Shown here piece by piece: positions 1 through 42,799 of a stretch of 42,799 nt of DNA. This stretch comes from a virus. The translations under genes and the position numbers were made by a program. The notes under the pieces were generated by a model. That model was given only the letters and a program-made list of their open reading frames with translations, was not told the origin of the DNA and did not search any database. The DNA lies in the IMG/VR virus record IMGVR_UViG_3300037635_000132, positions 1 through 42,799 of that record, one strand, 5' to 3'. Each line of letters begins with the position of its first letter. Position 1 is the first letter of the stretch.

Positions 1-2
1 TT

Positions 3-371
3 GGTAAGCTTGCTAATCTTGAGGCAGAGATTGGTGTTGCAGAGAAGGGTAGACACAAAGGACCACTAGGCCGTTTAACATCTACAGAAGAAGAAGGCTT
101 TGCAATTGCTCAAGCAAAGATGAAGCATAAAGAAGTTACAGATGAACTCCGATCTATATGCCAGCTGTACGGACCACCGGGTATGTGGGAGAGTGTAGTA
201 CATGAGCAAGCAAGAGCACGTAAGAGACGCAAGGATGCCCTTGAAGCTGAGGCTGCAAAGAGAGATAAGATCTTCTATGCACTTACAATAGTAGCCGCTA
301 TTGTTGTCTTTGCATTAGGTAGTGCAGGTCTAATCTGGGGCGCTGCAATACTAGCTCAAGAAGTAAGGTAG
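3..371 (+). CDS. Membrane-anchored hypothetical protein, 5'-truncated by the window edge
   Basis: The reading frame is open from the first full codon of the window (position 3) to TAG at 369-371, so the true start lies outside. An internal ATG at 120 would give 83 aa, but the frame upstream of it is open and coding-like, so I treat the gene as partial. The visible part is charged (Lys/Arg/Glu) and has one hydrophobic segment near the C-terminus (FYALTIVAAIVVFALG, about 20 residues before the end), suggesting a single membrane anchor. I do not recognise the family. It precedes a promoter and a second small membrane protein, at the edge of the virion-gene block. Confidence 0.7.
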   Translation, partial: GKLANLEAEIGVAEKGRHKGPLGRLTSTEEEGFAIAQAKMKHKEVTDELRSICQLYGPPGMWESVVHEQARARKRRKDALEAEAAKRDKIFYALTIVAAIVVFALGSAGLIWGAAILAQEVR

Positions 372-384
372 ACTACACTAAGGC

Positions 385-413
385 TTGACAAGTAAGCTAA
401 AAACTGTTATAAC
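385..413 (+). promoter_or_regulatory. Sigma-70-like promoter
   Basis: TTGACA at 385-390 and TATAAC at 408-413 are separated by 17 nt. The site lies in the gap between the first two genes and points rightward toward the gene at 452. The -35 context GGCTTGACAAG recurs in the promoter at 29916, which strengthens the call. It probably feeds the virion gene run 452-11077. Confidence 0.75.
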
Positions 414-451
414 TTAACAATCCTCTACTCAATAAATAGGTACTAAAGAGC

Positions 452-706
452 ATGGGTCAAACAACAATCACAAATGAAGAACTTGAAGCTATGCTTGATC
501 GTGCGGCCCGTAAGGGTGCGAAGGAGGCATTGGCTTCTATTGGCTTGCTTGATGACTCTGCACAGAGAGACATAACTGAGATGCGCAGCCTGCTTGAGGC
601 TTGGCGTGATACTCGTAAGTCTATCTGGAACACAGTAACTAAAGTAATGACAGTCTCTATACTCACCTTTATTGCAGGTGCAGTATGGATGAACTTAGAT
701 AAGTAA
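452..706 (+). CDS. Small membrane protein, DUF6127-like
   Basis: This 84-aa protein has a charged N-terminal helix, a core LLEAWRDTRKSIWNTVTKV and a C-terminal hydrophobic segment (MTVSILTFIAGAVWM). The arrangement of an acidic region, the LLEAWRDT-type motif and a terminal TM helix matches my recollection of the DUF6127 family found in alphaproteobacterial phages. The function is unknown. It is the first gene behind the promoter at 385-413 and has a purine-rich AAAGAG just before ATG. A role in envelope interaction or lysis timing is possible but unproven. Confidence 0.7.
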   Translation: MGQTTITNEELEAMLDRAARKGAKEALASIGLLDDSAQRDITEMRSLLEAWRDTRKSIWNTVTKVMTVSILTFIAGAVWMNLDK

Positions 707-718
707 GGGTAAAGTATA

Positions 719-3616
719 ATGGCAAGCATAGAAGACATCAAAGCTTTAGCAGACTTAGTATTTATATCCCAGAACACGGGTGTAGCAACAGCAGATCTGG
801 ACGCCGCATATCAGGCTGTAGGCCTGGAAACCAGCCAAGAAAACTCTTTTGCCTTTGTAGCAGCTAATGACCTACTAGCAGAGAATGGCTACAACGTAGG
901 GGATAACAAGACTTTCTATGGAGGTAATACCCCTGAGGACGTTGGGGCCACATTGCTTTACGATAGATGGCAAGATGCACCTACTCAAGAAGAACTTGTA
1001 GAAGCAGGTCTTGATGAAATAGTTGTAACGAATAGTAGCGCAGGATCAAATGCTTGGCTTACTCAAGAGCTTGCAACTTTAGGCATTGATGCCTCTACAA
1101 CAAGTGCTATAACAGGTAAAACTATAGAGCAAGCGGCTCAAGATAAAGTCAACACTGCTGCACTAGTAGCAACTAACCCTTACTGGGAACCTATTATAGA
1201 AAACGCAGGTTCCTTTGATGCAGCCGAGCTTGATATATTTGAGTGGGGTGACTTACCTAAAAAGAAAAAGCCTATAGTCCCTACACCTACTACACCTACT
1301 GCGCCTGCTGTAACCTCTTCGTCTAACACAGACATACTTAACTTAGGTCAAGGCGAGGTAGCTCCTGTACAAGCTGTACCTCAAGTAGTAACACAACAGG
1401 TAACACCTCCTAGCTACTACAACCAGCCTCAAATATCAGCAAATACATCTATCAGCAACGAAGAGGCAGGTACATTTAGTAAGCCTCTTCAGACTGCAGG
1501 CCTTAGCGCTGTACCTACTACTGCTACATATAAGACACACTACGCTGGTACACCTGGCTTGGTAGACCCTACTCTTGTAGCTCCAGTAGGCGGTGGCGTA
1601 CAGCAAGTTATCTACGGTAATAACTTAGGACAGCAGCAAGTGGTAACTGAAGTAAATGGTAGCCCTACCACCTACGTACCGCCGGGGTTTGTTCGTAAGG
1701 GTACTCCTCAAGAAGTAGCACAAAAAGAAGCTACTGGCATGGCCCAAGGCGGTACTGTACGTGGTTATGCTGAGGGTGGGGATGTAGCACTAATCAAGCT
1801 AGCTCAAATGAATGGTATGCAAGGCGATGACATAGATACTGCACGTGCGTTTATGAATGCTTCAGAGGGACTACGTAACAAAGTCAAAGCTATGGGTGCT
1901 CTTATGGGAGGTGCTAAGGAGCCAGAGCCTGTATACGCTAGTGATGGTACATTTATAGAGGATCAAGCCCAGCGCACTCAGAACTTGATTACCCAGACTA
2001 TGCAACCTACTCAAGCGCCTGTGTCCTACATTCAGCCAGTAGCTGCAGACTTTGTACCCGTAGACGCTGGACAAGCTACTCCTATTGCACCCTACGCAGA
2101 GGCAGCTACAGTTGGTACTGTACAACAAGCCAACCAACAAGTCACCCCTGTAGCACAGACCTACGATTTCACCCCAGCTTACTCACAGGTACAGGCTCAG
2201 ACAGCTGGACTACAGCCTGCACAGGGTACAGTGTCTGCTCCCGCACAGGTAGCTGCACAACAACAAACTACTACAGCATTAACTGGTATGCAAGGCGCAC
2301 AGGGTACAGCTACTGACGTTGTAGCCCCTGCGCCCAGAGAGATGCAGACAGGTGAACTCATTGACCCTGTAGCTGATGCGTCTAGTGCTGCTGCCTTTAC
2401 TGAGCAAGTACAAGCTGCAACTGCAACGCCCAGCGCACAGGCTACTGTAGCAGGTCAACTAGAAGGTCTTATGCAGCAGTTCGAGGGTGGTGAAACACCT
2501 GCATGGGCTGCAGGCTCTATGCGTACAGCTATGGCTACACTCTCTGCTCGTGGCTTAGGTGCGTCTAGCCTTGCTGGTCAGGCTGTTATCCAAGCTACAA
2601 TGGAAGCTGCACTACCTATCGCTCAGATGGACGCACAAGTACAGGCTCAGTTTGAGTCCCAGAACTTGACAAACCGTCAGCAACGTGCTATGCTCTCTGC
2701 ACAACAACGTGCTACTTTCCTTGGCATGGAGTTTGACCAAGGCTTCCAAGCTCGTGTACAGAACTCAGCACGTATCGGTGACATAGCTAACATGAACTTC
2801 TCAGCGGAGCAGAACATAGCTCTTGAGAATGCACGTGCAGCTAACACGATGAACCTTAACAACCTGTCCAACCGTCAAGCTATGGTGATGGCTGAGGCTG
2901 CAGCTTTGTCTAACTTAGATATGGCTAACCTCAACAACCGTCAACAGGCTGCAGTACAGAACGCTCAAAGCTTCCTACAGATGGACATGGCTAACCTGTC
3001 TAACGAACAACAGACAGCTATCTTTAAGACGCAGCAGAACGTACAGGCTTTGTTCACAGATCAGGCTGCAGAGAACGCCGCTGCACAGTTCAACGCTACA
3101 AGCCAGAACCAGACAGATCAGTACTTTGCTAACCTACGTAGTCAGACTTCACAGTTCAACGCCTCACAGCAGAACGCTATGGATCAATTCAATGTTAACT
3201 CTGTGAATGCACTGCGTGAGTTTAACTCTGAGATCCAGCAACAGCGTGACTTGTTTAACGCACAGAATGGTCTACTCATTGCTCAATCAAATGCACAGTG
3301 GCGTCAGACTCTATCTACAGCCAACACTGCAGCGCAGAACGAAAGCAATATGAACTTCGCTAAGACTATTAATGCTTTGACTGCTACTAACCTGGACGCA
3401 TACTGGCAGAGAGAGCGTGACGTTATGAGCTTCGCTTATGCGTCTGGCGAGAGTGCAGCAGATCGCATGGCTACTGTGCTAGTTGAAGAGCTAAAAGCTG
3501 ACGCACAGGCAGCATATGCAGATGCCCAAGGACAAGGCGGCTTGTTTGCTACCCTTCTTAAAGGTGGTTTGAACTATATGAGTGCCTCTGCTGGCAAAGG
3601 TATCATATTAAACTAA
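719..3616 (+). CDS. Large Q/N/A-rich virion protein (internal or tail protein)
   Basis: This 965-aa protein has no enzyme motif that I can see. An N-terminal region of about 180 residues is followed by a KKKK-P/T-rich linker. Next comes a glycine motif (GYAEGGDVALIK, about residue 345), a long Q/A/P/T low-complexity stretch and a C-terminal half built of helical Q/N/A segments. Around residues 645-780 there are degenerate tandem repeats of 20-24 residues centred on N-L-x-N-x-Q-Q-x-A (for example NLNNRQQAAVQNAQSF and NLSNEQQTAIF). This composition fits an extended coiled-coil virion protein injected with DNA or lining the tail. SD AAGGG precedes ATG. It starts a tightly spaced run of virion genes. 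Confidence 0.75.
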   Translation: MASIEDIKALADLVFISQNTGVATADLDAAYQAVGLETSQENSFAFVAANDLLAENGYNVGDNKTFYGGNTPEDVGATLLYDRWQDAPTQEELVEAGLDEIVVTNSSAGSNAWLTQELATLGIDASTTSAITGKTIEQAAQDKVNTAALVATNPYWEPIIENAGSFDAAELDIFEWGDLPKKKKPIVPTPTTPTAPAVTSSSNTDILNLGQGEVAPVQAVPQVVTQQVTPPSYYNQPQISANTSISNEEAGTFSKPLQTAGLSAVPTTATYKTHYAGTPGLVDPTLVAPVGGGVQQVIYGNNLGQQQVVTEVNGSPTTYVPPGFVRKGTPQEVAQKEATGMAQGGTVRGYAEGGDVALIKLAQMNGMQGDDIDTARAFMNASEGLRNKVKAMGALMGGAKEPEPVYASDGTFIEDQAQRTQNLITQTMQPTQAPVSYIQPVAADFVPVDAGQATPIAPYAEAATVGTVQQANQQVTPVAQTYDFTPAYSQVQAQTAGLQPAQGTVSAPAQVAAQQQTTTALTGMQGAQGTATDVVAPAPREMQTGELIDPVADASSAAAFTEQVQAATATPSAQATVAGQLEGLMQQFEGGETPAWAAGSMRTAMATLSARGLGASSLAGQAVIQATMEAALPIAQMDAQVQAQFESQNLTNRQQRAMLSAQQRATFLGMEFDQGFQARVQNSARIGDIANMNFSAEQNIALENARAANTMNLNNLSNRQAMVMAEAAALSNLDMANLNNRQQAAVQNAQSFLQMDMANLSNEQQTAIFKTQQNVQALFTDQAAENAAAQFNATSQNQTDQYFANLRSQTSQFNASQQNAMDQFNVNSVNALREFNSEIQQQRDLFNAQNGLLIAQSNAQWRQTLSTANTAAQNESNMNFAKTINALTATNLDAYWQRERDVMSFAYASGESAADRMATVLVEELKADAQAAYADAQGQGGLFATLLKGGLNYMSASAGKGIILN

Positions 3617-3632
3617 TTAAGAAAGAAAAGAC

Positions 3633-4406
3633 ATGGCAGAGATTAGCTTAGCAGATGAGATTGTAGCACGAGCTACAGATATACCTAGCATAGGTGGACG
3701 TAGTAAGAGCGCTAGTGGTATCATGTCTCGTAAGGTCATTGATGCTGGCTCTGAGGACTACGACATAGAAAGCTACATTGGTGACTATCTAAATACTATA
3801 CGTGAAGAGCGTACTCCTATGTCGTTTGATGCTTATGATGCTGAGGATATTGATGCACGGGTAGATGCTATGGATGCACAGGCTCAGAGTGGAGCTATGT
3901 CTGAGCTTACCAGTGGTACTTACTATCAAGAGAATGGCGCAATAGCACAGGGTAGCTATTACGATGTAGCTACACGTCTGTCTGGTGACCTTATGAATGA
4001 CTTTGATCTAACTAAAGAACAGGCAGCAGGTCTTGTGGGTAACCTGGCGTATGAGACTGGTAACTTTAAGTACGCTCAAGAGATTACACCAACAGTAGAG
4101 GGTAGCCGTGGCGGGTATGGTATAGCTCAATGGACTGGACCTAGACGGAAAGCTTTTGAAAGCTGGGCAACTAGTCAAGGCTTAGACCTCTCTTCTTATG
4201 AAGCTAACTACGGGTATCTTAAAAAGGAATTAAGTAGTAAGGATGCTGTCATTGGTGACATTGGCATGAACACTATCGCTAAACTAAAAGAAGCAGGTAC
4301 TGTTGAAGACGCCACAGAGCTTGTCAGTGAGTACTACTTACGTCCTGGGAAGCCCAATATAAATAAGCGGTTGAGTAGTGCTGCAGGCGTATACAGTCTA
4401 TTATAA
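3633..4406 (+). CDS. Virion-associated lysozyme (Phage_lysozyme2-like)
   Basis: This 257-aa protein has a variable N-terminal half. Its C-terminal half matches the phage tail lysozyme family: LTKEQAAGLVGNLAYETGNF contains the presumed catalytic Glu, followed by GYGIAQWTGPRRKAF and a terminal SEYYLRPGKP region. Such enzymes cut the peptidoglycan glycan strand locally so that a tail or ejected proteins can pass during infection. The location among structural genes supports a virion role rather than lysis; the lysis endolysin is a separate gene at 31071. The N-terminal half probably anchors it in the particle. Confidence 0.85.
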   Translation: MAEISLADEIVARATDIPSIGGRSKSASGIMSRKVIDAGSEDYDIESYIGDYLNTIREERTPMSFDAYDAEDIDARVDAMDAQAQSGAMSELTSGTYYQENGAIAQGSYYDVATRLSGDLMNDFDLTKEQAAGLVGNLAYETGNFKYAQEITPTVEGSRGGYGIAQWTGPRRKAFESWATSQGLDLSSYEANYGYLKKELSSKDAVIGDIGMNTIAKLKEAGTVEDATELVSEYYLRPGKPNINKRLSSAAGVYSLL

Positions 4407-4422
4407 GATAAGGTAACACACA

Positions 4423-4992
4423 ATGTCTCAATTATTAAACGCCCCTATAGCAGGTCAATCCCTTACGGACACACCCAAGAACTACCCTTGGGAGCGTCCC
4501 GCTGAGATCTCTGACCCACGTGAGGCTATCAAGTTCCACATGGAAGGGTTAAGCTCCCCTGAGGCTCTCGACAATATAGTAGAGCTTATCCAAGTAGGTG
4601 TTCCTCTTCGTGCTCTATCTAAGACAGTATTAACTACTGCACAGATGGAGGGTATTCATTCTGTAGATGTTAGTCTTATTATTGGTGATGTCATCTACGA
4701 AGAGCTAGTATCTATCGCTGAAGAGGCTGGCTTAGACTACACGACAGGCGATGAACCCTCTGAGTTTGAGATGCAAGAGAAAGAAGATAAACAAGTCCTC
4801 GCTCTATTACGTAAGAAGTTAGATGCTGTAGAGCCAGGGTCAGAAGCTGACGATGCAGGCGTAGAGACTATGCGTCAAGTAGAAGACATGCTGTCTGAGC
4901 CTCAAGACGAAGAACAACAAGACACAGAAGAAATGCCTATGATGGAAGCTCCCGTTGAGGAAGCACCACGTGGCTTGATGGCAAGGGGTTAA
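4423..4992 (+). CDS. Conserved acidic virion-associated protein
   Basis: This 189-aa protein begins MSQLLNAPIAGQSLTDTPKNYPWERP, followed by a helical region (GVPLRALSKTVLTTAQMEGIHSVDV) and a long acidic tail rich in Glu, Gln and Met. The PGQSLT...PWERP opening and the MEGIHSIDV-like segment are familiar from uncharacterised marine phage structural loci. No enzymatic motif is present. It sits between the virion lysozyme and the first large internal protein, so a structural or chaperone role is likely. Confidence 0.7.
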   Translation: MSQLLNAPIAGQSLTDTPKNYPWERPAEISDPREAIKFHMEGLSSPEALDNIVELIQVGVPLRALSKTVLTTAQMEGIHSVDVSLIIGDVIYEELVSIAEEAGLDYTTGDEPSEFEMQEKEDKQVLALLRKKLDAVEPGSEADDAGVETMRQVEDMLSEPQDEEQQDTEEMPMMEAPVEEAPRGLMARG

Positions 4993-4996
4993 TACT

Positions 4997-7486
4997 ATGG
5001 CAGCAGGATTTATGGCAGGCTTCGGCGCTACGATGTCTAAGCTAATTGAAGAAGATCGTCAGTACTACAGGGCTAAAGCGGAGAAACGTAAGGACTACTT
5101 GCAAACCTATGGTACAAAGGCTGTAGTAGACATTGAAGGTAAAGCAAATGATGCGCTAGCTGTAGCTAATCAGCTTCAAGACTTTGGTTTCTCTAAGGGG
5201 TTTGTAACTGGTATCACTAACAAGAGTGGCGTTAGAGGTATGTATGACTTCGCTCAGAATGTACTTAAGCGTACAGATCTAACGCCTGATGACATTAAAG
5301 AACTTGAAACCTCTGCCCTAGACTTTGTAAGTGATAACCCAGAGGAAGACTTAGAGACTGTGATTAATCGTGCGTATGGTCTTTACAAGTCTGAGTCAGA
5401 TCCAGTTAAACGTAAGACGGGCATGTTGGGTGCTATGCTAGGCTTAGATGCTCAGGCTCTGGAAGACCAAGTTATTAATGCTGACTATTATGGTGGCTAC
5501 AGTGGTCAAGACTTAATTCGTATTGCCGCTAGCTCTGGACCTAAGGCAGGTAAACCTTTAGGTATTAAGCTACCACCTAAGCCTCTTAGCCCTACTGAGT
5601 ACGGTCAGGTAAACAAGCTTGTAAACAGTACGTTTGATAACGCCATTGCGAGGCAGATAGATGAGCTAGGTGTGCTTGTAAAGCAAGGTGGGCCTGAGGT
5701 ACAGAAGGTAATGGAAGAGCTAACGAAACTTCAGGATATTCAGAAGCTAGCAAAGTCAGACCCTAATTCGGCTATAAATACCTACCTTAAAGATTATGAT
5801 ACTAACGGAGAGTTCTTATCCTATCTACAGGGGCTTGAGAGTAATGGCCTTGGTAGGGTAAGTAGAAACTTCTTACTGGGTAAAGAAGTCATTGCTACCT
5901 TCAAGACACTATCTGGTGATCGGGCAGACGATGCCTCATTAGAAGGTAGGGGTGTGGAAATACCCACATTAAATACTACACCTCGTGGTAGCGAAGTTAA
6001 TACTGTAGTAACTCCAATAACCTATACACAGGCCTCTGTACAAAAAGCTGTAGAAAACGGTGATATAAAAGTAGGCGATACTATTGCAGTTGATGGTAAA
6101 GAAATTGTAGTTAAACAAGGCTTTATTGATACTTATACTAAGGCTACACCTCCAGTAGATCCAGAACCTAAAGTAGACGCAGAGGCCGCAAGAATTGACG
6201 AAATCCGTGAACGACAACAGTCGGCTATGTCTGCTAGGTTCCAGAAGTGGATAGCACCCCTGATGACACCAGCAGTGGATCAAGGCTACGGTAATACAAA
6301 GAGTGGTATGACTCCTTTCGGACCCATCTCATATACCAGTCTACCTATGGATGACGTACCAATAGATGATAGCTGGAAAGATAGCTCATACCTATTGCCA
6401 GAAGACGCTGATGCGTTGTCTGATGCTGTAATAGGAGGAGAGATAGTAGCTGGCTTCTTAAGTAAAACTAGTGACTTTGTAAACACTAAAGGCTATACCT
6501 ATATGGACGTAGGTAAAGCGGGTTTAGCCAATGCTATGTCTACAGTTATAGACTTTGGTAGAGGTCTGTTTAACTCCTCAAAAGCAGACTCCTCTGAAGC
6601 ATGGTCACGTCAACTACAGGAGAACGCAGAGCTTTACTCTGAGAGAGCAGCAGACATTGCCGCTATGGGTTGGAAGGAGTACATGCAACTCAATATAGGT
6701 GAGGAAGTTCCTGATGAAGTTGAGGCAGAGGTTAAGTCTGGTTTCTTTGACTGGTTTACAGGTCCAGAAAATCCTATTGGTTCTTTGATGGAAATGATTG
6801 GTGTAGGAACAGAGGCCGCAGATGGAGAGAAGAAAACTAACTCTGAAATAATTGCTGCCGCTAGGGGGATGTTATCAGACGAAGCTAATGCACGTATTGA
6901 CGCTGGTACAAACATCATTGAGCAGAGTAGAGAAGAGTTTACCCCAGAGTTCCCTGGAGATGTACCCGATAACTTAGAGGAAGCCACAACAGAGTCCATA
7001 TCAAAAGCATTAAGGTTCTTGACTGAGTTGCCTGATAGGATTCATCAGTCCCTGTTTGATACTCAAGATATGATAAATGCCTCTATAGCATCCCTCTTTG
7101 AGGAGACATTAGGGGAACGTATTATGAAGAGCAAAGGGCAAAAGAATAGGGTAGTAGCTTTACAAGCCCTTAAAGATAAGATCACTGAGATGCGTAAAGC
7201 AGCAGAGGCAGAGGATTCTGTAGACACTGAACCTTCTGCAGCGGAAGATGGGTTTGTTCCAAGGTTCCCTGGAGATACACGACAGCAACAGGCTATGGTG
7301 GCCCGAGACAACAAAGTTGAGCCTCTGGTAAGAAGGCCTAAGAAACCTAAAGAGATGACATCAAGCGATAAGGCACGTCTTAAAAGAGCACAGAAAGCTA
7401 ACGAACTAAGTGGTGACTCAGGCTTGCTGAATATGCTAGTTGAAAAGTATGGCTCAGTTATAGTACAAAAAGAGATGGGTCTGTAA
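4997..7486 (+). CDS. Large internal virion-type protein
   Basis: This 829-aa protein opens MAAGFMAGFGATMSKLIEED with a small amphipathic segment, then long charged helices. No catalytic motif is recognised. An E-F-x-P-F/R-F-PGD motif appears twice in the C-terminal third (EFPGDVPDN and RFPGDTRQQ), suggesting short repeated docking sequences. The C-terminus is very basic. It is encoded directly before the 1196-aa protein with no gap, as internal core protein genes are in podoviruses. I infer that it is a particle or ejection protein; family membership is unknown. Confidence 0.7.
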   Translation: MAAGFMAGFGATMSKLIEEDRQYYRAKAEKRKDYLQTYGTKAVVDIEGKANDALAVANQLQDFGFSKGFVTGITNKSGVRGMYDFAQNVLKRTDLTPDDIKELETSALDFVSDNPEEDLETVINRAYGLYKSESDPVKRKTGMLGAMLGLDAQALEDQVINADYYGGYSGQDLIRIAASSGPKAGKPLGIKLPPKPLSPTEYGQVNKLVNSTFDNAIARQIDELGVLVKQGGPEVQKVMEELTKLQDIQKLAKSDPNSAINTYLKDYDTNGEFLSYLQGLESNGLGRVSRNFLLGKEVIATFKTLSGDRADDASLEGRGVEIPTLNTTPRGSEVNTVVTPITYTQASVQKAVENGDIKVGDTIAVDGKEIVVKQGFIDTYTKATPPVDPEPKVDAEAARIDEIRERQQSAMSARFQKWIAPLMTPAVDQGYGNTKSGMTPFGPISYTSLPMDDVPIDDSWKDSSYLLPEDADALSDAVIGGEIVAGFLSKTSDFVNTKGYTYMDVGKAGLANAMSTVIDFGRGLFNSSKADSSEAWSRQLQENAELYSERAADIAAMGWKEYMQLNIGEEVPDEVEAEVKSGFFDWFTGPENPIGSLMEMIGVGTEAADGEKKTNSEIIAAARGMLSDEANARIDAGTNIIEQSREEFTPEFPGDVPDNLEEATTESISKALRFLTELPDRIHQSLFDTQDMINASIASLFEETLGERIMKSKGQKNRVVALQALKDKITEMRKAAEAEDSVDTEPSAAEDGFVPRFPGDTRQQQAMVARDNKVEPLVRRPKKPKEMTSSDKARLKRAQKANELSGDSGLLNMLVEKYGSVIVQKEMGL

Positions 7487-10400
7487 ATGGATAGCTCTGC
7501 TCTGTTCAATAAGGCGTTAGCTAATAATGTAGAGGTTAAGCCTGAAGAGGAAGATGATGCTCAGAGTCTTTTTAATAAGGCTATGGCTGCTAATGTAAAT
7601 GGTAGAGTAGACACTCAGACTGACGATATGTTAGAGCCGGGTGCTGACCCTGAAGGTGTGCGTGATCTGACTAGAGATGATGTGTACAGTAGGATTGCAC
7701 CCTACATGAAAGACCACTTTGGCATGACTGAAGATAAGCATGGCAGAGATAAAGTAGTTGACTCTTACGTTAACCACATGCGTAAGTTTAGCTTTGGTCA
7801 GTCAGTAACTACCTTTGAGGAGCTTGCCTACCTGAATAAGATTAAAGGTACAGAAAATAAAGCTGAACGTACTAGACTTATGAATCAAGCAGCCTCAGCC
7901 TACGACACCTTTGACTCTATGAAGGGTGCTTTCTCTGAGGGTACTTCTTCTATGGAGAAGCTTGACGCTGTAGGTGACTACGCCCGTGCCTTAATCGTAG
8001 ACCCTATGTGGTTGGTGGGGCTAGGTGTAGGTAAGCTTGCAGGTATGGGAGCCAGTAAAGCTGCAGGTCAAGTAGCTAAACAAGCAGCACGATCATATGC
8101 TTTAGACATAGTTAAAAAGAAAGGCGCTTCAGAGGGAGCAAGACAGGCTGTACAACAACAAGAACGTATAGCAGCAAACAAGCTGATGACTAGTGCATCC
8201 CTTAAGTCTGGAGCAAAAACAGCAGAGCAACAAACTTTTCTAGCGGCTACTAAACAGGCTGCACGTAGAGAAGCTATTGGCGTAGGTCTTACAGACACTG
8301 TAGCTGGCGTTGGTATGGACGCTATCTATCAAAACATTATGGATGACGTAGACCTACAAGATGGTTACAACATGATGCAAGGTGGCTTTGCTGCTGCTGG
8401 TGGTGCTATAGGTCTTGGCGTAGGCTACTCTTTCGCACGTGGATTTAACTTAGATGAAGCAGACCTATCTTCTCTGGGGGCCATGCGTTTCTATCAGGCA
8501 CAAGAACACCTAGCTAATGCTCGTAAGATAGCAGGTGAGCCATCACAAACCCTAGACGATTTAGATATGGATGGCTTTGAGGCTAGTCTAACTGGTTTCC
8601 GTGATATGATGGAGACCCTAAAAGATAAAGCTGCACGAGGTGTACCACTACGGGAAGTAGAACAAGGCGACTATATCCCTGATGACTTAGTATGGCAAGA
8701 CGCTTTCTTTAAGGGTATATCTACTAGCCTAGCTGACAACGGTATCAAGTACTGGACCAAGCGTGACCCTCAGGACGGATTCCTGAACTGGATGAGTGAC
8801 CTTATGGTAGCCATGCCAAACAATGTAAAGGCTCAGTTATCAGACATCTTTGATGATACGCTTGGTGCAAACGTAGATCTTTACAAAGGCAAGAAGCTAT
8901 TTGAACAAGCTACTATCAAAGACGCAGATGGCAATACCATAACAGGTACAGCCTTAGACTTGGTAGCTAGTGAGATCAGTGACGCCGCTAAGAAGATGGC
9001 TATTGTGCGTAATGCATCTAGCGTGTTCAACAAGATACGTGAGATCAAACCAGACGCAGAAGCAGGGGAATTGATAGAAGAACTTATCAAGGTTGAAACC
9101 CCCGGCGTTACAACTAAAGTACGTGAAGGTATACTAGGTACTGCTAACTACATGCAGCGTAACCTTATTCGTATGCTCGTTACACACCCTGGTACTACTG
9201 CACTTAACTTGGTTGGTTGGTCTACTGCTAGTTCTATGCAGAGCGCTACTGATATTGTGCGTGGTACTCTCTTTGGTGGGGCTGCTATTCTTAACGCTGC
9301 TATGTTTAATAGGGAAGGCGCTGCTAGCTACGCTAAGAAGGCAGGTCTTATGTTCTCCCTGCAGAAACAAAAAGCTCGTAACTTACTAGACCCTAACATG
9401 ACTTACGAAGCCTTCCAAGACATACTGGCATTTAATCCTCAGGCTCAAAAAGATATGCTGCGCTACATGGCAGGTGGTGTTGATATAGAGGAGCTGTCCC
9501 GTAAGCTACAACTAGAAGAGTTCTCAGAGGTAGCGAGTGAGGCTCTGGGTGATGGCGCAGTAAATACCATTAGCCGTAATAAACTAGATAAGATTATGGA
9601 TAAGATCCAGCTTGTCTATGGTGTTAAGCTACAGGACGTTGCTACTAAGTCTCAAGAGTTTATGTATGCCGTAGATAAACAGATGCGTATTAAATATAAC
9701 ATGTCATATAAGGAGTTCTTACAAGACCCTGACATGTGGAAGAAGATGATGGGGGATGACTACGCTGAAGTAATAAGTGCCGCATCTCAAGACGCACTGC
9801 GTAATGTATTCTCTAAGAGTTATGCTGACTCCAGTACAACTCTAGGTAAGATTGCTGGCATGGTTGAGGAGGTAAGCCGACTACCTCTCGTTGGAGCTAT
9901 GATACCATTCGGGCAGTTCTTTAACAACACTATTGCACACATGATGGACCACTCTGGTATAAGCCTTACGCACAGGATCTTTATGGGTGGTACACGGGAC
10001 GTAGGAGATCTAGCTAGCAAGACAGCTGTGGGTATTTCTTTTATAGGTGCAGCCTACAACTACGAAAAAGATTACCTAGAAGAGGGTCTTCAATGGTATC
10101 AATCTAGGTCTTCTGATGGGTCTATTCGTAACCGTCTGTATGACTTCCCATACATATTCTACAAGGCTATTGGGCGTATGGCTGCTCACATTGACAAAGA
10201 CGGTACAGTACCTGAAGAAACCTTTAGAGAGATCGTGACTGTGCTAGGTCCAGGGAACATGACCCGTCAGCTTGATGATACGATCAAGGGTTCTTTCGAC
10301 TTGCTAGTGGAAGCTATGACAACAGAAGATATTGAGGTCAAAGAAGCTTTGATTAAAGTTATCCAAGGCTCTACATCTATGTACGCCTCAGGCTATACTC

Positions 10401-11077
10401 GTTTCCTAGACCCTGTTAACTTGACTGCAGCTATGGTTAAGGGTGATGCATATGTAGCACCAGATCGTAAGCAAGGCTCTGAGTGGGTTAACAAGTCTGT
10501 TAGATACGCAGATGAGTTGCTGGAGTCTATGGAGCTATACACAAAGCCGGGTGAGAAGTACAACGCTATCACTACGGACAGAGCACAAGTACCAATAAGT
10601 AAGGTCTTTGGTATACGATTCAATAATGCGTTATCTAGTACAGAGAAAGCGTTTGGTGAGGCTGGTATACCCAACTGGAAGACTGACATAAGATCATCTA
10701 TTCCTGAGGCTCGTAACGATGTACAGCGTATCATTGCCCCTGTACTTGAGTATGAGTTTGCGGCTCTTATAGAGTCTACTAAGTGGAAATCAGGTACACC
10801 AGCGCAGCGTAAGAGCTACATATACCAGCGCATAAGAGAGAGTAAAGCTCTAGTAAAAGATATCCTTTCTTCGTCCTTTGACCCCAAGGATACACGTACC
10901 CTGATGCTGTTTAAATTAGGGGCTGGGGAGTACGCCAATAAGGCTAGGCTGAAGCAGTACGCTAAGGAGTTTGGTATTGAAAAAGATCTAAATGAGCTAG
11001 AGGATCATCAGCTAAAACTCTTTGTTGGTTTCGTTGAGGTAAGGGAAGACCAACGATTAATAGACGAAAAGAAATAA
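7487..11077 (+). CDS. Very large internal virion/DNA ejection-type protein
   Basis: This 1196-aa protein starts immediately after the preceding TAA. The N-terminus carries a duplicated motif (LFNKALANNV, then LFNKAMAANV). Several hydrophobic or glycine-rich segments occur: DPMWLVGLGVGKLAGMGASK, GGFAAAGGAIGLGVGY and a stretch near residue 565 around THPGTTALNLVGWSTASSM. Helical, amphipathic, giant proteins at the end of the tail gene run typically form the internal core that crosses the host envelope on infection. No transglycosylase or protease motif is seen. The gene ends right at the bidirectional terminator. Confidence 0.75.
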   Translation: MDSSALFNKALANNVEVKPEEEDDAQSLFNKAMAANVNGRVDTQTDDMLEPGADPEGVRDLTRDDVYSRIAPYMKDHFGMTEDKHGRDKVVDSYVNHMRKFSFGQSVTTFEELAYLNKIKGTENKAERTRLMNQAASAYDTFDSMKGAFSEGTSSMEKLDAVGDYARALIVDPMWLVGLGVGKLAGMGASKAAGQVAKQAARSYALDIVKKKGASEGARQAVQQQERIAANKLMTSASLKSGAKTAEQQTFLAATKQAARREAIGVGLTDTVAGVGMDAIYQNIMDDVDLQDGYNMMQGGFAAAGGAIGLGVGYSFARGFNLDEADLSSLGAMRFYQAQEHLANARKIAGEPSQTLDDLDMDGFEASLTGFRDMMETLKDKAARGVPLREVEQGDYIPDDLVWQDAFFKGISTSLADNGIKYWTKRDPQDGFLNWMSDLMVAMPNNVKAQLSDIFDDTLGANVDLYKGKKLFEQATIKDADGNTITGTALDLVASEISDAAKKMAIVRNASSVFNKIREIKPDAEAGELIEELIKVETPGVTTKVREGILGTANYMQRNLIRMLVTHPGTTALNLVGWSTASSMQSATDIVRGTLFGGAAILNAAMFNREGAASYAKKAGLMFSLQKQKARNLLDPNMTYEAFQDILAFNPQAQKDMLRYMAGGVDIEELSRKLQLEEFSEVASEALGDGAVNTISRNKLDKIMDKIQLVYGVKLQDVATKSQEFMYAVDKQMRIKYNMSYKEFLQDPDMWKKMMGDDYAEVISAASQDALRNVFSKSYADSSTTLGKIAGMVEEVSRLPLVGAMIPFGQFFNNTIAHMMDHSGISLTHRIFMGGTRDVGDLASKTAVGISFIGAAYNYEKDYLEEGLQWYQSRSSDGSIRNRLYDFPYIFYKAIGRMAAHIDKDGTVPEETFREIVTVLGPGNMTRQLDDTIKGSFDLLVEAMTTEDIEVKEALIKVIQGSTSMYASGYTRFLDPVNLTAAMVKGDAYVAPDRKQGSEWVNKSVRYADELLESMELYTKPGEKYNAITTDRAQVPISKVFGIRFNNALSSTEKAFGEAGIPNWKTDIRSSIPEARNDVQRIIAPVLEYEFAALIESTKWKSGTPAQRKSYIYQRIRESKALVKDILSSSFDPKDTRTLMLFKLGAGEYANKARLKQYAKEFGIEKDLNELEDHQLKLFVGFVEVREDQRLIDEKK

Positions 11078-11081
11078 AAAG

Positions 11082-11113
11082 AGGGGAGCGATTAAGCTCC
11101 CCTTTCTAGTTTT
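11082..11113. terminator. Bidirectional intrinsic terminator between convergent blocks
   Basis: AGGGGAGC (11082-11089), a GATTAA loop and GCTCCCCT (11096-11103) form an 8-bp GC-rich stem. It is followed by TTCTAGTTTT on the + strand and by CTTTTTATTTC on the - strand. It sits exactly between the stop codons of two convergent genes, so it can stop both the virion and the early transcripts. Confidence 0.9.
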
Positions 11114-11321
11114 ACTGTATGCCGTGCTTGTCCATACAATGCTTAGCCCATAGCACAGCTTCTTGTAGAGCCTTGATAGCGTGGTCTCGTTCATCAGAAG
11201 AGTATAAGTTATACACTATGTAGTCAGATGTAGTGGTGTACATCTTATCTATCTCAGTGATGAACTCTCTCTTCTTCAGTGCGATGAAACGCTTAGCTTC
11301 TTCTTCTATATTAAGTACCAT
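11112..11321 (-). CDS. Small helical protein, possible Acb2-like anti-CBASS protein
   Basis: I start this 69-aa protein at ATG 11321; an upstream in-frame TTG exists at 11333. It is predicted all-helical, with a C-terminal block SSDERDHAIKALQEAVLWAKHCMD. The pattern S-x-E-R...A-(I/L)-x-x-L-x-E-A-(V/M)-x-W-A resembles the C-terminal helix of Acb2, a phage protein that sequesters cyclic nucleotides from CBASS immunity. The resemblance is from memory and short, so this is inference. It is last in the leftward module but has its own promoter (11351-11379), which suggests independent expression. Confidence 0.7.
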   Translation of the reverse strand: MVLNIEEEAKRFIALKKREFITEIDKMYTTTSDYIVYNLYSSDERDHAIKALQEAVLWAKHCMDKHGIQ

Positions 11322-11350
11322 AACACGCCCCAAACAATGTTAACTAGGGC

Positions 11351-11379
11351 AGTTTAACATATGCATGTGATACTGTCAA
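11351..11379 (-). promoter_or_regulatory. Sigma-70-like promoter for the small gene at 11112-11321
   Basis: On the - strand TTGACA (11379-11374) is followed after 17 nt by TAAACT (11356-11351), and the start codon is about 30 nt further on. The -35 context is GCCTTGACA. It lies just after the phoH stop codon. Confidence 0.6.
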
Positions 11380-11386
11380 GGCTTAA

Positions 11387-12091
11387 CTACAAGCCTTCCT
11401 TCATAAACACCTTGACCCACTCAGCGCAGATCCCACTACGTACAATGTCATCAATGCCAAACTCTACTACGGGAACATCTAGCATGTGCTTCTTAGCTAG
11501 GTGTATGATCTTAGCTAGACCAGACGTACCCTTCAAGTCAGACTGTTGTATGTCACCATTGAGGACGATAGTGCTACCCTCACCTACACGTGTCAACAAC
11601 ATCTTGATCTCTGGTATGTCTATGTTCTGTGCTTCGTCTACAATAATGAACGCATTGTCAAAGCTACGTCCACGCATCAACGCTAGTGTAGCTACTTCAA
11701 TGTTACCGTTCTTTACACCTGTATCAACAGCGCCCCTACCTAAGTGTTTAATCAGTACGTCTAGCACAGGCAGCGCCCAAGGTTGTGCTTTCTCTTCTAG
11801 TGTACCGGGTAGGAACCCAATGTCTTTACCTACAGCTACGTGAGGACGTGTGATAACAATCTTGTCAATCTCTTTGCGTGTGTACAAGTCTGCTGCACAT
11901 GTAGCTGTAACGTAAGTCTTACCTGTACCAGCAGGGCCAAGTATTAGCACCTGCTTGCTAGAGGCAATGGCGTTGATTAGCTTACATTGATTGTCAGTCT
12001 TAGGTACTATGCCAGAGGTAGGCTTGCTAGCTGCACCCTTGTAGGTTGTCTTACGGCGGGTACGTCTTGGTTTAACTAATTCTTCTTGCAC
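11387..12091 (-). CDS. phoH: PhoH-like P-loop ATPase
   Basis: This 234-aa protein has a Walker A motif (LILGPAGTGKTYVTA, about residues 49-63) and a Walker B motif (NAFIIVDEAQNI, about residues 128-139). A conserved SGLAKIIHL region near the C-terminus is followed by FGIDDIVRSGICAEWVKVF, which is typical of PhoH. PhoH is common in marine phages. Its molecular role is unsettled; some relatives are RNA helicases or are induced by phosphate starvation. The start is GTG at 12091 with a GGAGT SD seven bases upstream. It overlaps the endonuclease VII gene by 20 nt. Confidence 0.9.
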   Translation of the reverse strand: MQEELVKPRRTRRKTTYKGAASKPTSGIVPKTDNQCKLINAIASSKQVLILGPAGTGKTYVTATCAADLYTRKEIDKIVITRPHVAVGKDIGFLPGTLEEKAQPWALPVLDVLIKHLGRGAVDTGVKNGNIEVATLALMRGRSFDNAFIIVDEAQNIDIPEIKMLLTRVGEGSTIVLNGDIQQSDLKGTSGLAKIIHLAKKHMLDVPVVEFGIDDIVRSGICAEWVKVFMKEGL

Positions 12092-12473
12092 GTAAATACT
12101 CCGCTTGTTTGATTAACTTATCAGGGTTGTCACCTGACTTACCCATACTATGATTGCAACCCTCACATACCCACCCTCTGAATGCACCCGTAACGTGACT
12201 GTGATCTAGGCACATCTTCTCAGCTAAATCACCACAGCACTCACATATATTGTCACTAGGCTTGGGATGCATTTTCTTTAGGGTAGCTACAGTACGGGAG
12301 TGATCCTGCTGGCAGTCAGCACAGCGATAGCCTTTAGTAGGCTCACCATTCTTTCTGTAGTATATAGCATTAAAATCATCAAGGGACTTCTCTTGGTTAC
12401 ACTTCTTACACATACGCATAGTAGGGTCTCTATTGGGTTGAGGCGACTCATCTTCAAATAGATCTAACTGCAT
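12072..12473 (-). CDS. Recombination endonuclease VII family protein
   Basis: This 133-aa protein has an N-terminal zinc ribbon (MCKKCNQEKSLDDF...YRCADC). A second cysteine pair (CECCG) precedes the endonuclease VII core LDHSHVTGAFRGWVCEGCN, which ends in ...GKSGDNPDKLIKQAEYL. The LDH...H...RG...C..CN pattern is the His-Me finger nuclease signature. Endonuclease VII resolves branched DNA before packaging. The window also codes for endonuclease I, so the two may act on different structures. Its ATG overlaps the glutaredoxin stop (TAATG). Confidence 0.88.
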   Translation of the reverse strand: MQLDLFEDESPQPNRDPTMRMCKKCNQEKSLDDFNAIYYRKNGEPTKGYRCADCQQDHSRTVATLKKMHPKPSDNICECCGDLAEKMCLDHSHVTGAFRGWVCEGCNHSMGKSGDNPDKLIKQAEYLRARRIS

Positions 12474-12709
12474 TACCTATCATCCCCTTCTAGTAAAGCC
12501 TTCATCTCAGTGTACCCTCCAATCAACTTACCCTTAGTGTCGAACACCTGAGGTAGTGTAGTAATACTAGACCTCTTAAGCAATGTCAATACCCACTTAG
12601 AGCTAGCCGACTGTACGTTGTACTCAGTGTAAGGGAAGCCTCGACTTCGTAGTAAAGCCTTAACGTCATCACAGAAGTTGCATTGTTCACGAGTTATTAT
12701 TGTATACAT
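12473..12709 (-). CDS. Glutaredoxin
   Basis: This 78-aa protein has the thioredoxin-fold redox motif C-N-F-C at residues 10-13 and the cis-proline segment TTLPQVF. A GGYTEMKALL C-terminus, typical of NrdH/Grx proteins, follows. It would supply electrons to the ribonucleotide reductase encoded immediately upstream (12756-14657). SD AGGAG is located just before ATG. Confidence 0.92.
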   Translation of the reverse strand: MYTIITREQCNFCDDVKALLRSRGFPYTEYNVQSASSKWVLTLLKRSSITTLPQVFDTKGKLIGGYTEMKALLEGDDR

Positions 12710-12755
12710 AGTATCTCCTAAGGGAGCAGTTTAAATACATGCTCAGGTATAGGGG

Positions 12756-14657
12756 TTACACTAGGTCTACGATCTCACAGCTGTCACCAGAGCAAGCCAT
12801 AGTCTGCATAGACACTGTATTGTCCTCACTCTCGTACTCATTGAGAAGCTCCCAATCAATCTTGGCTGGCATCTTGGCAAGCATCTCTTCGTACTCTTCC
12901 TTGGTGCAGTCCTGATAGGGTGCTTGCTGGTAGGTATGATCTGAGTGTGGCAGAAATGACACACCTGACATTTCATCGAAGTGCTCATAGACAAACGCAC
13001 CTACAGCCATCCACTCAGCATCCCGTACTGAGATAGTCACGCTAGGCTTATGCTCACACCAAGAACGCTGGTAAGTCAGCCATAACTCTAGCTGCTCTAC
13101 TGCAGTCATATCGTTACGTGTTACAGCCTGCTCTGGTGACTTGACCGGGAAGCTGAACACCACAGTAGAGTCAGGCTTCATAACGCAAGGCTCATTAGGG
13201 ATACCTTGGTCAATCATAAACTGAGTCAAAGGGTCTTTGTTATCACCACGCACAGTCCGAATGTAATGGGGGCTGTGACGAGCGTGAATACCAGAGGCAG
13301 AGTCAACCAACTGTGATACTGTTCCCGAAGGTTTAACGCAGCTGATAGAAGCAGAGACAGGGATGCCAAGGCGCTCAGCCCACTCAGCGTTAGTAGCGAC
13401 AGCGATAGAACGTAAATGCTCAAGGGTCTTATCCAATCCTTTGTTAGAGTTTGTCATTAGTGGGTTGTCCATAATACCTGTCATAGATACGCCAAGCAAC
13501 CGTTCCTCTGCAGTATTCTTCTGCCATACCTTACGTAGGTAGGGGAACTTAATCATAGTAGACTGTACAGTACCCAAGATAGTAGCCAGCTTTACCTTAC
13601 GCTCAAGGTCTTTCAATGTGTCGTTAGCCCGTACCACACACTCCGTTAAATTACAGAACTGATATGGACGTAAAATGATTTCAGAACAAGGGTTTGTACC
13701 AAACTCATAGTTAGGATCACGCCGCCCAAACTTAGCTGCTTGCTTCTTGGACGCCTCACGATTGAAGATACCACGCTCACCTGACTTAGACTCAACGAGA
13801 GAGAGCCACTCACGCATGAATGTTTCCATGTCTGGCTTCTCAGTGTACGACACACTGTTGTTAGCCAAGGCACGGTGCCCTGCTGTCTCCCACCACTGTC
13901 CTGACTTAGCGTGACGCATACGATCATCACTCAGGTTAGACAGAGAGATCATCGCTGAGCGCCTCACGCCACCTACGACAACGATCTGACCAATGAAGCA
14001 CATCAAGTCGTGACACTCCATAGAGCTAAGCTTACGCCCTTGTGCTGCCTTGAAGGTGGACACAGCAAAGTTAAACAACTCTACGAGAGGCGCTGGGCCT
14101 GACGCTCTACCGCCAAACGTCTTGAGCCTTGCACCAGCAGGGCGTACACGAGAGACATCCCACTTAGGGATCTCACCAGCCCAGAGGAGCGCAAGAACTT
14201 GACGGAACCCCTTAGCCCAGCCTTCCTTACTGTCCTTAACGACAACGACAGACTCACTCTCGAACAACTCAGGCACCTCTGGGAGCTTGCTGACGAACTG
14301 GCGCTCAACGGAGAACCCGACACCAGTACCGCAGAGGAGGATGTACATGGCCTCATCGAAGGACTTAGGGTCATCTACGGGTAGGTAGCTACAATTGTAA
14401 CCTGCAGTGTTGTCACGATCTAGCGCTGGGCCAGCTGTCATCATAGCTCTCATAGATGGCATGATGTCTTGGTTGAGAATAGCCTGCTCAATATCTTTGA
14501 TTGTGCTATCTTCTACAGTAACTGCAGGGCGTACTACATTGTCTACGTAACGTGCTACTGTTTCACCATACGATTCACGCCCCTTGTTATCAAAGTACTT
14601 GGCATAACGAGACTTGTGAATGAATGCTTGATAGTCTGTTGATAGTTGGTTGCTCAT
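12756..14657 (-). CDS. nrdJ: Class II (B12-dependent) ribonucleoside-triphosphate reductase
   Basis: This 633-aa enzyme is of the monomeric adenosylcobalamin type that converts NTPs to dNTPs. Visible signatures are the N-terminal substrate-site cysteine (GYNCSYLPVDDP, about residue 88), the thiyl-radical loop GTNPCSEIILRPYQFCN (about residues 320-336), SCVKPSGTVSQLVDSASGIH and a C-terminal redox pair ACSGDSCEI. No separate radical-generating subunit is encoded nearby, consistent with class II. It works with the glutaredoxin next door and with MazG and ThyX in building the phage dNTP pool. Its use of cobalamin implies that the host makes or imports B12. ATG overlaps the mazG stop as TAATG. Confidence 0.92.
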   Translation of the reverse strand: MSNQLSTDYQAFIHKSRYAKYFDNKGRESYGETVARYVDNVVRPAVTVEDSTIKDIEQAILNQDIMPSMRAMMTAGPALDRDNTAGYNCSYLPVDDPKSFDEAMYILLCGTGVGFSVERQFVSKLPEVPELFESESVVVVKDSKEGWAKGFRQVLALLWAGEIPKWDVSRVRPAGARLKTFGGRASGPAPLVELFNFAVSTFKAAQGRKLSSMECHDLMCFIGQIVVVGGVRRSAMISLSNLSDDRMRHAKSGQWWETAGHRALANNSVSYTEKPDMETFMREWLSLVESKSGERGIFNREASKKQAAKFGRRDPNYEFGTNPCSEIILRPYQFCNLTECVVRANDTLKDLERKVKLATILGTVQSTMIKFPYLRKVWQKNTAEERLLGVSMTGIMDNPLMTNSNKGLDKTLEHLRSIAVATNAEWAERLGIPVSASISCVKPSGTVSQLVDSASGIHARHSPHYIRTVRGDNKDPLTQFMIDQGIPNEPCVMKPDSTVVFSFPVKSPEQAVTRNDMTAVEQLELWLTYQRSWCEHKPSVTISVRDAEWMAVGAFVYEHFDEMSGVSFLPHSDHTYQQAPYQDCTKEEYEEMLAKMPAKIDWELLNEYESEDNTVSMQTMACSGDSCEIVDLV

Positions 14658-15031
14658 TATCGTGTATCTCCTGACCCTTTAAGGGTTCCTCTAGCTTTGC
14701 GGTCTTGTAGTTTCTCTAGGTTTGCTTTAGCTACATCACCCAGGTCTATGTTGAGGTCTCGACACAGGGCTGCTATGTACCACAAGCAATCCCCTATCTC
14801 CCCTTTAAGTGCAGCCTTGTCCAGCTTACCATCACGTATGATCTTCTTGACTTTGTTGGCTACTTCCCCTGCCTCACCAGCTAAGCCCAGCGCAGGGTAA
14901 GTGATAGCATGTTGCGTAGGGTAGATAGCAGTACTAGAAGCTGCCTTTTGATAGGACGATAGTGTCATATCTTTATACGTAGTAGTATCCTTATAGTACC
15001 CCCAAGCTTCTAAGTCTGTCTCGTTAATCAT
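14657..15031 (-). CDS. mazG: MazG-like nucleotide pyrophosphohydrolase
   Basis: This 124-aa protein has the all-alpha NTP pyrophosphatase metal motifs GLAGEAGEVANKVKKI (about residues 48-63) and KGEIGDCLWYIAALC (about residues 79-93). The length fits single-domain phage MazG. The enzyme hydrolyses (d)NTPs or alarmone-type nucleotides, and in marine phages it is thought to adjust host nucleotide signalling. It is coupled to the upstream 56-aa gene by an ATGA overlap, with SD AAGGAGAGG inside that gene. Confidence 0.9.
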   Translation of the reverse strand: MINETDLEAWGYYKDTTTYKDMTLSSYQKAASSTAIYPTQHAITYPALGLAGEAGEVANKVKKIIRDGKLDKAALKGEIGDCLWYIAALCRDLNIDLGDVAKANLEKLQDRKARGTLKGSGDTR

Positions 15032-15198
15032 AACCTCTCCTTCACCATTAAGTTGTCTACTCTAACGTCATCAACGTCATAGAACATATCTTTAATCAAG
15101 TCATATACATCTTCTGCATGTGCTTCGTCTAGTGACGATAAGAAGTTAGCCTCCCTATCTACTGCTAGCACAAGAGTTACACTGAACTTCTTATCCAT
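15028..15198 (-). CDS. Small hypothetical protein (56 aa)
   Basis: An open frame from ATG 15198 to TGA 15030-15028 exactly fills the gap between endonuclease I and mazG, with a one-base TGATG overlap upstream and an ATGA overlap downstream. The protein starts MDKKFSVTLVLAVDRE and contains a paired acidic segment (DLIKDMFYDVDDVRVDNLMV). I do not recognise the family. The perfect coupling at both ends is the main evidence that it is real. Confidence 0.75.
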   Translation of the reverse strand: MDKKFSVTLVLAVDREANFLSSLDEAHAEDVYDLIKDMFYDVDDVRVDNLMVKERL

Positions 15199-15635
15199 CA
15201 AGTCCCTACCTTAAGTTTAATACGCTTGGTCTTAACTGCCTTACCCTTCTCTTCAAGCCAGTCAGGGGGTATTACCCTATGTGAATATAGAAATCCATTC
15301 TTCTCACACCACATTGCGTATGTCGTTTTAGATCCTTTGTATAACTTAGCCTTGGCGTTACTAAACACTAGTCTTATATCTAACTCTGGGTGTTGCTCCC
15401 TTACAGCTAAGTGCTTACGCCTGTCCTCATTATCAAAGATACCCTTTGTCTCAACTATGATACCGTTGTCTAAGATAAAGTCTGGAGTATAAGTCCTGTA
15501 CCTGAGATCCTTCCACTCAATCTTTAGATCTTCATACCTGAAGTTCTTTTTGTTTTGCTTCAGGAACTCAGCTACAACTCTCTCTAGTCCGCTACGGTAT
15601 CGGTTAGCATTATGCTTCCGTACTACCAAGTTCAT
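15198..15635 (-). CDS. T7-type endonuclease I (Holliday junction resolvase)
   Basis: This 145-aa protein closely follows the phage T7 endonuclease I plan: RSGLERVVAEFL (catalytic Glu), RTYTPDFILDNGIIVETKG (Asp, then Glu-x-Lys) and DRRKHLAVREQHPELDIRLVFSNAK, then KLYKGSKTTYAMWCEKNG. The PD-(D/E)XK residues are all present. It cuts branched DNA, helping to degrade host DNA and to resolve replication intermediates before packaging. ATG 15635 sits directly against an AGGAG. A TTG six bases downstream of that SD (15629) is an alternative start. It overlaps the exonuclease gene by 26 nt. Confidence 0.93.
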   Translation of the reverse strand: MNLVVRKHNANRYRSGLERVVAEFLKQNKKNFRYEDLKIEWKDLRYRTYTPDFILDNGIIVETKGIFDNEDRRKHLAVREQHPELDIRLVFSNAKAKLYKGSKTTYAMWCEKNGFLYSHRVIPPDWLEEKGKAVKTKRIKLKVGT

Positions 15636-16482
15636 CTCCTATAAATACATAGTCTACGATAGGCTTCTCCTTAGCAGTAGAGACACGGGACGGTATGGAC
15701 TGTAGGTCAGGCCAGCACTTATGCTTGTAAGCACAGAACCCACACGACACACCAAGCTTCAAGTTACCTGATGCTTTCTTGCGGTACGTCTCAGGGATAG
15801 CCTCAAAGCAACGCTCGAAAGGTTTGTCCTCTTTGATGTAAGACACAGTATCTTCGATCTTGTTTAACTCCTGATCGACATCTACAGATGATGCATCTAC
15901 ATACTTGAACTGACCGTTAGCTTTGTTGATTACCCACCAGCCACCAACATCTTTGTTAGCTGCAGTAGCATAGCCTACCAGCTGGCTTACATAACCAAAG
16001 GCATCACCCTTAGCTAAGGTCTCAAAGTCTGAGAACTTATGCATGTAAGACCAAGGTGAGGCAGACTTAACGTCATCAACCTTATCGTCTAGTATCATGT
16101 CGAACTCACCGTTAATCTCTGTACCGTCAGACAGGGTGAGTACAACCTTTTCATTGTCAGTAAAGTCTACAGCAGCAGCCCGAAGTAACCCTTTGAATAC
16201 CGCCTCTACAATATCACCTAAGATCATGTTCATTAGGAAGTGTGGAGGGAACGGTATCTTATCTTCTGGGTCATTCTTTTCGTACCAGAGCTGACACTTA
16301 GGACGCCCGAGGTTGGACATCCTAAGCTTAAACTCATCACGAGGGCCGCTGCTGAACTGCTTACGCACAGCATCCGCTACGTCTTCACCTACCTTAGAGA
16401 TTACAGACTCATCTACTGTAGACTCACCAGCAAGTGCCTTCTGTAGGAATGTGTGTAGTGCTAGTTCAGCAACGTGATTCAT
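15610..16482 (-). CDS. PD-(D/E)XK exonuclease, RecB/Cas4-like, with Fe-S-type cysteines
   Basis: This 290-aa protein has the nuclease core GEFDMILDDKVDDVKSAS (Asp, then Asp-x-Lys), preceded by SNLGRPKCQLWYE and followed by QLVGYATAANKDVGGWWVI. One cysteine near the N-terminus (PKCQLW) plus C-x2-C-x5-C at the C-terminus (CGFCAYKHKC) matches the Cas4/AddB cysteine pattern that binds a 4Fe-4S cluster. In phages of this type the enzyme is thought to take the place of T7 gene 6 exonuclease. It lies between the putative ssDNA-binding protein and endonuclease I, a classic replication/recombination cluster. ATG overlaps the upstream stop as TAATG. Confidence 0.85.
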   Translation of the reverse strand: MNHVAELALHTFLQKALAGESTVDESVISKVGEDVADAVRKQFSSGPRDEFKLRMSNLGRPKCQLWYEKNDPEDKIPFPPHFLMNMILGDIVEAVFKGLLRAAAVDFTDNEKVVLTLSDGTEINGEFDMILDDKVDDVKSASPWSYMHKFSDFETLAKGDAFGYVSQLVGYATAANKDVGGWWVINKANGQFKYVDASSVDVDQELNKIEDTVSYIKEDKPFERCFEAIPETYRKKASGNLKLGVSCGFCAYKHKCWPDLQSIPSRVSTAKEKPIVDYVFIGDELGSTEA

Positions 16483-17363
16483 TAGTCAGCCACCTCTACG
16501 TCAATGATGTCGTTGATGACAGACTCCTCATTAGCAGACATGCCAGAGCTACCACTCTTCTCGTTATGCGTGTCGTTAATGTAGTTGTTCATGCCGCTGA
16601 TCCACTCCATAAACCCATCAAGGATGTCCTTGTCAGCCTCAACTAAGTCTACCTTGTCAGCCAGAGTGATGTCGAAGGTAGCGTACTCACTGCCATTAGG
16701 CATACTGTGCATCTCTGCACCCATGTTAAGGAAGTACTGTAGAGGTAGAGAGTTCTTACGATCAATAGACTTCATAATGTCATCTACTGCCGTGATACTA
16801 CCCCGGCTCTTTACATCCAACACAAAGGGTATCTCTTGCTCTGTGATAGATGCATCCTCAATAGCATTACCCTGCTCATCAGTAGCGCCCTGCATTACTA
16901 CAGTACCGAACACAACCTTGGTACGCTTAGTATTGCGCATCAACTCTTGTGTAGCCTTAGGTAAAGACTTGAAGTCTTCAACGTAACCAGATGGACGCCC
17001 CGCATTGAAGCCCCCGGTGTTGTCCTTAAGGTCACCCGTCAGGTTGTTAACGAGTACCGTCTTAATCATAAGGTTTTCATCAGAGTCCCAACGTGTCCAC
17101 TGCATACGCTGGGCATAGATGCGGATCTTAGGTGAGACAGCATATGCTACCTTATCGTCCGACTGTAAGAGTTTGTATGCACCAGCTGGTACTACGTCTA
17201 CTCGTACAGCCTTGCCGTTGATCTCCATGTCACCCTTCAATGGGCTATGGATCTGACTGAACCGTGCAAGCATGGATCGCTTACCGCTAGAGTTCTTGGA
17301 TAGTCCCATCATCTCAGCGATAGAACGTCCGTCAGTTGTTAGTGTTACTTCTGTGCTAGTCAT
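16482..17363 (-). CDS. Putative single-stranded DNA-binding protein
   Basis: This 293-aa protein shows no enzyme motif. Its mixed beta-type sequence with several aromatic residues (RIYAQRMQWTRWDSDENLM) and its acidic tail (SVINDIIDVEVAD) are typical of phage ssDNA-binding proteins. The acidic end usually contacts polymerase or helicase. It is placed between DNA polymerase and exonuclease and has its own promoter at 17404-17432, which would allow the high expression an SSB needs. The assignment rests mainly on context and composition. Confidence 0.65.
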   Translation of the reverse strand: MTSTEVTLTTDGRSIAEMMGLSKNSSGKRSMLARFSQIHSPLKGDMEINGKAVRVDVVPAGAYKLLQSDDKVAYAVSPKIRIYAQRMQWTRWDSDENLMIKTVLVNNLTGDLKDNTGGFNAGRPSGYVEDFKSLPKATQELMRNTKRTKVVFGTVVMQGATDEQGNAIEDASITEQEIPFVLDVKSRGSITAVDDIMKSIDRKNSLPLQYFLNMGAEMHSMPNGSEYATFDITLADKVDLVEADKDILDGFMEWISGMNNYINDTHNEKSGSSGMSANEESVINDIIDVEVAD

Positions 17364-17403
17364 TGTACAAGAACCTTTCTGTGTACGGGTTGAAAGAGAG
17401 TTA

Positions 17404-17432
17404 GTTATAGCACTATACGTCTACTGTGTCAA
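17404..17432 (-). promoter_or_regulatory. Sigma-70-like promoter overlapping the end of the polymerase gene
   Basis: On the - strand TTGACA (17432-17427), 17 nt, then TATAAC (17409-17404) is a near-ideal match with the recurring GGCTTGACA context. The -35 box lies inside the last polymerase codons (encoding L-D-T) and the -10 box lies beyond the stop. It would drive 16482-17363 and the downstream recombination and nucleotide genes. Confidence 0.8.
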
Positions 17433-19464
17433 GCCAATTCGGCCCGATCTTAGCTTCTAATAGTAGTGGTACATTCATCTCGACATCATAAGCCTCAGCT
17501 ATGATACGAGTTAGATCTTCGTTCATACTGTGTATGATAGCAATCACATAGTCCTTCTCCTTTGGGTGTATATCTATAACTGCTGAGTCGTGTACAGTAT
17601 TAACCAAGCATGACTGCAAAGGCTTGAGCCTCTCCTCTAACTCCATCAGTACCACGGGTACTACATCACCTGTAGCGAAGCCCTGTACTGGGTAGTTCTT
17701 GATGTTAGTCATGTGGCTTATGCTGCCATTCTCTCTGCGGTGTACGTCAGGAAAGGCATACTGCCTACCACTTACGTTAGTGATCTTTAGTAGGGTAATT
17801 GCTTCCTTGCCTAGTTTCTTATGCCAATTAGCTACGCCCCTGTACTTCTGAGTGAAGTGCTCATAGTAAGCCTTGACAGCTGTACCTCTACCAAACCCTG
17901 TAGCCCCGAAAAGGGGTGCAAACGTGTGTTCCTTTGCTTCCTGTCGGGTGGTAGGCTGACCTGCAAGAGTGATAACCTTAGCAGTGTAAGCATGTACGTC
18001 TACACCATCGTCAATCTCCTGCATGGCTACCTCATCCTGAGCCAGGAACGCTGCCGTTCTAAACTCAAGCTGGGCGAAGTCAGCCTCCATAATATAGCCG
18101 CCCTCCCAGCGAGATACAAACACTTTCTTAACTGGGAAAGTACCGCCACGTGGCATGTTCTGCATGTTAGGGTTACGCCCAGAGAAGCGCCCTGTTTTTG
18201 TAGTCGTTTGAGACAGGTCAACGTGCAGTAGTCCATCAGACTTAGTGAACAAGTCAATACCCTCAACGAAGTTAGAGAGGTAACTACCTACAGCGTTGTG
18301 CCTACGGTAGTTAGTTAGAAACTCTATTGCATCATACTTAGCCTTACTCTTAGCTGTAGCAATGAGTATCTCTAGGTTAGACTTAGACGTAGAGAAACCA
18401 TTAGCACTCACCCAATCCTTGTTAGGCGCAGAGAAACCAAGCCCAGCCAATTGGTTAAGCTGTTTCAAACGATACCCTCTAGCTTCACAGTCCTTGCACT
18501 TGTTAGGTCTTGCATACTTAGTGCCATCCTTCTTGATACGATATGTCTTACCTGTACCCTCACAAGTCTCACACGTATAGGCTTGCGTCTTGAAGATACG
18601 ATCAGTGTTAACATTTACTGTAGACGTGTACTGATCCTTACTGTTAACGTGATCGAATAGCTCTACCCATTCCTTCTTAGTCTTAGGCTTCTTACTGTAG
18701 ATCACATTGGACATCTGCTCTGGTGAGTTGATATTGATAGGCGTATCACCCATAAGCTTACGCACATGCATGTTAAGGCGTGTCTCTAGCTGTACCTTCT
18801 CATCCTCAAACTCTTTTCGTACCTCATCCAGTGCATTACGATCCACCTTGAACCCACGCTGGTACATCTTACACAGGGTAACTGCAACCTTCATGCTTAT
18901 GTCTCGCACCTTTAGCATTGACTGGCTCTCAGGCTTAGCGAAGTCCTCCTCTTGTGCAAGGAACAACTCACGTGTGACATTTAAGTCACACTTTAGGTAG
19001 CCCTGTAGTTCAGCTAGAGGTATCTCATCTGTGTTGTATCCTTTCTTGTAGTAGTCCTTAAGCACATCAGTCTTACGTGATGGTAGGTCACGTACCTCAG
19101 CGCAATACCCTAAGCCTAAGCCCCTAGTGACACCACGCAGTAAAATGTACTCACCAATCATAGTGTCATACACCTCACCATCATACGCAAAGCCTGCCTC
19201 CCACAACCAAGGTAAGTCGTGCCGTGCATTGTGTACAATCAAAAGAGAAGTCTCATCCAGTACAGCCTGTAGTACAAACGCAGCCCCACCGCCTGTGTCC
19301 TTCTTCTCCTTATGATCGAAGGTAAGTATGTGCTCCTCATCAGTCTTGTCTACATTGAGAGTACCCACTTGAACCAAGAAGTTACCTGGCTCCCAAGGGT
19401 CTAGCAAGTTCTTACCCTCTCGTTTAGTAGTGTTGTTCTCTACGTCTAATACTGTTCTCATCAT
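17413..19464 (-). CDS. Family A DNA polymerase with 3'-5' exonuclease and DnaJ-type zinc-finger insert
   Basis: This 683-aa polymerase has an N-terminal DEDD exonuclease (D-x-E near residues 7-9; NARHDLPWLWEAGF). Palm motif A (IMEADFAQLEFR, about 460), O-helix motif B (RQEAKEHTFAPLFG, about 508-521) and motif C (NTVHDSAVIDI, about 620) follow. The residue equivalent to E. coli Pol I 762 is Phe and that at 766 is Phe rather than Tyr. Between exonuclease and palm, at about 297-330, is an insert with CETCEGTG and CKDCEARG, the CxxCxGxG zinc-finger motifs of DnaJ. A DnaJ-like insert is the known hallmark of phage HMO-2011 polymerase. It acts with the separately encoded helicase, primase and SSB. 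Confidence 0.95.
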   Translation of the reverse strand: MMRTVLDVENNTTKREGKNLLDPWEPGNFLVQVGTLNVDKTDEEHILTFDHKEKKDTGGGAAFVLQAVLDETSLLIVHNARHDLPWLWEAGFAYDGEVYDTMIGEYILLRGVTRGLGLGYCAEVRDLPSRKTDVLKDYYKKGYNTDEIPLAELQGYLKCDLNVTRELFLAQEEDFAKPESQSMLKVRDISMKVAVTLCKMYQRGFKVDRNALDEVRKEFEDEKVQLETRLNMHVRKLMGDTPININSPEQMSNVIYSKKPKTKKEWVELFDHVNSKDQYTSTVNVNTDRIFKTQAYTCETCEGTGKTYRIKKDGTKYARPNKCKDCEARGYRLKQLNQLAGLGFSAPNKDWVSANGFSTSKSNLEILIATAKSKAKYDAIEFLTNYRRHNAVGSYLSNFVEGIDLFTKSDGLLHVDLSQTTTKTGRFSGRNPNMQNMPRGGTFPVKKVFVSRWEGGYIMEADFAQLEFRTAAFLAQDEVAMQEIDDGVDVHAYTAKVITLAGQPTTRQEAKEHTFAPLFGATGFGRGTAVKAYYEHFTQKYRGVANWHKKLGKEAITLLKITNVSGRQYAFPDVHRRENGSISHMTNIKNYPVQGFATGDVVPVVLMELEERLKPLQSCLVNTVHDSAVIDIHPKEKDYVIAIIHSMNEDLTRIIAEAYDVEMNVPLLLEAKIGPNWLDTVDV

Positions 19465-19469
19465 CCCTC

Positions 19470-20699
19470 CTAAGCTGTGTACTGTGCTATGTCGCCATCC
19501 AGTTCACAAGTAATACGTCCATGCCACCCACCATCTAGCTTGTTCTTAGCTATAGTTAAGTAGCGTGTCAAGTCCTCTTCTTCATCTACACCCTCGACTT
19601 GGCGGTTCTTAGAGATCAGTACCATCAGGTCTGCCTCTGCTGCCTTGCCTGTCTTACTGCCCTCCATCATAGACATGTTGGGTTGCACTACACCCTCAGC
19701 GTCAGCGCTAAGTTGTGACATCCATATCACTGCACAGTTGTAAATCTTAGCGATGTTACGTGCATGTATAGCTGCATCCTTTAGATACACATCCGACTTA
19801 TCAGAGGTACGGCTAGCGAACTTGTCACCCATGTCTAGTACTACTATGTCAGGCTTGTAGCTCTTAACTACAGCCTCAACCCAAGCCATGTCCTTACCTG
19901 TACTGTCCTTTAGTTGGATCTGCTGCTTGACCTTAGTGTAACGAGACAGGGCCAGTGCTTTGTTCTCAGTGATCTGCTTGATGTTCATACCAGAGGAAGC
20001 TTGGACGTAACGTGCAGCTACACGCACAGCCTTCTCCTCGTTAGTGAGGATCAAACACTTAGCACCCTGATGAGCGAAGCCATTGGGCGATGCAATGAGG
20101 GACGCATGGAAGGTAGTCTTGCCTGTGTTAGGCCGTGCTCCTACCATAACTAAGTGACCTCCACTGATACCCTCGACACGCTCACGTAGACTAGGGATGT
20201 TCATCTTCCATTGTGTCTCTATCTGGATACCCTCAAGTATGGTGTCTAACTCAATGTCCTCGAACTGGATGTTGAGGTTAGGGGTGAAGTCATCCTTGTA
20301 ATCCTCGACTAGCTTGCGTAACTTCTCTAGGTTGTTCTCCTCTCCGTTAACATAGTTAAACCCTAAGTTAGTTACCAACTCACCTACGTGTTGCTGGAAC
20401 AAGCGAGACAGTACCTCAGTAGCAATCTCCTCATGCATAGGTGACTCACCCTCAATGCGCTTAAACAGGTGAGAGTATGCTTCCTTGTTAGCTGTAGTCA
20501 TTGTGCGGTTAGCTGTAAAGAACAGCGCCTCTAGTTCAGAGGGTGTGATGCTCTTGTCGTACAACACCATAGCCTGATCAAGAGCCTGCTTAATCTTACG
20601 CATGTCCTTGGTGAACAGTGCATCAGGGCAACGCATACCCTTGTGATTATCGTAGAACTCTTTGTCCATTAGGTTACGTAGTAGTGCAGTCTCTGTCAT
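19470..20699 (-). CDS. DnaB/gp4-type replicative helicase
   Basis: A RecA-fold hexameric helicase of 409 aa from ATG 20699, which has an AGAGGA SD; an upstream in-frame ATG at 20723 lies inside the preceding gene. Walker A is VGARPNTGKTTFHASL, Walker B is DIVVLDMGDKF, and CAVIWMSQLSADAEGV plus KAAEADLMVLISKNR are the later core motifs. No primase domain is fused; primase is a separate gene at 22701. The N-terminal helical domain spans about the first 150 residues. The polymerase starts six bases after its stop. Confidence 0.92.
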   Translation of the reverse strand: MTETALLRNLMDKEFYDNHKGMRCPDALFTKDMRKIKQALDQAMVLYDKSITPSELEALFFTANRTMTTANKEAYSHLFKRIEGESPMHEEIATEVLSRLFQQHVGELVTNLGFNYVNGEENNLEKLRKLVEDYKDDFTPNLNIQFEDIELDTILEGIQIETQWKMNIPSLRERVEGISGGHLVMVGARPNTGKTTFHASLIASPNGFAHQGAKCLILTNEEKAVRVAARYVQASSGMNIKQITENKALALSRYTKVKQQIQLKDSTGKDMAWVEAVVKSYKPDIVVLDMGDKFASRTSDKSDVYLKDAAIHARNIAKIYNCAVIWMSQLSADAEGVVQPNMSMMEGSKTGKAAEADLMVLISKNRQVEGVDEEEDLTRYLTIAKNKLDGGWHGRITCELDGDIAQYTA

Positions 20700-20700
20700 A

Positions 20701-20886
20701 TTAATCGTCCTCTCTTGATCCATAACGAAGTAACTCGTATATAGATACGATAGCTGCCAAGGGCCAACCCAATGAGAACCATATGTGTGCGTTAGGTCTT
20801 TGGGGATCAGCTGGATCTGTTACGTTAAGCATAAGGATAGCACCCAATGCATACATAGTAGCTGCTCCGTAAATGTACTCTATCAT
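20701..20886 (-). CDS. Small two-TM membrane protein
   Basis: This 61-aa protein has two hydrophobic segments (YGAATMYALGAILMLNV and IWFSLGWPLAAIVSIYELL) separated by a short polar loop with DPADPQRPN. It overlaps the preceding gene by ATGA, and its stop lies just before the helicase start. The family is unknown. As an early gene it may alter the host membrane or exclude other phages; this is speculation. Confidence 0.75.
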   Translation of the reverse strand: MIEYIYGAATMYALGAILMLNVTDPADPQRPNAHIWFSLGWPLAAIVSIYELLRYGSREDD

Positions 20887-21125
20887 CGTGTTCCCTTTAT
20901 AGGTTGTAGCTTAAACATACCTTCTGTCTGATCTAGTGAGGTAATTAAGTCTAGTAATTGTTGATACGATATTACGATAAGCTGATAGCTCTTGTATGAT
21001 TCGTCATACTGCCTGAGGTATACCGTACCCTCATCAGCAAGCACCACCTCCAAGTCCTCATACTCATCATGCTCATCTATACTAGTAACGATAGCAATGT
21101 CATGCTCAAACTCAACGCTGTACAT
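20883..21125 (-). CDS. Hypothetical acidic protein (80 aa)
   Basis: This 80-aa protein is rich in Asp, Glu and Tyr (DEHDEYEDLEVVLADEG), with a predicted beta-rich N-terminal half and a helical C-terminal half (SYQQLLDLITSLDQTEG). No family is recognised. It is translationally coupled on both sides: its first 14 nt overlap the 42-aa gene upstream, and its stop overlaps the next ATG. Confidence 0.75.
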   Translation of the reverse strand: MYSVEFEHDIAIVTSIDEHDEYEDLEVVLADEGTVYLRQYDESYKSYQLIVISYQQLLDLITSLDQTEGMFKLQPIKGTR

Positions 21126-21240
21126 TTAACTCCCCATCTACTAGGATATTAACGTGTGCTACGTTACCCTCAACACGAGTGATAACATACTCTAGCCCAG
21201 CCTTAGTGAGTAACAATCTTAGTTGACCTACAGGTATCAT
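21112..21240 (-). CDS. Small hypothetical protein (42 aa)
   Basis: An ATG at 21240 is preceded by a strong GAGGAG SD and overlaps the stop of the DUF3310 gene as ATGA. The frame ends in TGA at 21114-21112, inside the next gene. The product (MIPVGQLRLLLTKAGLEYVI...) looks like a small alpha-beta protein. It fills an otherwise empty gap in a fully packed operon, which is the main support. Confidence 0.7.
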   Translation of the reverse strand: MIPVGQLRLLLTKAGLEYVITRVEGNVAHVNILVDGELNVQR

Positions 21241-21602
21241 AACTTCTCCTCTCCGTTTAGTTGGTTGATACGCATCTGACAATAGCGTTGGACTTTCTCC
21301 AAGTCAATGATCTCGCTTTCCACCTGCGTCTTACCCTCGTACATCTTGTAGCCTGCACGACTGGCGTACTTAATAATGTTGCCACGCCAGAAGTCAAAGC
21401 CATTACGCATGATGTACGTGATAGGCTCAATGTCCCACCGTGCATAGTGCTTAGGCTCATTCACGATGTCTGATGTATGTTCTGCTAATACTGTGTCACT
21501 AAACTCGTGATCTCTCATTACGCTATCCTTGTGTGCTTGCTCTTCTGCTAGTAGCCTATTCCATTCACTCTTTATCATTGCTCTTACCATTCTTTGCGTC
21601 AC
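21237..21602 (-). CDS. DUF3310 family protein
   Basis: This protein is up to 121 aa. The C-terminal part carries the DUF3310 pattern: DIVNEPKHYARWDIEPITYI, then FDFWRGNIIKYASRAGYK and EIIDLEKVQRYCQMRI. DUF3310 proteins are frequent in phage replication regions, sometimes fused to nucleotide kinases. Their role is unknown. The furthest upstream start is GTG at 21602; ATG codons at 21590 and 21578 in the same frame are alternatives and none has a clear SD. It overlaps the 40-aa gene upstream. Confidence 0.85.
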   Translation of the reverse strand: MTQRMVRAMIKSEWNRLLAEEQAHKDSVMRDHEFSDTVLAEHTSDIVNEPKHYARWDIEPITYIMRNGFDFWRGNIIKYASRAGYKMYEGKTQVESEIIDLEKVQRYCQMRINQLNGEEKL

Positions 21603-21687
21603 GTTCCTGTGCAGCCTTACGTTCTTCAGGTGTCATAGGTCTAATGTCTGTGAAGTCTGCCTCTAAGGGCCACTCATTGTCTGTCAC
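21565..21687 (-). CDS. Possible small protein with GTG start (40 aa)
   Basis: GTG at 21687 is preceded by GAGGAG, ten bases upstream, inside the end of the previous gene, and the frame runs to TGA at 21567-21565. The product begins [25 protein letters not shown] and ends in a charged helix. The [10 protein letters not shown] segment is a common start of small phage proteins, so translation from the internal ATG (23 aa) is also possible. It fills a gap in the operon. Confidence 0.5.
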
Positions 21688-21886
21688 GGCATATCTCCTC
21701 GTACTTAAAGAACAACTGTTCAAACTTCCACTCGTATAGTTGCTGCATACCCATCAAGGAGTTCATCATCTCGTCATGCGTAGGCTCACGCTCACCATCA
21801 CCTATCTGTTTGAACACTGTCTCAAGGTCATTACATACACGCCAACAGTCCAAGATCATTGGCTCTAAGTCATACAGTTTAGTCAT
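21674..21886 (-). CDS. Hypothetical helical protein (70 aa)
   Basis: I start it at ATG 21886, which has GGAGG six bases upstream; an ATG at 21892 is too close to that SD. The protein is helical ([20 protein letters not shown]...[21 protein letters not shown]) with three cysteines and an acidic, aromatic C-terminus. I do not recognise the family. It overlaps the end of thyX by 8 nt and is probably co-translated with it. Confidence 0.75.
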
Positions 21887-22532
21887 CACCATCCTCCGTC
21901 AGTGCATCCCAAGATACAGGGAACAACTCAGACATTGTATTACTAATGTTATCTGCGACTAACCTTGTCTCGTATTGTGTGTCACTGGCACAACGTAAGC
22001 GACACATGTCAGCGAAGGCATCAAGACTACCTGACCAGTACCACTCAGTCATAGTAGACTGTGGCAGTACCATACGTGCTTGCTCAGGGGCTACACCCTC
22101 AAACAGTAAAGTCTTGTAGGTAGAAAGCTGCCTGTGCCACTGTACCTCTTGATCTAATACTACATTTACAACACCGTCACTACCCTGCTTCTTGTCGGCA
22201 CTGCGTCCACGCCACACTGAAGGCTCATAGAACTCAGGCTCATCATCGACATACCTACGGCTTATCTCATTCCAGCGTAGGAACTTATGCTTGACTAGCT
22301 GCCGTGCCACGAAGATCGGAGCCTTAACGTGGAAGCTGGCAAAGCAGTGACCAAAGGGGCTGATGTGCTTGTGCTTGGCGAGGTAACGTATCAGCTTATC
22401 GTCTTTCTTCTTTAGCTTTGGTGGCCCCCACGGATCGTCTTCCATCTCGCTGGTCTTGCCAAAGGATACACGGGCAGCGTTAGCTACAGTTAAGTCACTA
22501 CCCATGTGGTCAATATAGGTTGCTCTAATCAT
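21879..22532 (-). CDS. thyX: FAD-dependent thymidylate synthase ThyX
   Basis: This 217-aa protein matches ThyX in length and plan: [23 protein letters not shown], then the signature region [15 protein letters not shown]. The usual RHRxxSxNxxSxR signature appears here as [13 protein letters not shown], so the first Arg is Lys and the Ser is replaced, while Asn, Glu, Ser and the final Arg remain. [23 protein letters not shown] and the distal Arg region close the fold. It makes dTMP from dUMP with a flavin and folate. Together with the ribonucleotide reductase it raises dTTP supply. Confidence 0.92.
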
Positions 22533-22704
22533 CTACCTGTACCCCAATACATTCTACTGTTTCATTCTTATCGTTGACCATAACTGCTGCATCTCTGAGT
22601 GCAGTAGCACAGAAGGTCTCGTTCTCATATGTACCTAAGTGGTAATACTCTATGCCCATCTCAGGTACAAAGACAAACCATACTAGTAACCATATTGTGT
22701 TCAT
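22525..22704 (-). CDS. Small protein with signal-like N-terminus (59 aa)
   Basis: ATG 22704 overlaps the primase stop as ATGA, and the frame ends in TAG 22527-22525, 8 nt inside thyX. The product starts MNTIWLLVWFVFVPEMG, a hydrophobic leader or anchor. A polar part with two cysteines (ENETFCATALRDAAVM and ETVECIGVQ) follows. The two-cysteine layout resembles the 62-aa protein at 31811-31999. The function is unknown; export or membrane attachment is inferred. Confidence 0.75.
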   Translation of the reverse strand: MNTIWLLVWFVFVPEMGIEYYHLGTYENETFCATALRDAAVMVNDKNETVECIGVQVDD

Positions 22705-23489
22705 AGTACCATCTCCTTAAGTCTAATTATATCCTCTTGTACACCATACTTGATGTCATCGTCAAGTAGTAAAGCCTTGGTGGGTAAGCCTGTCCAAAGC
22801 TCTACCTCTCGTTTGTATTGCAAGGTCTTGTGTACTGCGTCCCTGTCTAACGCTACGATCACCTTACTGAATTGTCCTAGCTGTTGCATAATTGTCACAC
22901 CTATAGATGTACCAAGGATAGCAAACCCTACTGCGCTGGGCATAAAGTGTGATACTTTTATCGCACTGATGACATCCTCAACTACCACAGCCACATCAGC
23001 CTTGGAGTTGGTACGCTTAGTGAAGTAGTCAGCCTTGCCACTGTAGCGATACCACTTAGGTATAGCACCATCAAGCGCACGGCCTACAGCATCAATGAGT
23101 TTACCCTTGTAGTGTATAGGAAACACTGCCCGTCTATCCTTCACATCGTACATCAAACCCTCATGTTGCAGGTCATACTTAGCGATAAAGCTCTGTAACA
23201 AAACGTGATCTGAGGTAGGCTGCACTACATATTCTGGATAAACTAGTGCTTGTATCTCTTTGTTCTTACTAGGTTCTGTCTTACTCATGCGTAACTTAAT
23301 CTCTGCAGCTGTCATGTTAGTACTGTATGCGCCACGCAAACCACAGCTTAGCTTGAAGCAGTTGTACACGTAGTCACCGCCATCCTTGAAGCACGAGAAG
23401 GTGTTACGTGAGCGGCACGATGGGCAGTCCATACGCACTGAGTCACCGTCACCTATGTCTAGTCCATCTAGGTAATCACGTATGTTCAT
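22701..23489 (-). CDS. DNA primase (zinc-ribbon plus TOPRIM)
   Basis: This 262-aa protein has a T7 gp4-like primase layout without a helicase domain. The N-terminal zinc ribbon has C-x2-C at MDCPSCRSRN and later cysteines in YNCFKLSCGLRG. The RNA polymerase/TOPRIM core has VVVVEDVISAIK (catalytic Glu) and VIVALDRDAV (D-x-D). It lays RNA primers for lagging-strand synthesis by the polymerase at 17413 and must act with the separately encoded helicase. Its start overlaps the HNH gene by 14 nt. Confidence 0.9.
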   Translation of the reverse strand: MNIRDYLDGLDIGDGDSVRMDCPSCRSRNTFSCFKDGGDYVYNCFKLSCGLRGAYSTNMTAAEIKLRMSKTEPSKNKEIQALVYPEYVVQPTSDHVLLQSFIAKYDLQHEGLMYDVKDRRAVFPIHYKGKLIDAVGRALDGAIPKWYRYSGKADYFTKRTNSKADVAVVVEDVISAIKVSHFMPSAVGFAILGTSIGVTIMQQLGQFSKVIVALDRDAVHKTLQYKREVELWTGLPTKALLLDDDIKYGVQEDIIRLKEMVL

Positions 23490-23982
23490 ATGCTAACCTC
23501 TCCTCCTCAAGAGACTTCTGTATATTACGCTTGACCTCAGGGTCAACAGTAGCCCACTTCTTTCTATTCTCAGTAGCTGTGAGTATCTGCATGTTACCGC
23601 TCCAGTGTGGACCACCATCCGCTAAGGGCCACATATGATCTACTTGATGTGGTACACCTGTGATTACTGACATCAAACCCTTTAGTTTAAATATGTCTTT
23701 GATCCTCTTCTCTTCTACAGTACACCCCCGTAGAAATAGAGGTATCTGTTTTTTAGTTTTACCTTTGTACATAGTATCATATGCACGGCGATAGTCTTTG
23801 TTACGGCTCTTCCAGTCATTACATCTAGCCTTGAATACTTCTAGGTTCTCTTCACGTTTAGTAGCGTCATACACTTTATTGCATGGCTTACAGTAGGACT
23901 TTCTACCGTCAACCTTGTTCTGTTTACGCTTAAAGAAATCCGTCAGAGGTTTCTCTACTCTACATATGCTACAGGTTTTCAT
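23476..23982 (-). CDS. HNH endonuclease with N-terminal zinc ribbon
   Basis: In this 168-aa protein an N-terminal zinc ribbon (CSICRVEKPLTDFFKRK...YCKPCN) is followed by a basic linker. A C-terminal HNH core (QVDHMWPLADGGPHWSGNMQIL...NRKK) contains the His-Asp-His metal site and the Asn. It may be a homing-type nuclease or a DNA-processing enzyme. Its integration into the operon with overlaps at both ends favours a functional phage gene. Substrate unknown. Confidence 0.88.
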   Translation of the reverse strand: MKTCSICRVEKPLTDFFKRKQNKVDGRKSYCKPCNKVYDATKREENLEVFKARCNDWKSRNKDYRRAYDTMYKGKTKKQIPLFLRGCTVEEKRIKDIFKLKGLMSVITGVPHQVDHMWPLADGGPHWSGNMQILTATENRKKWATVDPEVKRNIQKSLEEERLAYEHT

Positions 23983-24902
23983 TAGTTACCCTTCCTCTTT
24001 GATAGTGCAGCTGATGCACCACTGAATGTATTGACTAGGTAAGGCTTAACACTGTTAGGGTTCTGGTGTCCACTTACCTGCATGATACCTACAAGATCCA
24101 CCCCTGCCTCAGCCATCTCAGTGATAGCAGTACGGCGTAGGTCTCTAGCTTGTAGCTTAGGGTCAAGGCCAGCCTTAGCTTTTATGTTGTTGACCTGTGT
24201 GTGTATCTCAATGGCAGTGTAAGGGCTGTACCCACTGTGGTTAGGCTTGACCCGTGGTGCTACATAAGCCTGGAAGCCAAAGTCTACACGCTGTGCCTCA
24301 AGCATAGCTAACAGTTCATCTGGTATGGGTAGGTGTACCTCAGCGCCACGCTTAGACTGTGTGATGTCAACACGCTGTGCATCAAAGTCAATGTCCTCCC
24401 ACTTGAGTAGGCGCATGTCACCTATGCGTTGACCCCACTCGTATGCCATGTGTAGTATCAAGCCTATGCTACGCCAGCGCCACTCAGAGTATGCCGTAGT
24501 AAGGAAAGACTTGACGTCATCCTTGGCCCACTTAACTCTGCGAGGCTTCTCTGTCTTACGCTGTAGCTGTGACACAGGGTTAGCCAGTATAGCTTCGTGA
24601 CGTATAGCTGTGTTGAGTACGATGCTCAGGCATGTAGCCATATAGTTAGCCGCAGATGGGCCATTGTTATCAGTCCACCTATCGTAGGCATACGTTACGT
24701 GCTTGAACCTGATGTCAGACAGCTTGATGTTACCTAACTCAGCGCCGTTCTGTACCTTGGTAGAACACACACGCTGTAGTGTACTGTCATACTTAGCCTG
24801 TACTGCACCCGATAGTTGAGCGAACTTAGAACTACGGGTGTACTGCGACACAGCATCACGTAGCTTAGTGTTAGGCTTAAGGTCTACCTTGTTGTGTCGC
24901 AT
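23982..24902 (-). CDS. int: Tyrosine recombinase/integrase
   Basis: This protein has 306 aa from ATG 24902, placed nine bases after AGGAG; ATG 24911 lies directly on the SD. The N-terminal part is a core-binding SAM-like domain (SSKFAQLSGAVQAKYDSTLQRV). The catalytic part shows Arg I in YEWGQRIGDMRLLKWEDIDF, Lys in the beta hairpin (ITQSKRGAEVHLPI), box II as RDLRRT, SGHQNPNSVKPY and the nucleophile Tyr in KPYLVN. The first residue of the HxxR box is Arg rather than His. An integrase suggests the phage can lysogenise or resolve genome multimers. No attP core was identified. Confidence 0.88.
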   Translation of the reverse strand: MRHNKVDLKPNTKLRDAVSQYTRSSKFAQLSGAVQAKYDSTLQRVCSTKVQNGAELGNIKLSDIRFKHVTYAYDRWTDNNGPSAANYMATCLSIVLNTAIRHEAILANPVSQLQRKTEKPRRVKWAKDDVKSFLTTAYSEWRWRSIGLILHMAYEWGQRIGDMRLLKWEDIDFDAQRVDITQSKRGAEVHLPIPDELLAMLEAQRVDFGFQAYVAPRVKPNHSGYSPYTAIEIHTQVNNIKAKAGLDPKLQARDLRRTAITEMAEAGVDLVGIMQVSGHQNPNSVKPYLVNTFSGASAALSKRKGN

Positions 24903-24907
24903 TACAA

Positions 24908-25078
24908 TCATCTCCTACCTCTCCAATCTATCCAGAGTTTAACACTATGACAATCTCCGTAGATAAAGTCAAGTAGCCAAACCAAGTTTAACTTATTATC
25001 ACGCATCCTCTGTAGGTTTCTTGCTGCGATTGTCTGGTAACTGTGGCCTCCTAGCAACACGTTCACTAGGATGCTCAT
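24908..25078 (-). CDS. Small LLGG-motif protein (56 aa)
   Basis: The frame begins at ATG 25147 (79 aa), but the recognisable part starts at the internal ATG 25078: MSILVNVLLGGHSYQTIAAR...LVWLLDFIYGDCHS. Small proteins with an N-terminal ALLGG/VLLGG followed by a Q/E-T-(I/L)-S/A-A/S-R motif and a late (G/D)-x-C-H are widespread in proteobacterial phages. The stop TGA overlaps the integrase ATG at 24911. Upstream of 25078 the same DNA is read in another frame by the 50-aa gene. Function unknown. Confidence 0.65.
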   Translation of the reverse strand: MSILVNVLLGGHSYQTIAARNLQRMRDNKLNLVWLLDFIYGDCHSVKLWIDWRGRR

Positions 25079-25151
25079 CGCCAGTGTCACTCGACACAGG
25101 TAGTTTACCAACCCAACCCGTGACATCATCATGCGGATCTTCCTCATTCAT
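24999..25151 (-). CDS. Small acidic/hydrophilic protein (50 aa)
   Basis: ATG 25151 has AGGAG eight bases upstream and overlaps the stop of the 16-codon frame before it as ATGA. The frame reads MNEEDPHDDVTGWVGKLPVS... and ends in KKPTEDA at 25001-24999. It overlaps the LLGG protein gene by about 80 nt in a different frame. The good SD and coupling support translation, but the low-complexity polar sequence makes it less certain. Confidence 0.5.
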   Translation of the reverse strand: MNEEDPHDDVTGWVGKLPVSSDTGDEHPSERVARRPQLPDNRSKKPTEDA

Positions 25152-25198
25152 AATACTCCTGTCCCAACTCCAACAACTACAAGCGCAATTACTATCAT
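25148..25198 (-). CDS. Possible hydrophobic microprotein (16 aa)
   Basis: The frame from ATG 25198 to TGA 25150-25148 encodes MIVIALVVVGVGTGVL, a single hydrophobic helix, with AAAGGTG about five bases upstream. It sits exactly between two genes and overlaps the next ATG. Such tiny TM peptides exist in phages, but the frame could also serve only as a coupling leader. Confidence 0.35.
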   Translation of the reverse strand: MIVIALVVVGVGTGVL

Positions 25199-25208
25199 AG
25201 CTGCACCT

Positions 25209-25403
25209 TTAAAAACGTGGAACATATAGATCCCCCTCTGCTTTGAGTGCGTCAATGTGGCGTAGCTCTTCACGGTGGAAGTCAGCCATCAAGTACTCAC
25301 CCTCCCACTCATAGTCATCCACTGCCTTAGACACACGGTTATACTCCTCATTGATAGGGAGCAAGTGCTCTGCAATGAATAGGTCTCGTTCTTCCTGGGT
25401 CAT
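25209..25403 (-). CDS. Hypothetical acidic helical protein (64 aa)
   Basis: I use ATG 25403, which has AAAGGAG seven bases upstream; the longer frame from 25430 would run into the preceding gene. The product MTQEERDLFIAEHLLPINEEY... is helical and acidic and ends in DLYVPRF. No family is recognised. It sits directly behind the 90-aa gene. Confidence 0.75.
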   Translation of the reverse strand: MTQEERDLFIAEHLLPINEEYNRVSKAVDDYEWEGEYLMADFHREELRHIDALKAEGDLYVPRF

Positions 25404-25405
25404 AG

Positions 25406-25678
25406 TTATTCTCCTTTCTCGTAGTACCATGCGGTAGGATCATCAGGTAGTACGCATGGTTTCCAGTGGTTAGGATTACCATCATCATCTACAGTAGGAC
25501 GGAAGTCAAACATATGTTTTAATGTGTATGCCTTATCACGCAGGTCACTGAGTTGTGTCATCCGCACATCCATCATCTCCAATGTATCATCTACCATGCT
25601 GTCCATACAGGTGTATACTTCCAGTAGTTTAAGTACTTCGTCACGGGTTAGTTCTGTTTTGATTGTCTTATTAGTCAT
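25406..25678 (-). CDS. Hypothetical protein (90 aa)
   Basis: ATG 25678 has AGGAGAG nine bases upstream. The N-terminal 50 residues form a helical, Met-rich region (LTRDEVLKLLEVYTCMDSMVDDTLEMMDVRM). The C-terminus contains DGNPNHWKPCVLPDDPTAWYYEKGE. No family is recognised. It is the first gene after the TTCG hairpin at 25705, so it may mark a processing or attenuation point. Confidence 0.75.
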   Translation of the reverse strand: MTNKTIKTELTRDEVLKLLEVYTCMDSMVDDTLEMMDVRMTQLSDLRDKAYTLKHMFDFRPTVDDDGNPNHWKPCVLPDDPTAWYYEKGE

Positions 25679-25702
25679 TGTATTACTCTCCTATGAAGTA
25701 AG

Positions 25703-25720
25703 GCGGGGCCGAAGCCCCAC
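25703..25720 (-). terminator. Stable TTCG-loop hairpin between early genes
   Basis: On the - strand GGGGC-TTCG-GCCCC (25718-25705), flanked by a further partial pair, forms a very stable tetraloop hairpin seven bases after the stop of the 74-aa gene. The downstream tract is only CCTTACTT, so full termination is doubtful. It may attenuate transcription or protect the 3' end of the upstream RNA. Confidence 0.6.
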
Positions 25721-25724
25721 TAAG

Positions 25725-25949
25725 TTAGCCAGCGAAGTGACGTACACGGCGTGAGCCTAGCTTGTTGAGTGTCTTCTCAAGGTACACGCTGCGCTTGCCA
25801 AGGTGCAAGGCTGTCATGCAAGAGCCACGCTGTACACCGTAGCGCTTCTTAGACTGACGCTTACGGGTCAGACCTTTGAAGCCTACAAGGTTGAAGCGGA
25901 AGCCTCGAGTGCCATCGTTGAGCGGTTTGGTTGCGATACATACGAACAT
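25725..25949 (-). CDS. Basic hypothetical protein (74 aa)
   Basis: This protein is strongly basic, with many Arg and Lys (FKGLTRKRQSKKRYGVQRGSCM, then LGKRSVYLEKTLNKLGSRRVRHF), suggesting nucleic acid binding. No family is recognised. ATG 25949 follows directly on the stop of the 42-aa gene (TAATATG). It ends at the TTCG hairpin. Confidence 0.75.
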   Translation of the reverse strand: MFVCIATKPLNDGTRGFRFNLVGFKGLTRKRQSKKRYGVQRGSCMTALHLGKRSVYLEKTLNKLGSRRVRHFAG

Positions 25950-25950
25950 A

Positions 25951-26079
25951 TTATTTAGTCTCCAGTTGGTTGCGAATTTCTGATAGTAAGGATATTAGTT
26001 CTTTGTTGTTCTTCATCTTGGTGTCAGGTAAGATCTTCTCACACATAGAAAGGATCTTCAAGTTAAGTGCATTAGTCAT
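25951..26079 (-). CDS. Small hypothetical helical protein (42 aa)
   Basis: The frame from ATG 26079 to TAA 25953-25951 fills the gap between two genes. The product MTNALNLKILSMCEKILPDT...ELISLLSEIRNQLETK is a lysine-rich helical peptide. It follows the stop of the gene upstream by four bases. No family is known. Confidence 0.65.
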   Translation of the reverse strand: MTNALNLKILSMCEKILPDTKMKNNKELISLLSEIRNQLETK

Positions 26080-26083
26080 AGCG

Positions 26084-26437
26084 TTATAATCCTAGTTGTT
26101 GCAATAGGTCTGCGTCTTCTTGCGTAAAGGTATCAGTATCTACCTTGGTGTAGTTACTATCCCAGTACTGTTCTTTATACAAGGGGTCAGCCCATGTCAA
26201 GGTCAACCCATAGGTAGCCTCACTGATGTAGCTATCGCCTAGCTCAAAGGAACCATACGTCATGTCTGTCTTAACTGCAACGAACCAACGTGCATACTTG
26301 TTAGACTTCTCTTTGTCGGGACGTTGGTAGGTCTTGAGTAAGCGCATCTCTGTCTCACCAAAGGGGCCATACCCTTTGAATACAGCGTATGGTTTATCTT
26401 GTGGGCGGGACTTACCTAGTAGGTTCTTAGTTGTCAT
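26084..26437 (-). CDS. Hypothetical protein (117 aa)
   Basis: I start at ATG 26437 because GGAGG lies upstream of it; a longer frame to 26455 lacks an SD. The protein has a glycine and aromatic-rich beta-type sequence (YAVFKGYGPFGETEMRLLKTY; YARWFVAVKTDMTYGSFELG) and an acidic tail. I do not recognise it. It overlaps the 96-aa gene by 11 nt. Confidence 0.75.
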   Translation of the reverse strand: MTTKNLLGKSRPQDKPYAVFKGYGPFGETEMRLLKTYQRPDKEKSNKYARWFVAVKTDMTYGSFELGDSYISEATYGLTLTWADPLYKEQYWDSNYTKVDTDTFTQEDADLLQQLGL

Positions 26438-26717
26438 TGTCTTTACCTCCATCAATTACAATTAGCTTAGCCTTGGGTTTCTTGGTAGGCCGTAGTAGGT
26501 CTAACCTATAAGCATAGAATGTCTCATAGTCAACCTCATCAAGTCTTACCATCGGACGGTCCGAGAGTAGATCGAACCAAGCCATAGGGTATGTACTCTC
26601 AAGTATACCTAGCATGAGCTTGCCACTATACTCAGAGGTGGTGGCAGTAATCAAGTGCCACTCACCATTTACGTTCTCGCATAGATAGCGAGTGTCTTCG
26701 TCTACTTCTGTCATCAT
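26427..26717 (-). CDS. Hypothetical protein (96 aa) containing a palindrome copy
   Basis: ATG 26717 overlaps the upstream stop as ATGATG. The sequence MMTEVDEDTRYLCENVNGEWHLITATT...MAWFDLLSDRPMVRLDEVDYETFYAYRLDLLRP has no known family. The residues LLSDRP are encoded by the palindromic repeat at 26552-26564; the same six residues end the protein at 28032-28280. This gene may have acquired the element by chance insertion in frame. Confidence 0.75.
   Translation of the reverse strand: MMTEVDEDTRYLCENVNGEWHLITATTSEYSGKLMLGILESTYPMAWFDLLSDRPMVRLDEVDYETFYAYRLDLLRPTKKPKAKLIVIDGGKDNDN
26552..26564. repeat. Palindromic repeat copy 1 (inside a gene)
   Basis: TCGGACGGTCCGA, followed by GAGTAG, is identical in the core to the copies at 28630 and 29347. 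This copy lies in frame within 26427-26717, unlike the others. Confidence 0.8.
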
Positions 26718-27079
26718 AGTAAAGCCCTCATAGTTGTACCTTCATCAGAGTTAGTTGATAGCACAGCTATCTGTGCATTGTCAACAGTCTCTTCAGAGTG
26801 TTTATTTACGAAGCTACTATACTTGTATGGGTTGTACGTTACATCTGTGTACAACTCAGGTGAGTATGACATGTCTTCGTAGCCCATAAGCTCACCTCTA
26901 ACGAAAGCATGTACGTTCTTCTTACGTTCACGCAGTACCCGTAAACGCCCAGCCTTACGCACTACAAACTTAGGATTGTATATGGTGACATCATTGGTGT
27001 GCTTGATCACACGCCCTGTATGGCAGTCACGCACACTGAATAGTTTTTTGTGCAGGTTGAAGTATACTTCTACTCTCAT
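26714..27079 (-). CDS. Conserved phage protein (121 aa)
   Basis: The N-terminal half reads MRVEVYFNLHKKLFSVRDCH and continues to VVRKAGRLRVLRERKKNVHAFVRGEL. This arrangement (MRVEVYFNLH...F-x-V...AGR-x-RVLRE-x-KNVHAFV) is one I recognise from many uncharacterised marine and enteric phage early proteins. The C-terminus contains ELYTDVTYNPYKYSSFV. Function unknown. SD AGGAG precedes ATG. Confidence 0.8.
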   Translation of the reverse strand: MRVEVYFNLHKKLFSVRDCHTGRVIKHTNDVTIYNPKFVVRKAGRLRVLRERKKNVHAFVRGELMGYEDMSYSPELYTDVTYNPYKYSSFVNKHSEETVDNAQIAVLSTNSDEGTTMRALL

Positions 27080-27081
27080 AG

Positions 27082-27387
27082 TTACTCTCCTTCTTTAGGT
27101 TGTGCATCTGATATAGCTGACATCCATGCAGTTATCAGTGGCATGTAATGAGCTTCAGTGTTAACGAACACAAAGCCAGATGTCAAGCCACCCATTCTCC
27201 ACTTACCCTGCCAGCCTAGCTTATTGAGTAACAGCTGCGCTGCATGTGTGTGGTTACCTTCTACGTTCAAGCTGTGATCCCACCCAACAGTGTAGGTGGA
27301 ACCTTTGTGACCGCTGGATGTCATAGCTTTGATGCGTGAACCCAGCGTGTTTGTTGCAGGTAGATATTTTGTGATGATAGTTTGCAT
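27082..27387 (-). CDS. Conserved phage protein (101 aa)
   Basis: The sequence MQTIITKYLPATNTLGSRIKAMTSSGH...YTVGWDHSLNVEGNHTHAAQLLLNKLGW is of a type repeatedly seen in phage early regions beside the MRVEV-type protein. No catalytic motif is assigned. ATG follows an AGGAGAGTAACT-like SD region. It is closely spaced with both neighbours. Confidence 0.75.
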   Translation of the reverse strand: MQTIITKYLPATNTLGSRIKAMTSSGHKGSTYTVGWDHSLNVEGNHTHAAQLLLNKLGWQGKWRMGGLTSGFVFVNTEAHYMPLITAWMSAISDAQPKEGE

Positions 27388-27389
27388 AG

Positions 27390-28007
27390 TTACTCTCCCA
27401 TAATTACTGCTGCTACATGATACTTAGAGACAGCATCACCAGTTGGCAAGGACTTATTCATGCCACCCTTCTCAGCTACATAGTTGCACCATGTATTCCA
27501 CCAATACTCAGCGCCCTTGCGGCGGCATAGCTTGACGTAGCTGCGGATCTTAGAGCGGCGTAGCTCAGGCTTGACCTTCTTGTTCAAGAGTAGGGCAGTC
27601 TCTGGCAAGCCAAGCATACGGATGTTGTGCCTATCTAGGCAAGCCACCTCGAAGCCACACATTTGTGCAATGAAGCCAGCCTTCACCATACCGATAGACG
27701 GAATAGCCACAAACAAATCGACAGCCTCTTGCGCACCATCAATAGTGTCCTTGCCATACTGCTGAGCGATAGCGTTGATCTCTTGATGCAAGCGCTGGGC
27801 GTTAGCCTTAGCGTACTCTATGCCCAGCGCCTTGGTGGATGACACCCATTTAGATTGTACACCCTCAGCCCTGATAGACACACGTTGTTGTATGACACGG
27901 GAGAGGGGCATATTGATGGTGCATAAAGTAAATTCAACTATGTCATACAACCCATCAGGTGTAGACATGGCGTGTTGTGTGATTGTTGTGCAGTCACGTT
28001 GATACAT
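27390..28007 (-). CDS. Helix-hairpin-helix-type DNA-binding protein
   Basis: In this 205-aa protein the central region VAIPSIGMVKAGFIAQMCGFEVACLDRHNIRMLGLPE looks like a helix-hairpin-helix (I-x-G-x-G-type turn) followed by an Asp-containing loop. This is reminiscent of HhH-GPD DNA glycosylases, although the catalytic lysine is not evident. The C-terminal part is basic and tryptophan-rich (AEYWWNTWCNYV). It could be a DNA repair or modification-related protein. A palindromic repeat core ends 26 nt before its start codon, and the SD TAGGAG lies between them. Confidence 0.75.
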   Translation of the reverse strand: MYQRDCTTITQHAMSTPDGLYDIVEFTLCTINMPLSRVIQQRVSIRAEGVQSKWVSSTKALGIEYAKANAQRLHQEINAIAQQYGKDTIDGAQEAVDLFVAIPSIGMVKAGFIAQMCGFEVACLDRHNIRMLGLPETALLLNKKVKPELRRSKIRSYVKLCRRKGAEYWWNTWCNYVAEKGGMNKSLPTGDAVSKYHVAAVIMGE

Positions 28008-28031
28008 TGTGAAGTCTCCTATAAGTTCTAG

Positions 28032-28280
28032 TCACGGACGGTCCGAGAGTAGAGTTTCAGCATTTATGTTAGCCTTAATGATAGCATCCATATCTTCTAT
28101 GGCTTTGTCAATCTCATTTCTTTTGTACTTAACGCCACTAATCTCACCAGCCTTAGCCATCAGCTTAGACTTGGTCAGGTGACGGGCAGGCTTGAGGCCT
28201 ATGCGTACCATCTTAAGCGCAGCCTTAACGAATATAGCCTGTACCTCAGGGCGCCCTGGGTTTTCAATAACGTATGCCAT
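28032..28280 (-). CDS. Hypothetical basic protein (82 aa) ending in repeat-encoded LLSDRP
   Basis: I start at ATG 28280, with AAGGAA upstream; the longer frame to 28391 runs through the neighbouring gene and the repeat. The product MAYVIENPGRPEVQAIFVKAALKMV...KSKLMAKAGEISGVKYKRNEID... is helical and basic. Its last six residues and stop codon are formed by the palindromic repeat at 28034-28046, and another copy lies 26 nt upstream of its start. Function unknown. Confidence 0.75.
   Translation of the reverse strand: MAYVIENPGRPEVQAIFVKAALKMVRIGLKPARHLTKSKLMAKAGEISGVKYKRNEIDKAIEDMDAIIKANINAETLLSDRP
28034..28046. repeat. Palindromic repeat copy 2
   Basis: ACGGACGGTCCGA, a one-base variant of the core, is flanked by CTAGT on the left and GAGTAGAGTTTCAG on the right. 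It ends 26 nt before the start codon of 27390-28007, read on the - strand, and forms the 3' end of 28032-28280. Confidence 0.85.
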
Positions 28281-28284
28281 ATGC

Positions 28285-28485
28285 TTATTCCTTTCTAGGT
28301 TTAGTCTCGGACGATCCGAGGGTAGAAACTGAATTGCCATCAATCTCTTGCGTATATATAGAAGACCCCATAGCAGAACGATTGTCAACACCCCATTTTG
28401 AGGTGCTGAACCATTGCGATGCGTGATGCCATAGATATTTATCGGGGCGCAGCCTCATACGTTTGCGCTTGGACATGTATCTCAT
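28285..28485 (-). CDS. Hypothetical basic protein (66 aa)
   Basis: ATG 28485 overlaps the previous stop as ATGA; an internal ATG at 28476 is an alternative. The N-terminus is Arg/Lys/Trp-rich (MRYMSKRKRMRLRPDKYLWHHASQWF). The C-terminal residues NSVSTLGSSETKPRKE are encoded by a palindromic repeat copy, so the element has been captured in the coding frame. No family is recognised. Confidence 0.65.
   Translation of the reverse strand: MRYMSKRKRMRLRPDKYLWHHASQWFSTSKWGVDNRSAMGSSIYTQEIDGNSVSTLGSSETKPRKE
28298..28333. repeat. Palindromic repeat copy 3 (36-bp extended unit)
   Basis: The core TCGGACGATCCGA (28307-28319) carries one central change. The whole 36-bp unit differs from 28621-28656 at only two positions. 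The core ends 26 nt before ATG 28280. Confidence 0.88.
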
Positions 28486-28604
28486 AGCAAGCCCTGCCCT
28501 ACCGCATAGCCAAAGAAATAGCCTAAGCCTATCAGGCATAGCACGTTGAGCGTCATTGTTACTTTGAAGATTAGATTATAGCGTTGTTCTCTTTTGCGTG
28601 TCAT
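28482..28604 (-). CDS. Small single-TM membrane protein (40 aa)
   Basis: I start at ATG 28604 (SD AAAGGGA); the longer open frame up to 28751 crosses a terminator and the repeat and is not believable. The product is MTRKREQRYNLIFKVTMTLN followed by VLCLIGLGYFFGYAVGQGLL, a basic tail and one TM helix. It is the first gene after the 28654-28685 terminator and has a palindromic repeat 25 nt upstream. Confidence 0.75.
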   Translation of the reverse strand: MTRKREQRYNLIFKVTMTLNVLCLIGLGYFFGYAVGQGLL

Positions 28605-28620
28605 TACGTTGTCCCTTTGT

Positions 28621-28656
28621 GGTTTAGTGTCGGACGGTCCGAGGGTAGAAACTGAA
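28621..28656. repeat. Palindromic repeat copy 4 (36-bp extended unit)
   Basis: The core TCGGACGGTCCGA is at 28630-28642. The unit starts GGTTTAGT and ends GGGTAGAAACTGAA. It lies between a terminator and the start of the next gene, the clearest intergenic placement of the family. Confidence 0.9.
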
Positions 28657-28685
28657 AAGCAAAGAGGCTCCCCGAAGGAAGCCCC
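28654..28685 (-). terminator. Intrinsic terminator after the first leftward gene
   Basis: On the - strand GGGGCTTCC (28685-28677), the loop TTCG and GGGAGCCTC (28672-28664) form a 9-bp stem with two G-U pairs. TTTGCTTTTC follows. It lies 14 nt after the stop of 28699-29235, so part of the transcription from the control region should stop here and a new start or antitermination is needed for downstream genes. Confidence 0.8.
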
Positions 28686-28698
28686 TGCCCTGCCCCGC

Positions 28699-29235
28699 TT
28701 AGGCTGAGGCCTTCGCTGCGGCGTTGAATGCCTTGCGGAATGCGGCGACACTGATACCAGCTTCGCTGAGCTTCTGCATGACCTCTTGAGCCATTGCCTC
28801 AGGTGTCACTTGCTCAGGCTGTGCCTCTGTAGGCTTGCCCTTGCCCTTGGATGTATTGCCAGCGGCGCTTGCTTTCTTGACCCGCTTCCGAACCGCTGAG
28901 GCACCGAGGGAGTTAAGCTCACCGTTTTTGTTTAGCTTTGCTACCTTGTCCCAATTGGAGGCAACAAACATGGCGTCATTACGATCCTGCATAGAGCGCT
29001 TACCTAAAGGTGTGGCTTTGATAGCGGCACCGTATTGTTTGTCTGATTTGTATACGCTGCGGAGTGTGAGCAGCCATTCGCCAATGTCACGGGTTTGCAA
29101 GAGCACAAGCTCAGCCGTGTCATCCCGCTTGTCAAACATGTGAGCTACATGATCACAGGCTTGGCTGAATGAGTGTGTCTGACCGTCGAATGTGACCGTT
29201 GTGTCGATATGTGTTTTTGCGATTGCGTTTGTCAT
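28699..29235 (-). CDS. First leftward gene: putative DNA-binding regulator
   Basis: This 178-aa protein has a central helical region (LLQTRDIGEWLLTLRSVYKSDKQYG...KRSMQDRNDAMFVASNWDKV) that resembles the helical pattern of DUF3102-type or ParB-like proteins. A basic linker (RKRVKKASAAGNTSKGKGK) and a Q/A/E-rich C-terminal helix follow. No certain family. The gene is visibly GC-richer, with codons such as GCG, CTG and GCC, than neighbours, suggesting separate origin. Its position as the first, separately terminated gene facing the control region fits an early regulator. Confidence 0.7.
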   Translation of the reverse strand: MTNAIAKTHIDTTVTFDGQTHSFSQACDHVAHMFDKRDDTAELVLLQTRDIGEWLLTLRSVYKSDKQYGAAIKATPLGKRSMQDRNDAMFVASNWDKVAKLNKNGELNSLGASAVRKRVKKASAAGNTSKGKGKPTEAQPEQVTPEAMAQEVMQKLSEAGISVAAFRKAFNAAAKASA

Positions 29236-29304
29236 TGGGTAGATCCTTTCGGGTTGTGGCTTGATTGCCGGTTGATGACATTATTTCTGAACGATAACGC
29301 CGAG

Positions 29305-29336
29305 AGTGTCAAACACTTTTTTTACCCTTTAGGGTA
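29305..29336 (-). promoter_or_regulatory. Candidate leftward promoter/operator region
   Basis: Two inverted repeats (AGTGT-CAA-ACACT and TACCCT-TT-AGGGTA) lie about 70-100 nt before ATG 29235. The first contains TTGACA on the - strand (29312-29307). A good -10 at normal spacing is not visible; the best match, AATAAT, is 21 nt away. The promoter call is therefore weak, while the palindromes are clear. Confidence 0.4.
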
Positions 29337-29346
29337 GATCTTAGTT

Positions 29347-29359
29347 TCGGACGGTCCGA
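29347..29359. repeat. Palindromic repeat copy 5
   Basis: TCGGACGGTCCGA is preceded by TTAGTT and followed by GGGTAGGG. It lies 111 nt upstream of the first leftward gene, next to the other operator-like palindromes. Confidence 0.88.
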
Positions 29360-29424
29360 GGGTAGGGATTAGGGCAAAACGAATCACTTGGAGGGAGTGG
29401 AACGAATCAGCAAAACTGCCTCGT

Positions 29425-29500
29425 GTGATGCCTGCGTGATGCGCCTGAGTGCCTGCATGATGTGGCTGCCTGAGCGTTAGGCGTATGCGTGATGCGTTAG
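29425..29500. repeat. Iteron-like short repeats
   Basis: TGCGTGATGCG occurs at 29433-29443 and 29486-29496, with related words TGTGATGCCTGC and GCATGATG between and before them. The spacing is irregular. Such clusters are seen at phage origins, but the short length allows other explanations. Confidence 0.5.
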
Positions 29501-29915
29501 GGGTGGGGGTGTACTTGTGTGCGAGTGCTACAGGGGGGTAGGGGTATTACATGCATGAATGCCTGCATTGCGCACGCTCGCCTGTAAGCCCGTGAAAACA
29601 TGGGAAAAACCCCTGCGTGACATACTCAATAACTATAAAAAGCATTACATTCCAAGGACATAGCCTCGCATGATGCCCACAAACGCACCTACCCTTGCGT
29701 GAGTAGGGGGCGCATGGGCCACCCCACCCCTATACGTTACGTATATATGTACTCTGCAACACACGGGGATTTTGAAACGACCTATATGTACCCCTACACG
29801 CACAACCTCTCCCGTATACCGCTCTAAAGAAGGACGTTATATTGTAACACTAGTATATGTGTGCTTTTATTGCAACACTTCTGAACTATTTAGCCTCGAC
29901 TACAAGTTTATCGGC

Positions 29916-29944
29916 TTGACAAGCTCCCCTGTTTTATGTATAAC
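29916..29944 (+). promoter_or_regulatory. Rightward sigma-70-like promoter with an inverted repeat around the -10
   Basis: TTGACA (29916-29921), 17 nt, TATAAC (29939-29944), with the same GGCTTGACAAG context as the promoter at 385. The inverted repeat CTCCCC (29924-29929) and GGGGAG (29947-29952) brackets the -10, as an operator would. It points to the lysis and structural module. Confidence 0.75.
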
Positions 29945-29993
29945 TTGGGGAGTATAGGGGGTAAGGGGGTTATAGTTAAACTATTTAGTAATA

Positions 29994-30109
29994 AAACTTA
30001 GATATAGTATAACTATAGTAGTTTGAACTTAAGAAAATAGCTTGACACAATAGTTAAACTATACTATCATTACTTAATAAGTAGTTTAAACTTAGATATA
30101 GTATAACTA
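29994..30109. repeat. 22-bp perfect direct repeat flanking a promoter
   Basis: Copies at 29994-30015 and 30088-30109 begin AAACTTAGATA and end GTATAACTA. They are 94 bp apart, start to start, and flank the promoter at 30042-30070. This suggests two binding sites on either side of the start site. Confidence 0.85.
30042..30070 (+). promoter_or_regulatory. Rightward promoter with operator between -35 and -10
   Basis: TTGACA (30042-30047), 17 nt, TATCAT (30065-30070). The near-palindrome TAGTTAAACTA (30051-30061) lies exactly in the spacer, and the same 11 bp occur at 29973-29983. Related inverted repeats occur at about 30018, 30083 and 30145. A repressor occupying the spacer site would block this promoter. 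Confidence 0.75.
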
Positions 30110-30219
30110 CCTTATAATATAACTACATATAAAGTAATATATGGTAGTTAGAACTACATAGTTATACTATAACACTTGTAACTATTATCACTTGTAGCGT
30201 AATAAAGTACTTGACTCCT

Positions 30220-30480
30220 ATGAAAAAACAAGTAAAACTATATGCATCAGAGGATGTGTTAACTGAGTTCTATTTAGCTTTAGCTGACAATGACTCCCGT
30301 AGATTACGTCAAGTACACATACCTAAGTCTGACGTATTCTATGTCCGTACTGCTATTCATAACGATACAGGTGTGTGGTACACACTTGATCACGTAGAAC
30401 GAGCGATGTACTTAGAGGGTCACTTGAGTCGTAATGAAGTGTTAGACCCAGATAGAGAGCGAGAGTATTGCCGTGGCTAA
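30220..30480 (+). CDS. First rightward gene, hypothetical protein (86 aa)
   Basis: I start at ATG 30220; the frame extends three codons further to TTG 30211. No clear SD is seen, so translation may be weak or regulated. The product MKKQVKLYASEDVLTEFYLALADNDSRRLRQVHIPKSDVFYV... has a mixed alpha-beta sequence and an acidic, Arg-rich C-terminus. No family is recognised. As the first gene behind the operator-bearing promoter it could be a regulator, but no HTH is obvious. Confidence 0.7.
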   Translation: MKKQVKLYASEDVLTEFYLALADNDSRRLRQVHIPKSDVFYVRTAIHNDTGVWYTLDHVERAMYLEGHLSRNEVLDPDREREYCRG

Positions 30481-30718
30481 GACAGTGTTAGACGATTGGA
30501 AGGTACTACCCAGGCTTATGATGCTTGCGGTTACTGTATTGACTTACCAAGCAGTACATTGGTTTATGTCACTACCAGATCCAAGCGTAGCACAGTCAGG
30601 CCTTGTATCAGTCTGTATGGGTGCTTTAACTGGTTGCTTTGGCATCTGGATGGGCAAAGAGTCTAAGACTACTGTAACCCCTACACGTGTAGTACACGAG
30701 GAGAGTTATAACAAATGA
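30473..30718 (+). CDS. Holin-like two-TM protein (81 aa)
   Basis: GTG 30473 starts 8 nt before the previous stop. The protein has two hydrophobic helices (LMMLAVTVLTYQAVHWFMSL and SGLVSVCMGALTGCFGIWMG) with a short loop and a polar C-terminus. Size, topology and position right before a GTA-type holin and endolysin suggest a holin, antiholin or spanin-like function. Confidence 0.7.
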   Translation: MAKTVLDDWKVLPRLMMLAVTVLTYQAVHWFMSLPDPSVAQSGLVSVCMGALTGCFGIWMGKESKTTVTPTRVVHEESYNK

Positions 30719-31071
30719 TAGGTCAGATTATAGGTGCAGTCGGTGGCTTAGCTTCTACTTATCTTGATGGTAAGGTAGCAGTCTCTAAAGCTAATGCAGA
30801 GATACGAGTTAAGCAAGCTACTGGTGAGCTTGACTGGGATATAGCTGCAATGGACAGCACCAAGAATAGCTGGAAGGATGAGTGGATTACTTTACTATTT
30901 AGTATCCCTCTTATCTTAGCTTTCTGTGGTGAGTGGGGTAACTCTATTGTACAGGCTGGCTTTACTGCCTTAGAGTCTATGCCTACGTGGTATCAGTACT
31001 CCTTAGGTGGTATCGTTAGTGCTAGCATTGGTATGAGATCCGTATCTAAGTTTTTCACAGGGAAGAAGTAA
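30715..31071 (+). CDS. Holin, GTA-type three-TM family
   Basis: This 118-aa protein has the layout of the 'holin of 3TMs, for gene-transfer release' family: an N-terminal small hydrophobic segment (IIGQ/IIGAVGGLAS) and a charged helix with AEIRVKQATGELDWD. SWKDEWITLLFSIPLILAF and a C-terminal SLGGIVSASIGMRSVSKFF follow. It forms the inner-membrane lesion that releases or activates the endolysin encoded next. ATG overlaps the upstream stop as ATGA. Confidence 0.85.
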   Translation: MIGQIIGAVGGLASTYLDGKVAVSKANAEIRVKQATGELDWDIAAMDSTKNSWKDEWITLLFSIPLILAFCGEWGNSIVQAGFTALESMPTWYQYSLGGIVSASIGMRSVSKFFTGKK

Positions 31072-31523
31072 TGGCATTTAAACTATCAAGTCGTAGCTTA
31101 GCTAAGATGGAAGGCGTAGATGAAAGCCTTGTGTCTGTAGTCAAACGAGCTATTGAACTAACCAAGGTAGACTTCGGTGTAGTGTACGGTATGCGTACAG
31201 TAGAAGAGCAAGAGAAGCTTGTAGCTGCAGGTAAGTCCCAGACTATGAAGTCTAAACACCTAGAAGGACGTGCAGTAGACCTTATGGCTTACGTGGATGG
31301 CAAGGGCTGCTGGGAGTTGAACGTATACGATGACCTCTGTGATGCAATGAAAGAGGCAGCTAAGGAACTTGGTGTAGCTATCAAGTGGGGTGCAGCTTGG
31401 TCAGAGGGTGACATTCGTAGTTACCCAAGCTCAGCTGAAGATGCTATGATGGCTTATGTAGATTTACGCCGTAGTCAAGGGCGCAGACCCTTTATTGACG
31501 GCCCTCATTTTGAGTTGATGTGA
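31071..31523 (+). CDS. Endolysin, M15-type peptidase
   Basis: This 150-aa protein has the zinc peptidase motifs of the VanY/L-Ala-D-Glu peptidase group: GMRTVEEQEKLVAAGKS, then SKHLEGRAVDLM (SxHxxGxAxD) and the final DGPHFEL. The enzyme cleaves peptide cross-links in peptidoglycan at the end of infection. It has no signal peptide and is coupled to the holin gene by a one-base TAATG overlap, so release depends on the holin. Confidence 0.92.
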   Translation: MAFKLSSRSLAKMEGVDESLVSVVKRAIELTKVDFGVVYGMRTVEEQEKLVAAGKSQTMKSKHLEGRAVDLMAYVDGKGCWELNVYDDLCDAMKEAAKELGVAIKWGAAWSEGDIRSYPSSAEDAMMAYVDLRRSQGRRPFIDGPHFELM

Positions 31524-31524
31524 T

Positions 31525-31809
31525 ATGGCTACAACTAAAGACGTAGAGCGTTTACCTAGTGGTAAGTTGAAGTACCGGGGTGAGACATACCCTGGTTACA
31601 ACAAACCTAAGAAGACTCCAGGTGGGTCTAAGAAGAGTGCTGTCTTAGCTAAGAAGGGTGACCAAGTAAAGGTTGTACGGTTCGGTGACCCTAACATGTC
31701 TATTAAGAAGGACAACCCAGAGCGCCGTAAGAACTTCAGAGCTAGACACAGTTGTGATACAGCTACAGATAAGTTCACTGCACGTTACTGGTCCTGTAAG
31801 GCTTGGTAG
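31525..31809 (+). CDS. Conserved basic marine-phage protein (94 aa)
   Basis: This protein is rich in Lys and Gly with a conserved C-terminus SIKKDNPERRKNFRARHSCDTATDK, ending in ARYWSCKAW. Proteins with the K-(D/E)-(N/H)-P...R-x-x-F-x-A/S-R-H-x-C...YWSCK-x-W pattern recur in marine phages and in some algal viruses. Two cysteines and His could bind zinc. The function is unknown; a DNA- or capsid-associated role is plausible from its charge and from the neighbours. Confidence 0.8.
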   Translation: MATTKDVERLPSGKLKYRGETYPGYNKPKKTPGGSKKSAVLAKKGDQVKVVRFGDPNMSIKKDNPERRKNFRARHSCDTATDKFTARYWSCKAW

Positions 31810-31810
31810 T

Positions 31811-31999
31811 ATGTGGTTGGCTATAGTAATGATATGTACTCAGCCTGATGTTTCTTCTTGTCAAGTTACGGCAAAGAATGATAAGCTTTTTACTAGTGAG
31901 CAATCCTGTAAGATAGAAGCTAAAACAGTGTCTGACTTGGTAGCAAGTAGAGGTGCTTACTCTAAGTGGGGGTGCTTTAAGATAGGAGAGGAAGCCTAA
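31811..31999 (+). CDS. Small protein with signal-like N-terminus (62 aa)
   Basis: ATG 31811 follows the upstream TAG by one base. The product starts MWLAIVMICTQPDVSSC, a short hydrophobic leader, then has two further cysteines (EQSCKIEAK and KWGCFKIGEEA). The spacing of cysteines suggests a disulfide in the periplasm. Its layout is like the 59-aa early protein at 22525-22704. Function unknown. Confidence 0.75.
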   Translation: MWLAIVMICTQPDVSSCQVTAKNDKLFTSEQSCKIEAKTVSDLVASRGAYSKWGCFKIGEEA

Positions 32000-32172
32000 T
32001 GGCTAAGTCAACAGTAAATGCAGCAGGTAACTACACTAAGCCTACCATGCGTAAGAACCTCGTAGCTAAAGTAAAGGCTGGCAGTAAGGGTGGTAAGCCC
32101 GGTCAGTGGTCAGCACGTAAGGCTCAGATGGTAGCTAAGCAGTATAAAGCTAAGGGTGGAGGATACAAGTAA
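31999..32172 (+). CDS. Conserved basic marine-phage protein (57 aa)
   Basis: The frame runs from ATG 31999 (TAATG overlap, SD GGAGAGGAAG) to TAA 32172. The sequence MAKSTVNAAGNYTKPTMRKN...KAGSKGGKPGQWSARKAQ...KQYKAKGGGYK is a pattern I recognise from many marine phages and cyanophages. It is extremely rich in Lys and Gly. It probably binds nucleic acid or packs in the head; the role is not established. Confidence 0.85.
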   Translation: MAKSTVNAAGNYTKPTMRKNLVAKVKAGSKGGKPGQWSARKAQMVAKQYKAKGGGYK

Positions 32173-32363
32173 TGAAGGGCGTTAAGCATTACCTTAGGGA
32201 TGGTACTCTCTACACAGGTAAAACTCACAAGCATTCAGATGGCACTGTTATGACAGGCGCTCGTATGTCTAAGACAGCTAAGAAGCTTTATCACTACAAA
32301 GATCTGAGTAAAACAGCAAAGGCTAAAGCAGATGGCGCTAGCAAAAAGTCAAAAAAGTCTTAA
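32172..32363 (+). CDS. Conserved basic phage protein (63 aa)
   Basis: The sequence MKGVKHYLRDGTLYTGKTHKHSDGTVMTG...AKKLYHYKDLSKTAKAKA is another small basic protein typical of this cluster in marine phages. The C-terminus is KKSKKS. It starts in a TAATG overlap and shares 32 nt with the next gene in a second frame. Confidence 0.8.
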   Translation: MKGVKHYLRDGTLYTGKTHKHSDGTVMTGARMSKTAKKLYHYKDLSKTAKAKADGASKKSKKS

Positions 32364-32586
32364 GAAGTGGGGCAACGAGAAGTGGGGTACTAAGTCAGGT
32401 AAGCCCTCTACTCAAGGTAAGAAAGCTACAGGTGAGCGTTACCTCCCTAAGAAAGCTAGGGATGCCTTATCTCCTGCAGAGTATAAAGCTACAAGTGCAG
32501 CCAAGCGTAAAGGTACTAAGGCAGGTAAACAATTTGTAGCCCAGCCAAAGAAGATAGCTAAGAAGACAGCTAAGTATAGAACTTAA
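32332..32586 (+). CDS. Basic protein with KW..W..SGK..TQG...GERYLP motif (84 aa)
   Basis: SLKKWGNEKWGTKSGKPSTQ is followed by GKKATGERYLPKKARDALSP and a tail of lysines (QPKKIAKKTAKYRT). The motif KW-x-x-(Q/E)-x-W-x-T-x-SGK-x-S-x-x-G-x-x-A-x-GERYLP is widespread in marine phages and in some large algal viruses, where it is annotated as a domain of unknown function. Its charge suggests DNA or capsid-interior binding. Confidence 0.82.
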   Translation: MALAKSQKSLKKWGNEKWGTKSGKPSTQGKKATGERYLPKKARDALSPAEYKATSAAKRKGTKAGKQFVAQPKKIAKKTAKYRT

Positions 32587-32605
32587 CCTACAAAGGATTA
32601 CGATT

Positions 32606-32770
32606 ATGATGAACAAAGGTATGAAGGCTCTTAAGAAAGAAGCACCTGAAGTAGCTAAGAAGATGGGTTACATGAAGGGTGGTATGACTAAGAAGAAGAT
32701 GGGCTACAACAAGGGTGGCATGTGTGGTGCTTCGATGCCAGCAGAACGTCCTATGAAGAAGACTACCTAA
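32606..32770 (+). CDS. Small Lys/Met/Gly-rich protein (54 aa) with GYxKGGM repeats
   Basis: ATG 32606 (a second ATG follows) to TAA 32770. The product has two copies of a glycine motif: GYMKGGMTKKK and GYNKGGMCGASMP, ending AERPMKKTT. The same Y-x-K/E-GG motif occurs in the large virion proteins at 719 and 39887. The stop overlaps the next ATG as TAATG, and AAAGGA lies upstream as SD. Confidence 0.8.
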   Translation: MMNKGMKALKKEAPEVAKKMGYMKGGMTKKKMGYNKGGMCGASMPAERPMKKTT

Positions 32771-33126
32771 TGAAGTATTACCACAAGTATAAAGAAGCCC
32801 TTGAGGCTGCTGGCTACACTGTAGATGAGCACGGGTACGTTTGGGACGCTATGGGAAACCAGTCTGCAGGTGAAGACAACTACGGTAACGTGCAGAGCAA
32901 AGACTCTAATGTTACTGAAATCTGTCGTACAGCTGATGCTTCACCTTCACCTAAAGCGAAACCCGCTAAAAAGAAAGCTAAGAAGGTAGAGGTAAAACAG
33001 GATAAAACTCTTGAAGTGGTGCGAGCACGTGATGCGGATGGACATTTCATTGCTGATGACCCCAGTACTCCTGATGTGAATGAAGCTTGGGTAGTTAAAA
33101 CGGCTAAGAAGGTTATTAAAAAGTAA
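32770..33126 (+). CDS. Conserved phage protein with DADGHFIADDPSTP motif (118 aa)
   Basis: I start at ATG 32770, in the TAATG overlap, instead of the longer frame from 32722 that would cross the previous gene. The N-terminus MKYYHKYKEALEAAGYTVDEHGY is followed by a lysine-rich linker (KAKPAKKKAKKVEVK). The C-terminal motif VVRARDADGHFIADDPSTPDVNEAWV is a conserved tail seen in marine phage proteins. Probably virion-associated; function unknown. Confidence 0.8.
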   Translation: MKYYHKYKEALEAAGYTVDEHGYVWDAMGNQSAGEDNYGNVQSKDSNVTEICRTADASPSPKAKPAKKKAKKVEVKQDKTLEVVRARDADGHFIADDPSTPDVNEAWVVKTAKKVIKK

Positions 33127-33491
33127 TGTCTAACTCCTCAACAGTCAAGTACGTTACGAAGTCTGTGGATGTTTCATCTACTAGCTCATCATCCCCTGAT
33201 GACTTGTATGTATGCCCTAACAACTTTGTATGCTTAGTTAAGTTCCTACACTTATCTAACAGTACAGCTAACAACAAAAAGATTAGCGTGTACTGGTATG
33301 AGGCTGCTACGACTACGCATCACTACATTGTAGACCACTTTGCATCTCCCGCTAATACTATGGAGGAAGTAGTGCAGGGCGGTGCTTATATTGCGTTGAT
33401 GCCAGGAGATAAGCTACAATGCTTTGCTGAGACAGCAGGGACTCATCACGTTACTATGTCAGGTGAAGAGATTTATACTCCTATATCATAA
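33126..33491 (+). CDS. Beta-rich virion-type protein (121 aa)
   Basis: The sequence has alternating hydrophobic residues, typical of a beta sandwich: VCLVKFLHLSNSTANNKKISVYWYEA, then AYIALMPGDKLQCFAETAGTHHVTMSGEEI. Small proteins with this GG-x-Y-I-x-L-x-PGD-x-L pattern in structural regions are annotated as head decoration or neck proteins in related phages. The exact role is inferred. ATG overlaps the preceding stop (TAATG). Confidence 0.75.
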   Translation: MSNSSTVKYVTKSVDVSSTSSSSPDDLYVCPNNFVCLVKFLHLSNSTANNKKISVYWYEAATTTHHYIVDHFASPANTMEEVVQGGAYIALMPGDKLQCFAETAGTHHVTMSGEEIYTPIS

Positions 33492-33579
33492 CGGGTATTC
33501 CAACATAGCAGTTCTATATTAGACTGTTTTGTAGTATAACTGTACATGCCAAGAACGGCATAACACAGGAGACTACATA
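33492..33579 (+). promoter_or_regulatory. Leader region of the DUF1127 gene with a small hairpin
   Basis: A TATAAC hexamer lies at 33535-33540 without a recognisable -35. A short inverted repeat ATGCC-AAGAAC-GGCAT (33546-33561) follows. The word TGTACATGC at 33541-33549 also occurs in the leader of the capsid gene (42428-42436). SD CAGGAG is near the end. A separate promoter is possible but weakly supported. Confidence 0.4.
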
Positions 33580-33819
33580 ATGTACTTAACATACGACTAC
33601 CCAAGCCAGTTTAAAATTGCAGTAACTACCTCAATCAAACGTACCTTTAAAGCAGTGACTAAGTTCCTTGCTTCTATTGGTACTTCACTTGCAAAAGCAC
33701 AGCAGATGAGAGCTGACTTCTGGTTACTTAACAACATGAGTGACAAACAACTAAAAGACATCGGTATTACCCGTGGTGAAATTAAACAACGGTTCTACGG
33801 TACAGATAGTCAAACATAA
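33580..33819 (+). CDS. DUF1127 domain protein (79 aa)
   Basis: After a basic, amphipathic N-terminal half (IKRTFKAVTKFLASIGTSLAKAQQ) the C-terminal 35 residues (RADFWLLNNMSDKQLKDIGITRGEIKQRF) match DUF1127, with the L-x-x-(M/L)-(S/D)-D-x-x-L-x-DIG-(I/L)-xR core. DUF1127 proteins are abundant in alphaproteobacteria, and at least one (CcaF1 of Rhodobacter) binds RNA and alters RNA turnover. A phage copy is therefore probably host-derived. It stands alone with an 88-base leader before the terminase genes. Confidence 0.85.
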   Translation: MYLTYDYPSQFKIAVTTSIKRTFKAVTKFLASIGTSLAKAQQMRADFWLLNNMSDKQLKDIGITRGEIKQRFYGTDSQT

Positions 33820-33831
33820 GAAAGCAGTGTA

Positions 33832-34206
33832 ATGGCACGACAACTTACAGAGAATCAAGTTAAGTTCTTAGAGGTACTCTTCGATGAGGCTGGCGGTGAC
33901 GTAGTGAAAGCTAAGAAGCTTGCTGGCTACAGTGATAACACTCCTACAAGACTTATCATTGATTCTCTTAAGGATGAGATCTTTGACGGTACTAAGACGT
34001 ACATGGCACGTATTGGTCCTAAGGCAGCTGTAGCTTTCGGTCAGGCTCTTGTAGATCCTACAGAGCTTGGCGTGAAAGAGAAGATGTCTGCAGCCAAAGA
34101 AGTACTTGATCGTGCAGGCATTGTAAAGACAGAGCGAGTAGAAGTAAAAGCGTCAGGTGGCTTATTCATTCTACCGCCTAAAGAGCAAGATGAAACGAGT
34201 AACTAA
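33832..34206 (+). CDS. terS: Terminase small subunit
   Basis: This 124-aa protein begins MARQLTENQVKFLEVLFDEAGGDVVKAKKLAGYSDNTP, a helix-turn-helix typical of small terminases (the ...A-x-x-LAGYS... turn). It goes on with ARIGPKAAVAFGQALVDPTELGVKEKMSAAKEVLDRAG and ends in a short tail. It would recognise the packaging site and recruit the large subunit. The order terS, small gene, terL, portal supports this. Confidence 0.85.
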   Translation: MARQLTENQVKFLEVLFDEAGGDVVKAKKLAGYSDNTPTRLIIDSLKDEIFDGTKTYMARIGPKAAVAFGQALVDPTELGVKEKMSAAKEVLDRAGIVKTERVEVKASGGLFILPPKEQDETSN

Positions 34207-34636
34207 AACTAAAGAACGAGAGAGTATAGGCTACTGGATGTTGCCTAAGCCCGACTTTAAAGTAAAGAGATGGGAGAGAATCCCACGAGTATCTACCCAA
34301 GTCCCTTTCGGTTATGAGATAGACCCAGAGGATAATGACTGGCTAAAACCTATAACTAAAGAATTAGAGCTTTTAGTACTTGCAAAGAAGCACCTAAAGC
34401 AGTATAGTTACAGGGAAGTTAGTGCGTGGCTGTCCACACAGTCAGGTAGATACATATCACACATGGGGTTGAAAAAGCGTATAGATGTCGAAAGAAAACG
34501 TAAGTCACTTGCTTCAATTAAACGCAAGCTTGCCCAGCGGCTCGAAAAAGCGCTCAGGCAGTACGAGATCCTCGAAAAAGAAAGACTCGGTTACTACACC
34601 TACGAAGAAGAAGAAGACAGTACCCGCTCAAGTTAA
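34190..34636 (+). CDS. HTH-type protein between terminase subunits (148 aa)
   Basis: I start at ATG 34190; the frame extends upstream to 34157 but overlaps terS. The protein contains an HTH-like segment YREVSAWLSTQSGRYISHMGLKKRID followed by a long basic helix (ERKRKSLASIKRKLAQRLEKALRQYEIL) and an acidic end. It overlaps terS by 17 nt and terL by about 150 nt in another frame. It may be an additional DNA-binding packaging factor. Family not recognised with certainty. Confidence 0.75.
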   Translation: MKRVTKTKERESIGYWMLPKPDFKVKRWERIPRVSTQVPFGYEIDPEDNDWLKPITKELELLVLAKKHLKQYSYREVSAWLSTQSGRYISHMGLKKRIDVERKRKSLASIKRKLAQRLEKALRQYEILEKERLGYYTYEEEEDSTRSS

Positions 34637-36059
34637 ACCAGCAGAGTTTGATCCTCTAGTTGCACAGGAAGTAGTATTCCAGCCCAACCCAGGGCCACAG
34701 ACACAATATCTAGCGTCTAGTGAGAGAGAAGTACTATATGGTGGGGCAGCGGGTGGAGGTAAGAGTTACGCCACGCTAGCAGATCCACTACGTGACTTGA
34801 ATAACCCAGACTTTAGTGGCTTACTTGTACGTCACACAACAGAAGAACTTAGGGAACTAATACAGAAAAGCCAAGACCTGTACCCTAAAGCTATACCCGG
34901 TATAAAGTGGTCGGAACGTAAATCTCAGTGGACCACTCCTAGAGGGGGACGTCTTTGGATGTCCTACCTCGACAAAGACACAGACGTCATGCGCTACCAA
35001 GGGCAGGCGTTTAACTACGTAGCATTCGACGAGCTAACTCAATGGCAGTCACCCTATGGGTGGAATTATATGCGCTCAAGATTACGTAGTAGTTCCAAAG
35101 AGTTAGGCCTCTACATGAGGGCTACAACTAACCCAGGAGGGCCAGGACACTCTTGGGTCAAGAAGATGTTTATTGATCCAGCCCCGTCTAACACCCCTTT
35201 CTGGGCTACAGACATTGAGACAGGTGAAACCCTAGCGTACCCTAACGGTCACAGCAGAGCGGGTGAGCCTTTATTTAAGCGTAGGTTTATACCTGCTAGT
35301 CTATTCGATAACCCTCACCTAGCTGAGAGTGGCGACTATGAAGCAATGCTTCTGTCGTTACCTGAGCATCAAAAGAAACAACTACTTGAGGGTAACTGGG
35401 ACGTTAACGAAGGTGCAGCGTTTCCTGAGTTCAACAGGAATATACACGTTGTTGAACCCTTTGAGATACCTGACTCGTGGACTAAGTTCAGAGCGTGTGA
35501 CTACGGTTATGGTTCATTCACTGGGGTTGTATGGTTAGCAGTAACTCCCTCAGAACAACTCATAGTCTATAGAGAGTTGTACTGCTCTAAAGTCACAGCT
35601 ACAGACTTAGCTGATATGATACTTGAGGCAGAGGCTAGAGATGGAACTATACGCTACGGAGTACTTGACTCCTCACTATGGCACAACAGAGGTGATACTG
35701 GACCCTCACTAGCGGAGCAGATGAACATGAAGGGCTGTCGCTGGCGTCCTTCGGATAGATCAAAAGGCTCACGTATATCAGGAAAGAACGAATTACACCG
35801 CCGACTGCAGGTAGATGAATACACAGAAGAGCCTAGATTAGTGTTCTTCTCTACCTGTACAAACGTAGTAGCGCAGCTACCGTCTATCCCACTGGACAAA
35901 AGAAATCCAGAAGACGTAGACACAAATGCAGAAGACCACTTGTATGATGCGTTAAGGTATGGTATAATGACAAGACCACGTAGTTCTCTATGGGATTACA
36001 ATCCAGCTAAGGATCAACGCTCTGGATTTCAAGCTTCAGACTCAACATTCGGGTATTAA
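34485..36059 (+). CDS. terL: Terminase large subunit
   Basis: This 524-aa packaging motor has Walker A VLYGGAAGGGKSYATL (about residues 83-98), Walker B FNYVAFDELTQ (about 176-186) and the coupling TTNPGG motif. The RNase H-like nuclease has RACDYGYGSFTGVVWLAV (first Asp), YGVLDSSLW and AEDHLYDALRYG (last Asp). The first roughly 50 residues are Ser/Lys-rich and lie in the 150-nt overlap with the previous gene. No later start codon is available before the conserved region, so ATG 34485 is the best start. Confidence 0.93.
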   Translation: MSKENVSHLLQLNASLPSGSKKRSGSTRSSKKKDSVTTPTKKKKTVPAQVKPAEFDPLVAQEVVFQPNPGPQTQYLASSEREVLYGGAAGGGKSYATLADPLRDLNNPDFSGLLVRHTTEELRELIQKSQDLYPKAIPGIKWSERKSQWTTPRGGRLWMSYLDKDTDVMRYQGQAFNYVAFDELTQWQSPYGWNYMRSRLRSSSKELGLYMRATTNPGGPGHSWVKKMFIDPAPSNTPFWATDIETGETLAYPNGHSRAGEPLFKRRFIPASLFDNPHLAESGDYEAMLLSLPEHQKKQLLEGNWDVNEGAAFPEFNRNIHVVEPFEIPDSWTKFRACDYGYGSFTGVVWLAVTPSEQLIVYRELYCSKVTATDLADMILEAEARDGTIRYGVLDSSLWHNRGDTGPSLAEQMNMKGCRWRPSDRSKGSRISGKNELHRRLQVDEYTEEPRLVFFSTCTNVVAQLPSIPLDKRNPEDVDTNAEDHLYDALRYGIMTRPRSSLWDYNPAKDQRSGFQASDSTFGY

Positions 36060-36062
36060 AAT

Positions 36063-38183
36063 ATGGCAGACATAGAAGACGTAAACTTCGACACAGATGA
36101 AGTAGTAGCTGCAGAAGATGGTAGCGATAAACTCTTTGAGTCCGTTAACAGTGTAGTTAGCTTTGTTAAGGATCGCTTTAGCCGTGCAGAGGATGCTCGA
36201 CTTGTTGATGAAGAGCGTTGGCTACGTGCTTACCGTAACTACCGTGGCCTATACAGTACAGACGTACAGTTCACTGATACAGAGAAATCACGTGTATTTG
36301 TTAAGGTAACTAAGACTAAGACCCTAGCAGCATATGGTCAGATCGTAGACGTTCTTTTCGGTAACAACAAGTTCCCACTTTCCGTTGACCCTACAGTACT
36401 ACCAGACGGTGTAGCAGACGCTGTACACATTAATGTAGATCCTAACGCAGATAAAGCGGGTGAAGAGGGAAGGGCTGTCACAGAGAACGTAGCGGCCCCT
36501 ACAGCGCTGTTAGGCGATGACGGTAAGCTACTACCTGGAGAAACGATCATTGATCTACAGGAGCGCTTAGCGGGTCTCAAGGGTAAGTTGTCTCCTGTGA
36601 GTGATAAGATCATCGAAGGTGACGGTACTACTCCAACTACTGTGTCGTTCCACCCTGCGATGGTAGCAGCTAAGAAGATGGAAAAGAAGATCCACGATCA
36701 GCTTAACGAAAGCGGTGCATCTAAGCATCTGCGCTCTATGGCTTTCGAGATGGCGCTACTTGGCACAGGAGTAATGAAAGGCCCATTTGCTGTAGATAAA
36801 GAGTACCCTAGCTGGGGTGAAGACGGTGAGTACTCTCCGATAGTTAAGACTGTACCTGAGTGTAACCACGTATCTGTATGGAACTTCTACCCTGACCCAG
36901 AATCTACCTCAATGGATGATGCTGAGTATGCAGTAGAACGTCACAAGATGTCACGTAATCAACTGCGTTCTCTTAAAGGGCGTCCTTACTTTCGTGATGA
37001 GTCTATCGAAAATGCCATTGCTCAAAGCCCAGACTACGTGCGTAAGCACTGGGAAATGAAGATGGAAGACGATGACATCTCTGCTCAGTCTGAGCGCTGG
37101 GAAGTTATGGAGTTCTGGGGTTACGTTGACGTTGACATTCTTGAAGAGAACGGCGTAAAGATCCCTAAAGAGTTACGTGATCTAAACGAAGTAAGCTGTA
37201 ACATCTGGGTATGTAACGGTGAAGTACTACGTATGGTTCTTAACCCATTCAAACCTGCACGTATTCCTTACTACTCCACACCTTACGAGCACAACCCATA
37301 CAGCTTCTTTGGTGTAGGTATCGCTGAGAACATGGACGATACACAGACATTAATGAATGGCTTTATGCGTATGGCTATTGACAATGCTGCACTTTCTGGT
37401 AACCTTATTATGGAAGTCGATGAGACTAACCTTGTACCGGGTCAAGACATGAGTGTGTACCCAGGCAAGATCTTCCGTAGGCAAGGCGGTGCTCCTGGTC
37501 AAGCAATCTTCGGAACCAAGTTTCCTAACGTAGCTCAAGAGAACATGCAACTCTTTGACAAGGCTCGTGTATTGGCTGATGAGAGTACTGGCTTTCCTAG
37601 CTTTGCTCACGGTCAAACGGGTGTCTCAGGCGTAGGGCGTACAGCTTCAGGTATCTCTATGCTTATGTCTGCAGCTAACGGTAGTATCCGTAGTGTAGTT
37701 AAGAACGTAGATGACTACCTGCTTGGCCCTTTAGGTAAAGCTTTCTTCTCGTTCAACATGCAGTTCGACTACGATGAAACAATCAAGGGTGACTTGGAAG
37801 TAAAAGCGTCAGGTACTGAAAGCTTGATGTCTAACGAGGTACGCTCACAACGTCTGATGCAGTTCTTGCAGGTAGCGTCTAATCCTAACCTTGCACCGTT
37901 TGCTAAGATGGATTACGTCATTCGTGAGATCGCTAAGTCTATGGATCTTGACCCAGACAAGGTGACTAACTCTATGCAAGACGCAGCTATCCAAGCTGAG
38001 CTATTTAAGAAGTTCCAAGAGCAGAACCCACAGCCCCAACCTCAAGGCCCAGCGCCGGGTCCAGAAGGTCAAGCACCAGCGGGAGCTAACGTACAAGATA
38101 CTACAGGATCAGGTGGAGCGCAGATGGGTACAGGCACAGCGCCACAACCCGGTGAGCAAGGATTTAGTGGGAACGTAGCCTAA
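36063..38183 (+). CDS. Portal protein
   Basis: This 706-aa protein follows terL by three bases and matches large podovirus portals. Key stretches are FVKVTKTKTLAAYGQIVDVLF, HVSVWNFYPDPESTSMDDAEY (the FYPDP element), YSFFGVGIAENMDDTQTLMNGFMRMAIDNAAL and TASGISMLMSAANGSIR. The C-terminal 60 residues are a P/Q/G-rich tail (PQPQPQGPAPGPEG). The dodecameric ring serves as DNA gate and docking site for the terminase and tail. Confidence 0.93.
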   Translation: MADIEDVNFDTDEVVAAEDGSDKLFESVNSVVSFVKDRFSRAEDARLVDEERWLRAYRNYRGLYSTDVQFTDTEKSRVFVKVTKTKTLAAYGQIVDVLFGNNKFPLSVDPTVLPDGVADAVHINVDPNADKAGEEGRAVTENVAAPTALLGDDGKLLPGETIIDLQERLAGLKGKLSPVSDKIIEGDGTTPTTVSFHPAMVAAKKMEKKIHDQLNESGASKHLRSMAFEMALLGTGVMKGPFAVDKEYPSWGEDGEYSPIVKTVPECNHVSVWNFYPDPESTSMDDAEYAVERHKMSRNQLRSLKGRPYFRDESIENAIAQSPDYVRKHWEMKMEDDDISAQSERWEVMEFWGYVDVDILEENGVKIPKELRDLNEVSCNIWVCNGEVLRMVLNPFKPARIPYYSTPYEHNPYSFFGVGIAENMDDTQTLMNGFMRMAIDNAALSGNLIMEVDETNLVPGQDMSVYPGKIFRRQGGAPGQAIFGTKFPNVAQENMQLFDKARVLADESTGFPSFAHGQTGVSGVGRTASGISMLMSAANGSIRSVVKNVDDYLLGPLGKAFFSFNMQFDYDETIKGDLEVKASGTESLMSNEVRSQRLMQFLQVASNPNLAPFAKMDYVIREIAKSMDLDPDKVTNSMQDAAIQAELFKKFQEQNPQPQPQGPAPGPEGQAPAGANVQDTTGSGGAQMGTGTAPQPGEQGFSGNVA

Positions 38184-39703
38184 TGAGCGGTATAACCAGA
38201 CTGTTAGCTAAAGAGCTTAGCTCTGCGCTGGGCATTACGGATAACCCTAAGTTCAATCCTATGTTCAAGGATTTACCTAAAGGGGCTAGTATGTTTGATG
38301 TTGCAGATCCCGACAGCCCTGTCTTAGCTAGGTTCTACAGCCCTGCGGATAATGCTATTGCTAACGCTAGTATAAGTGAGACTAAGGGTACTAAAGGCGA
38401 AAACATTGAAGCCTTTGTACGCAAGAGAGCACCTAAAGTAACCAAAGGTGAACTAGAGTTTCGTGATTTCAAACTAGACCCAGAGATCCGTTACACTACG
38501 GATGAAGCAGTCCAAGATGCTATGATTGACCCTATGGAAGTAGTAGCCCTTCGCAAACCACAAAAATACAGATCGTCACAGCGTCAGTCTGATCTTATTG
38601 ATAAAGAGGTTGGTTATGAAGAGGTGGGTGTAGATGTAGCCAATAAAAATTTAGGCCTTACTACTCACTTTGGCCCTTCTAACCTCGCACACACAAGGTA
38701 TAGCTTAAGACAGACTTTAGGTGAAGATGGAGATCTAGCAAGCATAAGGTTTGATCAAGACCCTGACTACATTCTTATAGAAGAGCTACAGTCTGACGCT
38801 ATACAAAACATGTCGGATGACGCTGCTAAAAGCCTAAAAGAATTAACGGACGAATACAGGAAAGAGTTTAAGTTAGCTATTGATGATATAGCATTTAAAC
38901 CTGAGTTTGAATTTCCTGGTACAGTACTTGAAGACTTTGAAGACTTTGTATTTAATAAGTACCTTCCTATCCGCACCAATAAAAAGTTAACTAATATAGA
39001 GCAAGACAAAGAAGTTCAACAGTTATTCAAAGATAGGTTTGACTGGCCCGATGAGCTTGCAAAAACTAAAAAGGCTAATCTTGTAGCCATAAAGGACTAT
39101 TTCGAGTTACTATCTAAGACAGAACTTAATGTGTATAACTTCTCTGGTAAGAACAATATATTAGGTCTCATTATGGATGAGGCTAATGATGTAATATATC
39201 AAGCTAACAGAGTAGTAGATAAGAAGGAAACACCTCTAACCAGCCTAACTGATTCTGTTCGTGTCCTATTGCAGTCTATTATAGCAGACGCTAAAACTAA
39301 AGGCGTTGATGAAATAGTACTACCTCCTATTGAAAAGCTAGCAACTAGGCGCTTTGGTGTAGGTAATGACGAATATAAAAAAGCTATATCTAAAGGGTCA
39401 GGTTTTCATAATACATACGTTGTAGCTTATGATAAAGCTGTTAAGCAGCTTAAAGCAGAACTAGGTAATCAAATAAAGCTAGGCACTAAAAAGCTAAAGT
39501 ATGAACCTTACATAAGTCTTAAAGATAGGCAGATGGCATTAAGTTTCCCTAATGGTAGTCTTGCTAAAGATGTAGCTGCTAAGAAAAAAGAAGGTGAGTA
39601 TTTTACTGCAAAGACTATAAACATAAAAGACTTGAAGTTATATCCTAGTGAAACTGAACTACGCTTCAACACAGGTGGGTTAGTACAGAGGCGAACTAAA
39701 TGA
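38183..39703 (+). CDS. Polyvalent-type virion protein with EELQSD motif
   Basis: This 506-aa protein is inserted between portal and capsid genes. It contains SNLAHTRYSLRQTL...DYILIEELQSDAIQN and, later, LLQSIIADAKTKGVDEIVLPPIEKL. This arrangement matches a domain common in large phage 'polyvalent' proteins (N-x-x-AH-x-R ... (I/L)-EE-(I/L)-QSD ... AK-x-x-G-x-D). Those are often carried in the particle and delivered into the cell. The C-terminus ends LRFNTGGLVQRRTK. ATG overlaps the portal stop by one base (TAATG). Confidence 0.75.
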   Translation: MSGITRLLAKELSSALGITDNPKFNPMFKDLPKGASMFDVADPDSPVLARFYSPADNAIANASISETKGTKGENIEAFVRKRAPKVTKGELEFRDFKLDPEIRYTTDEAVQDAMIDPMEVVALRKPQKYRSSQRQSDLIDKEVGYEEVGVDVANKNLGLTTHFGPSNLAHTRYSLRQTLGEDGDLASIRFDQDPDYILIEELQSDAIQNMSDDAAKSLKELTDEYRKEFKLAIDDIAFKPEFEFPGTVLEDFEDFVFNKYLPIRTNKKLTNIEQDKEVQQLFKDRFDWPDELAKTKKANLVAIKDYFELLSKTELNVYNFSGKNNILGLIMDEANDVIYQANRVVDKKETPLTSLTDSVRVLLQSIIADAKTKGVDEIVLPPIEKLATRRFGVGNDEYKKAISKGSGFHNTYVVAYDKAVKQLKAELGNQIKLGTKKLKYEPYISLKDRQMALSFPNGSLAKDVAAKKKEGEYFTAKTINIKDLKLYPSETELRFNTGGLVQRRTK

Positions 39704-39900
39704 ATGGCGCACTAAAGAAGCTAGTCAATGATAAGCAACTATGGGACGCTTACGTAGAGTACTTAGACAGTAAGATACACTCAGCACACGTGAGACTAGA
39801 ACAAGAGAATCAACCTGATAACATGTACAGGGTTCAAGGCGAGATCGCCTCACTACGTAGATTGAAATATATGAGGGACGAAATCAATGGAAGCCAATGA
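39700..39900 (+). CDS. Small coiled-coil protein (66 aa)
   Basis: The product MNGALKKLVNDKQLWDAYVEYLDSKIHSAHVRLEQENQ...EIASLRRLKYMRDEINGSQ is highly helical and charged. ATG overlaps the preceding stop as ATGA, and the end overlaps the next gene by 14 nt. Its position between portal and scaffold genes suggests a head-assembly or connector role. No family assigned. Confidence 0.78.
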   Translation: MNGALKKLVNDKQLWDAYVEYLDSKIHSAHVRLEQENQPDNMYRVQGEIASLRRLKYMRDEINGSQ

Positions 39901-41344
39901 AGCAAAACAAATGGAGATGCTACTTCAAGAGGGTGGTATCGCAGATGATGGTACTACTGTAGACCCTGTAAGTGGCAATGAAGTACCTCCAGGTTCAATG
40001 GCAGAAGAGGTACGTGATGATGTACCTGCTCAGTTGAGTGAAGGCGAGTACGTTGTACCTGCTGATGTCACACGTTACTATGGCGTTAAGTTCTTTGAGG
40101 ATCTACGAACTCAAGCCAAACAAGGCATGGGTCAGATGGAAGCAGAAGGACGCATTGGTGGCGAACCTGTAAGTCAAACTATGGACAACCAAACGGGTGG
40201 CGCACTAACTCCAGAAGAGCTTGCAATGCTACAAGAGATGGGTATGGCTGTAGGCGGTATGGTCCCACCTCCTCAAGCTGTAGGTAATACAGGAGAGTAC
40301 AACAAAGGCGGTCAGGTCTTGTACGCTGCACCCGGTACAGACGTAAGCGCAGGCAATGCTTCTACGTCAAACATTGATCCTTACCAAGCTCAGTTTACTC
40401 AAGGTATGGGTACAGCTTTTGCGCCGGGTTACTTAAGCCAGCAGATCATTGATAGTTCACAACAAGCTACGCAATCAAGTGTAGTCATGCTTTACTCTCC
40501 TGATGGTATTGCGGTGTCTTTGACACTGCCTGCAGAACAAGCTAAGTATGACCAGCTTGTAGCTGAGGGCTACACTACTGAACCTGTAGCTACAACTACA
40601 GAGACTGCAGTAAGTACTGGTAATGACGATCCACCACCCCCTGAGGCAGCTAAGCCAGTTGATTATACGGGTATGAGTGAATCAGAACTACAAAAAGCTT
40701 ACGCACAGAACAGGACTGCAATGGCTATGATGGCAGGTATGGCTGCTATTAATCCTATCTTTGGTGCGTTTGGTGCTTGGGCTACTAATAGTACTAAGAA
40801 GAAAATCGAAGCTGAAATGAAGAAACAAGGCTATGCTATCCCTGAAGGCGGTAGTATATTTGACTTGACTATTAATGATATAGTAGGTAAAGTAAAAGAT
40901 ATATTCGGACTAAGTGAAGAGCAGACTGCAACGGTTGCAGCAGCAGCAGGCGGTGAAGAGGCTTTTGAAGTGCCTACATTTGAAGCAGGCTATCAGACAG
41001 AATATGGACAACCGAGTGGTACATACAGTACGGGCGAAGGATTTAGTGATAACAACGATGATGATCCTTTTGCAGATATACAAACTGCTAGTCAAGCAGC
41101 AGAGGTTGCTTCTGCAGCTGCCAAAGCAGCAGGCCGTGATGGAGAAGCTGCAGCAGCGGCAGCAAAAAAGGCTATAGATATAGGAATTAGCGCTTCATCT
41201 GCTGCAGAGGCAGCAGCTGCTGGTGCAACATCAATAGGGACAGGCGTTGCTTCTACTCAAGAAGATACAGGTAATTCTGGAGGCCCAATGTACAAAGGCG
41301 GCTTCGTATCTAAACGATCCAAGAAGAACAAAAAGAAGAAGTAA
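39887..41344 (+). CDS. Conserved virion protein with VVPADVxRYYG motif (485 aa)
   Basis: The N-terminal region AQLSEGEYVVPADVTRYYGVKFFEDLRTQAKQGMGQMEAEGRIGG is a motif widely seen in marine phage virion proteins. YNKGGQVLYAAPGTDVSAGN follows at about residue 140. Two hydrophobic runs near residue 285 (MAMMAGMAAINPIFGAFGAW) suggest membrane contact. The C-terminal third has Ala-rich stretches (AAKAAGRDGEAAAAAAKKA) and ends MYKGGFVSKRSKKNKKKK. It probably belongs to the particle interior. A short hairpin (41377-41390) follows the gene. Confidence 0.78.
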   Translation: MEANEAKQMEMLLQEGGIADDGTTVDPVSGNEVPPGSMAEEVRDDVPAQLSEGEYVVPADVTRYYGVKFFEDLRTQAKQGMGQMEAEGRIGGEPVSQTMDNQTGGALTPEELAMLQEMGMAVGGMVPPPQAVGNTGEYNKGGQVLYAAPGTDVSAGNASTSNIDPYQAQFTQGMGTAFAPGYLSQQIIDSSQQATQSSVVMLYSPDGIAVSLTLPAEQAKYDQLVAEGYTTEPVATTTETAVSTGNDDPPPPEAAKPVDYTGMSESELQKAYAQNRTAMAMMAGMAAINPIFGAFGAWATNSTKKKIEAEMKKQGYAIPEGGSIFDLTINDIVGKVKDIFGLSEEQTATVAAAAGGEEAFEVPTFEAGYQTEYGQPSGTYSTGEGFSDNNDDDPFADIQTASQAAEVASAAAKAAGRDGEAAAAAAKKAIDIGISASSAAEAAAAGATSIGTGVASTQEDTGNSGGPMYKGGFVSKRSKKNKKKK

Positions 41345-41376
41345 CTACTAGACTACCAACACAACTATAAGGCTAC

Positions 41377-41390
41377 CCAGCTACGGCTGG
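41377..41390 (+). other. Short hairpin between virion gene and scaffold
   Basis: CCAGC-TACG-GCTGG could form a 5-bp tetraloop stem in the 70-nt gap. No T-run follows, so it is not a convincing terminator; it may affect RNA stability. Confidence 0.35.
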
Positions 41391-41414
41391 CCCCAACATA
41401 AGAAAGACTAAACT

Positions 41415-42365
41415 ATGTCAACAGAAGCACAAACTATTCAAACGGACTCCGTATCACACAAGCGTAACCTTTCTCGTATTGAGCGTGATGAGCAAGAACT
41501 AAAAGCTCTAATGCAAGCACAGGGGGGCGTATCAGATGAACCAGACGAAGAACAAGAAGAAACCCCACAAGCGGAACCCGATAGCTCACAGCCTAGCGAA
41601 CCCCAAGTTCAGGCAGAGAGTAGTACCAAACAAGAAGAAGAGCCAGAAGCCAAAGCACAAGAAGATACTACTGAGCTAAGCTCTGAAGAAAAGACGTTCA
41701 AGCAACGCTACTCCGACATACGCCGCCACATGCAAGACAAAGAGCAAGAGTGGAAAATTAAGTTTGAGAAGCTAGAGCAACAACTAAATGCTGCAGCTAA
41801 GAACGAGTTGGTACTACCTAAGTCAGACAAAGAGATAGAAGCCTGGGCTAAGAAGTACCCTGATGTAGCTGGCATAGTAGAAGCCATTGCAGACAAGAAA
41901 TCACTTGAGCGTTCTACGGAGTTAGACAGTAGGCTAAAAGAGATAGAGGGTATGCGTATCCAAGCACAGCGTGATCGTGCTGAGGCTGAGCTACTCCAGA
42001 TGCACCCAGACTTTGAGGGTATCCGTAACGATGACGCTTTCCACGACTGGGCAGAAGTACAGCCTAAGTGGGTACAGGACGCACTATACGAGAACTCAGA
42101 AGACGCTAAGTCAGTATCACGTGTTATTGATTTATACAAGGCAGACAATAACATAAAGACTACTAAGGGTTCAAGCTCTGACAAGTCTGCTGCCTCTTCA
42201 GTAAGAACTAAACGAAACACTACGCCTAGCGAGGACAGCACTGCAAACCTTTTGAGTGAATCTAAGGTAGCCAAGATGTCTATCAAAGAGTACGAAAAGC
42301 GCTCAGAAGAGATCTTTGAAGCTCAACGCCAAGGTAAGTTTATTTACGATATGTCAAAGAAATAG
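41415..42365 (+). CDS. Capsid scaffold/assembly protein
   Basis: This 316-aa protein has an acidic Q/E/P/S-rich N-terminal third (DEPDEEQEETPQAEPDSSQP). A long helical coiled coil (FKQRYSDIRRHMQDKEQEWKIKFEKLEQQL) and a C-terminal basic segment (SDKSAASSVRTKRNTTP) follow. The very end is KMSIKEYEKRSEEIFEAQRQGKF. Composition and position right before the major capsid gene are those of a podovirus scaffold. The last helix usually binds the capsid protein. Confidence 0.85.
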   Translation: MSTEAQTIQTDSVSHKRNLSRIERDEQELKALMQAQGGVSDEPDEEQEETPQAEPDSSQPSEPQVQAESSTKQEEEPEAKAQEDTTELSSEEKTFKQRYSDIRRHMQDKEQEWKIKFEKLEQQLNAAAKNELVLPKSDKEIEAWAKKYPDVAGIVEAIADKKSLERSTELDSRLKEIEGMRIQAQRDRAEAELLQMHPDFEGIRNDDAFHDWAEVQPKWVQDALYENSEDAKSVSRVIDLYKADNNIKTTKGSSSDKSAASSVRTKRNTTPSEDSTANLLSESKVAKMSIKEYEKRSEEIFEAQRQGKFIYDMSKK

Positions 42366-42366
42366 A

Positions 42367-42394
42367 TTGACATTACTCTAATTGTAAGTAAAAC
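42367..42394 (+). promoter_or_regulatory. Candidate promoter of the major capsid gene
   Basis: TTGACA (42367-42372), 16 nt, TAAAAC (42389-42394). The -10 is imperfect, but TTGACA directly follows the scaffold stop codon and a long leader follows. A separate promoter would fit the high level of capsid needed. Confidence 0.5.
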
Positions 42395-42399
42395 TATAG

Positions 42400-42531
42400 G
42401 CATGTACATTGTCAGGCACAAACTGCTTGTACATGCTTTTAACTAAGCACTAAGCCACAAATAAAGAACTACCTCCGACTATAGGCCCAGCGCTCACAGG
42501 GTGGCAATCCTAAGAGCTAAGCTGACCACCC
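42400..42531 (+). promoter_or_regulatory. Structured 5' leader of the capsid gene with two inverted repeats
   Basis: Arm pair 1: GCATGTACA (42400-42408) and TGTACATGC (42428-42436), followed by TTTT. Arm pair 2: GGGTGG (42499-42504) and CCACCC (42526-42531), with AGCTAAGCT in the loop. The 237-nt gap between scaffold and capsid has no gene. The first structure could act as an attenuator, the second as an mRNA stabiliser. Confidence 0.5.
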
Positions 42532-42602
42532 TATAACAAGAGCCTCTTTGAAGTGGGTATGTAGTGTCTATCTTCACGCCATATCTATAAAGGAGAATTA
42601 TT

Positions 42603-42799
42603 ATGGCTATCGGAACCGCTGGTGGTGGATTTAACGGGAATTTCTCCCCAATCATCTACTCCAAACAAGCACAGATCGCACTGCGACGCTCTGCTGTAAC
42701 TAACGCAATCACCAACAACTCTTACTTTGGTGACATTGCAAACCAAGGCGACACTGTTCGCATTCAAAAAGAGCCAGACGTAACAGTCAACTCTTTGCA
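42603..42799 (+). CDS. Major capsid protein, 3'-truncated by the window edge
   Basis: ATG 42603 has AAAGGAG nine bases upstream. The visible 65 codons read MAIGTAGGGFNGNFSPIIYSKQAQIAL...NSYFGDIANQGDTVRIQKEPDVTV. This is typical of HK97-fold capsid proteins of T7-like/HMO-2011-like phages, in which a (D/E)-I-x-x-x-GDTVRI strand follows the N-terminal arm. Position after portal and scaffold agrees. The gene continues beyond the window. Confidence 0.9.
   Translation, partial: MAIGTAGGGFNGNFSPIIYSKQAQIALRRSAVTNAITNNSYFGDIANQGDTVRIQKEPDVTVNSL

Follow-up and report, generated by a model that had tools for sequence, protein, structure and literature searches.

Acb2, known as Vs.4 in phage T4 and as p26 in Pseudomonas phages (PF24729; PDB 7uq2, 8h2j), and Tad1 (Thoeris anti-defence 1; PDB 8kbb, 7uav) are the described systems closest to the protein analysed here. 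The cGAMP held by Vs.4 stacks against Y8 and F82 and forms bonds with Y8, H11, K23 and R79; L29, A66, A73 and A77 are required for the hexamer, and mutation at A66, A73 or A77 abolishes it (PMC10097602). Among 61 canonical members of PF24729, helix 2 carries an invariant arginine and, seven residues further on, an invariant threonine, the invariance of the latter being partly built into the search pattern. These two residues, R67 and T74 of p26 by our own count, are presumably ligand contacts, an assignment on which we build no proof. T4 Vs.4 itself has an aspartate at the position of the arginine, so the arginine is not essential to every Acb2. Phages of the HMO-2011 type have been described as dominant among ocean viruses and as widespread there (PMC9038755), and our literature search found no paper naming them together with a counter-defence protein.

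Here, we have analysed a stretch of 42,799 nucleotides (the window; IMG/VR record IMGVR_UViG_3300037635_000132) from an uncultured, marine HMO-2011-type phage of roseobacters, whose nearest records are CRP-13, CRP-2, CRP-4, CRP-207 and CRP-603. Its leftward replication module runs in the order RNR, glutaredoxin, endonuclease VII and PhoH, and ends with a gene for a protein of 69 residues (ATG start, TAA stop; Table 1). An earlier note on this DNA had described an open reading frame with the stretch SSDERDHAIKALQEAVLWAKH at the module end and had read it as an all-helical, possibly Acb2-like anti-CBASS protein with its own promoter. The reading frame contains the quoted stretch and stands where the note had put it, with a convergent gene beyond the terminator-like hairpin.

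Table 1. Features of the hairpin gene and its surroundings, in window positions.
Feature	Position	Strand	Basis or remarks
69-aa gene	11112..11321	-	leader, Acb2/Tad1-type helical hairpin and HGIQ tail; ORF, 47 distinct homologs, PF24729, hhalign, AlphaFold
Leader, residues 1-16, MVLNIEEEAKRFIALK	11274..11321	-	PSSM ranks and regex; common to unrelated same-slot proteins of other phages
PF24729-aligning part, residues 18-64	11130..11270	-	hhalign alignments start at residues 18-23 and stop at residues 64-66
Conserved C-terminal tail HGIQ	11115..11126	-	family form (H/N/Y)G(I/V)(K/Q); G67 47/47, I/V68 46/47
Promoter, extended -10 with TG	11351..11379	-	TTGACA 11374-11379, 17-nt spacer, TAAACT 11351-11356
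Terminator-like hairpin between two convergent genes	11080..11105	both	terminator-like on either strand
Structural-module gene (1196 aa) that converges on the hairpin gene	7487..11077	+	ORF; tblastn to convergent neighbours of CRP-9, CRP-603 and CRP-207
PhoH-like ATPase, directly upstream of the hairpin gene	11387..12091	-	PF02562, E 3.6e-64
MazG-like gene, internal slot before the RNR gene, without leader	14657..15031	-	translation

We found 47 distinct homologous sequences of the 69-aa protein, all about 67-69 residues long and ~26-100% identical, in IMG/VR contigs and in the Roseobacter phages CRP-207, CRP-603 and CRP-2, with the gene order unchanged. The downstream gene is convergent in all 61 homolog contigs with a readable flank, and close homolog pairs show purifying selection (dN 0.04-0.08, dS 0.19-0.31; NG86). 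On the strength of the constant length, the kept gene order and the purifying selection, we conclude that the reading frame is a real gene. Relatives were not found in the bacterial and archaeal genomes searched, and NCBIfam and PADLOC gave zero matches. As HMO-2011, CRP-1, CRP-3, CRP-9, CRP-13 and CRP-345 have neither a PF24729 match nor a match to the family profile, not every phage of the HMO-2011 group has the protein.

The best Pfam match of the window protein is PF24729 (Acb2_Tad1_hairpin), with an E-value of 0.016 and 15.8 bits for the single sequence; the homolog of CRP-207 gave 0.0058, and the Pfam gathering cut-off of 27 bits was reached by no homolog with a reported score. Across the family, PF24729 was matched by 17 of 22 members and every other Pfam family by at most two, although sub-threshold matches to PF24729 are by themselves non-decisive, since 8 of 14 control genomes give some. 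T4 Vs.4 and one clear PF24729 member match the profile of phrog_1454, and so did the window protein at 0.001 and the CRP-603 protein at 4e-6. A profile-profile search, suggested in the earlier note as a check, bore out the relationship: hhalign against canonical PF24729 members gave a Prob of 94-95% and an E-value of 3e-8, or 1e-7 when 47 sequences were compared with 61. The real score was 39.0, compared with a maximum of 20.6 for 300 column shuffles and 10.4 for the reversed control. When the canonical hairpin profile was run over 978 phage-locus reading frames, the phiCB2047-B protein came first, T4 Vs.4, an established sponge for cGAMP, second and the window protein third, followed by those of CRP-603, CRP-207 and CRP-2 at ranks 4 to 6. 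The family profile in turn matched the RyR+hairpin protein of phiCB2047-B, which is itself above the Pfam cut-off, at 8.8e-7; among PDB sequences its best match was Tad1 (8kbb), a weak one (E 0.24-0.27). Based on the profile-profile comparison and on the shuffled, reversed and background-ORF controls, we regard it as secure, at the level of the superfamily, that the 69-aa protein and the Acb2/Tad1 hairpin domain are remotely homologous.

The Pfam families Mit_proteolip, SFV1_VP4, RRM_fung and DUF3196 were each matched by one family member, and these matches were rejected; phmmer with the window protein against the PDB gave chance matches only.

The AlphaFold model of the protein is an antiparallel two-helix hairpin (helices 5-38 and 43-66, mean pLDDT 91), in agreement with the all-helical fold claimed before. 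Its VIA-align superposition on Vs.4 with cGAMP (7uq2) gave a Z of 7.1 and an rmsd of 3.8 over 66 aligned residues, tied with unrelated hairpins. In Foldseek, Vs.4 ranked 7 (E 2.3) and Tad1 ranked 15, with non-significant E-values above 0.5. These comparisons are compatible with the fold of Vs.4 and non-discriminating, two-helix hairpins matching many unrelated chains.

The correspondence of residues between Vs.4 and the window protein was anchored on a tryptophan, W58, which is invariant across the family. The hexamer residues A66, A73 and A77 of Vs.4 correspond to A48, A55 and A59 of the window protein; position 48 is alanine in 45 of the 47 homologs, position 55 is alanine in 17 and valine in 28, and position 59 is small in all 47. 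Y8 and H11 of Vs.4 have no counterpart in the family, where no tyrosine or histidine is aligned with them and the leader lies instead within the one continuous helix 5-38. F82 is replaced by D64 (mostly D, K or R in the family) and R79 by H61 (R in 32/47 homologs), and K23 falls on D25 in the profile register, where the family has mostly Q or D, and on K/R16 in the MAFFT register (K16 in the window). At the positions of the canonical arginine and threonine of helix 2, 0/47 homologs have R and 0/47 have T, respectively; the family has D/E/T/S/G at the first and K/E/R at the second. What is conserved in its helix 2 instead is K50 (44/47) and E44 (46/47). No ligand residue of Vs.4 is clearly retained in the family; the scaffold was thus kept, and the ligand site was rebuilt or lost. 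It is mainly for this reason that we do not file the 69-aa protein as Acb2; judged by its residues, it is not a standard member. The anti-CBASS proposal had been made dependent on the cyclic-nucleotide pocket residues, and their state (Y8, H11 and F82 without counterpart, K23 unretained in the profile alignment, R and T of helix 2 replaced) counts against it. The proposed family thus stood, through the best Pfam match, hhalign and the controls, and the proposed function was weakened by the missing ligand residues.

The promoter of the gene, TTGACA-N17-TAAACT with an extended -10, is situated 58 nt ahead of the start codon, and the strict pattern has two matches in the window compared with 0.2 expected. 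It was found at -57 to -74 in all 24 homologs of the window's clade and in none of the 21 homologs checked of the clade of CRP-603 and CRP-207; in these two phages the hairpin gene overlaps the preceding gene. Since it is present throughout the one clade despite a varied spacer sequence and absent from the other, we hold that this promoter is real and specific to the clade, which bears out and refines what the earlier note had said of it. The second strict match, at 2666-2694 on the plus strand, lies inside a 965-aa reading frame (719-3616), and there were no further ones.

The part aligned to PF24729 begins at about residue 18, and residues 1-16 behave as a leader of their own. Its motif is (L/I)ExEAxxF, or (L/I)ExEAxxF(hydrophobic)xx(K/R) in the longer form. 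In a comparison of the family profile with individual reading frames, the module-end genes of CRP-345, CRP-13, CRP-9, CRP-1 and HMO-2011 surfaced through the leader stretch only. With a PSSM made from the hairpin family only, the slot genes of CRP-345, CRP-13, CRP-1, CRP-9 and HMO-2011 ranked 4, 5, 6, 8 and 11 among the 2407 reading frames of nine genomes. A regular expression for the leader, composed after the sequences had been viewed, matched the slot gene in eight of the nine genomes and had one other match in all frames. Three of the five leader-bearing slot genes encode MazG and two belong to the gp34 family (CRP-13 gp34), and as the MazG genes are mutually homologous and the gp34 genes likewise, the sharing amounts to two independent cases. 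Beyond the family, the E-values of a leader-only HMM (0.95 and 10) were not significant, and the case for the leader is based on rank and position rather than on these values. Apart from the window (11274-11321), the leader lies near the N-terminus of the unrelated terminal-slot proteins at L040:2994-3356, L041:4613-4993, L043:6387-6770, L039:3175-3426 and L044:3327-3575.

Among MazG genes, the leader is present in 9/9 cases in the terminal slot and, in related phages, in 0/63 in the internal slot before RNR; this split may be phylogenetic, reflecting two orthologous groups, and the sharing across families is the stronger part. The gp34 family is found in the same terminal slot in all 75 readable cases, the invariance of its leader being partly built in, since the search patterns fell inside the leader. 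It could be argued that the leader is a remnant of 5' sequence left by recombination; however, a different basic N-terminus precedes it in CRP-13 and CRP-9, and its codons differ between the protein families, which makes such an origin less likely. We tentatively suggest, while thinking it somewhat more doubtful than probable, that a terminal slot is reserved in HMO-2011-type phages for fold-unrelated proteins (a MazG pyrophosphohydrolase, an Acb2/Tad1-type hairpin and the gp34 family) that have in common a ~16-residue leader. As a tag for docking or targeting, this leader would direct exchangeable payloads to a single partner of phage or host origin. Two of these three payloads would be tied to nucleotides or nucleotide signals.

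A second shared start, MI(S/T/N)x(E/D)D(I/L)(E/D)A(F/W/M), is seen in genes just before RNR, which encode either MazG or another pyrophosphohydrolase-like protein (L010:1868-2227, L011:1635-2120, 13286-13759 of the CRP-13 record and 14657-15031 of the window). It is perhaps another slot-linked N-terminus, or else a sign of distant homology between the two proteins.

How could the hairpin protein function? It would be a small, presumably oligomeric helical hairpin descended from the Acb2/Tad1 hairpin superfamily. As the gene has its own host-type sigma70 promoter in the window's clade, the protein is probably produced early and independently of the preceding genes. The residues for packing a hexamer are largely kept, and those of the lid and the ligand site have given way to K50 and E44 in helix 2, to a straight leader helix where the lid loop would be and to the conserved HGI(K/Q) tail; the protein may still bind a ligand and could act against a host defence. 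In our opinion, its most likely role, for which we see not quite an even chance, is that of an oligomeric sponge for a small-molecule ligand (a nucleotide signal) other than that of T4 Acb2. Sister phages have MazG in the same slot as the hairpin gene. As Atd1, a MazG-like phage protein, is a reported inhibitor of TIR-STING defence (PMC10419184), this arrangement fits, by analogy, a role of the hairpin in nucleotide signalling, although MazG may alternatively serve plain nucleotide metabolism (PMC9038755).

The main rival to such a sponge is that the hairpin serves as an oligomerization scaffold only, and that the leader and the HGI(K/Q) tail bind a protein or nucleic-acid partner, the protein being no longer a nucleotide sponge. 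We consider this a real possibility, if a lesser one, as the canonical ligand residues are lost while the packing residues, the leader and the tail are conserved; moreover, unrelated proteins encoded in this slot bear the leader as well, which points to a partner that they have in common, and the hairpin occurs elsewhere as a fused module, in the RyR+hairpin protein of phiCB2047-B. A changed ligand pocket would, however, agree equally well with the conserved K50 and E44 of helix 2, and the partner is so far hypothetical.

It is improbable that the protein is an ordinary functional Acb2, that is, that it forms a hexamer and blocks CBASS by sequestering 3'3'-cGAMP and cyclic dinucleotides related to it. 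The secure homology, the match of A48, A55 and A59 to the hexamer interface of Vs.4 and the gene's own promoter would agree with it, but the protein lacks both the N-terminal lid and any counterpart of the cGAMP-site residues Y8, H11 and F82. Even less do we believe in a chance resemblance among short amphipathic helical hairpins, which was already disfavoured: weak single-sequence scores, the sub-threshold matches in control genomes and the non-discriminating fold search would all be expected from it, but shuffled and reversed profiles scored far under the real one, T4 Vs.4 and the genes of the window's family were at the head of the 978 reading frames, and the link to phiCB2047-B reached significance as given above.

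If the family is indeed a diverged hairpin with a rebuilt ligand site, it would point either to a defence nucleotide signal of roseobacters unlike the known ones or to a sponge scaffold that was repurposed. The shared leader, for its part, provides a testable rule: as the mark of a single slot in the genome, it would allow the genes in that slot to be identified across many uncultured phages, and a partner common to their proteins is predicted.

Compared with the known systems, the window protein is, like Acb2 of T4 and p26 of Pseudomonas phages, a helical hairpin from a small phage gene, homologous at the profile level, with the helix-2 core A..LxEAxxW common to both and with the interface alanines retained. 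It is shorter (69 residues vs 88-94), has a shorter hairpin and different polar residues in helix 2, and lacks both the short N-terminal helix that carries Y8 and H11 in Vs.4 and F82. With Tad1 it has in common the helix-2 stretch CRENAMAITKLQECLMW, which is what the family profile matches best in the PDB, whereas the N-terminal beta-sheet domain and the helix-2 arginine and threonine of Tad1 are all missing from it.

The closest profile relatives are the small hairpin proteins of phrog_1454 and actinophages (NRFxFHxAT...GREKSLAxTKLEEAMFWANAAIAR), which are similar in length and in their hairpin. Proteins of this type are found in many actinophages and uncultured phages (L054-L060, L061-L140), where the annotated ones are hypothetical; eight were scanned and all match PF24729, one shown in full being well above the cut-off. 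They keep the N-terminal NRFxFH, the arginine (61/61) and the threonine, in place of which the window family has the leader and K50. The best link to a single protein is to SUFG_00048 of Sulfitobacter phage phiCB2047-B, likewise a roseobacter phage. The RyR domain is there fused to the Acb2/Tad1 hairpin (L014:3575-4141), possibly as a two-domain nucleotide binder. Unlike the window protein, SUFG_00048 has 188 residues and an RyR domain, the hairpin forms its C-terminal part, and both the arginine and the threonine of helix 2 are kept.
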